From: Anaerolineae bacterium
GTDB lineage: Bacteria; Chloroflexota; Anaerolineae; Aggregatilineales; Phototrophicaceae
NCBI GenBank assembly: GCA_025454525.1
Contig: JALOOG010000052.1
Coordinates: 1 to 48,185, forward strand
Direction: 5' to 3'
DNA length: 48,185 nucleotides
The notes beneath the pieces are model-generated. The model worked only from the letters and a program-made list of their open reading frames with translations, searched no databases and was not told the origin of the DNA. The first letter of the stretch is position 1. Each line of letters opens with the position of its first letter. Shown here in pieces: positions 1-48,185 of the stretch. The translations under genes were made by a program, and so were the position numbers.

Positions 1-161
1 TCAAGATTTGTAGTTATTTTAAAAGTGATTGGATAAAATCAATTTTCATATCAATATTGCTTAATCTTGCATTTAGAGCTGACTTGCGTTTTACCCCAAA
101 ACGTAGATCAACCTTGGACGTTCACGATTGATCTATCCTATCATTTCAAAAAGACCTCGGT

Positions 162-409
162 GAAAAGTCGGGACATTTGTTACGACTTTTCCGCTTACTT
201 CTGCTATGCTTGATCTCATCCGACCGATCTCCTACGAAAGAGGTCTCTGATGAACACCCGATTCCATCTGGTTTCTGAAGCTTGCTCTTTGGTTTTTTTG
301 CGCCCACCCGTTCAATCTTACGATCGATCTAACCATCTTGCCGCTGTCGCCGAATTAATTTTTCCTTAGCCGCCGTCTCTGCTGCCGCCTGTCCAAACAC
401 AAGTTGAAG
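162..409 (+). repeat. Repeated element, copy A (promoter-like block plus small ORF)
   Basis: This stretch is clearly homologous to 35364-35577 read on the minus strand. Both begin with a block close to GACATTTGTTACGACTTTTCC, carry a CTATGCT block 19 bases after TTACGA, then a purine-rich Shine-Dalgarno-like stretch and TCTGATGAA, which starts a small ORF. Both end at TTGAAGCG. In this copy the first block is also the right arm of a perfect 9-bp inverted repeat (GAAAAGTCG at 162-170, CGACTTTTC at 183-191, 12-base loop). A third, more degenerate copy is at 10131-10257. It may be the 5' end of an insertion sequence, a MITE-like element or a small gene family. Nothing else is seen in bases 1-161. 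Confidence 0.6.
250..407 (+). pseudogene. Small ORF of the repeated element, frameshifted
   Basis: ATG at 250 opens a frame starting MNTRFHLVSEA and containing NHLAAVAE; it stops at TAG 367-369. The homologous ORF at 35364-35498 reads MNIQFNLMSD and NHVAAVAE and continues past this point. Aligning the DNA shows one base missing here just before TTAGCCGCC. Restoring it lets the frame run to TGA 405-407, the same place where the other copy stops. This copy therefore looks like a single-base-deleted version of a peptide of about 45-52 residues. I do not recognise the family; the N-terminus of a lost transposase or a genuine small protein are both possible. Confidence 0.4.
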
Positions 410-454
410 CGGCCATCCGGATTGCGACTGCACACATTAAAGGAGCAAGCGTAA

Positions 455-1471
455 ATGAACACGCCACACATCGAAGGCCATCAAGTCACCTTTCGCTGGC
501 AAACCACCCAAGCGGACGAAACACCCCCCCTCTTGATCGGGGATTTTAACGATTGGGGCGCTCGTGGCACAGGGGACGCGATCGCGCTCACTCAAACCGC
601 GCCCAACGAATGGACGCACACCCGATCCTTTCCGTCCGATGCTTATATCGAATACAAATTCACCCATGATCCCACTGACCCAAAAGCCGCCGTTTTAGAT
701 CCGAATAATCCGCGCAAAGTCAGTAACGGCATGGGCAAACAGAACAATTATTTACGAATGCCAGACTCGCGTCCGATCGTGATCCCACGCGGGATCAAAC
801 ATGGCAAGATCACTGAACACACGATCCGATCGTTTGCTTTACCTGATGCGGAGCGCCACGTCTGGTTGTATCAACCGCCCGTCGAAACTCCCGCGCCATT
901 GATGATCGTCTATGACGGCCGCGATTACTTGCGCCGTGCCAAGTTACCCGAAGTGATCGATCACCTGATCGCGCAACATCAGATCCCACCCGTGGCCTTA
1001 GCGATGATCGATAATGGCAAAAAATCGCGCTACTTTGAGTATAACAACAGCGAGATGACGCTTTCGATCCTCTTAGAGGCGGTTTTACCTTTAGCACAAC
1101 GGAATTTACAGCTGACCTCACCGGGGGCGTATGGGGTGATCGGCGCGTCTATGGGTGGATTAATGGCGCTGTATACCGCCTTGCGCTTGCCGGGGATCTT
1201 TACGCGGGTGATCAGTCAATCGGGGGCGTTTCTGCTCAAACCCCGCGGCGAAGGCCTGATCGATTACCTGTTAAAGACGCAACCGACACTTCCCTTGAAG
1301 ATCTGGCAGGATGTCGGGGTGTATGAATGGCTGTTAGCGAGTAATCGGGAACTCCATACCACCTTACAAGCGCGGGGATATGAGGTCACTTATCGCGAAT
1401 TTAACGCCGGCCACAATTACACCGCATGGCGCGATCAATTGCCGGAGGCGTTGCGGACGACCTTCGCTTAA
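455..1471 (+). CDS. Putative esterase, Fes/enterochelin-esterase-like alpha/beta hydrolase
   Basis: A 338-residue protein without a signal peptide. Residues about 1-105 resemble the N-terminal CBM48/immunoglobulin-like domain that precedes the catalytic domain in Fes and glycan-related esterases (LLIGDFNDWGA at 27-37). Residues about 115-338 form an alpha/beta hydrolase domain: nucleophile elbow GASMGG with Ser232, and the probable catalytic His320 in AGHNYTAW near the C-terminus, both typical of the putative-esterase (Fes/IroE/antigen 85-like) family. AGGAGC at 441-446 gives a well-spaced ribosome-binding site. The end overlaps by 4 bases (TTAA) the stop of the convergent TPR gene. The substrate cannot be told: siderophore ester, acyl sugar or another ester. 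Confidence 0.8.
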   Translation: MNTPHIEGHQVTFRWQTTQADETPPLLIGDFNDWGARGTGDAIALTQTAPNEWTHTRSFPSDAYIEYKFTHDPTDPKAAVLDPNNPRKVSNGMGKQNNYLRMPDSRPIVIPRGIKHGKITEHTIRSFALPDAERHVWLYQPPVETPAPLMIVYDGRDYLRRAKLPEVIDHLIAQHQIPPVALAMIDNGKKSRYFEYNNSEMTLSILLEAVLPLAQRNLQLTSPGAYGVIGASMGGLMALYTALRLPGIFTRVISQSGAFLLKPRGEGLIDYLLKTQPTLPLKIWQDVGVYEWLLASNRELHTTLQARGYEVTYREFNAGHNYTAWRDQLPEALRTTFA

Positions 1472-2253
1472 CCGCGTGGGAACTTCTTCTTGATCGCCTC
1501 TTGGATCTGACGCGCCGCCCCAAAATCCATTAATGCCAAGGCCCGCCGATTGTGTTCGGCGGCCTTGGGGTAATTTTGCAACCGAAAGTACATCACACTC
1601 ATGTTGTGCCAAGCCCAAGGATTTTGAGGGTTAGACTTGACCACTTGTTCAAACAGCTTGAGCGACTCTTCATATTTGTTGTGCATCAGGTACACGCCGG
1701 CCATCGTCTCGATCAAGGTTTGTCGTTCTTCTTCGTCCGTTGCGAGGGAGAGCGCCTTTTTATAGCGGATCTCCACTTTGCCCAAGTCTTTTTTGCGATC
1801 CCAATAGTTGATCTCGGTCATACACAGCGCATAGGTGATCGGCGTGGTTTTGATCAGGTGATCCAACACCAACCGAGCGTCATCAAAGCGATTCATGTTC
1901 ATGTAGATCACCGCTTCGATCAAATTGATCGCTTGATCATCCGGTTCAAGCGTTTGGGCCTTTTGCAACCAATCCAACGCGATCGCTAAGCCGTCTTGAT
2001 CGTAATCGTCATTCTGTTCAAACGCCGATTTCATGATCGTTTGTGCGATTCCGGCATAAGCGTAAGGTTGCGATCCACACGCAGCGAAAATCCGAAGCGC
2101 GTCTTGTAACACGGCCCGATTGCCTCGATAAGTGTTCAAGATCTTTTTGCCACGCTGATACAGTTGTTTCGCCCGATCCGACGGACGCGGATCGGTGGGC
2201 AAGGTGAGTTGATCGATAAAATTCAGCAGTTGTTTGACGTAATCGTTAGCCAT
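1468..2253 (-). CDS. TPR-repeat protein
   Basis: A 261-residue soluble protein built mostly of tetratricopeptide-like helical pairs. The clearest units are near the C-terminus: LMHNKYEESLKLFEQVV, then NPWAWHNMSVMYFRLQN followed by YPKAAEHNRRALALMD, matching the TPR spacing of small and large residues. Such proteins are protein-interaction scaffolds; no catalytic motif is seen. I chose the ATG at 2253 (MANDYVKQ) rather than an upstream in-frame start at 2307, because a GGGGGA ribosome-binding site lies 8-10 bases before it and the longer form would run into the upstream lipid-kinase gene. It lies 34 bases downstream of that gene on the same strand and is probably cotranscribed with it. Confidence 0.75.
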   Translation of the reverse strand: MANDYVKQLLNFIDQLTLPTDPRPSDRAKQLYQRGKKILNTYRGNRAVLQDALRIFAACGSQPYAYAGIAQTIMKSAFEQNDDYDQDGLAIALDWLQKAQTLEPDDQAINLIEAVIYMNMNRFDDARLVLDHLIKTTPITYALCMTEINYWDRKKDLGKVEIRYKKALSLATDEEERQTLIETMAGVYLMHNKYEESLKLFEQVVKSNPQNPWAWHNMSVMYFRLQNYPKAAEHNRRALALMDFGAARQIQEAIKKKFPRG

Positions 2254-2287
2254 AACCCAGATCCCCCTGATGCAAATTATTGTAGCA

Positions 2288-3229
2288 TCAGGCCGGGAGA
2301 GGCACAATCACCCTGACTGCATTCGGCACGACCTCCACCGTCAACGGGTATTGCGCGGTTAACGGTTCACCGTCTAACCCGATGCTTTGACGTTTCCGCC
2401 CGATCACGGTAATTTGACGGCCTTTCCAATGCGGGATCGTTGACCAACGCGCTTTTAGGCGTGGGAACACCGTGCTGAAGGCGCTCCGAAACAGCGAGAG
2501 GATCGTCCCCGGATCGGTGCCACGGAAGATGATCACATCCAACAGGCCATCACTTGGGCTGATCTCTGGCGCTAAGCTCATGTTGGGCAATCCCACATTG
2601 CCGGAATTGCAGATCACACACGACACCCCGCGCACCCGATAGCGTTTGCCGTCAATGGTGATCTTATAACGGGCGCTACGGGAATCGCGGATCGCCCGTA
2701 AGGTGGAAATGATGTAGGCCAATTTGCCCCAACGCTTTTTCTCCTCACGTTCGGCCTTTTGAGTCATGTCCGCTTCGAGTCCGATCCCGACGCGCAACAT
2801 AAAATAGCGATCTCCGTTCACCCGTCCCATATCGATCGATCGCAACGCGGCCTGATTGCCGATCGCGAGGGTGAGCGCCGTCTCTAACGTTTGTGGGATG
2901 CCCAATTCAACCGACATCACGTTGGCGGTGCCGGCCGGCAAGATCGCCAACGGCACCTCTGATCCCATCAGGCCGTGCGCCACTTCCATCACCGTGCCAT
3001 CGCCACCATACGCTGCCACGACATCTGCGCCGGCCGCGATCGCCGTTTGAGCAAAGGCCATCGCATCGCCGTCTTTAGCGGTGACATGCAGCTGATAATG
3101 GAGTCCAGATTTGAGCAAGAGCGCCTCTAAGGCTTCTGGCGGCGCGGGGTTGAGACCAGAAACCGGGTTCATGATCACATGAATCCGGCGAATTTGTGTC
3201 GGGATTGCCTCTAATTGCGGCAGTGTCAT
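2288..3229 (-). CDS. Diacylglycerol kinase-family lipid kinase (YegS-like)
   Basis: A 313-residue protein with the diacylglycerol-kinase catalytic fold: nucleotide-binding NPVSG at 21-25, GGDGTVMEV at 75-83 (the diagnostic GGDGT loop) and LPAGTANVM at 97-105, followed by the beta-sandwich C-terminal domain. Family members phosphorylate diacylglycerol, ceramide, sphingoid bases or other membrane lipids with ATP; the lipid used here cannot be told from sequence. A GAGGCAAC ribosome-binding site precedes the ATG at 3229. It is the first gene of a probable two-gene unit with the TPR protein downstream. Length and motif order are normal for YegS/BmrU-type proteins. Confidence 0.87.
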   Translation of the reverse strand: MTLPQLEAIPTQIRRIHVIMNPVSGLNPAPPEALEALLLKSGLHYQLHVTAKDGDAMAFAQTAIAAGADVVAAYGGDGTVMEVAHGLMGSEVPLAILPAGTANVMSVELGIPQTLETALTLAIGNQAALRSIDMGRVNGDRYFMLRVGIGLEADMTQKAEREEKKRWGKLAYIISTLRAIRDSRSARYKITIDGKRYRVRGVSCVICNSGNVGLPNMSLAPEISPSDGLLDVIIFRGTDPGTILSLFRSAFSTVFPRLKARWSTIPHWKGRQITVIGRKRQSIGLDGEPLTAQYPLTVEVVPNAVRVIVPLPA

Positions 3230-3502
3230 CAGTTGCCTCGCTACTTAGTCCCTTCAGAACAGACTGCAACCGATTAAGACCGATCCCCTTGTGCCACGCG
3301 GGTCAATAGGTGTGGAGAGGGGTGCGGTTTTTCTCGGCTGTTACAACCGACATTATAAAAATGCCGCTTAAGGCTTAGATGAGACTGCGCTCAATATTCA
3401 CCGACTCCATAGCACAAGCCTTAAGAGTCATGAGAGCGGGCGCAACGAAAGCCAATGTTATCATTGCGATTTATTGGAGTAACCGAGAGACGATCTATAC
3501 CA

Positions 3503-3962
3503 TCAGGCCGCTGTGGCTGTCTGATCAATCGCGTCTTGTGTCTGGACAATCAAGTCGATGCTTAAGGTGTTGGTGGGTGCTGGATTAATTGTCGGACTCG
3601 CGATCAACGCCAACGCGGTTTGAGTCTGATTTTCATCATGCGACCGCCCATTGATCCACTGAATCGGCACGAAAATCCCAACAATAAAGATAACGATCAC
3701 CGGGATGACGATGCCAATGATCGGGATTTTGTTTGTGTCATGTTGTGCTTCGGGTATCTGTGATTCAGTCGACATAAGCAAACACTCTAGCCTCATCGAT
3801 CGCTTTGAGGATCTCATCCCACCAGCGATCCCCGCCGATCAAGGTATCGGGACTCTGGTCATACCAGATGTTGAGGTCGGGAAAAGCGACCTTTAATTGT
3901 TCGATCAACGCCTTGGTAAACTCTTGATCAACTCGGCTATACGACACGAATATTTGCGGCAT
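3503..3962 (-). pseudogene. Relic of a TIR-transmembrane protein
   Basis: Two overlapping minus-strand frames lie here. The first (3962-3765, 65 residues) is the first half of a TIR domain: MPQIFVSYSRVDQEFTKAL, then IWYDQ and GGDRWWDEILKAIDEA. It stops before the second half of the fold, so the usual catalytic-glutamate region is missing. The second, best started at ATG 3775 (MSTESQIPEAQ), is in another frame and encodes one strong transmembrane helix (IPIIGIVIPVIVIFIVGIFV) and a Gln/Thr/Ala/Pro-rich linker ending at 3503. TIR, transmembrane helix and low-complexity linker are the usual front half of larger bacterial TIR signalling proteins. This therefore looks like a gene with an internal deletion or frameshift and a lost C-terminus. 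Two separate short functional proteins are less likely. Confidence 0.55.
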
Positions 3963-4378
3963 GATGTGATCTCAAATGATGTAACGATAACGATCGATTA
4001 TGCCAAAGATCGAAGCGGTGCGCTAATAGCGAAAAGATCGGGAGTGGTGAAAGATACGGAGATGAGATCACACTAGAAAGATCAACATATGCCCATATAG
4101 CACGACACAGAAAAGCAAGCGAAGGTAGGTAAACATAAGTTGAGGAGGCAACGCTCCGCTACCGCAAAGTATGCCAGAGCGCCGCTATACATACAGGTTT
4201 ATCTAGTAACGTTTATGGAACGCCGCTCCCGTGGTATTGTTGTGACCACTCCTTGAAATTCAGCATCAATACCATCCGCTCATAAGGCGAGCTATTCCCT
4301 GTGAAAATGTAATCCAATCTCCGCCTCGTACACTTCAAACGGCAATTTTACCGAAACCGTGCTAAGTTTCTATGGCGC
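3963..4378. other. Intergenic region with no convincing gene
   Basis: Lies between the TIR relic and the histidine kinase. No frame has a plausible start, codon use or protein motif, and base composition is more AT-rich than in neighbouring genes. It may hold the original promoter of the TIR gene and degraded sequence. No tRNA-like or clear riboswitch-like fold was found by eye. Confidence 0.4.
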
Positions 4379-4407
4379 TTTACTTTTGACCGCGCTTGAA
4401 TTATAAT
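4379..4407 (+). promoter_or_regulatory. Candidate promoter of the histidine kinase gene
   Basis: A perfect TATAAT at 4402-4407 lies 17 bases after a weak -35-like TTTACT (4379-4384), 33 bases before the ATG of the kinase gene. AGAGGA at 4427-4432 is the ribosome-binding site. Confidence 0.4.
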
Positions 4408-4440
4408 ATGTAATTAATTGCGTAATAGAGGAATGATGGC

Positions 4441-5925
4441 ATGTTCGCGCATCCTCCGAATCGTTGGAAAGGTCTGCTGACTGCGGTGATCGTGGTGTTG
4501 ATCGCCACGGCGATCAAGTCGCTACTGAACCCGCTTTATGGTGTAGAAAGCCCATTTCTGCTGTTTTTTTCGGCAGTGGTGATCAGTGCATGGTTGGGCG
4601 GATTCAGTGCGGGGGTGCTGGCTACAGTGTTAGCGGCGCTGTTGGCAGATTATTTTTTCTTGATCCCTTATTTTTCATTTAATTTGATGCCACATCAGGC
4701 CTTACGTTTGTTAACCTTTATCACGGAAGGGTTGATCATTAGCTTCTTGAGTCATCGCTTTTGGGTCTCGCGTCAACGGGCTGATCACGAATATCAACAA
4801 CGTCTGACTGCGGAACGATCCCTACGGGAAAATGAGGAACAGTTCCGTTTGTTGATCGAAAACGCCACGGAATATGCGATCATCCTGTTAAATGACCAAG
4901 GCCAGATCAACTCATGGAATCGCGGGGCAGAACGGATCACCGGATATGCTAAAGAGGAGGCGATCGGCCAACCGCTAGATCTATTTTATCTGGAAGTGGA
5001 TCGGATCATCGGTCGCCCACAACAAACGCTTAAGGCCGTTGCACGCGATCGCCCGTTTGAACAGGAGATCGAACAGCGTCATAAAACCGGCCGCCACTTT
5101 TACGCGCACCTGTGTTTGACCGCGATCTATAGTGATCAGGGTGAATTGCGCGGTTATTCATTGATCACCCGCGATATTACCGAGCGTAAACAAGCGGCGC
5201 AAGAATTAGAGCGGCGCGTGCGCGAACGCACCGCTCAATTGCATGAGTTAAATCAGCAATTAGAGACATTCGCCTATCGTGTCTCCCATGACCTCGGCGC
5301 ACCGTTGCGCTCCATTCAAGGTTTTACCACCATTCTGTTAGAAGACCACAGCGAAAACCTCAACGGACAAGGGCGCGATTACTTGAGGCGGATCGGCCGT
5401 GGTGCAGAGAAATTAGACCGCTTGGTGAGTGATCTCTTGACCTATAGCCGCTTCAGCTCAGAAAAAGTGCCACTTGAACCCTTAGATCTAGGCGCGATTG
5501 TGGATGACTTGTTGACAAGATTAGGGGTGGATCATGCGATCGATGTGATGCGCCCATTTCCCCCATGTTTAGGGAATCGTGTGATCGTCACGCAAATCTT
5601 ACAAAACTTGATCCACAACGCGCTCACCTATACCTCACCACAGCGCACACCTCAAGTGACGGTCACCACCGAACTTCAGGGTGATCAGCTCCGTATTGTC
5701 GTGAGTGATAATGGGATCGGGATTGCGCCCGCAGATCACGAACGCATTTTTCGGCCCTTTGAGCGCGTCGATCCCCGTTACCCCGGTAGTGGGATCGGGT
5801 TGGCGATTGTCAGTAACGGCATGAAACGCATGAACGGACGTTACGGGCTAGAGTCGGTCTTAGGGGAAGGGAGTCGCTTCTGGTTTGAATTGCCGGCCCT
5901 CGTACCGACCGATCACACCCCCTAA
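4441..5925 (+). CDS. Membrane-bound PAS sensor histidine kinase
   Basis: A 494-residue hybrid-free histidine kinase. Residues about 10-105 hold four hydrophobic segments resembling the DUF4118/KdpD-type membrane domain. A PAS domain follows at about 130-250, with the typical LLIENATEYAIILLN start and a PAC-like end GYSLITRDITERKQ. After a coiled coil comes the HisKA box with phospho-acceptor His283 in VSHDLGAPLRS. The ATPase domain has an N box (NLIHNALTY), G1 box (DNGIGIAP), F box and G2 (GSGIGLAIV). It should autophosphorylate in response to an unknown signal sensed in the membrane or PAS domain. No response regulator is adjacent, so it is an orphan kinase. Its stop overlaps that of the convergent small membrane-protein gene. 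Confidence 0.9.
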   Translation: MFAHPPNRWKGLLTAVIVVLIATAIKSLLNPLYGVESPFLLFFSAVVISAWLGGFSAGVLATVLAALLADYFFLIPYFSFNLMPHQALRLLTFITEGLIISFLSHRFWVSRQRADHEYQQRLTAERSLRENEEQFRLLIENATEYAIILLNDQGQINSWNRGAERITGYAKEEAIGQPLDLFYLEVDRIIGRPQQTLKAVARDRPFEQEIEQRHKTGRHFYAHLCLTAIYSDQGELRGYSLITRDITERKQAAQELERRVRERTAQLHELNQQLETFAYRVSHDLGAPLRSIQGFTTILLEDHSENLNGQGRDYLRRIGRGAEKLDRLVSDLLTYSRFSSEKVPLEPLDLGAIVDDLLTRLGVDHAIDVMRPFPPCLGNRVIVTQILQNLIHNALTYTSPQRTPQVTVTTELQGDQLRIVVSDNGIGIAPADHERIFRPFERVDPRYPGSGIGLAIVSNGMKRMNGRYGLESVLGEGSRFWFELPALVPTDHTP

Positions 5926-6260
5926 TTGAGGTTACGACGATTTTGATGATTGTCCTCGTCATCAAAATAATCCTCGTAGGGGACATCATTTTTAGCCTTT
6001 TCATCGTATGGAGACTCATCCCGCTCACGTTGGAAAAAACGATCAATGGTGAGATCGCGACTCTCTAATAACACAAACACGATGGTATGTGCCATGATCA
6101 AAAAGGCCCAGACAGCCAACGGCGCAATAAACCGCCGTGCGACCAACAAGGTCAATAGTCCAAACGCCACAAATCCCAACAAATGCAACCCGTACCAGAT
6201 CCGCCGCGTAAAACGCGCTTCGATCCGCTGCAACATACCTTCGGGATCAGGGTTTGACAT
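5922..6260 (-). CDS. Small 2TM-domain membrane protein
   Basis: A 112-residue protein with two hydrophobic segments (about 22-42 and 47-65) separated by a short basic turn (LVARRFIAPLAVW), the pattern of the 2TM domain family. The acidic C-terminal tail contains PYEDYFDDEDNHQ. Function is unknown; 2TM domains are often found in small proteins or at the N-terminus of sensor proteins. GGGGAA gives a ribosome-binding site inside the end of the upstream gene, only 4 bases away. It is therefore the last gene of a three-gene unit of small membrane proteins on this strand, converging on the histidine kinase. Confidence 0.7.
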   Translation of the reverse strand: MSNPDPEGMLQRIEARFTRRIWYGLHLLGFVAFGLLTLLVARRFIAPLAVWAFLIMAHTIVFVLLESRDLTIDRFFQRERDESPYDEKAKNDVPYEDYFDDEDNHQNRRNLN

Positions 6261-6264
6261 GGTG

Positions 6265-6573
6265 TTATTCCCCTTTGGTTAAGCGGGCGATCTCCTGTTG
6301 AAGTTGTTGACGGGTATAGGCGACACGCAATGCCAACATCCCCAACACGGCTAACTCTAGTATAACACCGATCACGGTGATCACAGTGACTTCCGAAGGC
6401 AAGGTGACATACTGGCCGATCAGCGGATAACCGATCGTCAATAACAGACCCGCCCCCACAATTGACCCGATCCACGCTAAGATCAAGCCGATCAACCAAC
6501 GGCTATGTGCCTCAAAGCGCCGTTGTAACCACATCAATTGAGCCGCACGTTCGATCAGGAGCGAATCACTCAT
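6265..6573 (-). CDS. Small membrane protein of unknown function
   Basis: From ATG 6573 (MSDSLLIERAAQLMW) this encodes 102 residues with two membrane helices, about 25-48 and 60-80, and a charged C-terminal helix (YTRQQLQQEIARLTKGE). A further in-frame start upstream at 6618 would add 15 Arg/Lys/Ser-rich residues lying inside the preceding gene, which is less likely. It overlaps the end of the upstream gene by 8 bases, implying translational coupling. No family was recognised; the helical plan resembles the gene before it. Confidence 0.6.
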   Translation of the reverse strand: MSDSLLIERAAQLMWLQRRFEAHSRWLIGLILAWIGSIVGAGLLLTIGYPLIGQYVTLPSEVTVITVIGVILELAVLGMLALRVAYTRQQLQQEIARLTKGE

Positions 6574-6976
6574 TTTGCCCCGCCTTCTGTCGCTTGATTT
6601 CGACCAATTCCCCGTCATCCCCGATGATATATTCGATCGCGTCGGTTTGGGTCAAGGGGGGAACGGGTTTGCGTTTGGCTTTATCACCCAATTGACGATA
6701 GGGTAAACGAGAGACCTCATGCTCTAGGGCGGCCATCTCTTTTTGATGTTTAGACCAAGCATAAGCCAGTGGGATCGCGCCGATTAGACCGATTCCTCCT
6801 AATAAGAGCGCGATGATCAGTGGGAATTGGCCCGACAACCCTAACAGCGCACCCCCGAATATGCCAAGCGTGATCAACAGGTTGAAAAACAGCAAGCGCA
6901 CACGCCGCTGATTATAACGATCCAATTGATCGTGCAGATCTTCCAGATATTGCCCGTATTCTTGATACGACTCCAT
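6566..6976 (-). CDS. Small coiled-coil membrane protein of unknown function
   Basis: From ATG 6976 (MESYQEYGQYLEDLHDQ) the product is 136 residues: an amphipathic N-terminal helix, two membrane helices (about 28-50 and 54-74), a second charged helix (WSKHQKEMAALEHEVSRL) and a basic tail with QTDAIEYIIGDDGELVE. A TTG start at 6988 is also possible. First gene of the three-gene small membrane-protein unit. The last conserved-looking segment resembles a short acidic interaction motif, but no function can be assigned. Confidence 0.6.
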   Translation of the reverse strand: MESYQEYGQYLEDLHDQLDRYNQRRVRLLFFNLLITLGIFGGALLGLSGQFPLIIALLLGGIGLIGAIPLAYAWSKHQKEMAALEHEVSRLPYRQLGDKAKRKPVPPLTQTDAIEYIIGDDGELVEIKRQKAGQNE

Positions 6977-7012
6977 GATCCACCACAAACCAACCTTTGA
7001 TGCTTAGGATCA

Positions 7013-8089
7013 TTATAACAATTTTTTTTCAACGGCGGGAATTGCTTGTTCAGCTTCTAATAAACGGCGTTTACGTTCCACGCCCCACCGATAACCGCTT
7101 AATCCGCCGTCTTTACGCACGACGCGATGACACGGGATTACGATCGCGACCACATTCGCGGCGCACGCGGAGGCCACCGCCCGCGTCGCATCGGGATCGC
7201 CGATCGCTTGGGCGATGTCCGCATAAGAACGGGTCTCGCCGCGGGGGATCTCGCGTAAGGCCTGCCACACACGCCATTGAAAGGCCGTAGCCTGAATATC
7301 CAAGGGCAGCGCGAGATGCGGTCGTTTTCCCTCAACATGATCTAAGATCGCGCTCACCGCATCGGCTAAAGCGGCTGCGTCCGGTTGGATCTGGGCATGT
7401 GGGTATTCAGCGTGTAACGAGGACTCGGCCGCCTCGACACTTTCATGCAAGCTGACCGCGCAAATCCCACGCGGAGTCATCGCCACCAATAAGATCCCTA
7501 AATAACAATCGATCGTGGTGTAAGTGATCTGGATCATTGCGCCTCCGCGTTGATAAGTAGCTGGGGTCATGCCTAAGTGATCATCGACTCGCTCATAAAT
7601 CCGACTGGGTGAGCCGTAACCGGCCTGATAGATCGCCTCTCCGATGCTTCGTCCGGTGCGTAAATCCGCTTTAAACGCCTTTAACCGATGCGCCTCTACA
7701 AATTGTTTCGGGGTGATTCCCAAAATCGCTTTAAAGGTGGTTTGCAGATAGTGCGGCGTAAAATGAAAGTGTGCGCCCAACGCTTCTAAAGTGATCTGTG
7801 CCGAGTCATCGGCGTGATCGCGCAAATAATCACAGATCGCTTGTGTGAGACAGACGCGCTCATCGATCATCGGTATCGTGTGCGGGCGACAGCGCTTGCA
7901 TGGTCGAAACCCGGCGCTTTCGGCCGCAGCCGGCAAGCGAAAAAAGCACACATTTTCACGCTTGGGCGGCCGCGATGCACACGACGGTCGACAATAAACT
8001 CCGGTGGTTCGCACCGCATAAACAAATTGGCCATCGGCGTTCGGATCGCGCCCGATCACCGCTTGCCATTGGATCTCCTGTTCGATCAT
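7013..8089 (-). CDS. ada: Ada: methylated-DNA repair protein and transcription activator
   Basis: A 358-residue protein with the three Ada parts in order. The N-terminal zinc domain has Cys33, Cys37, Cys64 and Cys67 (VYCRPSC and PCKRC), the first being the methylphosphotriester acceptor. The AraC-type helix-turn-helix region spans about 80-182. The C-terminal O6-methylguanine-DNA methyltransferase has active-site Cys320 in IPCHRVV. It removes methyl groups from DNA phosphotriesters and O6-methylguanine by suicidal transfer to cysteine; in enterobacteria the methylated form activates its own gene. Length and spacing match E. coli Ada closely. AGGGGAA lies before the ATG. No alkA or alkB homologue is next to it, so it stands alone here. 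Confidence 0.95.
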   Translation of the reverse strand: MIEQEIQWQAVIGRDPNADGQFVYAVRTTGVYCRPSCASRPPKRENVCFFRLPAAAESAGFRPCKRCRPHTIPMIDERVCLTQAICDYLRDHADDSAQITLEALGAHFHFTPHYLQTTFKAILGITPKQFVEAHRLKAFKADLRTGRSIGEAIYQAGYGSPSRIYERVDDHLGMTPATYQRGGAMIQITYTTIDCYLGILLVAMTPRGICAVSLHESVEAAESSLHAEYPHAQIQPDAAALADAVSAILDHVEGKRPHLALPLDIQATAFQWRVWQALREIPRGETRSYADIAQAIGDPDATRAVASACAANVVAIVIPCHRVVRKDGGLSGYRWGVERKRRLLEAEQAIPAVEKKLL

Positions 8090-8175
8090 CGCATTCCCCT
8101 TTGTTCACTGATTGATCGCATTGTATGTCAAGTGGTTGGGTGAAAACGATCCGATTCTGATGCGCTTATTTTTTG

Positions 8176-8207
8176 GTTTTGGGTGATCCGATCGAATCAC
8201 CCAAAAC
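8176..8207. terminator. Hairpin after pepF
   Basis: A perfect 12-bp stem, GTTTTGGGTGAT (8176-8187) with ATCACCCAAAAC (8196-8207) around an 8-base loop, lies 9 bases beyond the pepF stop. In the pepF direction it is followed by an A-rich rather than T-rich stretch, so it is not a classical intrinsic terminator. It may stabilise the mRNA end or pause polymerase. Confidence 0.5.
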
Positions 8208-8215
8208 GGTGAAGC

Positions 8216-10033
8216 TTATACACCCGTTAACTGTTCCAGACGATCGACCATTTCAGCCAAAACCGCGAAGGTGGTTTCTACGGCATCCGGACGAGTCATA
8301 TCGACTCCGGCATGTTTGAGCGCGTCTAAGGGATACTTGGCACTGCCCATACTCAAAAATTCGATATAACGTCGGGCTGCGTCCCCGTCACCCGCTAAAA
8401 TGGGGCCCGCCAACGCATGAGCGGCGGAGATGCCCGTGGCATATTGATAGACGTAATATTGGGCGTAGAGGTGGCTGAATTGCGCCCAAGTGATGCCGCT
8501 CTGATCACGCGGGGCGTGTAATTCACTTCCATAGCCTTCTTCAAACAGGTCGGCCATGAGCGTATTCATGTCTTGGGCGGTGAGGCCTTTTCCCTGTTCA
8601 GCGCGGGTGTGGACTTCTAATTCAAAGCGGGCCAAGGTGGGCATGATGAAGAAATAGCGGTGAAAATTGCCCATGGCCTCGTGAATGAGCGCGATCTGGA
8701 AGTCTACATCGTCTTTTTTCGCCTCACGCAAATAAGCGCGAGTCATGGCCTGATTAAAATTCGATGCCACTTCGGCCACGAATAACGAATAGCCGGAATA
8801 GACAGCGGGTTGGGTTTTGCGGGCCAAGTAGCTGTGCATCGAATGGCCCAATTCGTGGGCCAGGGTACTCATCGCGCCCAAGTCGTTATCGTAACTCATC
8901 ATGATAAACGGCATGGTGTCATGAACCCCGCTAGAGAATGCGCCGGCCCGTTTGCCGATGTTCGGATATACGTCTACCCACCGATCTTCAAGGCATCCTT
9001 TTTGCATCGCATCGGCGTAAGCATCGCCTAATGGACGCATTCCGGCCGTGATCCATTCTACGGCCTGTGTGTACGGGACTTGGGGATCACGCGGGGTTAA
9101 GGGGGCCCAAATATCCCACGGGTGTAAGGTGTCTACGCCCAACACACGCCGCCGGATGTTCCAGTATTTGTGCCAAGTGGGGATATTTTGTTTGAAGGTA
9201 TCGATCAAGTTATAGAACACTTCCGACGGGATGTTGTTCTCAAATAACGAGGACTCTAGGCAGGTTTGATAGCCCCGCGCCCGCGCCCGAAAGACATCTT
9301 GTTTGATCGAAGCGCTCAAATTGGCAGCCAAGGTGTTTTTTAGGGCAAGATAAGCGTTTTGATAACTTTCCCACGCGCTTTGACGCAAGGCGCGGTCTTT
9401 GCTCCCGATCAATGTCCAGACGTTGCCTTGACTGATCGGATGTGCGCTGCCGTCACTGGCGATCGCGGGAGAAAAGGTCATATCGGCGCTGGTCAACATG
9501 CCGTAGACGCTGTTAGGAGATCCAAAGGGATCGCTTAAGAGTCCGAGTAATTCTTCCACCTCACCCGAACGGACATGCGCTTGTAAGCGGAATAGGTTAT
9601 GGAGGTAATGGGCGTAATAGGTGAGGCGCGCTTCAGACGCTAACCACATCGTCAAGGTATCATGCCCGATGGCCAGCAGTTCCGGTTGGGCGAAAGCGAT
9701 CGCGCCGCGCACTTGACCGAACAGGTTACGCGCTTGCCCAAAGCGCCCGGTTGCGGCCGCATCGGTGCTATCGCAATTGGTCTCCATGCTGGCATACACA
9801 AACACTTTGCCCGCTAAACGATTTAGGCGATCCGCGGCCTCCATGTAATCGGCTAGGACGGAGGCCCCTTCGGTCAAACGGCCGCGAAAGGCTTGAATCT
9901 GACGGGCCTGCTCTAAAGCTTGTGTGAGTCCTTCTGACCAAGCTTCTAAACTTGGAAAGACGCTTTCGGCGTTCCAAGTATAGGCTTTATCGATCGCGTT
10001 GCGGGGTTGTACCCCCGAATTGATTGATGACAT
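8216..10033 (-). CDS. pepF: Oligoendopeptidase F, M3 family
   Basis: A 605-residue cytoplasmic zinc metallopeptidase of the thimet/oligopeptidase F family. The HELGHSMHSYLA motif near residue 393 supplies the two zinc histidines and the catalytic glutamate, and the helical M3 fold surrounds it (GAFSSGVHDTMPFIMMSY just before). Such enzymes cut short peptides of roughly 7-17 residues, usually in peptide recycling. The ATG at 10033 (MSSINSG) is preferred over a TTG three codons upstream, because AGGGAGAG is 9 bases before the ATG but touches the TTG. Transcription probably starts in the 10.1-10.26 kb spacer, where one promoter-like block belongs to a repeated element. Length is normal. Confidence 0.93.
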   Translation of the reverse strand: MSSINSGVQPRNAIDKAYTWNAESVFPSLEAWSEGLTQALEQARQIQAFRGRLTEGASVLADYMEAADRLNRLAGKVFVYASMETNCDSTDAAATGRFGQARNLFGQVRGAIAFAQPELLAIGHDTLTMWLASEARLTYYAHYLHNLFRLQAHVRSGEVEELLGLLSDPFGSPNSVYGMLTSADMTFSPAIASDGSAHPISQGNVWTLIGSKDRALRQSAWESYQNAYLALKNTLAANLSASIKQDVFRARARGYQTCLESSLFENNIPSEVFYNLIDTFKQNIPTWHKYWNIRRRVLGVDTLHPWDIWAPLTPRDPQVPYTQAVEWITAGMRPLGDAYADAMQKGCLEDRWVDVYPNIGKRAGAFSSGVHDTMPFIMMSYDNDLGAMSTLAHELGHSMHSYLARKTQPAVYSGYSLFVAEVASNFNQAMTRAYLREAKKDDVDFQIALIHEAMGNFHRYFFIMPTLARFELEVHTRAEQGKGLTAQDMNTLMADLFEEGYGSELHAPRDQSGITWAQFSHLYAQYYVYQYATGISAAHALAGPILAGDGDAARRYIEFLSMGSAKYPLDALKHAGVDMTRPDAVETTFAVLAEMVDRLEQLTGV

Positions 10034-10130
10034 CTGGTTCAACTCTCCCTAAGTAAACACTCGCTGAAATGGTGATTGTACCGTGAATCGGGTCAGATGT
10101 GTGGTTTTGCCGATCGGCTGTCGGGGTAAT

Positions 10131-10257
10131 CGCTTCAAAAGACGACAAGGGATCTTGAGGGTGGAACTGACGCGAAAAAGATCACGGATATGAGAACAGC
10201 TATTAGATTTTTTGGGATCGTAGCATGGGAAGTGGAAAAAGTCGTAACAAATGTCAC
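10131..10257 (-). repeat. Degenerate copy B of the repeated element
   Basis: Reading the minus strand from 10257, the sequence starts GACATTTGTTACGACTTTTT and has TGCTACGAT exactly 19 bases after TTACGA, as in copies at 162 and 35577. It ends in TTTTGAAGCG, like the ends of the other two copies. The middle is much shorter and poorly alignable, so the small ORF is not intact. It lies in the pepF/mscS divergent spacer, so the promoter-like block could now serve pepF. Confidence 0.4.
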
Positions 10258-10266
10258 TCCTTCAGT

Positions 10267-10295
10267 TTGCCAAGTAGCGCCCCTCTCATTATGAT
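10267..10295 (+). promoter_or_regulatory. Candidate promoter of the MscS gene
   Basis: TTGCCA (10267-10272) and TATGAT (10290-10295) are separated by 17 bases, 29 bases before the ATG at 10324. AGAGGA supplies the ribosome-binding site. This supports the start at 10324 and not the further upstream start at 10225, which would fall before the promoter. Confidence 0.6.
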
Positions 10296-10323
10296 CGGAG
10301 CATCTAATGAGAGGACGAAGCCG

Positions 10324-11460
10324 ATGTTTTTTGAGCAATTATTCAGCAATCTGAACCCCGAATTTCTGCAATTGGCCCTTACCCGCGTCCTAGCGATTAT
10401 CTTGGCCCTTGTATTGATCTGGGCGTTGCGTCATTTATTGAGTTGGTTGGTGATCCGTCCGTTGCGATTTTTGACCAAGCGCACCAATCAACAATTTGAC
10501 GAAGCGTTGTTAGATGCGAGTGTCGTCCCGGTGCGTTTATTGCTGATCGGTTTATCGCTGTCGGTGAGTGTGGCAATTATGGGACTCAATAATGAGCCGA
10601 CCTTCTGGAATATCATCCAGCAGATCACCCGCACCTTAGTGATTTTGGCGATCATCATCTTCACCTTTAACCTCACCGATCTGATCATCGCGTCGAGTGG
10701 ACGGGTGTTCACGATCACCGGCATCACCTTAGAGGAACGTTTATTGCCGTTTATCCGTGTGGCGATGAAATTTCTGATTATCGCGATCGGCGTGGTGATC
10801 ATTGTGCAGGAATGGGGGTATGATGTCAGCGGTCTAGTGGCCGGGATCGGCTTGGGGGGTCTCGCTTTTTCGTTGGCCGCACAAGACACGGTTGCCAACA
10901 TCTTCGGATTTGTGGCGATTGTGGGTGATCGTCCGTTTAACGTCGGTGATTACATCAAAACGCCCGATGTGGAAGGTGTGGTAGAGCATGTGGGCTTACG
11001 ATCGACTCGTGTCCGTCAGATTGATCAAGCGGTGGTCGCGGTGCCGAATAACAAATTAGCCAATAGCGCGATCTTAAACTGGTCGCGCCTCACAAAGCGG
11101 CGGATCGAATACCTCTTAAAGGTGCGCTATGACACCAGCAGCCCGCAAATGCGATCGTTGGTCGATCGCATCCGACAATTTTTGCAGGCGCAAGAAAAAG
11201 TCGAAAAACAAACCGTGGTGGTGCATTTTATGAACTTTGGTGAAGCTTCGTTAGAGATCTTCATCCGGGCGTATGTCAAGATCGCTGAATGGAATGCGTT
11301 TGTGGCCGAACAAGAGCGCATCAACCTGTCGATTATGGATATCGTGAACAACATGGGCTTGAATATCGCTTTGCCCGCGCAAATTTTGTATGTCGAAAAT
11401 ACCAGTGATGAAGCGGTGTTTGATCAAGACAATCCTGCGACAAAATCGGACACCAAGTGA
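10324..11460 (+). CDS. MscS-family mechanosensitive ion channel
   Basis: A 378-residue inner-membrane protein. Hydrophobic segments lie at about 15-40, 70-90, 100-125 and 145-165. The pore-lining helix and beta domain have the MscS signature (GIGLGGLAFSLAAQDTVANI, then GDRPFNVGDYI and the conserved PNNKLANSAILNWS). It should open on membrane stretch to release solutes during hypo-osmotic shock. Start ATG 10324 (MFFEQLFSN) follows a promoter and a good ribosome-binding site; an upstream in-frame start at 10225 would add residues with no membrane or MscS character. The C-terminal cytosolic alpha/beta part is complete. Confidence 0.92.
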   Translation: MFFEQLFSNLNPEFLQLALTRVLAIILALVLIWALRHLLSWLVIRPLRFLTKRTNQQFDEALLDASVVPVRLLLIGLSLSVSVAIMGLNNEPTFWNIIQQITRTLVILAIIIFTFNLTDLIIASSGRVFTITGITLEERLLPFIRVAMKFLIIAIGVVIIVQEWGYDVSGLVAGIGLGGLAFSLAAQDTVANIFGFVAIVGDRPFNVGDYIKTPDVEGVVEHVGLRSTRVRQIDQAVVAVPNNKLANSAILNWSRLTKRRIEYLLKVRYDTSSPQMRSLVDRIRQFLQAQEKVEKQTVVVHFMNFGEASLEIFIRAYVKIAEWNAFVAEQERINLSIMDIVNNMGLNIALPAQILYVENTSDEAVFDQDNPATKSDTK

Positions 11461-11529
11461 TAGCGCGTCTACTCATCTGGTGTTAAACTTAACCACAAAA
11501 GAGCGGTAACACACGTTTGGGATGATGTT

Positions 11530-13584
11530 ATGTTAACCACAGTTGAAAAAATGATCTTTGTAATGCTGGCGCTATTTTCGATCGGCGCGACCTATGCGGG
11601 CTTCCGTGAAATGTGGTTGATCGTGAATCGAGGTGAAGGTCAATTGCACCTCGATCATTTGTTACAACGCGCTTGGAAGGCCTTGCGAATTTATCTGACT
11701 CAAAGCACCACCCTAAAAACCCGTCGAATCACGAGCTTGTTTCATCTGGCCGTGGTGTGGGGGTTCACCTTTTACTTTTTGGTCAATGTGTTAGATCTGT
11801 TGATCGGCTTTATCCCCGCCTTTGATGAGACACTCAAACAAGGCGGGATCTTCTACAATGTCTATCGGTTATTGGCAGATGTGTTGAGCGCGGCGGTATT
11901 GATTGGCGTGAGTTACTTTATCTTGCGTCGGTTTGTCTTGCCACAACGTAAAGAGTTGACCTTCCATGAGAATGTGTTACTGCATCCTAAAGTGGCGGAG
12001 GGTGCGGTCTGGCAAGATTCGCTCTTGGTGGCGGTGTTCATCTTGATCCACGTCGGCGCTCGCCTCGTCGGTGAGATCGCCTTGGTGGCCCAAGTGGGTG
12101 AGCCGGATCTCTGGATGCCGTTTGCCACTGGAGGATCGCTGTTATTTGCGGGGTGGTCACATGATGCGTTACAGATCGTGCGTCATCTCGGTTGGTGGAT
12201 CGCCTTAGGCGCGATCTTGATCTTCACGCCCTATTTTCCGTACACCAAACACGCGCATCTGTTTATGGCCCCGCTGAATTTCTTGACGAAACCGCATCGC
12301 ACCTCCTTAGGCGCATTAGATCCACTCAACTTTGAGGACGAAAAGATCGAACAATTCGGGGTCAAGACCTTCTCGGATCTGCCAAAAACGCACATCATGG
12401 ACGCTTATGCGTGTATCCAATGCAATCGCTGTCAGGATGTATGTCCGGCGTATGTCACCGGAAAGGAACTTTCCCCTTCGGCCTTAGAGATCAACAAGCG
12501 TTATCTGCTTAAAGAAAACCCAAGTGGTTTTGCCGAAGGCGCGGATATGCCGCCCTTGATGAATTTTGCGATCAGTCAATCGGCGGTATGGGCGTGTACA
12601 TCATGCGGTGCGTGCATCGACATTTGTCCGGTGGGCAATGAGCCGATGTTTGACATCCTCAATATTCGGCGCGATCAGGTGTTAATGGAAGCGGATTTTC
12701 CGAAAGAATTGGAACGCGCCTTCAAGGGCATGGAGCGGCAAGGCAACCCGTGGCAGATCGCCGAGAGTCGTTTCCGGTGGGCCAATGGCCTTGATTTCCC
12801 CGTGCCGACGGTGGATGAAAACCCGAATTTTGAGATTCTCTACTGGGTGGGATGCGCCGCCAGTTATGACGCACGCGCTCAATTGACCGCCCGCGCCTTA
12901 GTCAAGGTGTTACATCGTGCCGGGGTCAATTTCGCGGTCTTGGGTGAAATGGAAAACTGCACGGGGGATTCGGCCCGGCGTGCTGGCAAGGAAGACCTCT
13001 ATTTTGAGTTAGCGACGCAAAATGTCGAGACGCTGAACAATGTCAAACCGCCGCGGATCGTGGTGACTTGCCCGCATTGTTTCCATAATATCGGCAAGGA
13101 ATATCAACAATTCGGCGGACAGTATGAGGTGGTGCATCACACCGAATTGATCGAAGAATTGATCACCGCCGGACGGATTCCATCGACCGCGCATCCCAGC
13201 AAACAGCCCAACGTCACCTTCCACGATCCCTGCTACTTGGGGCGACATAACGGTGTGATCGATGAACCGCGCACCGTGTTAAATCAGTTGGGGGTGGATC
13301 TGGTGGAGATGCCGCGCACCAAGAAAAACTCCTTCTGTTGTGGGGCGGGGGGCGCGCAATTTTGGAAAGAAGAAGAACACGGGACAAAAGCAGTCAACGT
13401 CGAACGGTATGAAGAGGCCAAACACACCGGCGCAGAGATCGTCGCAGTTGGTTGTCCGTTCTGTATGCAGATGTTCGAGTCCGCAAAATCAGAAGTGCCA
13501 GATGGCCCGATCGTGAAAGATGTGGTGGAATTGATCGCCGAACGACTTGGTGATCCCAAACCTGCGATCGCGGCCGGCGATTAA
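11530..13584 (+). CDS. EtfD/EMO-like membrane Fe-S oxidoreductase (HdrD-related)
   Basis: A 684-residue fusion. Residues 1-250 form a membrane domain resembling the gamma subunit of nitrate reductase, with several helices and candidate heme histidines. Two 4Fe-4S motifs follow: CIQCNRCQDVC (Cys295, 298, 301, 305) and CTSCGACIDIC (Cys356, 359, 362, 366). The C-terminus has two HdrD/GlcF-type cysteine-rich CCG domains (VTCPHCFHNIG; NSFCCGAGGAQFW and VGCPFCMQMF). This is the architecture of EtfD-type electron-transfer-flavoprotein:menaquinone oxidoreductases, which pass electrons from acyl-CoA dehydrogenases via ETF into the quinone pool. That role is inferred; no etfAB is adjacent. Other HdrD-like electron carriers share the layout. 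Confidence 0.82.
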   Translation: MLTTVEKMIFVMLALFSIGATYAGFREMWLIVNRGEGQLHLDHLLQRAWKALRIYLTQSTTLKTRRITSLFHLAVVWGFTFYFLVNVLDLLIGFIPAFDETLKQGGIFYNVYRLLADVLSAAVLIGVSYFILRRFVLPQRKELTFHENVLLHPKVAEGAVWQDSLLVAVFILIHVGARLVGEIALVAQVGEPDLWMPFATGGSLLFAGWSHDALQIVRHLGWWIALGAILIFTPYFPYTKHAHLFMAPLNFLTKPHRTSLGALDPLNFEDEKIEQFGVKTFSDLPKTHIMDAYACIQCNRCQDVCPAYVTGKELSPSALEINKRYLLKENPSGFAEGADMPPLMNFAISQSAVWACTSCGACIDICPVGNEPMFDILNIRRDQVLMEADFPKELERAFKGMERQGNPWQIAESRFRWANGLDFPVPTVDENPNFEILYWVGCAASYDARAQLTARALVKVLHRAGVNFAVLGEMENCTGDSARRAGKEDLYFELATQNVETLNNVKPPRIVVTCPHCFHNIGKEYQQFGGQYEVVHHTELIEELITAGRIPSTAHPSKQPNVTFHDPCYLGRHNGVIDEPRTVLNQLGVDLVEMPRTKKNSFCCGAGGAQFWKEEEHGTKAVNVERYEEAKHTGAEIVAVGCPFCMQMFESAKSEVPDGPIVKDVVELIAERLGDPKPAIAAGD

Positions 13585-13600
13585 CAGGTGATTCAATCAA

Positions 13601-13635
13601 AGGTGAGGAGTCCCCGAAACGCGGACTCCTCACCT
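13601..13635. terminator. Hairpin after the EtfD-like gene
   Basis: AGGTGAGGAGTCC (13601-13613) pairs perfectly with GGACTCCTCACCT (13623-13635), a 13-bp stem and 9-base loop starting 16 bases after the stop. No T-run follows, so it is a transcript-end hairpin rather than a classical intrinsic terminator. Confidence 0.55.
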
Positions 13636-13751
13636 AAATGGATATTCCACGCTACCTTGTTTGAACGAGAAACCCCTCTTTTTTCAGGCTCGATTTCTAG
13701 ACATTTTAAGGAAGAGAAATACCCCACGTCTCATCCGATGATCGGTGTCTA

Positions 13752-13780
13752 TTGACGAGAAACATTGCTAAGCTTATATT
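13752..13780 (+). promoter_or_regulatory. Candidate promoter of the secreted SH3b protein gene
   Basis: TTGACG (13752-13757) and TATATT (13775-13780) with an exact 17-base spacer, 33 bases before the ATG at 13814. AAGGAG at 13801-13806 is the ribosome-binding site. One of the best sigma-70-type matches in the window. Confidence 0.6.
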
Positions 13781-13813
13781 GATCTTTGCATTTAGCAAAA
13801 CAAGGAGTGACGC

Positions 13814-15262
13814 ATGTCTCGTTTTGGATTTTGGGCGGTGTTGATCGCGATCTTAGGCGCATCGATCACCTTCACACAAGCGCAAACATGGCCGGTAGTG
13901 CAGAATTGTATGGGCGATCTCACCTATCCAATTGTCGCTAAGGGCAATTGGCAATTTTCTGGGGTGATCACCAGTTACCTTGAGCGGCAAGGGGTATGGG
14001 CGGCGCGAGGGGATCGCAATGTCGAATATTTTATCGCCCAACAATCCGACAATTCACATTCTTTTGCGGGCGGATTTTCACCGGACGGCGTGTATTATGC
14101 TTTTCCCACTGGCGGACGTGAAGTCAACACCGCGATCACCGATTGGCTGATTGTCCGGCATATCGCCGTGGTGCGAACCGATGGACTCACCGATGAGAGT
14201 TATCGCCATGAAGCAAATTATGCCGATATGATCGGCAGTGATCATTTTGTTGAGCCGATCGGCGCATTACCTTTGGTCTATTGGATCGATCAAGAATGGT
14301 TATTTTACGAAAATGAGCGTAACGAAGTCTTGATCTGGAACTTTCGCACCGATGAAACCCGCACATGGGAACAGGAGGTGAACGCTTTTCGCCTTGCTTA
14401 CCCCGCTCCCACTTGGACGCGGATCTTTGCGGATCATGAGTTATACGATCTCGAAACCGACACCCCATTAGGGTTTTTCCGTCTACCCCAACAAACGATC
14501 GTTTGGCAGCAGGATTCATCGGCATTTTTAGCGCCCACCGAAACCGAGATCCAATGGATCGATCAAGACGGCGCGATCCTTGACTTCATCCCATTACAGG
14601 CCGCGCACTTGGCCTTAGCACCGAATGACCGTTGGTTAGCGGTCTGGGATCAATCGCAACAATTGTTGATCGCCGATCTGGATAATCAGTTGATCTATGA
14701 TCTGTGTTTTACGTGGAAAGGCTTTGATCGTGGGACGAAGCGTCTGTTCCCTAATCTGGCATGGTCTCCTGATGGCGCAACCTTAGCGTTTAACTATGAT
14801 GGCTTTTTGGTGTTGCTTGACCTCGCCACACTTACCAATCAAGTGATTGATCATCGCCCAGGTTGGATCACCGATTGGTTGCCATTGGAAGGCGAAACCA
14901 TTTCCTTAGCGACGATCGAGATCCGTCCCCCTGAAGCGGCCCCAACCGCCACCTCAACGATCACGCCGAATCCACCCACTGTCACCCCAACGCCATTCCT
15001 GATGATCACCGCCACTCCGGGTCCCACCACCTGCGCTTTAGAGGTGATCGCCGGAGCAAATTTAAGAGCCGGGCCGGGGGTGAACACCGAAAAGTTAGGC
15101 AGCGCCGCGATCGGCTTTCAATTGGTCGCAGATGGTGTACAGTTTAACCAAACCGAGTATTTCCGTTGGTGGCGTTTGACCACTGGAGAATGGATTCGCG
15201 AAGATTTTGTGCGTGAAGACTCCGCTTGCGACAGCTTACCCGTGATCCCACCCACGGAATAA
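13814..15262 (+). CDS. Secreted protein with beta-propeller-like region and C-terminal SH3b domain
   Basis: A 482-residue protein with a signal peptide (hydrophobic core FWAVLIAILGASITF, cleavage probably after TQAQ). Residues about 30-370 contain repeated WD40/PD40-like strands, for example LAWSPDGATLAFNYDGFLVLLDLATL, suggesting a beta-propeller. A Thr/Pro-rich linker (about 375-400) leads to a bacterial SH3 domain with the hallmark ANLRAGPGVNTEKLG at about 415-430. Such proteins bind cell-wall or other extracellular polymers; no enzyme motif is seen. It is followed by a hairpin and another secreted SH3b protein on the same strand. Exact function unknown. Confidence 0.7.
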   Translation: MSRFGFWAVLIAILGASITFTQAQTWPVVQNCMGDLTYPIVAKGNWQFSGVITSYLERQGVWAARGDRNVEYFIAQQSDNSHSFAGGFSPDGVYYAFPTGGREVNTAITDWLIVRHIAVVRTDGLTDESYRHEANYADMIGSDHFVEPIGALPLVYWIDQEWLFYENERNEVLIWNFRTDETRTWEQEVNAFRLAYPAPTWTRIFADHELYDLETDTPLGFFRLPQQTIVWQQDSSAFLAPTETEIQWIDQDGAILDFIPLQAAHLALAPNDRWLAVWDQSQQLLIADLDNQLIYDLCFTWKGFDRGTKRLFPNLAWSPDGATLAFNYDGFLVLLDLATLTNQVIDHRPGWITDWLPLEGETISLATIEIRPPEAAPTATSTITPNPPTVTPTPFLMITATPGPTTCALEVIAGANLRAGPGVNTEKLGSAAIGFQLVADGVQFNQTEYFRWWRLTTGEWIREDFVREDSACDSLPVIPPTE

Positions 15263-15270
15263 TCTCATCA

Positions 15271-15296
15271 GGGAGCGGTGACTCTGCATCGCTCCC
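15271..15296 (+). terminator. Hairpin between the two SH3b genes
   Basis: GGGAGCG (15271-15277) pairs with CGCTCCC (15290-15296), a short GC-rich stem just after the stop of the first gene. No T-run follows, so it may only attenuate or process the transcript before the next gene. Confidence 0.4.
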
Positions 15297-15330
15297 GTGA
15301 TCGTCACTCAAATAGCAAAGGATTACCTTC

Positions 15331-16281
15331 ATGTGGATCATCGTTCTGCTCATCTTGTTTATCGCGCCTGTTCCCACTCAAGCGACTCCCACTCCGATCG
15401 CTTGTCCAAAGTCCCGTTTAACGGTCGGAGAATGGGCGCGGGTCACGTATGATCATCGCCTCAACGTGCGCCCAACGCCGTCCACCCAACAAGCGCGGAT
15501 CGGTGAGATCAGCACCGGAAAACACGTTGAACTCTTGGAATTAGGCCCTTGTGCCGATGGTTATTGGTGGTGGCAGATCGAATTTGACGGGCGCACCGGA
15601 TGGATTGCCGAAGGGGCCACCGAGGATCAAGCTTGGTTAGAACCCCGTGGACTCTTGGCTTTACAGACCGATCCCGACCAGATTGAGCGGCTCTATCGCG
15701 TGGATCAAGACGGCACGCCGATCGAACGCGCCGATTGTATGCGCCCGCCCGATGATTACACCCGCGCCCGTTGGGGATTCGCCACGTTTAATCGACGCAC
15801 GATCGCCATGTTGGAACAGGCCCAACGCATCTATACCGCACAAGGCGGCCTGTTTCGATTAGAAGATCAAGTGGTGCAAGGCAGTTATACCCCCGGCCTA
15901 AGCGCGAGTTTCGGCACGCATGACGGCGGTGGCGCAATTGACCTTTCGGTGCGCGATCGCGATCGTTTCGCCGTGATGAACAGCGAGATCTTGCCGCTAT
16001 TGGATGCGCTTCGCACGGCCGGCTTTGCCGCATGGTTGCGCGCCCCCAATGAATTGTATGCGGGATCGGCGATCCATATCCACGCGATCACGATCGGCGA
16101 TCAAGAGGCTTCTGAGGCCGCCCGCGCTCAAATGGACGGGGTATTCGGGTATCTACGCGGGTTTAATGGCTTACCACAACCCGAAGGCCAAGATCCGATC
16201 CCCGATGCCTATGGCGATCCGGTGATCTGTGAATGGATGATCGCGGACGGATTCCCGGATCAACGCGCTTTCTCCGACTAA
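15331..16281 (+). CDS. Secreted SH3b protein with M15-peptidase-like C-terminal domain
   Basis: A 316-residue protein beginning with a signal peptide (MWIIVLLILFIAPVPTQA). Residues about 30-105 are an SH3b domain (LNVRPTPSTQQARIGEI, WWWQIEFDGRTGWI). Residues about 150-300 contain the zinc-ligand arrangement of M15 D-Ala-D-Ala/endolysin-type peptidases: GTHDGGGAIDL (His197, Asp204) and SAIHIHAI (His249, His251). Family members cut peptidoglycan stem peptides; here the SH3b domain would target the cell envelope. The metal-site reading is by eye and the usual Ser-x-His-x-x-Gly spacing is slightly altered, so activity is inferred. AAAGGA lies 10 bases before the start. Confidence 0.65.
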   Translation: MWIIVLLILFIAPVPTQATPTPIACPKSRLTVGEWARVTYDHRLNVRPTPSTQQARIGEISTGKHVELLELGPCADGYWWWQIEFDGRTGWIAEGATEDQAWLEPRGLLALQTDPDQIERLYRVDQDGTPIERADCMRPPDDYTRARWGFATFNRRTIAMLEQAQRIYTAQGGLFRLEDQVVQGSYTPGLSASFGTHDGGGAIDLSVRDRDRFAVMNSEILPLLDALRTAGFAAWLRAPNELYAGSAIHIHAITIGDQEASEAARAQMDGVFGYLRGFNGLPQPEGQDPIPDAYGDPVICEWMIADGFPDQRAFSD

Positions 16282-16381
16282 AGTCTGAGATCGAATCTCA
16301 TCCTTAGACGGATGTGAGAAGCGTTTCATTGTGGTTTAATCAACTCATGATGACCAATAGTTAGCTAGGGGGAAACGCATC

Positions 16382-17779
16382 ATGAAGACTAAACACGCAC
16401 ATGCGCTTGTGATTGGGGGCGGGATCGCCGGATTATTGGCGGCGCGGGTGTTAACCGACACCTTTGAACGGGTGACGATCATCGAACGCGATCAACTGCC
16501 CACAGGTTATCAGGAACGCCCCGGCACCCCCCAAGCGAGTCATCTCCATGTGTTGTTAGCGCGGGGGCATCAAATTTTTGAGCAGTTATTCCCCAATCTA
16601 ACTGAAGAATGGATCGCCGCGGGCGCACCGACGTTCGATCATGGCCTGCATGGGCGCACCCTTTATAAAACCGGTTGGTCGCCCCGTGTTCAATCCGATG
16701 TGATCGTCTATGGCGCGAGTCGGATGTTAGTTGAAGGGTCGATCCGTCATCGCGTCCTGAAGCATCCCCGCATTGAGGTGCTACAAGGCCAAGATGTGGT
16801 CGCATTAGTTCACGAAAATGACACAATCACCGGAGTGCAATTGCGTCCGCGTGGTTTTAATCAAGCGCCTCACACGATCAGCGCGGATCTGATTGTGCAT
16901 AGTGCCGGACGTAACTCTCGTCTGCATGAATGGTTAGCAGTCTTAGGTTATGATCAACCGGAAAAAACGATCGTAACGGCCAACGTCGGTTACAGTACCC
17001 GTAGCTTTGTCACCCCAGAGCGCATGAAACATGAAGATCGCGCTTGGTTGATCTTGCCGCGGCCCCCGCATATCCGGCGCGGTGGGATCATGATCGCCTT
17101 AGAAAACAACATCACCACGCTCACCTTGTTAGGGGTGGAAGAAGATTATCCTCCCACTGATGAAGCGGGTTTTATGGAATTTGCGCGCAGTTTGCCCGTA
17201 CCAGAGATCTACGAGATGATCAAAGACGCGACTCCGGTCGGGCCGATCCACGGCTATCGCAAGCTGGAAAATCAGATGTATCACTATGATCGGATCAAAA
17301 TGCCTAAGCGTCTCTTGGTTTTAGGGGATGCTTATACCGCGCTCAACCCGATCTACGGGCAAGGGATGACGGTTGCCTCCGAATCGGCCATGGCCTTAAG
17401 TGATGTGTTACGCATGTATAGTGATCCATTGGATGAGATCGGCGTGATCTTCCAAAAGCGCTTAGCCAAAATGGTCGCAGGGGCTTGGATGCTCTCCACC
17501 AGTGAGGATGCCCGTTGGCCCAAAGCCCAAGGGGCCAAGCGCGATCCGATGACCCGCTTCCTACATTGGTACTTGGATCAAGTGTTAGCGGTACTCATGA
17601 ACGACCCGATCACCTATCAAACGTTCATTCAAGTTCAACATGGGTTCAAAATGCCCACGGCGTTGTTTCAACCGCGCACGCTCTTGCGCGTGTTAGCGAA
17701 CGCGATTTCGCCCAAGTCGCGGACGGCGGGTCAAACACCTGAACCACACTTACAGACGGGGGAAGTCCCTACGCTCTGA
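16382..17779 (+). CDS. FAD-dependent oxidoreductase/monooxygenase-like protein
   Basis: A 465-residue flavoprotein. The N-terminal Rossmann motif GGGIAGLLAARVL (12-24) binds the ADP part of FAD. The second FAD motif, GDAYTALNPIYGQGMTVA near residue 317, is typical of the UbiH/PHBH and geranylgeranyl-reductase-like superfamily. VHSAGRNSRLHEW is the DG-like third motif. It likely reduces or hydroxylates a hydrophobic or isoprenoid substrate, but the substrate cannot be assigned. It stands alone, ending in a hairpin shared with the convergent gene. Confidence 0.75.
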   Translation: MKTKHAHALVIGGGIAGLLAARVLTDTFERVTIIERDQLPTGYQERPGTPQASHLHVLLARGHQIFEQLFPNLTEEWIAAGAPTFDHGLHGRTLYKTGWSPRVQSDVIVYGASRMLVEGSIRHRVLKHPRIEVLQGQDVVALVHENDTITGVQLRPRGFNQAPHTISADLIVHSAGRNSRLHEWLAVLGYDQPEKTIVTANVGYSTRSFVTPERMKHEDRAWLILPRPPHIRRGGIMIALENNITTLTLLGVEEDYPPTDEAGFMEFARSLPVPEIYEMIKDATPVGPIHGYRKLENQMYHYDRIKMPKRLLVLGDAYTALNPIYGQGMTVASESAMALSDVLRMYSDPLDEIGVIFQKRLAKMVAGAWMLSTSEDARWPKAQGAKRDPMTRFLHWYLDQVLAVLMNDPITYQTFIQVQHGFKMPTALFQPRTLLRVLANAISPKSRTAGQTPEPHLQTGEVPTL

Positions 17780-17797
17780 ACGTAAGGAGGAGGTTGG

Positions 17798-17822
17798 CAT
17801 GGGGAGTTTCGCGCTCCCCATG
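17798..17822. terminator. Bidirectional hairpin between convergent genes
   Basis: CATGGGGAG (17798-17806) and CTCCCCATG (17814-17822) form a perfect 9-bp stem with a 7-base loop in the 54-base spacer between two convergent genes. No T-run on either side. Confidence 0.5.
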
Positions 17823-17833
17823 TCCTTGATCGT

Positions 17834-19144
17834 TTAACCGCGATCGATCCGCTGATTGCGGAAGGTGATCTCGGCCTTTTTCAGCAATTCGTTGAGCATT
17901 TCAAACACCACCACGGTTTCACCGTCGGCTAAGCGCACCCGCCCGCGCACCGCCTCGCGCAACCCGTCTACGATCTCCCACGGATTTTCTAAGCGGGTAT
18001 GCTGCACGATCCGCGCCACCAATAAACCCGCCATGATCAACGGCAAGTAGATGTAATTGAGGTCAGCTGTGCCACGTCCGGCCATCCAAGCGATCACCCG
18101 ATTGGCGTATTGGATGCGTTCTTCAGGGGTGCCAAGGTTTTCGCTGACTTGTTGTTCAATCACATCGAATCCCAGCAAGATCGCCTCATATAACACCTCG
18201 CTAAACAGGTAATTGGCGAAAATTTCGGCGCGTTCCGCATGAACCAAGTTAGGATCGGAGGCTAACACCTGACACAAGCCCAAAAACCAACGGGTTTGTT
18301 CGATCGCGATCGATTGCTCTAAATTCGGCGCATCATCGATCACATAGGTCATGATCTTGGCGATCGCACTGGCCTCCGCGGGATGTAATGGCAGATCGCG
18401 GGCCGCGAATCGTTCTTCTACGGCCGTGCGTAACATCGGATAAGCGCTGCCATAATCGGCAAAGTTCGCCAATTTACGCGCATCGGCTAAGCGCGATTGC
18501 GCCAATTCGATCTCTTTTGGCATCTTTTCGCGTGTCCACAGCGACTCGTAACGCGGTTGCGGTAACTCTGGCGCTTTTGGGATCAGATGCGGCGCAAGGT
18601 CAAACGTGCTGGTGACGATCTCCGCCGACTCATTCCACAAGGTTGCCCGAAACTCAATATCGCGTAAGACTTGTAACTTAAACGGCGAAACATCCAACAC
18701 CGAGGGCGGCGCACCGCCATTCGGGGGTCGGACAAACACCGCCCGCTCACCCGTGCGATAGCGCACAGCCACACGCACCGGATATTCCTTGCCGGGTTGC
18801 GTGGGGGGATGCGCGATCAACGGCATCCGTAAAATCCCGACCTCCCCCGGTTGTAACGTGAGCGTAATTTGCGGCTTGGGGGTATCGATCACGGCGGCGT
18901 TGCCTTTCCGATCTTTGGTCGGAAGCTGCATGGCGACTTTCACCGAGGTCGGTTGATCCACCATGTTTTGTAAGACCACCACCGCCTCAAACGATTGATT
19001 GATAAAGGCCTGTCGTGGTGAAATGCCAAAGGCAAATTGAAGCTGCTCCATTGTGATCCGCGTCCCTTTGGTGACGGCCCCCAAGACATCTGGGTACAGC
19101 GGCTTAAACTGAAGCTTGCGTTTGACGTTCGGCAAAGCTGCCAT
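17834..19144 (-). CDS. Uncharacterised protein, paralogue of the next upstream gene
   Basis: A 436-residue protein with no signal peptide or membrane segment. The first ~200 residues look like one or two beta-sandwich (immunoglobulin/CARDB-like) domains: FINQSFEAVVVLQNMVDQPT, and LTLQPGEVGILRMPL. The second half is helical (residues about 215-436). It is paralogous to the protein encoded at 19216-20586, sharing the N-terminal DxLGxxT start, QPxEVG and the C-terminal pattern YxYLPLIMAG / YVYLPLIIGG. ATG 19144 follows AAAGGA. The pair forms a probable two-gene operon. I recognise no family and infer no function beyond a beta-rich scaffold fused to a helical module. Confidence 0.65.
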   Translation of the reverse strand: MAALPNVKRKLQFKPLYPDVLGAVTKGTRITMEQLQFAFGISPRQAFINQSFEAVVVLQNMVDQPTSVKVAMQLPTKDRKGNAAVIDTPKPQITLTLQPGEVGILRMPLIAHPPTQPGKEYPVRVAVRYRTGERAVFVRPPNGGAPPSVLDVSPFKLQVLRDIEFRATLWNESAEIVTSTFDLAPHLIPKAPELPQPRYESLWTREKMPKEIELAQSRLADARKLANFADYGSAYPMLRTAVEERFAARDLPLHPAEASAIAKIMTYVIDDAPNLEQSIAIEQTRWFLGLCQVLASDPNLVHAERAEIFANYLFSEVLYEAILLGFDVIEQQVSENLGTPEERIQYANRVIAWMAGRGTADLNYIYLPLIMAGLLVARIVQHTRLENPWEIVDGLREAVRGRVRLADGETVVVFEMLNELLKKAEITFRNQRIDRG

Positions 19145-19215
19145 AACTCTAATCCTTTGCGGGTGAATGCCCGCACTTTGATAAACATTCGCGGGTTCTG
19201 ATGTCCGCGCCTTTT

Positions 19216-20586
19216 TTAAATATCCGTTTCAAAACCATACTTACGAGTGGCCACATCGATCACCTGTTTCGCCAACAAAAAGACCGGATCATTGTCTTCA
19301 GTGCGTTCCTCACGGCGATTCGGCAATAGGCCGGCGATCTGTTGGATCACGATGTCTTTATGCTCACCGGGCATCAAGACGTGTTCATACATACATACCC
19401 CGCCGATGATCAACGGGAGATACACATACGAAAAGTCCAATTCGCCGCGTTTTGCCAAGCGACTAAACACTTCATCAGCGTATTGGGCCATGTCTTGATC
19501 GGTGCCAAGGTCTTGTTGTGAGATCAATTCGACCAACAAAAACCCATACATCACCGCATCGCGCAACAGGTCATCATAGGCAAAATGGGCCAAGGCCTTG
19601 GCCGGAAATTGCGCGGATCGTTGATCTTGGGCGATCGCCCGCAAGATCCCGTTGGCCCAATGTGGTAAATCGATGTTAAAATCCCCACCCACGCGCAAGT
19701 CTTTTAACGGCCCTTCGATCTCGTAGCGTTGGGGGGACGGGAGTCCCTGTGTGCCGTATAACTCTGGCCCAGGTTGCGCGTATTCGGTGATCAAGGTCAT
19801 CAAACGCGCCACCAAACCCGCTTCAACATCTGTCAGCGGATAACCCGCGTCCCGGAATCGCGTTTTGGTTTTTTCCAGCAACAACGGATACAACTTGACC
19901 CGCTTCACGTTGGGGATCACCTGTTCGCGTAATTCGGTGTGATACTTGCGTAACAGTTCGGTCGGATCGGCTTGATAATCCAACATCGTCCACAAACTTG
20001 TCCAACCCGGTTTGAGATCCGAAACGCGGCCGGCCTTGCCCGGTTCTAACCCAAACTCAATTTCAAGCGCGGTGCTGCGTAACAGGCCTCCGCGTTTGTT
20101 GGTGCTAAATTTCAATTTGCGGAGTTCGGTCAGCGCCTCGATCAACGCCGGCCGGAGCGTCTTGGTATTCACCTTACCGCCGCCGTTTACCTGGCGGATG
20201 CGTTGCGCTTTGTCTAAAGCTTTTGCGGTGATCTCCACGCTTAGCTTGTACTGTAAGGAACTGGCGGTGTCGGGTAAGGTGGTGACGGGTAACATCACAT
20301 AACCGACTTCGGCCGGTTGTAAACCGATCACTAAGCGTGTGACTTTCGCAATAAACCGCGCCCGCTGATTTTTTGCGTCTTTTTCCGGTAACGTTAAGAC
20401 CACCGTCACATCCACTGGCGCATCAGCCGCGTTTTGGATCAATAAGATCACTTGGAATGGGTGGCCGGCCCGGGCCACCGCCGGACTCACCGTCAACGCG
20501 GTTTGCACCACCCCCACGTTAAAGCGCTCTACGGGGGTGATAAAACCAAGAATATCAGGGTAATTAAGGGAAGAATCTTGGGACAT
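19216..20586 (-). CDS. Uncharacterised protein, paralogue of the next downstream gene
   Basis: A 456-residue soluble protein starting MSQDSSLNYPDILGFITP. Beta-sandwich-like N-terminal half (HPFQVILLIQNAADAPVDV, LQPAEVGYVMLPV) and helical C-terminal half with FSYVYLPLIIGGVCMYEHV, the same plan as the 436-residue neighbour 71 bases downstream. The two have diverged greatly in the middle, so duplication is old. GAAAGAG precedes the start. The upstream spacer carries an 11-bp inverted repeat (20624-20692) that may be regulatory. Function unknown. Confidence 0.65.
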   Translation of the reverse strand: MSQDSSLNYPDILGFITPVERFNVGVVQTALTVSPAVARAGHPFQVILLIQNAADAPVDVTVVLTLPEKDAKNQRARFIAKVTRLVIGLQPAEVGYVMLPVTTLPDTASSLQYKLSVEITAKALDKAQRIRQVNGGGKVNTKTLRPALIEALTELRKLKFSTNKRGGLLRSTALEIEFGLEPGKAGRVSDLKPGWTSLWTMLDYQADPTELLRKYHTELREQVIPNVKRVKLYPLLLEKTKTRFRDAGYPLTDVEAGLVARLMTLITEYAQPGPELYGTQGLPSPQRYEIEGPLKDLRVGGDFNIDLPHWANGILRAIAQDQRSAQFPAKALAHFAYDDLLRDAVMYGFLLVELISQQDLGTDQDMAQYADEVFSRLAKRGELDFSYVYLPLIIGGVCMYEHVLMPGEHKDIVIQQIAGLLPNRREERTEDNDPVFLLAKQVIDVATRKYGFETDI

Positions 20587-20623
20587 TTTAAATCTCTTTC
20601 AATTTTCAGAATGAGTTAAAATA

Positions 20624-20692
20624 TCGCGTACAATTCGGTCGATCAAGCCTTAATGATCCTGATACTTAAGCACTAATCCCCATTGTACGCGA
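20624..20692. promoter_or_regulatory. Spaced 11-bp inverted repeat upstream of the paralogue pair
   Basis: TCGCGTACAAT (20624-20634) and its exact reverse complement ATTGTACGCGA (20682-20692) flank 47 bases, 38-106 bases upstream of the start at 20586. Each arm contains TACAAT, a good -10-like hexamer, so the arms may be operators, paired promoters or both. Confidence 0.4.
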
Positions 20693-20750
20693 ACTTTTAA
20701 ATGGTGTTGGTTGGAGTGTGGTTATAGATTGTAAGCTAAGTTGGAATTTT

Positions 20751-23090
20751 CTAACGAATCACACTCACATTCCCCAAAAAGATCAAGCCGTCTTGCGCGC
20801 CTTGTCCTTCTGAAAACACCGGCAACCGCATCAGATCAGGATAACTATACCACCCCGCATAGACCGCGAACGTACCCTCCTGATCTCCTAGATCCAGATC
20901 GATCCGTTCGATCCAATCGCCGCTTAATGCGCCTAATGCTTGATCGACTCCGGCGATCTGTACCCCGTTTTGATCGATCACCTTGATAAAGCGCACCGTT
21001 TCCGGCGCGATCGGCGTGTTCAATGTCCACCACAAGCGCACCGATAACACCCCGCGAATCGCATCTTGTGGCAAATATGCGCCGGAGAGTTTGACTCCGC
21101 CGCCTAACTCTACAGGCGCATAAAGCGGGCCGGCGCTCAAGGGGGTAAAGGTCGCCCCTTCCAGTTGCACCTCTGGGCAGATCAACGCTGCGCTAGGGGC
21201 GATCGGGCAAGCGGGAGTCGGATCAAAGCGCACGGTATGATAACCGCGATAATCCACTGGAAGCGGCAAGATGAGCGCTTGCGGCCCTAGCACCTGATAC
21301 ACCGAGCGATCGTTGAGCGTGATCGTGCCGCCGCGTCCGTTGAGCGGTGCGGTGATCGCCGCGCTAAAATCGATCCAACCCGGCGCGGGGGTGAACAGAT
21401 AAAACTCAGTGGGGCCGGCCTGTTGCCAGATCACCGTCAAGGTGGGTGGAGTCTCTGGGACTTCAAACAGGGCGTAACGTTCATCCTCGTAATAGGGTTC
21501 ACCTAAGCGTTCGCCTAAGCGCGCCCGATCATCGGGATCAGCGTAGGCCTTGTGCAGGATGATCAGGTCAACGCCTTCATGGTTTAACAAAGCCAGATCT
21601 AAGGTTTCCTCTAACAGCGTCAACTTAGCGGGACTCACGGGGGTGCGACGGGTGATCTGACCCGCGATCAACGCTTGTTGATGCCAAGTCTGCAAATAGA
21701 GGCCTTCTTTAGCCGCTAACAGATTGCCCCACGGCACATCCATGACAGCCCGTAGATCCTCCCGATCGCGCAATTCGGCGATCGCCTCCGGCACATCGGC
21801 CGGCACGGTGGGCATACTCCAGAACAATTGATATTCCCATAAGGTGAACGCGCCTAACCCGATCACAAGGATCGCGCCCCACCGTCCACGCTGAAGCACC
21901 ACTCGCGCTCCATAACCCGCCGCGATCGCGATCGCTAAGGCAATGGTGAACCCGAAACGCCCCGGAGTCCGTGCGAGGTTAAAGCCCGGCAAATCGTAGA
22001 GAAACGCCCATGGCAAGGTGATATACGTGGCATGGCCATCGATCAGCGTGGTGACGGGTTGATCCAAGATCTTTAACAACGGCCCTAAACCCAAGATGAA
22101 CGCGAACAACGCGATCGCGAGGAAAAAGCGGGCGTTCGGTTCACGCCAAAACGCCACCAGACACAAGATCCCCGCCGCGATTCCCAGATAGGCCGCGCCC
22201 TCCGCGATATTCACCCCTAACACTTGATGCGTGTACTGCCATTGTCTGAACACTGGATGATCAAATGACGGGGTGATCGGCGCAAGCAGATCGAGACTAT
22301 AGCGCACATAGCCAGTATCATCCGCATAAGTATCGGTGAAGGCCTCGCGTAACATCGGCGCTAAAAAGATCAACAAGAGGATGCCGCCGATCGCACCCAC
22401 GGTGATCACCCGAAGCACGCCGCGCCCATTTTGTCGATACAAACATAAACACAAGATCGCCCCGGTCAATGGCATCAGTACATACAGCGTTTGCAGGGTG
22501 TGGCCGCTAGGGGTCAACAGGAAAAACACCACGGACAAGATCATCCAACGGCGTGCATCATCGGTCGCATCGATCAAGCGTAACAGCGCGTAGACGTAGA
22601 GCGGTGCGGCCCAAGCCACCAACAGACCGGCGTGACCATGGAACAGATGACCTTGCATCGTTGGGAACGCCATGTAGATCAATCCGCCTAAGAAAGCGGC
22701 CCATGACCAACCATTAAACCAGCGCGAGAGGACAAAACACATCGCCCAACCGTTGAGCGCTATGGTCAACAACACCGTGAGGTTATAGGCGGAGGCCACA
22801 GGCATCACAAACGCGAATAACCACGCCGGAAAAAATTGTAACGGGTTGGCCCACATCGAAATGCCCTGTAACCCTTCGGGATAAGCGAGTAGGGTCGGAT
22901 AAAACAGCGGTTCCCCCGTCTGCAAGGCGTATTTAAACCACCAAATATGATGCGCCATTTCATACGGATCGCCTGTGGAGTGGCCGATCAATTGTGAGGA
23001 GAAATTGAGGATCAACGGGAAGGTTATCCCGATCGCCACCATAAAATAGCCTAAATAAGTGAGTAATGAAACTTTGGAAACAACTTTCAA
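20751..23090 (-). CDS. Large multi-pass membrane protein, GT-C glycosyltransferase-like
   Basis: A 779-residue protein. Roughly the first 440 residues hold about a dozen hydrophobic helices. The first extracytoplasmic loop has an acidic motif (HSTGDPYEMAHHIWW, Asp41), as in GT-C-fold glycosyltransferases that use lipid-linked sugars. The last ~330 residues are soluble beta-rich sequence, probably outside the membrane. The start is a TTG at 23088-23090: AGGGAG lies 8 bases before it and the next ATG would cut into the first helix. Role in glycosylation or polysaccharide synthesis is inferred from architecture only. It diverges from the MFS transporter gene. Confidence 0.6.
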   Translation of the reverse strand: MKVVSKVSLLTYLGYFMVAIGITFPLILNFSSQLIGHSTGDPYEMAHHIWWFKYALQTGEPLFYPTLLAYPEGLQGISMWANPLQFFPAWLFAFVMPVASAYNLTVLLTIALNGWAMCFVLSRWFNGWSWAAFLGGLIYMAFPTMQGHLFHGHAGLLVAWAAPLYVYALLRLIDATDDARRWMILSVVFFLLTPSGHTLQTLYVLMPLTGAILCLCLYRQNGRGVLRVITVGAIGGILLLIFLAPMLREAFTDTYADDTGYVRYSLDLLAPITPSFDHPVFRQWQYTHQVLGVNIAEGAAYLGIAAGILCLVAFWREPNARFFLAIALFAFILGLGPLLKILDQPVTTLIDGHATYITLPWAFLYDLPGFNLARTPGRFGFTIALAIAIAAGYGARVVLQRGRWGAILVIGLGAFTLWEYQLFWSMPTVPADVPEAIAELRDREDLRAVMDVPWGNLLAAKEGLYLQTWHQQALIAGQITRRTPVSPAKLTLLEETLDLALLNHEGVDLIILHKAYADPDDRARLGERLGEPYYEDERYALFEVPETPPTLTVIWQQAGPTEFYLFTPAPGWIDFSAAITAPLNGRGGTITLNDRSVYQVLGPQALILPLPVDYRGYHTVRFDPTPACPIAPSAALICPEVQLEGATFTPLSAGPLYAPVELGGGVKLSGAYLPQDAIRGVLSVRLWWTLNTPIAPETVRFIKVIDQNGVQIAGVDQALGALSGDWIERIDLDLGDQEGTFAVYAGWYSYPDLMRLPVFSEGQGAQDGLIFLGNVSVIR

Positions 23091-23220
23091 TCGATTTTCT
23101 CCCTATTCATCCCCAATTGACCGATTGTAATTGACCATTTCTTGTCATGATAGGCTTTTTTTGCCATTAGCTATCATCTCATTTATGTTTATAATAGTGA
23201 TAAACAAGGATGGTTAAACA

Positions 23221-24603
23221 ATGGATGCCAGTAAAAATTTACGCACGTTCTACCTATTGGTGTTTTCTCAAGTTTTCTCGTTGATTGGCAGTCGTATTAG
23301 TACGATTGCGCTCAGTTTTTGGTTATTTGAAAAGACGGGTGAAGCGACTCCGCTCATTTTGGTACATTTTTTTGCCATTATCCCACAATTGATTACTTCA
23401 AACATCTCCGGTTTGTTGGCGGATCGTTGGGATCGGCGTTCGGTGATGGTGGTGGCGGATGTGGGGCAGGTGATCGGATCACTGTTCCTATTGCTGAGTT
23501 TTATCTATCACGCCCCCACGGATAGTTTTCCCCTGTGGCAATTGTATCTGGTCGCGTTTATTCAGGCGATTTTTAGCGTGTTTCAAACCCCCGCGCTGAA
23601 TGCGTCGGTGACGATGCTTGTCCCAGATGATCATCGGGTGCGCGCCAATTCGATCTTGCAGATGCAAGGGCCGTTATCTGGCTTGATCGCGCCGGCCTTT
23701 GCGGGTATGACTTACGCCTTTATCGGGGTGATCGGCGCGATGATCATCGATCTGCTCACCTTTATCGTAGCGATGGTGGTGATCTTGATCGTGCGAATCC
23801 CGAATCCGCCCGAAACCGCGGCCGGTCGAGCGTTACGGGGATCGCTCACCAAAGAGATCTTCGGCGGCTTCAGCTACCTCTACGCGATGCGTCCGCTGTT
23901 TTGGTTGGTGATCACCTTTACGGTGGTGAATTTGCTATTTAGCGCAGCGGGGGTGATCACCTTGCCCTATCTCTTAGCACGGACGGGTGGCGATCATGCG
24001 GCGTATGGTGTGGTGAGCAGTTTGTCGAATTTGGGCGCGGTCTTAGGTGGGATCGCGATCGGCATTTGGGGCGGCACACGACCCCGCATCCACACGATCT
24101 TACCCGCCGTAATCATTGGTGCGATCATGATGACCTTGGCTGGCATGACACAATCGGTCGTGTTGCTGGGGGCATTGTACTTCTTGATGATGTTCCCGTT
24201 TCCTGCGTCGAATGCGATGATGATGGCCTTGATCCAGACCAAAGTCGCCCCGGATCTGCAAGGGCGCGTGTTCGGAGTCTTGATCCAGTTGTCGATGTTG
24301 TTTGTGCCGATCTCGTATCTCTTGGTGGGGCCGTTGGTGGATCAAGTGTTAGAACCGGCCGTGATGCAATCGGGGTGGGCGGGATTCGCGCCGATTGTCG
24401 GAAGCGGAGCGGGATCGGGTATGGGTTTGTTGTTGGTGATCTGTGGGAGCAGCGCCGCCTTGTTATCCTTGGTGGTTTATCTCTTGCCGATGATGCAAAA
24501 CATGGAGAAAAACTTACCCGATTACGCTGTGACTCCCGCGCCCAAGTCTGAACAACCCTTAGCGGGTGAGTTATCGCCTGAACTCTCCCCTAGCGTGAAC
24601 TAG
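23221..24603 (+). CDS. MFS transporter, probable drug/macrolide efflux type
   Basis: A 460-residue membrane protein with about 12 predicted helices. The start (LVFSQVFSLIGSRISTIALSFWLFEKTG) and the loop 2-3 motif (GLLADRWDRRSVMVVADVGQ) match the MFS_3/DHA3 group that includes MefA-like macrolide exporters. It should be a proton-coupled exporter; the substrate is unknown. A TATAAT at 23190-23195 and AAGGA lie upstream. The hydrophilic tail (PAPKSEQPLAGELSPELSPSVN) is cytoplasmic. It is transcribed divergently from the GT-C-like gene. Confidence 0.85.
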   Translation: MDASKNLRTFYLLVFSQVFSLIGSRISTIALSFWLFEKTGEATPLILVHFFAIIPQLITSNISGLLADRWDRRSVMVVADVGQVIGSLFLLLSFIYHAPTDSFPLWQLYLVAFIQAIFSVFQTPALNASVTMLVPDDHRVRANSILQMQGPLSGLIAPAFAGMTYAFIGVIGAMIIDLLTFIVAMVVILIVRIPNPPETAAGRALRGSLTKEIFGGFSYLYAMRPLFWLVITFTVVNLLFSAAGVITLPYLLARTGGDHAAYGVVSSLSNLGAVLGGIAIGIWGGTRPRIHTILPAVIIGAIMMTLAGMTQSVVLLGALYFLMMFPFPASNAMMMALIQTKVAPDLQGRVFGVLIQLSMLFVPISYLLVGPLVDQVLEPAVMQSGWAGFAPIVGSGAGSGMGLLLVICGSSAALLSLVVYLLPMMQNMEKNLPDYAVTPAPKSEQPLAGELSPELSPSVN

Positions 24604-24872
24604 CGCCGTTGAGCGTGTGCGATGAGATTCACTTTATGTTAGCGGGTAGTTTTGAAAACCAAAGTAAGGAAGGTCGTAGGCCAAAAACAGCCCTACGACC
24701 CCCTCCTAATAGATGTTGATTTAAACCACCAAAACGCAGGCGTAACCTCAGAAAAGTACCTCACCAATGGAGACGGAGCAGCTCATCTTAACGCGGGCCA
24801 GTTCCCTCCTCCATACATAGGTGAGGATAGACGCGGGGATTAGGTAAGCGCATGAGTGATCTAGCTTTTCGC
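24604..24872. other. Intergenic region with a dispersed-repeat fragment
   Basis: No convincing gene. Bases 24797-24838 (GCCAGTTCCCTCCTCCATAC onward) align with the reverse complement of 35681-35719 over most of their length. This suggests a short dispersed repeat with a CCCTCC/GAGG-rich core. A 63-codon open frame through here has no ribosome-binding site or recognisable protein. Confidence 0.35.
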
Positions 24873-24901
24873 TTGCCAATTGATCGGGAATCGATCATAA
24901 T
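24873..24901 (+). promoter_or_regulatory. Candidate promoter of the TIR-CLec gene
   Basis: TTGCCA (24873-24878) and CATAAT (24896-24901) with a 17-base spacer, 34 bases before the ATG at 24936; AGGTGA is the ribosome-binding site. Confidence 0.55.
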
Positions 24902-24935
24902 GACTCGGACAGACCACGCCCGATTTAGGTGATTC

Positions 24936-26756
24936 ATGCTGCCCAAGACCAAACGTTTATTCATCAGCTATCGCTCTAAGGACTCCGCCCAAGTCGATCG
25001 GATCGCGCACCATTTGCGCTTGCTCACCTATGACGACGGCACAGCGCGTTACATCCCATGGCAAGACAAACGTGATCTCACGTCCGGCGTGACAAATTGG
25101 TGGGACGCGATCTTGGATGCGATTGAAGCGAGTGATCTGTTTGTGTTTCATCTCACTTTGGAAAGCGTAAAAAGTGAGCTATGCCGGGCGGAATTGGATT
25201 ACGCTTATCAGCTCAACTTGCCGATCGTCGTGGTGGTGTTAGAAGGCGCGTATACGTCGATCTCCGAATCAGGGAATTATCAAGTGAAGGATGAGATCCA
25301 AGCGCTGCTTCCAAAGTGGATACATCAAACACAATGGTTGTTTTACCACGGGCCGGCGGAGTTTTTCATCCGCTTTCAGATGGCCGTCGAATACCATGAG
25401 CAAAAATGGCTAGGTAGGACTCCTGCTAAACGGCCGTTGCATCCTGGGAGCGGTCATACTTATAACAATCCTTATGATCTGTACGATGAAGCGTGTGAGT
25501 GTGCGTATAAATTAGATTTTAAAGAGGCGGAAGATTTATTTCGTCAATTGGTGCGACGTAACCTCGCTGATTTTGCTGATATTGCCAAACAATGGCTTGA
25601 ACTCTTGCAACGCTACGATGAATTGATCCTTATCGACTCCAAACCCCGCACACGGTTTAAGTTTAAGGAAAAATGGGACGTATATAGGACTCTATTCCCC
25701 AAAAATTTTTTAGACGATGGTGAGATCTTCGATCCAAAAGGCTTTGCCACACGCAATCATGTATCAGAACCTCCGCCCCCACCGCCGATCGTAAAACCCG
25801 TTGATGTGATCACGACTCCGCCGCCCTCACCGATCACGACCCCGGCTAAGGTCACTGCACCCGCGCCGAATGAACCTAAAGCTAAGGAAGTCCCGCCAGT
25901 CATAAAACCTGTTAATAACGCCACGACTCCGCCACCCTCACCGATCGCTACACCCGCGCCTAGTGATTCTAAGGCTAGGGAAGTCCCGCCGATCGTAAAA
26001 CCCCGTAGCCAAGATCTAATGCCCGCGCCGTTTGCATGGATCGAAATTCCGGGCGGGCAAGGAACGATGCAGACAAATCAAGCCAAAGTAACACTCACAA
26101 TTCCCACCGAACGCTATTGGATCGCCAAGTATCCAGTGACTAACGCGCAATATGCCGTGTTTATCAACGACGGCGGGTATCAAGAGAAAAAGTGGTGGAC
26201 GGAACGCGGGTGGCAAGCACAGAAAAAGGAAAACAGGACTGAGCCGCGTTTTTGGCACAAACCCCCTTGGAACCAAGGGGATCATCCGGTGGTCGGAATC
26301 TCATGGTTTGAGGCGGTCGCGTTTTGTCTGTGGTTAAGCGATCAGACGGCCGAAACGATCATGTTACCGACAGAGGCGCAATGGCAATATGCTGCACAGG
26401 GAAACTATCGGCGTGTTTATCCTTGGGGGAATGAATGGGATTGTCAGCGGTGTAATAACTCGGTCATTCCATGTAATAGCCGGCAGACCACCGCAGTTAC
26501 GCACTATGAAGGCAAGGGAGATAGCCCGTTTGGGGTGGTGGATATGGCCGGTAACGTTCAGGAGTGGTGTTTGACAGATTATAAAACGAATAAAAATGAT
26601 ATTACATTAGACGCGGATTATCGCGTGCTTCGCGGCGGGGCGTGGTACTTCAGCTATACCGACTACTTCCGCTGTGGTTACCGCGATGGGTACGACCCAC
26701 ATTACTGGTACAACGACAGGGGCTTCCGTCTTTCTCGCTCTGGTTCTTTGTTCTGA
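24936..26756 (+). CDS. TIR-domain protein with C-terminal FGE/C-type-lectin-like domain; candidate DGR target
   Basis: A 606-residue protein. Residues 5-140 are a TIR domain (KRLFISYRSKDSAQV, WWDAILDAIEASDLFVF, then SELCRAELDYA with Glu86 at the NADase catalytic-glutamate position). Residues about 165-255 are helical. About 275-365 is a Pro/Thr/Lys-rich linker with two or three copies of a unit containing TTPPPSPI. Residues 370-606 are a formylglycine-generating-enzyme/sulfatase-modifying-factor domain, which has the C-type-lectin fold: ERYWIAKYPVTNAQYAVFIN, GNVQEWC, RVLRGGAW and a terminal GFR. The region between RGGAW and GFR has the codon pattern of a DGR variable region (see separate entry). 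Model: variable ligand sensing by the lectin-like domain controls TIR NAD-cleaving or signalling activity. Domain calls are strong; diversification and defence roles are inferred. No sulfatase is adjacent. Confidence 0.85.
   Translation: MLPKTKRLFISYRSKDSAQVDRIAHHLRLLTYDDGTARYIPWQDKRDLTSGVTNWWDAILDAIEASDLFVFHLTLESVKSELCRAELDYAYQLNLPIVVVVLEGAYTSISESGNYQVKDEIQALLPKWIHQTQWLFYHGPAEFFIRFQMAVEYHEQKWLGRTPAKRPLHPGSGHTYNNPYDLYDEACECAYKLDFKEAEDLFRQLVRRNLADFADIAKQWLELLQRYDELILIDSKPRTRFKFKEKWDVYRTLFPKNFLDDGEIFDPKGFATRNHVSEPPPPPPIVKPVDVITTPPPSPITTPAKVTAPAPNEPKAKEVPPVIKPVNNATTPPPSPIATPAPSDSKAREVPPIVKPRSQDLMPAPFAWIEIPGGQGTMQTNQAKVTLTIPTERYWIAKYPVTNAQYAVFINDGGYQEKKWWTERGWQAQKKENRTEPRFWHKPPWNQGDHPVVGISWFEAVAFCLWLSDQTAETIMLPTEAQWQYAAQGNYRRVYPWGNEWDCQRCNNSVIPCNSRQTTAVTHYEGKGDSPFGVVDMAGNVQEWCLTDYKTNKNDITLDADYRVLRGGAWYFSYTDYFRCGYRDGYDPHYWYNDRGFRLSRSGSLF
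26643..26729 (+). other. Candidate DGR variable region (VR)
   Basis: Between the Trp codon at 26643 and the GGC TTC CGT (Gly-Phe-Arg) at 26721-26729 lie 25 codons. Twenty-one end in C or T, 16 of them in C. They encode Y,F,S,Y,T,D,Y,F then R,C,G, then Y,R,D,G,Y,D,P,H,Y,W,Y,N,D,R. Adenine-directed mutagenesis of template AAC/AAT codons yields just such NNC/NNT sets, and FGE-type lectin proteins are the commonest DGR targets, with the VR at this position. The matching template repeat and reverse transcriptase are not in the window. Confidence 0.6.
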
Positions 26757-26811
26757 ATTCTGAAGTTCTGTTTTCTGTTTTCTGATGTTCTTAGCCCCTC
26801 GCCGAAGGCGA
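26730..26811 (+). other. IMH-like tail and small hairpin after the variable region
   Basis: After GFR the sequence turns into repeated TTCTG/TCTGTTTTCTG units that span the stop codon (26754-26756) and continue about 30 bases beyond it. A small hairpin follows: TCGCC (26799-26803), GAA, GGCGA (26807-26811). In DGRs the VR is followed by an initiation-of-mutagenic-homing sequence and often a hairpin. The position fits; the function is inferred. Confidence 0.4.
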
Positions 26812-26886
26812 TCAATTGCCAGCGCTAAGCGGCGAGTCGTGGTATGCTTAAGGCAATTTTGAACCGACATGCAAAGGTCAAGTATC

Positions 26887-28458
26887 ATGACTCCTAACCG
26901 TCTAATCGCCCTATTGATCGCGGTGATCGCTACCGGGTTGGTGATCGCGGCGACCGCCTTCGCCCAAGACACGCCACCCGCGGGTGTGCCACCGACTCCC
27001 ACCTTACCGCCCACTGCCACCGGACTGCCAGTGGAACAAGTCTATAATTTGCCGATCGCGCAAGATGTCGAATACATCGTGCGTCCGCGTGATAACATGG
27101 ATCTGATCGCGGCGCTGTTTGATGTACAATTGGAATGCCTAGCGAGTACCAATAATTTAATCTTATCGGACATTATCCGACCCGGGGACATCTTGCTGAT
27201 CAGTGTGGATTGTCCGGCCTATTTTGGGGTGTCTCCAGTGGAGTTTCCCCGTTTAAATGCGGCCGGCCGCGCTACCCCTAGCGCGGAGGATGGGCAATAC
27301 GTAGTACGTCCCAACGATACGATCGATACGATCGGGCAAAGGTTGGATGTCTCGGTGGAAGCGATCTTACAAGCCAATGACATCAGTGATCCGCGTTCGA
27401 TCGTACCGGGGCAAGTGTTGATCATCCCAGAAGATGCGCCCGCTTATGGCGTGTTCCCACCGAATCGGGAATTAAGCGGCGGTGGTACGACGAGCGGTGA
27501 AAGCACCGGATTTTTCCGTCAACCCCCCGCGACCGGGGCCGCACCTAGCACGAATGAATATGTGGTACAACCCAACGATACCCTAGACACGATCGGGCAA
27601 GCGTTGAATGTGTCGGTGGATGCGTTGCGGATTGCCAATGGCATTGATGATCCCAACAGCCTGTTACCGGGGCAAGTATTGGTGATCCCCGATGATGCCC
27701 CCGCGTATGGTGTGTTCCCTGCGATCCGCGCTACCGGAGAAGCACCGACAGGCGCACTCACCGTGGGTGAAAATGAGTATGTGGTACAACCGAATGACAC
27801 GTTAGACACGATCGGGCAAACGCTGAATGTGTCGGTGGAGGCGCTCCGCCTTGAAAATAATATCACCGATCCCAACTTGATCATCCCCGGTTTGGTGTTG
27901 ATGATCCCGGAAGACGCACCACCGTATGGGGTATTTCCGGCGATTCCGGACGCTGAAACCGAAGCGATCCGCGCCCGCATTGCCGAATCGGGGGGGCAAG
28001 AGTATGTGGTACAACCAAACGACACGCTAGACACGATCGGCCAAGAGTTCAATGTGTCGGTCGTGGCGTTGCGCGTGGCGAATGAGATCGACTCGGCGTT
28101 GGATTTGCTTCCCGGTCAAGTTTTGATCATCCCAGCCAACGCCCCGGTGTATGGCGTGTATGCGTCGATTAATGAGCCGGCCGGGTCACAGATTCCGACG
28201 GGGGAACAGTACATCTTGCAACCGGGGGATACGTTAGATCAGATCGCGGCGGAGAAAAACATCGATACGCTGTGTTTGATCGAACAGAACGGGATCGATG
28301 ATCCGCGTTATATCCGTGCGGGTCAGATCATCGGGATTCCGGCTGGGTGTCCACCGTATACCGGATTAAGCGCGACTCCGTTCCGTACCGCGGTGCCGTT
28401 GCCACCCGGCGGCGTGCCGACCACCGCACCACAAGCTACCCCCACCGCCACTCCATAA
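26887..28458 (+). CDS. Secreted protein with six LysM domains
   Basis: A 523-residue protein: signal peptide (LIALLIAVIATGLVIAATAFAQ), a Pro/Thr linker, then six LysM repeats of about 75 residues each. The motifs are VEYIVRPRDNMDLIAALF, QYVVRPNDTIDTIGQRL, three EYVVQPNDTLDTIGQ units, and QYILQPGDTLDQIA. A Thr/Pro-rich tail ends the protein. LysM domains bind N-acetylglucosamine polymers such as peptidoglycan; there is no catalytic domain, so it is likely a wall-binding or structural protein. The middle repeats are almost identical, including at DNA level, implying recent repeat expansion. ATG 26887 follows AAAGG; the ATG 18 bases upstream lacks a ribosome-binding site. An extended -10 (TGGTATGCT) is near 26840. 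Confidence 0.88.
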   Translation: MTPNRLIALLIAVIATGLVIAATAFAQDTPPAGVPPTPTLPPTATGLPVEQVYNLPIAQDVEYIVRPRDNMDLIAALFDVQLECLASTNNLILSDIIRPGDILLISVDCPAYFGVSPVEFPRLNAAGRATPSAEDGQYVVRPNDTIDTIGQRLDVSVEAILQANDISDPRSIVPGQVLIIPEDAPAYGVFPPNRELSGGGTTSGESTGFFRQPPATGAAPSTNEYVVQPNDTLDTIGQALNVSVDALRIANGIDDPNSLLPGQVLVIPDDAPAYGVFPAIRATGEAPTGALTVGENEYVVQPNDTLDTIGQTLNVSVEALRLENNITDPNLIIPGLVLMIPEDAPPYGVFPAIPDAETEAIRARIAESGGQEYVVQPNDTLDTIGQEFNVSVVALRVANEIDSALDLLPGQVLIIPANAPVYGVYASINEPAGSQIPTGEQYILQPGDTLDQIAAEKNIDTLCLIEQNGIDDPRYIRAGQIIGIPAGCPPYTGLSATPFRTAVPLPPGGVPTTAPQATPTATP

Positions 28459-28470
28459 GTAAGATGAAGC

Positions 28471-28501
28471 GCGAGTCCCTTGATCGTATCAAGGGACTCG
28501 C
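28471..28501. terminator. Hairpin between the LysM gene and the convergent membrane-protein gene
   Basis: GCGAGTCCCTTGAT (28471-28484) pairs perfectly with ATCAAGGGACTCGC (28488-28501) around a 3-base loop, a 14-bp stem. The right arm is also the last coding part and stop of the convergent gene (Arg-Val-Pro-stop). No T-run. Confidence 0.6.
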
Positions 28502-28529
28502 AAGATCGATCGGCGTATGGCGAATAATA
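28482..28529. repeat. 48-base exact direct repeat, copy 1
   Basis: Identical to 29676-29723. It covers the last codons (for Ala-Ile-Arg-Arg-Ser-Ile-Leu-Arg-Val-Pro), the stop and several bases after it in each of two paralogous membrane-protein genes. The genes elsewhere are clearly less similar, so this end has been homogenised or recently copied. Confidence 0.85.
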
Positions 28530-29565
28530 ATCCTCCAATCATCATCAGATATATACAGATGCCTAAGGCCGTGCCAACGATGTTCCGTAGCAAAGGGCGC
28601 AACATCGGATTGTAGATGAACGTGCTTCCTTGATAGTACATATTCAAACTCAGATCCCGTTGTAGATCAAATCTACGAAAATCTGGTCGCATCAGATCGG
28701 CGGCATTCATCAGGCCTTGATCGATCGTGTGGAACAATGCCATGTGTATGGTATGGGTGAAACGCCAAAACCAAAGCGAATTCTTATGACAAGGTTCTGG
28801 ATCATCAAAGGTTTTACAAAACGTGAAAACTTGCGGTGGTCTCTCGTCACTGGGCATGAAATAGTGAACAGAAAAATACAATGGGTTAAACAGACTAGCG
28901 CTCCAAGCGATCACCGCAAAACTGATCAGGATCAACACGATGCGAATCAGCATTACCACTACGAGGCGAAAGCGCATCGATGCGCGCACTAACAGCGTAA
29001 TCAACAAGCTTAACAAGATCAAGGCATAGGCCTCTAAACACAAGCTGATCCAGAGGATCAAGCCTGCTACAAACAATTGTGGCAGGCCCGCTAACTTTGA
29101 ATGTAACATATACGGATAGACATTAGAATAGGTGTAGATCTGGAGAACAAGATCGCTTTCTAAGAAGCCGAATAACCATAGATAATTGGCAAGCATGTAA
29201 GCAAGTCCGAATCGTAAGATACCGAGGATTAGGTAACTGACGAACACACGCCGAAAAACGATATTGGTATAATTTAAGATCAACTGTAACGGCGTAAAGC
29301 CGATGAGCAGCAACAGAGCGCGATCGAACATCAGCTCATGCGCTGAACGAAGCGCGAAAGTGACCGTGCGAAAGGTGATCCCGATATAGAGCAACAGAGT
29401 CAAGGCGGCTAAAATGGGCAATAAGACTGTGTTTCTAGTCCAAGGTTGTATGAGAAATCCGAACGGGAGCGAGGCGATTAACAGAATCACCAAAGCACAA
29501 ACCGCCTCCAAACAAAGCTGACGCAAGGGGAGTTTTTGTTGGAAATTAGCCGATATGCCGATCAT
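28489..29565 (-). CDS. Six-to-seven-helix membrane protein, paralogue of the gene upstream
   Basis: A 358-residue integral membrane protein (hydrophobic segments at about 20-40, 47-65, 90-125, 140-160, 175-200, 210-230 and 335-350). It is paralogous throughout to the protein at 29683-30738: both start with FQQ(K/R)LP and share IDQGxMNAADLMRPDFRxFDL and an identical FAIRRSILRVP end. No transporter or enzyme motif was recognised; ABC-2-type permease-like or exporter-like topology is possible. ATG 29565 has AAAGG 8 bases upstream. It is the last gene of the gnd-zwf-membrane protein series. Confidence 0.65.
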   Translation of the reverse strand: MIGISANFQQKLPLRQLCLEAVCALVILLIASLPFGFLIQPWTRNTVLLPILAALTLLLYIGITFRTVTFALRSAHELMFDRALLLLIGFTPLQLILNYTNIVFRRVFVSYLILGILRFGLAYMLANYLWLFGFLESDLVLQIYTYSNVYPYMLHSKLAGLPQLFVAGLILWISLCLEAYALILLSLLITLLVRASMRFRLVVVMLIRIVLILISFAVIAWSASLFNPLYFSVHYFMPSDERPPQVFTFCKTFDDPEPCHKNSLWFWRFTHTIHMALFHTIDQGLMNAADLMRPDFRRFDLQRDLSLNMYYQGSTFIYNPMLRPLLRNIVGTALGICIYLMMIGGLLFAIRRSILRVP

Positions 29566-29675
29566 GAATACACCTTTAATCGGATAGGTTAGGACTTGAC
29601 ACTACCCGATTATTTATGATGTATATCCCTCGATCAACCACTGACTATTAGACGACTTGCCTACGCTTTCCCTAC

Positions 29676-29723
29676 GATCGTATCAAGGGACTCGCAAGAT
29701 CGATCGGCGTATGGCGAATAATA
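29676..29723. repeat. 48-base exact direct repeat, copy 2
   Basis: Same 48 bases as 28482-28529, at the 3' end of the second paralogue. Here only the right half of the 28471-28501 hairpin is present; the pairing left arm is missing. Confidence 0.85.
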
Positions 29724-30738
29724 CGCCCCCGATCGCGATCCCGAACAGACTGATGCCTAAGGTTGTCCCCACCATAATCCGCGCTAACGGGCGTAACAAT
29801 GGCCGATAGAGATAATTGTTTTCATACAGATACACCTCCAAGCGCAGATCCCGACGCAGATCAAAATCGCGGAAGTCCGGTCGCATCAGATCGGCCGCGT
29901 TCATTACGCCTTGATCGATCGTGTGGACAAGCGCCATGTTCGCGGTATGGGTGACATACCATAACCAGGGAGAAATCTCAAAGCAAGATACGGGATCGCT
30001 TACTTGCTGGCAGATCGCTAACGTCCGGGTTGCGTCGTTAAATTGCGCCCAAGTGGGGATGAATTGCGCCGCGCTCCATTGGATCAAGATGAAGCTGGCG
30101 AACATGAGCGCACCGCGGCTCACAATCACCCCGACAAAACGAAATGCCAAGTTGGCACGTATCCACAGGGTGATCCCCAAACTTAGTAAGATCAAGAGAT
30201 ACATCTCTAGGATTAAACTCACTAACAGGATCACGGCCGCGCCGAAAATTTGCGGGAGGGCCGCTAACTGGGAATAGAGGAAGGGCGCGTAAACACTGGG
30301 ATAGGTGTAGAGCTGAAGCAACGGATCGGTTTCAAAAAAGCCGAAAGTCAACAAATAATCGGCGATCGCATACGCGAGTCCGAGTCGCAAGATCCAAAAG
30401 ATCAGATAATAGATCATCATGCGTCGAAGCACCGCGTTCGCATAGCAGAGGATCAAACGCATCGGCGTGATCCCGGTGAGGATCAATAGATCCCGATTAA
30501 ACAATAACAGGCGCGCTAAATGCAGCCCAAACCAGATCGTGCGTGCGGTCAGCACCAAATGGATCACCAACGCCGATAAGGCCAAAAACGGGAGCAGAAC
30601 CTCACCCGGAGAAGCCGGTTGCACCCGAAACCCAAAGGGTAACGCCGCAATTAAGGCAATCCCGGCCCCAATGATCACCTCTAGGCTTGTTTGCCGCGGC
30701 GGGAGTCGCTGTTGAAAATAAGTGGCGATCGCGTCCAT
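29683..30738 (-). CDS. Multi-pass membrane protein, paralogue of the gene downstream
   Basis: From ATG 30738 (MDAIATYFQQRLPPRQTS) the product is 351 residues with the same helix plan as the 358-residue protein at 28489-29565. It starts 2 bases after the zwf stop, so it is very probably translated from the zwf mRNA; a longer in-frame start at 30876 would overlap zwf deeply and has no membrane-protein character. Function unknown. Its place directly behind the oxidative pentose-phosphate genes may be accidental or may point to a role linked to sugar or redox metabolism. Confidence 0.65.
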   Translation of the reverse strand: MDAIATYFQQRLPPRQTSLEVIIGAGIALIAALPFGFRVQPASPGEVLLPFLALSALVIHLVLTARTIWFGLHLARLLLFNRDLLILTGITPMRLILCYANAVLRRMMIYYLIFWILRLGLAYAIADYLLTFGFFETDPLLQLYTYPSVYAPFLYSQLAALPQIFGAAVILLVSLILEMYLLILLSLGITLWIRANLAFRFVGVIVSRGALMFASFILIQWSAAQFIPTWAQFNDATRTLAICQQVSDPVSCFEISPWLWYVTHTANMALVHTIDQGVMNAADLMRPDFRDFDLRRDLRLEVYLYENNYLYRPLLRPLARIMVGTTLGISLFGIAIGGVLFAIRRSILRVP

Positions 30739-30740
30739 GG

Positions 30741-32156
30741 TTAATCGTGCCGGCCGGATTCCGCTAAAAAGTGTTCGGCTTCGCTGGGGCCTTCGCTGTC
30801 TTTGGCATAGCGGACTAACGGTGACGCATCTGGAGTCGCGCTCCACCCCTGGATCACTGGATCGACGATGCTCCATGCCGCTTCGATCTCATCGCTCCGA
30901 TTAAACAAGGCCGCGTCCCCATTGAGCGCATCCAAAAGCAAACGCTCATACGCTTCCGGGATATTTTGGGCTTTAAAGCTGGTGCGATAATGAAATTCCA
31001 TATCGACGGGTTGCATCGTGGGTTGATCCGGCGTTTTGGCCTCAAATTGCAGATGAATACCTTCATCCGGTTGAATGCACAAGGTCAACACATTCGGCGC
31101 GATCTGTTCGATCCCTTGCCCGAACATCGAATGCGGCGGGCGCTTGAATTGGATCGCGATCTCCGAGACTTTGTGTTTCAAGGCCTTGCCGGATCGCAGG
31201 TAAAACGGGACACCTTGCCAACGCCAATTATCGATATACAGCTTGATCGCCGCATAGGTCGGCGTGATCGAGTCGGATGCGACTCCTTCGGCATTGCGAT
31301 AACCGTCATATTGAGCGCGGATGGTGTGTTTGAGATCGATCGGACGCACTGCGCGTAATACTTTCACCTTTTCGTTGCGAAGCGGGGTGGCCTCAAAGGA
31401 GGTGGGCGGTTCCATGGCAACTAAGGTCAACAACTGTAACAGGTGATTTTGGAACATATCGCGCATCACGCCCGATCCGTCGTAATAACCGGCGCGTCGT
31501 CCGACATCCACGGTCTCCATGACCGTGATCTGCACGTTGTCGATGTAATTACGATTCCACACCGGCTCAAAGATCAAGTTGGCGAACCGCAAAAATAACA
31601 GGTTTTGCGCGGTCTCTTTACCCAAGTAGTGATCGATTCGATAGATCTGATATTCCTCAAAGGCCTCATGCACAAAACGATTTAACGCTTGCGCGGATGC
31701 TAAATCCGTCCCGAACGGCTTTTCGATCACCACCCGTCGCCATCCGCCGTCCTCTTGTTGCAGTCCATGTTCCCGCAATGCGCCGATGATCGGCTCATAT
31801 AAGGTCGGCCCCACCGAAAGATAATACAACCGCTGACAAGGGCCGCCTTCGATCGCTTGGAGTTGATCTTTGACTTGGCGCATCCCGTCCACTTGACTTG
31901 CATCAGCGGTGATGTAATAGAGGTGTCCGGCGAATGCTTGCCAACGCGCTTCATTATAATAGGCGGGTTCAAAGCGCTGACAATCCGCGCCCATATCTTC
32001 ACGGAACTGCTCGTGGCTAAAGGCGGTACGCGATACCCCTACGATGCAAAAATCCCCTTTGAGTCGCTCCTTGGCAAAGAGGTTATACAGCGCGGGGATC
32101 AATTTCCGTTTGGCCAAGTCACCGGACGCACCAAAGATCACGATCGAGGTTATCAT
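30741..32156 (-). CDS. zwf: Glucose-6-phosphate 1-dehydrogenase
   Basis: A 471-residue enzyme oxidising glucose-6-phosphate to 6-phosphogluconolactone with NADP(+), the first step of the oxidative pentose-phosphate pathway. The N-terminal GASGDLAKRKLIPALYNLF is the coenzyme-binding motif, and RIDHYLGKE contains the substrate-binding signature with the catalytic His region. Downstream conserved blocks include MRDMFQNHLLQLL and PFYLRSGKAL. I chose ATG 32156 (MITSIVIFGASGD): a strong AAGGGGAG lies within the end of gnd, which ends 4 bases upstream. The in-frame start at 32201 would add a Lys/Ser-rich piece. No pgl (lactonase) is nearby. Confidence 0.96.
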   Translation of the reverse strand: MITSIVIFGASGDLAKRKLIPALYNLFAKERLKGDFCIVGVSRTAFSHEQFREDMGADCQRFEPAYYNEARWQAFAGHLYYITADASQVDGMRQVKDQLQAIEGGPCQRLYYLSVGPTLYEPIIGALREHGLQQEDGGWRRVVIEKPFGTDLASAQALNRFVHEAFEEYQIYRIDHYLGKETAQNLLFLRFANLIFEPVWNRNYIDNVQITVMETVDVGRRAGYYDGSGVMRDMFQNHLLQLLTLVAMEPPTSFEATPLRNEKVKVLRAVRPIDLKHTIRAQYDGYRNAEGVASDSITPTYAAIKLYIDNWRWQGVPFYLRSGKALKHKVSEIAIQFKRPPHSMFGQGIEQIAPNVLTLCIQPDEGIHLQFEAKTPDQPTMQPVDMEFHYRTSFKAQNIPEAYERLLLDALNGDAALFNRSDEIEAAWSIVDPVIQGWSATPDASPLVRYAKDSEGPSEAEHFLAESGRHD

Positions 32157-32160
32157 GCGC

Positions 32161-33084
32161 TTACTCCCCTTCTTCCGGCTTGCTTTGGGTAAAGACGGCA
32201 TGACCGCCGAACATATTCCGCATCACGGCCAATAACTTGTCGGTATACCCGTCCTCACGGGAGCGGATGCGCCGCTCTAACGAGGTGGTGATCACGGGCG
32301 CGGACACATTCAGATCGATCGCCTCAAACACTGTCCACCGGCCTTCCCCAGAGTCGGGGACAAAGGCCGCGATCTGCTCAAGCTGTTGATCGCCCGTCAA
32401 TGCCATGTGCGTGAGATCCAATAACCAAGAGCGGATCACGCTGCCGTCTTGCCAGATGCGCGTGATCTCTGCGAGATCAAAGCCATATTCGCCTTTGGCG
32501 CGTAAAATGGAGAGGCCTTCCGCAAACGCCTGCATCATGCCGTATTCGATCCCGTTGTGGATCATCTTCACAAAATGGCCGGCCCCATGTGTGCCAACAT
32601 ACCCCCATCCCCGATCTGGGACAGGTGCGAACGTCTCGAATAACGGGCGTAAGCTTTCGACCACCGCGGGATCCCCGCCGATCATCATGCTGTAACCGGA
32701 TTCGAGGCCCCAGATCCCGCCACTAGTGCCAACATCGACAAAATGGATCTGTTTTGTGGCCAATTCTACCCCGCGCCGTTGGGAGTCTTTGTAATAAGAA
32801 TTTCCACCATCGATCACAATATCACCCGGCGCTAAGATCTGGCTCAACTGTTGGATGGTGTTCTCGGTGGGCGCGCCAGCTGGCACCATCACCCAGACCG
32901 CCCGCGGGGTGTCTAATTTGCTGATCAGATCATCTAGGTTCACCGCGCCGATCGCACCGTCTGCGACTGCCGCTTGTACTGCCAACGGGTTGAGATCCAT
33001 CACCACCATCTGATGCCCACCTAATAACAGGCGCTTGGTCATATTTGCGCCCATCTTGCCGAGTCCTACCATTCCCAGTTGCAT
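32161..33084 (-). CDS. gnd: 6-phosphogluconate dehydrogenase (decarboxylating), short form
   Basis: A 307-residue enzyme converting 6-phosphogluconate to ribulose-5-phosphate, CO2 and NAD(P)H. The N-terminal MQLGMVGLGKMGANM is the dinucleotide-binding motif. Conserved FVDVGTSGGIWGLESGYSMM and HFVKMIHNGIEYGMMQAFAEG contain the substrate site and catalytic Lys. The length of about 300 marks the short YqeC/GntZ-type form rather than the 470-residue enzyme. ATG 33084 has AAGGA upstream. First gene of the gnd-zwf-membrane protein series, with its own promoter. Confidence 0.95.
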   Translation of the reverse strand: MQLGMVGLGKMGANMTKRLLLGGHQMVVMDLNPLAVQAAVADGAIGAVNLDDLISKLDTPRAVWVMVPAGAPTENTIQQLSQILAPGDIVIDGGNSYYKDSQRRGVELATKQIHFVDVGTSGGIWGLESGYSMMIGGDPAVVESLRPLFETFAPVPDRGWGYVGTHGAGHFVKMIHNGIEYGMMQAFAEGLSILRAKGEYGFDLAEITRIWQDGSVIRSWLLDLTHMALTGDQQLEQIAAFVPDSGEGRWTVFEAIDLNVSAPVITTSLERRIRSREDGYTDKLLAVMRNMFGGHAVFTQSKPEEGE

Positions 33085-33124
33085 AACATACGATCCTTGC
33101 ACTTGTTTTCTGTAATGAGATCCC

Positions 33125-33154
33125 ATTATCCCTGTGAGGGCGAAAAATTGCCAA
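33125..33154 (-). promoter_or_regulatory. Candidate promoter of the gnd-zwf operon
   Basis: On the minus strand TTGGCA (33154-33149) and GATAAT (33130-33125) are 18 bases apart, about 40 bases before the gnd start. Confidence 0.5.
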
Positions 33155-33167
33155 AGATAGCGATCAC

Positions 33168-33190
33168 GGGTAGCCCGTTAAAGGCTACCC
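33168..33190 (-). terminator. Hairpin after thrS
   Basis: GGGTAGCC (33168-33175) and GGCTACCC (33183-33190) form a perfect 8-bp stem with a 7-base loop just beyond the thrS stop. No T-run follows on the minus strand. Confidence 0.5.
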
Positions 33191-33200
33191 ATTCTAACGG

Positions 33201-34985
33201 TTATAGGGACAGCGACTTGGAACGGATCACCGCTTGCATGTGCGCGATAAAGGCGCTTAATGGCAACGGATCAAGCGTCTCACCGGAACGTAAGCGCACC
33301 GAAACCGTTTGATCAGCGGCCTCTTGCGCCCCAACAATCAACATATAGGGGATCTTCTGAAGTTGCGCGGCGCGGATCTTGGCATTCAAACGATCTTGTG
33401 AGCGATCCAGTTCGGCCCGGATCTGATGTTGGCGTAACTGGGTCAGCACTCTTTCCGCATAGGGTTGATGCGGTTCAGACACGGCTAATACCCGCACTTG
33501 TAGGGGTGAAATCCACACTGGTAAAGCCCCCGCCGTGTGTTCTAACAAGATCCCGATAAATCGCTCTAACGATCCGTAGATCACGCGGTGGATCACGGCG
33601 GGATGTTGACGTTGCCCGTCCCGATCGGTATAGAGGCAATTGAAGCGGCGTGGCAAATGAAAATCAAGTTGGATCGTCCCCATTTGCCAAGAGCGCCCGA
33701 TCGCGTCTTGCATCAAAATATCCACTTTGGGCGCATAAAACGCGCCGTCTCCGTCCAAGACGGTATAGTGACCCGGCCCAACCCGTTGATCTAAGATGCG
33801 CCGCAATAACGCTTCGGCCTTCTCCCAAAGTTCCGGCTCTCCGATAAAGTGGGCCGGGCGCGTCCCTAACCGAAAACGATATTGCAACCCGAACACCTGA
33901 TAAAAACGATCGACGATCTCAAAGATCCGTTCATATTCATCCTCGATCTGATCTTCAGTCACAAAGATATGTGCGTCGTCTTGGATGAACTTTTGCACCC
34001 GTAACAACCCGTGCAAGGTCCCGGAGCGCTCATGCCGATGCAACACGTCACAATCCGATAAGCGCAATGGCAGATCGCGATAGCTATGTAGCTTCAGGTT
34101 ATAGACAAGCATCGCGTTCGGGCAGTTCATCGGTTTGATCCCATAAACGGTTTGATCCCCTAGCGCGAATTGAAACATATCCTCGCGATAATGCTCCCAG
34201 TGACCGGAGGTCTCCCACAGTTGTTTCTGATTGATCAAGGGCGACATGATCTCCTGATAATCACGCTGTTCGTGTTCTTCACGCCAAAAGGCCAATAACT
34301 CATTCAGCAATTTGGTGCCTTTTGGCAACCAATAGGGCATCCCCGGCGCGCTGGGATCAAGGTGAAATAAGTCCAGATCGCGGCCGATCTTCCGGTGATC
34401 GCGTTTTTCGGCCTCGGCGCGTTGCCAGAGGTAGTAAGCGAGATCATCGGCAGATTTAAAGGCTGTGCCGTAGATCCGCTGTAACATCGGGCGTTGTTCA
34501 TCGCCTTGCCAATAAGCACCAGAGACACTTAACAACCGGAGCGCATCAGCGGGGATCTCGGAGGTGCGGTGGACATGCGGGCCACGACACAAATCTAAAA
34601 AGGTGTCTTGTTGATAAGTGCTGATCACACTGGCATCGCCTAACCCGTCGATCAATTCCAACTTAAACGGTTGATCGTGAAACAAGGCGCGGGCTTGATC
34701 GGCGCTCACTTCTTGGCGGATAAAGGCATGATCCGCGGTGATGATCGCCCGCATTCGCGCCTCTAACCAAGCGAGATCTTCCTCACGCACCGGACGCGGG
34801 AGACCAAAATCATAATAAAAGCCGTCCGCAATCGGTGGGCCGATCGCGATGTGAACAACGCCTTCTGGTGTAAACCGTTCGATGACCGCTTGCGCGAGGA
34901 CATGCGCTGCGGAATGGCGAATCCGATAGAGATCGGGGTCATAGCCTTCGGGAATGAAGGACTCGACCGAAAGAGGGTGTGACAT
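33201..34985 (-). CDS. thrS: Threonyl-tRNA synthetase, without a TGS domain
   Basis: A 594-residue class II synthetase attaching threonine to tRNA(Thr). The N-terminal editing domain has HSAAH at 24-28, YYDFG and LCRGPHV. The catalytic core carries zinc-ligand Cys288 in KPMNCPNAM, motif 2 (LHRHERSGTLHGLLRVQKF) and motif 3 (GSLERFIGILLEHTAGALP). The anticodon domain is at the C-terminus (about 490-594). Starting at ATG 34985 (MSHPLSVESF), after AGGAG, the ~60-residue TGS domain found in E. coli ThrRS is absent. The in-frame start at 35099 is unlikely because it lies inside the T-box leader. Expression is probably controlled by that leader. Confidence 0.95.
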   Translation of the reverse strand: MSHPLSVESFIPEGYDPDLYRIRHSAAHVLAQAVIERFTPEGVVHIAIGPPIADGFYYDFGLPRPVREEDLAWLEARMRAIITADHAFIRQEVSADQARALFHDQPFKLELIDGLGDASVISTYQQDTFLDLCRGPHVHRTSEIPADALRLLSVSGAYWQGDEQRPMLQRIYGTAFKSADDLAYYLWQRAEAEKRDHRKIGRDLDLFHLDPSAPGMPYWLPKGTKLLNELLAFWREEHEQRDYQEIMSPLINQKQLWETSGHWEHYREDMFQFALGDQTVYGIKPMNCPNAMLVYNLKLHSYRDLPLRLSDCDVLHRHERSGTLHGLLRVQKFIQDDAHIFVTEDQIEDEYERIFEIVDRFYQVFGLQYRFRLGTRPAHFIGEPELWEKAEALLRRILDQRVGPGHYTVLDGDGAFYAPKVDILMQDAIGRSWQMGTIQLDFHLPRRFNCLYTDRDGQRQHPAVIHRVIYGSLERFIGILLEHTAGALPVWISPLQVRVLAVSEPHQPYAERVLTQLRQHQIRAELDRSQDRLNAKIRAAQLQKIPYMLIVGAQEAADQTVSVRLRSGETLDPLPLSAFIAHMQAVIRSKSLSL

Positions 34986-35041
34986 TTGCTTGGAACTCCT
35001 ACCTAAAACCAGCGGACAAGTTAGGGAGGAGGCAAATAAAA

Positions 35042-35074
35042 ACGCCTCGTCCCAAAATCTAGGACGAAAGGCGC
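35042..35074 (-). terminator. Intrinsic terminator of the thrS T-box leader
   Basis: On the minus strand CGCCTTTCGTCC and GGGACGAGGCG pair with one small internal mismatch around an A/T-rich loop, followed by TTTTTATTT. This is a classical terminator about 55 bases before the thrS start. Part of its left arm pairs alternatively with the T-box. Confidence 0.85.
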
Positions 35075-35312
35075 TCAAACATTCCTTCCGTGGTTCCACC
35101 TAGATTGACGCGATCCGATCCACAGCACTGATCGACTCGCGCCCGCTCTGATCGCCAATAACGGAGCGACCCGGATCACCTTACTTCAGCTTTGGGGTGA
35201 TCGGCTCGGAGAGGGTGAACGAAACGCGCTTCACGGGGGCGGTTTTCAGCCAATGACCGCGCCTTCTCTGTCGTTGCTACGTTTCGGACGTGTTCTCGTC
35301 TACGCCTTGATC
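35042..35312 (-). promoter_or_regulatory. T-box riboswitch controlling thrS
   Basis: The minus-strand leader has the T-box core TAGGTGGAACCACGG (35102-35088), whose TGGA bulge would pair with the UCCA end of uncharged tRNA. ATCTAGG (35105-35099) pairs with CCTAGAT (35063-35057) to form the antiterminator, mutually exclusive with the terminator at 35042-35074. The upstream ~190 bases fold into stem-loops as in T-box stem I-III. A GTTCACCC stretch offers a plausible threonine specifier ACC (35216-35214). When threonine-charged tRNA falls, uncharged tRNA(Thr) should stabilise antitermination and allow thrS expression. Specifier assignment is tentative. Confidence 0.85.
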
Positions 35313-35315
35313 ATT

Positions 35316-35343
35316 AGTGTAAACGGATTGTCTCATTTGTCAA
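35316..35343 (-). promoter_or_regulatory. Promoter of the thrS T-box leader
   Basis: On the minus strand a perfect TTGACA (35343-35338) and TACACT (35321-35316) with a 16-base spacer, immediately upstream of the T-box leader. Confidence 0.65.
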
Positions 35344-35363
35344 TCAAGGTACAGAGAGTCGCT

Positions 35364-35498
35364 TCAACCCTTGGCAGCAGTGGCGGCTAAACGAAAATTT
35401 TTTTCGGCGACAGCGGCAACGTGGTTAGGCGGATCGTAAGGTTGAAAAGGTATGCGCCCAAAAAGCAAATCACTCATCAGATTGAACTGGATATTCAT
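35364..35498 (-). CDS. Small ORF of the repeated element, copy C
   Basis: ATG 35498 opens a 44-residue frame beginning MNIQFNLMSDLLFGRIPFQP and ending in KNFRLAATAAKG. It matches the frameshifted ORF at 250-407 in order and spacing (PxQxYDxxNHxAAVAE). The shared AAAGG/AGAGG before TCTGATGAA is a conserved ribosome-binding site. Whether it is expressed is unknown. It could be the truncated N-terminus of a transposase, or a real small protein. No membrane segment or known motif. Confidence 0.35.
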   Translation of the reverse strand: MNIQFNLMSDLLFGRIPFQPYDPPNHVAAVAEKNFRLAATAAKG

Positions 35499-35577
35499 CA
35501 GATAGGCCTTTCGTATCAGATCGGTCGTATTGGATACAGCATAGTACAGATGAGCGGAAAAATCGTAACATTTGTCT
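35364..35577 (-). repeat. Repeated element, copy C
   Basis: Homologous to 162-409 (opposite strand) along its length, by hand alignment. It has GACAAATGTTACGATTTTTCC at the start, CTATGCT 19 bases after TTACGA, a shared CGACCGATCT block, and the end at TTGAAGCG. On the plus strand AAAAATCG (35559-35566) and CGATTTTT form a loose inverted repeat around the start, recalling the 9-bp inverted repeat in copy A. Together with copy B it forms a three-member family in 36 kb. Confidence 0.6.
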
Positions 35578-35630
35578 GTATTTTTCGATTTTTTATGAAT
35601 TATAGAAATAGGTATAGGAAAATTTGCGTG

Positions 35631-35782
35631 AACCACAGAGGACACAGAAGTAACATCCGGAAAGTTTCTTGCGTACAACCCCACCCCAGCCCTCATCCAT
35701 ACATGGGGAGGGAGCTGGCGTGCGTAAGATGGGTTGATCCGTCTCTAGGGGTGGGTATTTTTCTGAGGTTACTTCTGTGGTT
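35631..35782. repeat. Repeat element with AACCACAGA terminal arms
   Basis: AACCACAGAGGACACAGAAG at 35631 (arm to 35654) and GTTACTTCTGTGGTT at 35768-35782 are inverted copies differing by a 9-base deletion. Between them lies a C-rich tract (35681-35719) similar to 24797-24838 on the other strand. The layout suggests a small non-autonomous mobile or REP-like element. No gene is seen from 35578 to 36005. Confidence 0.45.
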
Positions 35783-36005
35783 TATCTTGGAAATAGTTTA
35801 AGAAACGGATATCCTCAAACGGATCTTTGGAATCAACACCACCTCTCGTTCCAATGGTGGGGTGTCTTTTAGTTATTTATCGGATAAACCACTCAATGCC
35901 TTCGGGCGTGTGTTATCTAAGTGTACATAGTATTCGTGTACTTTTTATGATCATTGAACTTACAGAGGAGACGGGCCTAACCATGAGATTAGGCCCAATA
36001 GATTC

Positions 36006-36692
36006 TTATACCGCGGGTGCGATCACAATCTCGCGTTTTCCCACAATCGTCTGTAACAGCGGTTTATAATGCGGATTGCGCCATTCAATCAACATGGCCG
36101 CGCCGCCTGCATCTGGCAACGGCACATAATTTTCGATCACAGCACGCGGTTTAAAGCCACGGCGCATCTGCATCGTGACGGTGGGGTCTTCTAATTCACC
36201 GCGCATCACCCGTTCACCGTATTCGCGCACGGTCATTTGATCGCGATAGCGATGATACCCCATCAGCATCCCGCCTGCGTACATACCACGCAAATTTAGC
36301 CGTTTGACCAATTCAAAACGTGCGTTATACATTAACGTGCCGATCCCATGACGGCGATAATGAGGATGCACGGCAAAATCGATCCCGTAGAGCCAATCCC
36401 CATCCGCATGATGACTGGGGACGCTCAAATCGCGCCCAATCATATCCCACCAACTTAAAGGGACATCTGAAGGGCTATAGTGAGTCCGCATGGTGACTGC
36501 ATATGCAACCGGAATCCCGTCATACAGGGCAACCAATTGTCCCTCTGGGAAACGTTCACTTACGCGGAGCAACGTCCCCGCTTTATAATTCCATTCATGG
36601 TCGTCCGGGGAGCTAATCGTCTCGATCGCCGTGACGTGTTCCGATCGAATGGTTGTAATTGTAATGGTTGATTCAGGGTTAACATTAAACAT
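36006..36692 (-). CDS. GNAT-family N-acetyltransferase
   Basis: A 228-residue cytoplasmic protein. The acetyl-CoA-binding motif A is clear: IDFAVHPHYRRHGIGTLMY, with the R/Q-x-x-G-x-G/A loop RRHGIG, preceded by the beta-strand VAYAVTMR and followed by a helix. The acceptor (amino acid, peptide, antibiotic or protein) cannot be told. ATG 36692 (MFNVNPEST) has AGGATG about 10 bases upstream; an ORF start at 36746 would add an unlikely segment. The C-terminal ~70 residues (RGFKPRAVIENYVPLPDAGG) are an extra beta-rich part seen in some larger GNATs. Stands alone. Confidence 0.85.
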   Translation of the reverse strand: MFNVNPESTITITTIRSEHVTAIETISSPDDHEWNYKAGTLLRVSERFPEGQLVALYDGIPVAYAVTMRTHYSPSDVPLSWWDMIGRDLSVPSHHADGDWLYGIDFAVHPHYRRHGIGTLMYNARFELVKRLNLRGMYAGGMLMGYHRYRDQMTVREYGERVMRGELEDPTVTMQMRRGFKPRAVIENYVPLPDAGGAAMLIEWRNPHYKPLLQTIVGKREIVIAPAV

Positions 36693-37290
36693 GGTCTGAC
36701 ATCCTAGCTTAGCAAACACAAATGACGCTTGAAGCCTAGGTTTCAAGCGGGTGGAATCGAAAGAGATCTTCCAGCGTAAGGGTGTTTGCTACGTCAGACG
36801 AAATGTGCAGGAATAATGGTGAGGAAGGTATGTTTTGCGATTAAGGCAACGTCAAGCTCGATCGCATCGTCGGCGATACAACCAAAATAGCAGGGATTTT
36901 TTAGACCAAAGAAGCGTGATCTCGCGCTTTTTAAGGTAAACATACAGGTAACTGAACGTTTCTCCAAACGTTCTCTCCATCTCGTGAATAGATATTCCCA
37001 GTATACGCCTCTTTCAGATGCTTGGCAAGTCCTCTTGGTAAGCACGAATGGTGAATCTCACGGATATACAAAATCAATCAAATGGGATGGATAGTTCGGA
37101 TAACGCCGACGAAGGAATGGTGAATCGCAAGGCGATGTCTATTGAACAATGGGTTCAAATCTATTGTCCATCTCCTCAAAGCTCACCACCCCTAGGTAAG
37201 CCTAACCCCACCGCTTATCACTTGCCTAATTGGCAAAGTGCGATCTGTCATTGGTACAAGTTTCCTTTTGTGCTGTCTATGTCAAACCGT
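36693..37290. other. Intergenic region with no convincing gene
   Basis: About 600 bases between the acetyltransferase and the S9 peptidase. Open frames at 36794-37045 (minus) and from 37048 (plus) have poor starts and no family-like pattern. A short GC-poor region near 37060-37150 looks non-coding. It may be decayed sequence; nothing more can be supported. Confidence 0.4.
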
Positions 37291-39417
37291 TTACAGATGA
37301 TCCTTAAAATAGCCCACGATGCGCTCTTGCAGATACGTCCGGTCATCTGGCCGGCGTGGCAAATGACGCTCATCCGGGAACAACAAAACATCATAATGCT
37401 TGCGCGCCCGGTTCAAAGCGTTCATCAAACGCGCTGTGTGCCGAAAATGCACATTTTCATCTAACAACCCGTGGATCAATAACAACTTCCCGCGCAACCT
37501 GTCCACATAAGTCAATACACTGCTTTGAGCATAGCCGTCCGGGTTACTTTGTGGTGTCCCCATGTAGCGCTCCGTGTAACAGGTATCGTAGCCATCCCAA
37601 TGGGTGACAGGAGCGCCGGCCACCGCCACCTTAAACAGCTCTGGCGCTTTGAGCAGGCACAAGGTAGCCATATACCCCCCGTAGCTCCAGCCTGTGATCC
37701 CGATCCGTGTTGGATCGGTGAGGCCTTGTGCGATCAACCAACGCACCCCCATCACTTGATCCTCCACTTCGACTGATCCCATCTGAAATTTGAGTGCGCC
37801 TTCAAATGCGATTCCGCGTCGTGCTGATCCACGATTGTCCAATCGGAACACCAGGTAGCCCGCTTGTCGCAAATATTGCAATTGAAGCGCACAGGTTAAC
37901 GCCCAACTGTTCGCGACCATTTGCGGCCCCGGCCCACCGTAGACGTGTACAATCGTCGGAAAATACGACGCACCGTCGTCTGAACTCGGACGATACACCG
38001 CACCATAGAACCGGAGTCCGTCCGCCCCATCAATTTCGACAATCTCCGGTGGAGTCAGTTGAAATTGGGCTAAACGGGGATCATTCGGCGTGTGAAGGGT
38101 GTGAATTACCCGCGCATCGCTCAACGATCGCACAGTCACCATCGGCGGTTGGCTCAAGGAGTGATAAACATCAACAAACATCTGAAAGGTCGGATCGATC
38201 TTGACGTGATGCGTCCCGTTTTCCGGTGTGATGCGGCGCACATGCGATCCATCAAATGACACCGCGTAAAGGTGGGTGTCTAATGGGCTTTCACGATTTC
38301 CGGTAAAGTAAACGGTTTCGCTTTCGAGATCGACCGCTTCAATCGAGTCCACCATCCAATCACCGGTAGTTAAAGCGCGGATCAAGTGTCCATCAGGAGC
38401 ATACAGATACAGGTGATTCATGCCAGATCGCTCCGAACCCCACACAAAGCGACCATCCGCTAAGGCCTTAAAATGAGCGCGGCGCAAGTTGACCCAATAA
38501 GCGCTTTGTTCTCGGTGAATCAGTGTGCGCTCTCCGGTTTCCGGATCAAAACGCACCAGATCCAATTGTGTCTGTTCCCGATTCAACAATTGTGCGCCGG
38601 GAGTGCCGTCTGCCCACCAAAACACCCGCGCCACATATTCATAACCGCTGATGTCTAATGTGATCGGATCACTTCCGTCTAAAGCGGCGATCTTCAAGCT
38701 GACTTTGGCATTATCTGCGCCGGCAAAAGGGTAACGGTGATCTTCATGCGTCACTTGGTCTTTACCAGAATGCGGGATCTGATAAATCGGCAAGTGGGAC
38801 TCATCCACTTCTGCATAGGCGATCCGTGATCCCTCCGGTGACCACCAAAAACCCTCGCTTCGTCCCATTTCTTCTTGTGCGATATATTCCGCAAGACCGC
38901 GTGTGGTATGTGCCGATCCGTTGGTTATGGCGCGTGGAATCGCATCAGGATCATCGACATCGATCACATAGACTTCCCCTTGATACACATAGGCGATCTT
39001 TGACCCATCCGGTGAGAGCGTCGGTGTGATTGCGTCTTGGGCTGCTGTGATCCGTAGGGGCGCATCCGCTCGATCTTGCAAGTAGACCGATCCCAACAAC
39101 GGGATCAGCAAACGATCACTCTGTTGAGCGCGGCTGTACTGGGTGATCCCTGTGGTCAATTGTCGGGCGCGTTGACGGCGCAATTCTTCTTCGGGTGAGA
39201 GGTTGTCCTCTTGTGTCCCACCATTCGGGGGTATGGCCGCGATCCGCCGTTCTCCGGTCGTTAAATTAAGCGCATATAATTGTTGATTCGGTTGATCTGG
39301 TGTGGCCGCAAGGTATAACAGCGTCGTTTGATCCACCGTAAAGGTAAAGGTATGCGGGAACGCCATGCCGGGGGGTGGGAATACCGCTAAGGCCTCTAAT
39401 GGCAACTGATGAGCCAT
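37291..39417 (-). CDS. S9 family prolyl peptidase, dipeptidyl-peptidase IV-like
   Basis: A 708-residue serine peptidase. The first ~440 residues are a beta-propeller-like domain with DPPIV hallmarks, including EEMGRSEGFWWSPEGSRIAY (the Glu-Glu substrate N-terminus-binding region). The C-terminal alpha/beta hydrolase has the triad Ser578 (GWSYGG), Asp653 (GLLDENVHF) and His685 (DERHLPRRPDD). It should release X-Pro dipeptides from peptide N-termini. There is no signal peptide in the form starting at ATG 39417 (MAHQLPLEA). An ATG seven codons upstream lacks a ribosome-binding site. The frame open further upstream overlaps the methyltransferase gene and lacks family character. Confidence 0.9.
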   Translation of the reverse strand: MAHQLPLEALAVFPPPGMAFPHTFTFTVDQTTLLYLAATPDQPNQQLYALNLTTGERRIAAIPPNGGTQEDNLSPEEELRRQRARQLTTGITQYSRAQQSDRLLIPLLGSVYLQDRADAPLRITAAQDAITPTLSPDGSKIAYVYQGEVYVIDVDDPDAIPRAITNGSAHTTRGLAEYIAQEEMGRSEGFWWSPEGSRIAYAEVDESHLPIYQIPHSGKDQVTHEDHRYPFAGADNAKVSLKIAALDGSDPITLDISGYEYVARVFWWADGTPGAQLLNREQTQLDLVRFDPETGERTLIHREQSAYWVNLRRAHFKALADGRFVWGSERSGMNHLYLYAPDGHLIRALTTGDWMVDSIEAVDLESETVYFTGNRESPLDTHLYAVSFDGSHVRRITPENGTHHVKIDPTFQMFVDVYHSLSQPPMVTVRSLSDARVIHTLHTPNDPRLAQFQLTPPEIVEIDGADGLRFYGAVYRPSSDDGASYFPTIVHVYGGPGPQMVANSWALTCALQLQYLRQAGYLVFRLDNRGSARRGIAFEGALKFQMGSVEVEDQVMGVRWLIAQGLTDPTRIGITGWSYGGYMATLCLLKAPELFKVAVAGAPVTHWDGYDTCYTERYMGTPQSNPDGYAQSSVLTYVDRLRGKLLLIHGLLDENVHFRHTARLMNALNRARKHYDVLLFPDERHLPRRPDDRTYLQERIVGYFKDHL

Positions 39418-39587
39418 GATCAAATCTTTCTTTGTCATACATAAGTACATGATCAAAAGCGTAACATAAGCGGGCAATTGCTTCAAACTATATGGTGATC
39501 CTGCCACCGCCGCCTGATCGAACACGCGATCAAACGGTGGTTCATGTTCTCTTGAAACGTTTGCCCTGTGATCCCGAAACGCAAAGT

Positions 39588-41282
<1,695 letters not shown>

Positions 41283-41317
41283 TTAACACACATCGCTGAT
41301 GATCACAGGCGTAGATC

Positions 41318-41351
41318 AAAAAAGCGGATCGTGCGCGTGCATAATCCGCTT
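41318..41351 (-). terminator. Intrinsic terminator after the thioredoxin-DUF4157 gene
   Basis: On the minus strand AAGCGGAT (41351-41344) pairs with ATCCGCTT (41329-41322), and the T-run TTTTTT begins at the end of the stem (complement of A-run 41318-41323). A second hairpin, ATCCCCT / AGGGGAT (41353-41371), lies just before it. Confidence 0.75.
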
Positions 41352-41388
41352 GATCCCCTGTTTTAGGGGATGATTTTGTCTCTAAGCG

Positions 41389-42123
41389 TTAGGCTTTGTC
41401 TTCTTTGCGATTGACTGCGCCGCCTTGTTGTACGACATGGGTGAGTTCATGTGCCAAGAGTTTTTGTCCGCCTTGGCTACCGGGGTTATATTCGCCGCTT
41501 TTGAAGAAAATATCCGCTCCGGTGGTGAAGGCCTTCGCCTGCACCGATCGATTCAGTTGATCCGCGCCAGAGTCATGATGTACCCGCACCCCGCTAAAAT
41601 CTGTGCCAAACGCATCACCCATTGACCGTTGCAAATTATCCGGTAAGGGCGCACCACCACCCCGCGCACCGTTGATTTGCGATTCAAGCGTCGCATCGAC
41701 ACTCATACCACCCAGAGGATCATTCATGCGTTGAATACGTTGCATCGACACCTCATCTTCCAAGTCTTGACGTTGAATGCGTTGCATCGACATCTCGTCT
41801 TCCACATCAAGACGTTGAATCGGTTGGGCTGTATTTAATTGGCTGACGACTTGTTTCGACACTTGATCGGCCTCTTGTTCATAGCGATCGCCGGCCGGTG
41901 TAACCGTCAATTTGGGCTGAATGGTGAGTGAGGATTGTGCCAAACGCATCACATACTGATTGCCGTGCGTTGTTTGCAAGGATCGCATCAGCGCCGGGGT
42001 GAGCTTTTGCGAGAGCGCGGGTTGCAAGGGGCGTTGTGTTGGTGTGGCTTCAGGGCTTGACGGGATCGATTTTCCGAAACCGACTTTGTTTGATTTTGTT
42101 TTGGGTTGATGTTGACGCGCCAT
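41389..42123 (-). CDS. Alternative DUF4157-only product from an internal start
   Basis: In the same frame, ATG 42123 (MARQHQPKTKSNK) is preceded by AAGGA at 6-base spacing. The resulting 244-residue protein has the normal length and N-terminal form of stand-alone DUF4157 proteins: a basic start, linker, LQxTxGNxxVxRL, and HELTHVVQQ at the C-terminus. The redoxin domain upstream also ends naturally just before this point (LAAQEGFG). Either the two genes have lost a stop between them, or both long and short products are made. Confidence 0.45.
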   Translation of the reverse strand: MARQHQPKTKSNKVGFGKSIPSSPEATPTQRPLQPALSQKLTPALMRSLQTTHGNQYVMRLAQSSLTIQPKLTVTPAGDRYEQEADQVSKQVVSQLNTAQPIQRLDVEDEMSMQRIQRQDLEDEVSMQRIQRMNDPLGGMSVDATLESQINGARGGGAPLPDNLQRSMGDAFGTDFSGVRVHHDSGADQLNRSVQAKAFTTGADIFFKSGEYNPGSQGGQKLLAHELTHVVQQGGAVNRKEDKA

Positions 42124-42726
42124 ACCAAATCCTTCTTGCGCGGCCAGAACATCATCTACATATACCTGCATCAAGTCTTGGGTCATGGCACCGAACTTGA
42201 TCCAAGCGATCGTGCCGTCTGGTGCAATCACAAAGGTGGTCGGCAATAGATCGGCGACTCCAAAAGCGCGCAAAACATCGTAATCCGAGTCCAATAAAAC
42301 CGGCACATGATCCAAGGTGATCTCATTTTCGGTTAAAAATGACGTAATTTGATCGGCGGTTTCAGAGCTGTTGACCGCCAAGACCACCGCGCCTTGATCA
42401 CCTTGATCACTGGCGAAGCGCTCAAACTCTGGCAATTCTTCTACGCAAGGCGGACACCATGTCCCCCAAAAATTCACAAAAACCACCCGTCCACGATAAT
42501 CGGACAAGCGCACCGCCTCACCTGTCAGCGACTGTAAAGTAAAATCGGGTGCAGGCCGATTTAACAGGGGTGGGGTGTTGGTTGCACGCGGGATCGCATT
42601 CACGGCAACGGGAGACTCGTTGGTGGGTCTGTCTAATAAGATCCCAATCGCAATTCCTAGTCCGACCAAAGTTGTTAACGATAACAAGATCACCAAAGGC
42701 GAAAAACGAGAGTTAGGGGTATCCAT
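41389..42726 (-). CDS. Membrane-anchored TlpA-like thioredoxin fused to a DUF4157 domain
   Basis: A 445-residue single frame. Residues 10-32 are a signal anchor (LVILLSLTTLVGLGIAIGIL). Residues 58-200 are a TlpA/redoxin domain with active-site WCPPC (Cys91, Cys94) and the cis-Pro region DLLPTTFVI. From residue 202 the sequence changes to that of a DUF4157 protein: a linker with IQR-containing repeats, LMRSLQTTHGNQYVMRLA, then a core (about 330-440) with metalloprotease-like HELTHVVQQ (His426, Glu427, His430) and FGTDFSGVRVHHDS. DUF4157 proteins are linked in other bacteria to extracellular contractile injection systems and toxins. The two parts could act as one periplasmic protein, but the internal start at 42123 suggests a separate DUF4157 product as well. 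Confidence 0.8.
   Translation of the reverse strand: MDTPNSRFSPLVILLSLTTLVGLGIAIGILLDRPTNESPVAVNAIPRATNTPPLLNRPAPDFTLQSLTGEAVRLSDYRGRVVFVNFWGTWCPPCVEELPEFERFASDQGDQGAVVLAVNSSETADQITSFLTENEITLDHVPVLLDSDYDVLRAFGVADLLPTTFVIAPDGTIAWIKFGAMTQDLMQVYVDDVLAAQEGFGMARQHQPKTKSNKVGFGKSIPSSPEATPTQRPLQPALSQKLTPALMRSLQTTHGNQYVMRLAQSSLTIQPKLTVTPAGDRYEQEADQVSKQVVSQLNTAQPIQRLDVEDEMSMQRIQRQDLEDEVSMQRIQRMNDPLGGMSVDATLESQINGARGGGAPLPDNLQRSMGDAFGTDFSGVRVHHDSGADQLNRSVQAKAFTTGADIFFKSGEYNPGSQGGQKLLAHELTHVVQQGGAVNRKEDKA
41734..41817 (-). repeat. Two tandem 42-base units in the DUF4157 linker
   Basis: Two consecutive 42-base units (14 residues each) encode DVEDEMSMQRIQR-like and DLEDEVSMQRIQR-like sequences. The differences are mostly silent or conservative. 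The repeat expands the linker between the N-terminal segment and the DUF4157 core. Confidence 0.65.
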
Positions 42727-42774
42727 AGCCTGATGCTCACACCAATAATCAACAATTGAGGGAATTATAGAAAC

Positions 42775-42804
42775 AAAAAGTCCCGAATAAAACCGGGACT
42801 TTTT
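42775..42804 (-). terminator. Intrinsic terminator of the pilin gene
   Basis: AAAAAGTCCCG (42775-42785) and CGGGACTTTTT (42794-42804) form a perfect 11-bp inverted repeat, so a T-run follows the stem on either strand. It lies just downstream of the pilin gene stop and before the thioredoxin-DUF4157 gene, which must then use its own promoter. Confidence 0.8.
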
Positions 42805-42828
42805 GGCAATTATAGCAGATAATCTGTA

Positions 42829-43059
42829 TTAAAATCCGCAAGTGTCGCTTTGTGCGTAAAACACGCCGCAAACGATATTCGAGAACACATTCCCAATCGC
42901 AGGCCCTAGTAACGCCATGACCGCGACCACTACCACCGCCACTAACACGAGGATCAGCGCATATTCAACTAAACCTTGACCCTCGTTGAACTTACGGGCA
43001 TTTTCCTTCCACGTAAGTAGGGCGTAGCGTAAAAAGTTGATCAATTGAGTGAACAGCAT
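42829..43059 (-). CDS. Flp/Fap-type pilin (type IVb prepilin)
   Basis: A 76-residue protein with the Flp signature: a short leader, then NEGQGLVEYALILVLVAVVVVAV, with prepilin-peptidase cleavage expected after the Gly of EGQGLVEYA and the Glu at +5 type position. A C-terminal part has two Cys (GVFYAQSDTCGF) that could form a disulfide. It should polymerise into a Tad-type adhesive pilus, but no tad/cpa assembly genes are in the window. ATG 43059 (MLFTQLINF) follows GGGGG; a start 11 codons upstream is less likely. TGCTATAGT upstream may be an extended -10. Confidence 0.87.
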   Translation of the reverse strand: MLFTQLINFLRYALLTWKENARKFNEGQGLVEYALILVLVAVVVVAVMALLGPAIGNVFSNIVCGVFYAQSDTCGF

Positions 43060-43269
43060 AACGCCCCCATGATACACTTGATAAACGGACAAATGATTTT
43101 GATACTGATCTAGCTATTCAAATAGAACTCCTTCACCTGCTGTGAAATAGGTAACGCAAGGGTACTTTGGTGCTACCATGACTATAGCACAATTTTTGCG
43201 TGGGATAAAATGAAAGTTGTAAATTTGAGCAAACCTTAACAGCGTCTCATTTCAAACTTAGGATTTGGC

Positions 43270-44028
43270 ATGTCTTATCTATTGGTTACGAACGACGATG
43301 GGGTGAATGCCCCTGGAATTTTGGCCCTTACCCAAGCAATGCGCGCCCTTGGCGAAGTGGAAGTTGCTGCACCTGCTGTGAATCAGAGCGCGGGCGGCCA
43401 TAAAAAAACCTTGTTCCAAGCGATCCCTTTTACCAATACCACACTCGCAGACGGCACACCGGCACTCTCGATCACTGGATCACCCGCTGATTGTATTGCC
43501 TTGTGCGCGATGGGTTTAGTCCCCAAATGGCCGCCGCGTTTGGTGGTATCGGGCATTAATCGCGGTGGGAACATGGGCCAAGACATCACCTACAGCGGCA
43601 CAGTCACGGCGGCCTTAGAGGCCACAATCAACGGAGTCCCGGCAGTGGCCGTTTCTTTGGCCCGACGCGATGCTGAACGTGTCGAAGATTATGTGGAAGC
43701 GGCCCGAGTCGCCCAAATTGTGGTACAAAAAGCGTTGCAAATGTCGCTACCCCCATTCACGATCTTGAATCTAAATGTGCCGCCCGGTAAAGTCAAAGGC
43801 ATCCGCTTGGTGCGACAAGGGGTGCGAATCTATCACGATCAATTGGAGTTTAATGAAGACCGCACCTTAGGTCGGATCGTCGGGCCAGAACCGAGTGGAC
43901 GCTTTGAGGAACTCGGCACCGATCTATGGGCAGTGCATCAAGGTTATGCCAGTCTGACTCCGATTCACCTTGATATGACCGCGCACCGCTTCTTAGCGGA
44001 GTTGGCAGCATGGGACATCACGCTTTAA
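43270..44028 (+). CDS. surE: 5'-nucleotidase SurE
   Basis: A 252-residue member of the SurE family. The N-terminal LVTNDDGVNAPG has the metal ligands Asp9 and Asp10, followed by NQSAGGHK and the GTPADCI-like TGSPADCIALC, and VVSGINRGGNMGQDITYSGTV. SurE hydrolyses nucleoside 5'-monophosphates (and exopolyphosphate) with divalent metal. Length matches the family. AGGA lies before the ATG. It ends in a classical terminator. Confidence 0.95.
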   Translation: MSYLLVTNDDGVNAPGILALTQAMRALGEVEVAAPAVNQSAGGHKKTLFQAIPFTNTTLADGTPALSITGSPADCIALCAMGLVPKWPPRLVVSGINRGGNMGQDITYSGTVTAALEATINGVPAVAVSLARRDAERVEDYVEAARVAQIVVQKALQMSLPPFTILNLNVPPGKVKGIRLVRQGVRIYHDQLEFNEDRTLGRIVGPEPSGRFEELGTDLWAVHQGYASLTPIHLDMTAHRFLAELAAWDITL

Positions 44029-44048
44029 TCGGTTTATATATTTTGTTT

Positions 44049-44078
44049 AGGGCGAACCGATGTGTTCGCCCTTATTTT
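44049..44078 (+). terminator. Intrinsic terminator of surE
   Basis: AGGGCGAAC (44049-44057) pairs with GTTCGCCCT (44064-44072), a perfect 9-bp stem with a 6-base loop, followed by TATTTTC. Confidence 0.75.
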
Positions 44079-44160
44079 CACCCGAATCCCCCGCTTTTTG
44101 GTGGGGCAAGAATGCACCACCTGATCTATACTCAACTTAAACCACCAGAGAAGGGATACG

Positions 44161-45939
44161 GTGTTTACTATGCTGCGTTTACGTCCGTTTTTGATCATTC
44201 TTTGGGTGATTGTGCTTACGGCCTGTAGTGGGGCCGGCGATCAACCTGCCGCTGACATCCCCCCGAATGCGATCCAAATTAGCGTGATTTACTCTCCAGA
44301 ATCTGAACAATATATGCCGGAAATCATGAACCGCTTTAATGAGGCGTATCGTCAAGGCAAGAATCCGATGACCGGCCAACCCCTCGCCCAAGGTGAACGT
44401 CCCGCTTATATCACAGGTAGCCCACCACAAGGCGGATTATCCTCTGGAGGGGCGACCCAAGGCGTGGTGAACGCTGCGATCGGCGCAAATGTCGAAAATG
44501 TGTTGCGCCCAACCTTATTCGCGCCGTCTGTCAGTAACTGGCTGGTGTTGGCAAACCAACAACGACCCAACCTGTTTGATCTGAGTCAGGCACAAGCAAC
44601 CGCTAACTCTCCGGTGGTGATCGCGATCTGGGAGAGCCGACTCAACGCGATCATGCAAAAGACCGGAAAATCCCGTGAAGAGATCGGTTGGCAAGACCTG
44701 TTAGACGTGTTACGAAGCCCCAACGGTTGGGAAGATTACGGTATTTCCGGACGGAAAACGGTGTATTATGGTCATGCCGATCCGCGTAACAGTTCAACCG
44801 CGTTATCCGCGTTAATCTCCGAATTTTATGCTTGCGCCCGCCGCGATAATTACACCGGTCGCCGTCTAGAGTTGGCTTGGGTGCGTGACCCTGAAGTCCA
44901 ACAATGTGTGCGCGAAATTCAATTGTTGGTCAAACATTACGCACGGCGGACAGAAGACTTTTTAGAATATGTCGCGCTGGGCCCGTCTTATATCGATTTC
45001 CTCGCGATGGAAGAAGTCGATGTGATCTGTTTGAACACCGGCGGACGACAAGGCGATGAGGTCTGCAATAAACCGTCGGAACGCTTGGTCGCTTTGTATC
45101 CGGCCGAAGGCACGATCATGCACGAACATCCGATCGCGGTGGTCAATGCGGATTGGGTGACGGCGGAACAACGGCAAGCGGCCGAAGTGTTCATCGATTT
45201 TATGCTAGAGCCGGCCCAACAAGAGCTGATCATGCAATACGGTTTCCGTCCGGCGAATCCAAATGTGTCGTTGGCCTACCCGTTTGTCGAAGAAAACGGC
45301 GTGTTAACCAGTGGGATTAAGACGATTATTGACACGCCTACCGCCGAAACGATCGCCTCGCTACAAGACAGTTGGTCACTGGTGCGAAAACAAGCCGATA
45401 TTCTCTTGTTGATCGATGTCTCGGGTTCCATGCAATCGGATGGGCGACTCGAACAGGCGAAAACCGCGGCCGAAGCATTTATCGAGAGTCTTGAGCCGAC
45501 CAATCGCGTCGGATTGTATGTGTTTAGTGACACGATCCGCGAATTAGTCCCGATTGATACCCTAGAGATCAACAAAAGCCAATTGATCCCGAACATTCGT
45601 AGCCTCCGTCCGAATGGTGGCACCGAGTTATATAAGGCCTTGCGTGATACGGTGAACGACTTGAACGCGATCGAAGACGCGGATCGGATTCGAGCCGTGG
45701 TCGTGTTGAGTGACGGTGAAGATACCGGATCACGAGGAGTCACGCTCCAAGATGCGTTGAACTCGCTTAACGCGAGTCGCAACACCCGTAATCCGGTGAT
45801 CGTGGTGCCGGTCGCTTATGGTGGAGATGCGGACATCCCCACCTTACAAAGTATCGCCCGTGCCAGCGCTACCCGCGTGGTGTTTGGTGATCCTGAGAAT
45901 ATCCTAGATGTTCTGCGCGTGTTAAGCGCATACTTCTAA
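44161..45939 (+). CDS. Lipoprotein with solute-binding-like region and VWA domain
   Basis: A 592-residue protein. The start is GTG 44161, with AAGGG 6-7 bases upstream; an ATG three codons later is worse placed. The signal peptide ends in a lipobox (VLTAC, Cys at about 22), so it should be a lipid-anchored envelope protein. Residues about 35-395 resemble an extracellular solute-binding protein (substrate-binding lobes with conserved NxxTAL-like SSTALSALIS and HPIAVVNADW). Residues about 410-592 are a von Willebrand A domain with MIDAS motif DVSGSM (Asp419 onward) and later NGGTELYKAL and VLSDGED. The combination suggests adhesion or assembly in the envelope with a solute-binding role; the ligand is unknown. 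Confidence 0.85.
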   Translation: MFTMLRLRPFLIILWVIVLTACSGAGDQPAADIPPNAIQISVIYSPESEQYMPEIMNRFNEAYRQGKNPMTGQPLAQGERPAYITGSPPQGGLSSGGATQGVVNAAIGANVENVLRPTLFAPSVSNWLVLANQQRPNLFDLSQAQATANSPVVIAIWESRLNAIMQKTGKSREEIGWQDLLDVLRSPNGWEDYGISGRKTVYYGHADPRNSSTALSALISEFYACARRDNYTGRRLELAWVRDPEVQQCVREIQLLVKHYARRTEDFLEYVALGPSYIDFLAMEEVDVICLNTGGRQGDEVCNKPSERLVALYPAEGTIMHEHPIAVVNADWVTAEQRQAAEVFIDFMLEPAQQELIMQYGFRPANPNVSLAYPFVEENGVLTSGIKTIIDTPTAETIASLQDSWSLVRKQADILLLIDVSGSMQSDGRLEQAKTAAEAFIESLEPTNRVGLYVFSDTIRELVPIDTLEINKSQLIPNIRSLRPNGGTELYKALRDTVNDLNAIEDADRIRAVVVLSDGEDTGSRGVTLQDALNSLNASRNTRNPVIVVPVAYGGDADIPTLQSIARASATRVVFGDPENILDVLRVLSAYF

Positions 45940-45954
45940 AATTGTGGTACAACA

Positions 45955-45982
45955 GAGGGCGTGAGGGAAACTTCGCGCCCTC
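45955..45982 (+). terminator. Hairpin between the VWA and YtxH-like genes
   Basis: GAGGGCG (45955-45961) and CGCCCTC (45976-45982) form a 7-bp GC stem with a 14-base loop, 15 bases after the VWA gene. No T-run. Confidence 0.35.
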
Positions 45983-46011
45983 GTGACTGGGTGCAGAAAG
46001 GACAAGGCAAC

Positions 46012-46254
46012 ATGCGTAAATTGCTTAGTTGGTTGATCGGCTTTTCACTCGGCGCGGCCTTAGCCGCCTTGCTGGTGATGATCTTCTTCCCAGAAACAGG
46101 CGAGGAAGTGCGTCGTCGGATTCGTCAAGGGTATGAGGAGACCATGGCCGCGGCCCAAGTGGCCAGCTTAAAACGTCGGGCGGAGTTAGAGGCGCGTTTG
46201 GCTACGCTGCAAGGCCGCGAAACGATTCACTCTAGCCGCTTGCCCAGCAAATAA
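46012..46254 (+). CDS. YtxH-like small membrane protein
   Basis: An 80-residue protein from ATG 46012 (MRKLLSWLIGFSLGAALAALLVMIFFPETGEEVR) with AAGGACAAGG upstream. One N-terminal membrane helix with the Gly-rich start and the FxPxxGEExRxxI run typical of YtxH proteins, then a charged coiled-coil helix. The upstream in-frame GTG at 45961 is unlikely. Family function is poorly known; YtxH proteins are often stress-related. Converges with the metallopeptidase gene with a 5-base gap. Confidence 0.75.
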   Translation: MRKLLSWLIGFSLGAALAALLVMIFFPETGEEVRRRIRQGYEETMAAAQVASLKRRAELEARLATLQGRETIHSSRLPSK

Positions 46255-46259
46255 ATGTT

Positions 46260-47987
46260 TTACTCTAACCCTAGCCGATAATCGATCGGTAACGTCGTCA
46301 ACGGCGCGAACCACGCAATCGCGATCACCGGATCAGCCTGCTCTAAGACAAAGCGTTCTGGCTGACCGGATCGCGGTGCGCGGCGATCCACCCGTTCACC
46401 ATCGATCACTTGAAGCATGGCGGTTAACGGTAATTCGTTTTTAATCCATAACCATCCCTCTGACTCCCATCCACCAGCAGGGAGTGTGACACCATTTAAC
46501 GCGATCTGATCAAGCGCCATGCCATGATCCGTGGTGCTATCATCGGTGACGACCTCAAAACGCACCTCGATCATTTGGCCGCGATAGGCTGAAAGATCTA
46601 AGGTTTCCACAATCCAAGCATCAGTGCGTCCGGTGTAACCGATCGCGTAAGCCGTGCCGTTGGGGTTGGCATCGGTCATTTGGGGCGTGGTCAAAACGCG
46701 CCATGAGGCCCCGTGATCCGCGCTGACACTCACATAACCGTAATCCCATCGATCTTCTAAAGCGACCCAAGCCGCATAAGACAAACGCGGGGACTCGATC
46801 GTGGTCAAGTCAAGGGTACGGGTGAGGCGGGGGTTGCTATCATCGGCGCGATTGCTATACCAAAAATGTCCCTCAATTTCGATCGGAAGTAAGGGGATCG
46901 TGGTCGGAAGATCAAGCGTGAGTGATAGGGGATCGCCCGCGTCGGCCTGCAACTGATAGTAGATCGGGGTATAAGGCGGTTGGCTGCCGTGTAAGTGCGC
47001 GGGATAGGTGCGAATCTCTGGACTGAAAGGGAACGGGAGCAAAGGAAAGTCCGCATAATCTCCGCGCCAATTGGCGATCATCCAATCCGCAAACAAGGTT
47101 TCTACATCCGTCTCTTGATCAAAGGCGGCCAAGCTGGGTAAGGGACTTTGAGCGACCGTTCTGAGCGCGTCGAGTCCAAATTGGTCATAAAAATAGTGGG
47201 TAAACAAGAGACTCGCGCCATAGTTGGCGGTATCGCCCTGCCAGTGGTTGAGCTGGATTGGGGGATGCGTCAAAAATTGTTGGGCTGCGATGAGCGGGTT
47301 ATCAAAGCCTAAGTGCGCTTCCGTGAACACAGATAAGCCCTCATCCAACCAACTGTCCATCATGGGGGTGTGTGCATGGCGGATCAGGTGCTGAAATTCG
47401 TGGGCGGTGATGCTGTGGATCGACGGGGAATTGATCGCGGTGCCAAGTGTGCTAAGGTTATAGAATAGCAGATCGTGTTGATTGCTATGCGGCACGATCT
47501 GGCGTGGGTATTGATGATCGCTGCTAAAGTAAGCCCCGATCGTATCGCCTAACCCATAGGCAAATAAGGCATAGATGCGCGGATCGCCGTCAATGCCGGG
47601 TGCGAGTTGCGCGTCCCATAAAGCGAGGGTTTCGGGATAGATCTGTTGGTCAAAGACTGCGGCGAGTCCTTGTGCATTTAAAGGATCGATGTCAGCACGG
47701 GTGTCCACCCAGATCAAAATGTTCGCCCCGATCGCGAGTAACTCCGCGTCAAACTGAAAGACTCCGCGTCCGTCGGTGTTGACCGCGCTAAATGTTTTGC
47801 GATCCCCGACTTGATAGGTCGGCGGGATCGCAGGAGTCGGGGTGAGGTCGATCCCATAGAAACGGCGCGCCAGATCAACCCGATCACGCGGTGGGATCGG
47901 CGTGGATTGAATCGCGGTCAGCGTGGGATGTGGATCAGACGGCGCATAGATCAAACTTATCCAAAACAGCACAAGCCACCATTTCAT
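46260..47987 (-). CDS. Secreted zinc metallopeptidase, gluzincin type
   Basis: A 575-residue protein with an N-terminal hydrophobic stretch (MKWWLVLFWISLIYAPS) acting as a signal peptide. The HEFQHLIRHAH motif at 196-206 (His196, Glu197, His200), with a third zinc ligand Glu216 in DSWLDEGLSVF, is the gluzincin arrangement HExxH plus a downstream Glu. The C-terminal ~230 residues are beta-rich, with immune-inhibitor-A-like strands (MTDANPNGTAYAIGYTG, IEVRFEVVTDDSTTDHGMALD), probably carbohydrate- or protein-binding. It should digest extracellular proteins. The ribosome-binding site is weak. A precise family (M6, M30 or related) cannot be settled by eye. Confidence 0.75.
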   Translation of the reverse strand: MKWWLVLFWISLIYAPSDPHPTLTAIQSTPIPPRDRVDLARRFYGIDLTPTPAIPPTYQVGDRKTFSAVNTDGRGVFQFDAELLAIGANILIWVDTRADIDPLNAQGLAAVFDQQIYPETLALWDAQLAPGIDGDPRIYALFAYGLGDTIGAYFSSDHQYPRQIVPHSNQHDLLFYNLSTLGTAINSPSIHSITAHEFQHLIRHAHTPMMDSWLDEGLSVFTEAHLGFDNPLIAAQQFLTHPPIQLNHWQGDTANYGASLLFTHYFYDQFGLDALRTVAQSPLPSLAAFDQETDVETLFADWMIANWRGDYADFPLLPFPFSPEIRTYPAHLHGSQPPYTPIYYQLQADAGDPLSLTLDLPTTIPLLPIEIEGHFWYSNRADDSNPRLTRTLDLTTIESPRLSYAAWVALEDRWDYGYVSVSADHGASWRVLTTPQMTDANPNGTAYAIGYTGRTDAWIVETLDLSAYRGQMIEVRFEVVTDDSTTDHGMALDQIALNGVTLPAGGWESEGWLWIKNELPLTAMLQVIDGERVDRRAPRSGQPERFVLEQADPVIAIAWFAPLTTLPIDYRLGLE

Positions 47988-48035
47988 AAAGAGATGTCCG
48001 ATCTGATCATTAAACGTCCGAAAGTGCAGATTGTA

Positions 48036-48185
48036 TCACGTATTGGGTGGACGGTTTTTGACGGGTGGAGTCCAGACCGTGCCGTCTTCTAACGTGACCG
48101 GATGATCGATGATGTGGCGCTCCCAGTAGGGGGTGTCGTGTTCGCTCCCGTCGGGGTCTTCCCAGATGAAGCGGAACTCGTTGGG
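48036..48185 (-). CDS. C-terminal end of an unidentified protein (partial)
   Basis: An open frame runs from the window edge for 49 codons to TGA at 48036-48038. Its sequence is coding-like: FRFIWEDPDGSEHDTPYWER and LEDGTVWTPPVKNRPP. The start lies beyond the window. No family was recognised from this short C-terminal piece; it looks like a small soluble protein. Confidence 0.6.
   Translation of the reverse strand, partial: PNEFRFIWEDPDGSEHDTPYWERHIIDHPVTLEDGTVWTPPVKNRPPNT

Follow-up and report, generated by a model that had tools for sequence, protein, structure and literature searches.

A TIR-FGE protein from an Anaerolineae genome as a very probable remote target of a DGR whose template is shared by at least four receptors

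The window analysed here, a stretch of 48,185 nucleotides on contig C76 of a draft Anaerolineae genome (5.24 Mb, 230 contigs), carries a gene for a 606-aa protein, P0001, in which a TIR domain is joined to an FGE/C-type-lectin-fold domain (Table 1). Judging from its match to a template repeat (TR), the gene is very probably a remote (trans) target of a diversity-generating retroelement (DGR) that lies elsewhere in this genome, on contig C13. Moreover, it is one of at least four TIR-FGE receptors that draw on a single template, TR1. In P0001, a hypervariable sensor is most likely joined to a predicted TIR NADase without an NTPase in between.

Table 1. Features of the P0001 gene and its downstream region in the window
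Feature	Position	Strand	Basis
P0001, TIR-FGE ORF, 606 aa, very probable remote DGR target	24936..26756	+	ORF and Pfam
TIR domain, TIR_2, aa 9-104	24960..25247	+	Pfam, E 2.6e-14
Glu86 codon, catalytic-position residue of the P0001 TIR	25191-25193	+	Paralog sequences and L040 alignment
TPR-like, putatively helical region between TIR and linker, aa 179-268 approximately, present in paralogs and L040	25470..25739	+	Alignment
Pro-rich linker, PPPSPI.TPA block repeated	25764..26000	+	Sequence
FGE / C-type-lectin-fold domain, FGE-sulfatase PF03781, aa 368-599	26037..26732	+	Pfam, E 1.4e-44
Variable repeat (VR), 116 bp	26622..26737	+	TR match at C13:8947-9062(-)
Stretch holding TR-adenine positions	26646..26718	+	VR/TR alignment
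TCTG-rich run directly 3' of VR, common to other targets	26751..26784	+	Sequence comparison
Hairpin TCGCC-GAA-GGCGA, +62 from VR end, candidate target-recognition element	26799..26811	+	Comparison and BPP-1 precedent (PMC3240598)

Between RGGAW and GFR in P0001, 21 of the 25 codons are of the type NNC or NNT, as the sequence-only reading had counted, against 50% in the remaining ORF (P = 5e-4). By itself this bias is a weak, merely suggestive sign of DGR diversification; a codon-bias artefact was considered as the source of the DGR signal and rejected, the match to the template being what decides. That match is exact wherever TR1 has no adenine (82/82 positions), and each of the 16 mismatches falls on a TR1 adenine, so that 16 of the 34 TR1 adenines are altered (first at 26646, last at 26715). 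For 16/16 mismatches placed on 34 adenines among 116 positions, the hypergeometric probability is 1.3e-10. The DGR diversification proposed earlier for P0001 is thus borne out, and so is the existence of a template copy that differs only at adenines. The extent foreseen for the match, 26640-26811, has to be corrected to 26622-26737, as positions 26738-26811 lie outside the TR and form a separate downstream element, a TCTG-rich run with a hairpin, that is common to the targets. The adenines of TR1 hit 21 codons, which amounts to some 1.35e19 protein variants, and a stop codon is unreachable. To call the resulting specificity 'programmable', as had been done, is an overstatement: the mechanism randomises adenine codons and programs no specificity.

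The cassette on C13 has the order TIR-FGE target, RT, Avd, TR1. The RT of the DGR clade that had been postulated for this genome carries IGNQTSQ at 201 and YVDD at 233 (a DGR-type RT being defined here by the motif [LIV]GxxxSQ together with YxDD) and is matched by RVT_1. The avd gene, postulated likewise, encodes a protein that scores 94.1 bits against NCBIfam NF033474 (DivGenRetAVD, cut-off 80) and is also matched by Pfam bAvd, PF22296. TR1 is non-coding and starts 20 nt past the avd stop. A second RT-Avd locus of the genome is situated on C207, and both RTs have the motifs IGN[QL]TSQ and YVDD. The C207 DGR has its own template, TR2; agreement with it at non-adenine positions is 78/78 for a local VR and 76/78 for a remote one on C72. 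Two further RTs, for neither of which an Avd was found, were rejected as DGR RTs: that of C32 has QGAPTSP in place of the SQ motif, and that of C192 is long and divergent. A third set of DGR-like VRs (C125:13098-13223+, C40:8747-8872- and C195:3328-3453-; loci L073, L077 and L079) shows mutual agreement at the constant positions, and one of its members sits on a TIR-FGE gene. The C40 and C195 members have the hairpin ttgggggg[TAT]ccccccaa in common, and no TR or RT for the set was found in the assembly.

The targets of both TR1 and TR2 carry, past the VR, a TCTG-rich run and then a small stem-loop whose loop reads GAA, at about 54-62 bp from the VR end. This hairpin (stem of 5-6 bp, GAA triloop) is seen in four of four TR1 targets and two of two TR2 targets, and the target on C13 has a pair of them, at +61 and +82. 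Between targets the stem sequence varies with its pairing kept (TCGCC/GGCGA vs TCGGC/GCCGA vs CCCGC/GCGGG); in two paralogs outside the target set, C5 and C160c, the element is mispaired and absent, respectively. In the DGR of the Bordetella phage BPP-1, which likewise comprises RT, Avd, a TR/VR pair and a hairpin 3' of the VR, that hairpin (7-10 bp stem, GRNA tetraloop, located 4-34 bp past the VR) is needed for homing; the sequence of its stem may change freely, whereas that of its loop is constrained (Guo et al. 2011, PMC3240598). By analogy, the hairpin found here, at +54 to +62, is likely but unproven to be equivalent; we go no further than likely because its stem is shorter and its loop is not GRNA. 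The two DGRs also differ in their targets, a TIR protein here and a phage tail protein in BPP-1.

The architecture described in the sequence-only reading, a TIR domain with Glu86, a repeated Pro-rich linker and an FGE/CLec domain, is indeed present in the 606-aa ORF. TIR_2 and FGE-sulfatase make up its entire Pfam content, and the Pfam scan of the protein found no STAND/NACHT NTPase and no MoxR-vWA. Glu86 sits within the motif CRAELDYA, and in sequence comparisons the position is kept in all four diversified TIR-FGE paralogs as well as in L040, a locus from an Anaerolineae MAG that shares the TIR domain, the middle region and the linker with P0001. The NADase activity of P0001 is predicted from this one conserved Glu. 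The only model for the secondary structure of the middle region was of low confidence (pLDDT 36, two input sequences) and was left unused. Residues 474-600 match the variable protein TvpA of Treponema denticola (2y3c, E 5.4e-11), a DGR target with a solved structure. A scan of genome collections for P0001 returned one relative, the aforementioned L040, which is cut within its FGE domain. No P0001 relative was found in viral contigs, 13 of which encode relatives of the RT that are at most 49% identical.

From established DGR biology, the RNA of the TR would be copied by RT and Avd with errors at adenines, and the cDNA would replace the VR in trans at those targets that have constant VR ends and the downstream hairpin. 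In the FGE/C-type-lectin domain, the side that contacts the ligand would be made up of the 21 variable codons. A non-self ligand, from an invader or of other origin and probably bound in a multivalent way, would then cluster the protein, which would bring the TIR domains together and activate the TIR NADase, and the ensuing NAD depletion or signal would probably lead to cell death or dormancy. Clustering is the simplest trigger, rather than a STAND switch, because P0001 has no NTPase. We infer that the DGR is active at present and that P0001 has a ligand, and we consider a ligand-triggered TIR effector step reasonably probable.

Antiviral use of P0001 is favoured over signalling or kin recognition. 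The cyanobacterial DGR targets, some of which bear a TIR domain, have been interpreted as signal-transduction proteins (PMC7517822), and the window gene has no phage-linked neighbour. The scanned neighbours encode MFS and LysM proteins (the nearest), G6PD, a class II tRNA synthetase and unassigned proteins; no recognised defence gene was found among them, the ThsA partner of Thoeris is absent beside P0001, and neither a ligand nor a phage link was found for the protein. However, similar TIR domains serve as effectors in a number of anti-phage systems, the PADLOC models for SAVED-TIR and, weakly, ThsB match the TIR part of P0001, and antigen sensing has been proposed for related DGR targets by Dore et al. 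(PMC10907252). We therefore hold it unlikely, albeit worth keeping in mind, that the diversified TIR-FGE proteins act as receptors for signalling or self/kin recognition and not against viruses.

The genome carries many TIR-FGE relatives, and at 82/82 non-adenine positions the TR1 targets comprise the window gene on C76, a gene on C13 and two genes on C160 (C160:223 and C160:9441). Two of these targets run into contig ends, but C69 and C13 share an exact 88-bp overlap and C165 and C160 an exact 99-bp one, and joining each pair yields full TIR-FGE reading frames of 560 and 557 aa, respectively. The joins are based on sequence overlap, and alternative joins were excluded because neither overlap recurs among the FGE loci that were fetched. 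As the C69-C13 overlap restores a full ORF, the gene immediately upstream of RT, Avd and TR1 on C13 is itself a TIR-FGE gene. Taken together, the four VRs match TR1 at 328/328 non-adenine positions and differ from it at 67 of 136 adenine positions; all 37 non-adenine third-codon positions per gene agree with the template. The FGE DNA just 5' of the VR is only 69.7-76.8% identical among the four targets (dS 0.82-3.15). Since the non-adenine match is perfect despite this divergence of the adjacent FGE DNA, the template was copied into the VRs anew well after the genes had separated. Outside the VR, the four targets are anciently diverged and under purifying selection, with dN of 0.18-0.40 versus dS of 0.74-3.15 for the TIR and FGE parts and a TIR dN/dS between paralogs of roughly 0.2-0.3.

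Two paralogs constitute natural controls for the ordinary evolution of the VR-equivalent region. C160c, which a gap of 77 bp separates from a perfect target, differs from TR1 at 30/82 non-adenine positions; C5 differs at 24/82, and a stop codon interrupts it between TIR and FGE. The two findings that would have counted against the DGR reading of P0001, a genome lacking a DGR RT or TR and an ordinarily evolving VR, were looked for and did not turn up; ordinary evolution is seen in these two paralogs instead. Their appearance is that of drift, and this bears on the possibility that the DGR formerly diversified the TIR-FGE genes but is now inactive, the VRs being frozen products of past retrohoming. 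Such a state would be compatible with the dead or eroded members of the family (the stop codon of C5, the VR loss of C180 and a relic at 3421-3962(-) in the window) and with a data set that consists of a single draft genome. We nevertheless regard it as improbable, considering that four VRs hold 82/82 template identity with nearby synonymous sites near saturation, and that RT, Avd and TR are all intact. Ordinary gene conversion or recent paralog duplication, conceivable in that the TIR-FGE genes are paralogs within one genome, has a negligible probability and is ruled out by differences confined to TR adenines and by diverged flanks (the coding sequence just upstream is 23-30% divergent), one of the matching copies moreover being the non-coding TR.

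Several individual loci of the genome deserve mention. The tandem TIR-FGE genes of L015, at 11142-12761(-) and 9416-11065(-) with a spacing of 77 bp, comprise one perfect DGR target and one gene with a drifting VR and without the hairpin, and so provide a natural experiment on the determinants of target status. C180:16067+ (L075, about 3068-3105) is a dead TIR-FGE gene, frameshifted and with its VR deleted; its RGGSW codons abut the downstream hairpin, suggesting that the VR was lost via recombination at the target site. The relic in the window, a second gene of the TIR-FGE type, consists of a broken TIR at 3765-3962 (TIR_2, E 1.3e-8) and, some 300 bp beyond it, the FGE tail NDNIGFRCARSHDS. 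Finally, the 67 altered adenines in the TR1 targets (window 26622-26737, L014 and L015) have become T in 34 and G in 33 cases, and never C. Across a collection of DGR loci from the class, with the local VR of TR1 among them, 93 of the 582 changes are to C; for seven other VRs of this genome and its relatives the number is 12/124, versus 0/67 in the TR1 targets (P 0.009). The lack of C at TR1 adenines may reflect RT bias or selection.

RTs of the clade seen here are present in 61 of the 298 sampled genomes of the class, and TR/VR pairs were identified in 35 of the 48 RT loci that were fetched. All 33 DGR targets scanned, the window's included, contain FGE, with NACHT in 19 and TIR_2 in six, counts that describe the fetched loci and not an even sample. 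The commoner DGR target in the class is NACHT/STAND-FGE, and these domain counts make compact TIR-FGE a minority design beside it; local targets of this compact form, each with a TR/VR pair of its own, are found in G014 (two) and G043. Other combinations are exemplified by L101, where the target at 661-4767(+) is a 1368-aa fusion of DUF4062, protein kinase, NACHT and FGE and the TR lies between target and RT, not 3' of Avd, and by L146 of genome G288, where the target at 806-2605(+) has a caspase-like start joined to FGE, the only Peptidase_C14 match among the 33 scanned targets.

DGR-diversified sensors of conflict systems, some with TIR, have been published for other multicellular bacteria, and filamentous chloroflexi are among the reported RT hosts (PMC10907252). 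Those systems are similar to the present one in having a DGR RT, an accessory protein and a TR, a C-terminal CLec/FGE VR, effector domains that include TIR (the DGR 2 target has CHAT and TIR), targets diversified in trans, and several DGRs per genome. Here, in contrast, TIR is fused to FGE without NTPase, CHAT, vWA or MoxR, and at least four TIR-FGE genes depend on one TR; for PB-PSB1 there are published population data, whereas the window case is one genome. Cyanobacterial DGRs (PMC7517822) also have remote VPs, at VR-like 3' ends of CLec genes, and N-terminal TIR-like domains, the latter listed as less common. They belong to another phylum, and remote VPs were called there at >50% TR identity, whereas here all TR1 targets show 100% identity outside the adenine positions. 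In the VMAP / iSTAND ternary conflict systems, FGE (FGS) is likewise found beside TIR effectors and DGRs (Kaur et al. 2020, PMC7159879), but P0001 is without a vWA, MoxR, VMAP or STAND component. No published description of a TIR-FGE family of this class was found in the literature searched, supplementary tables aside.

In bacteria, conflict proteins diversified by DGRs are suspected to be the equivalent of variable immune receptors. The described DGR conflict targets are mostly large multi-part systems, whereas P0001 combines sensor and effector in one protein of 606 aa. Its family offers a canonical TIR, several paralogs per template and non-diversified paralogs as built-in controls, and whether a DGR-randomised lectin domain can trigger TIR is therefore directly testable with small proteins. 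Tentatively, and at somewhat less than even confidence, TR1 may write independent random binding sites into at least four dispersed TIR NADase receptors per cell, alongside further VR families (the TR2 targets and C125/C40/C195), which would provide a heritable and continually renewed repertoire whose receptors kill or arrest the cell when they meet antigen, without the NTPase switch of related systems. The set of TIR-FGE genes that share TR1 looks like a bacterial immune repertoire; such systems have been described already, and among the published DGR-diversified conflict sensors the P0001 family is an unusually clean example.
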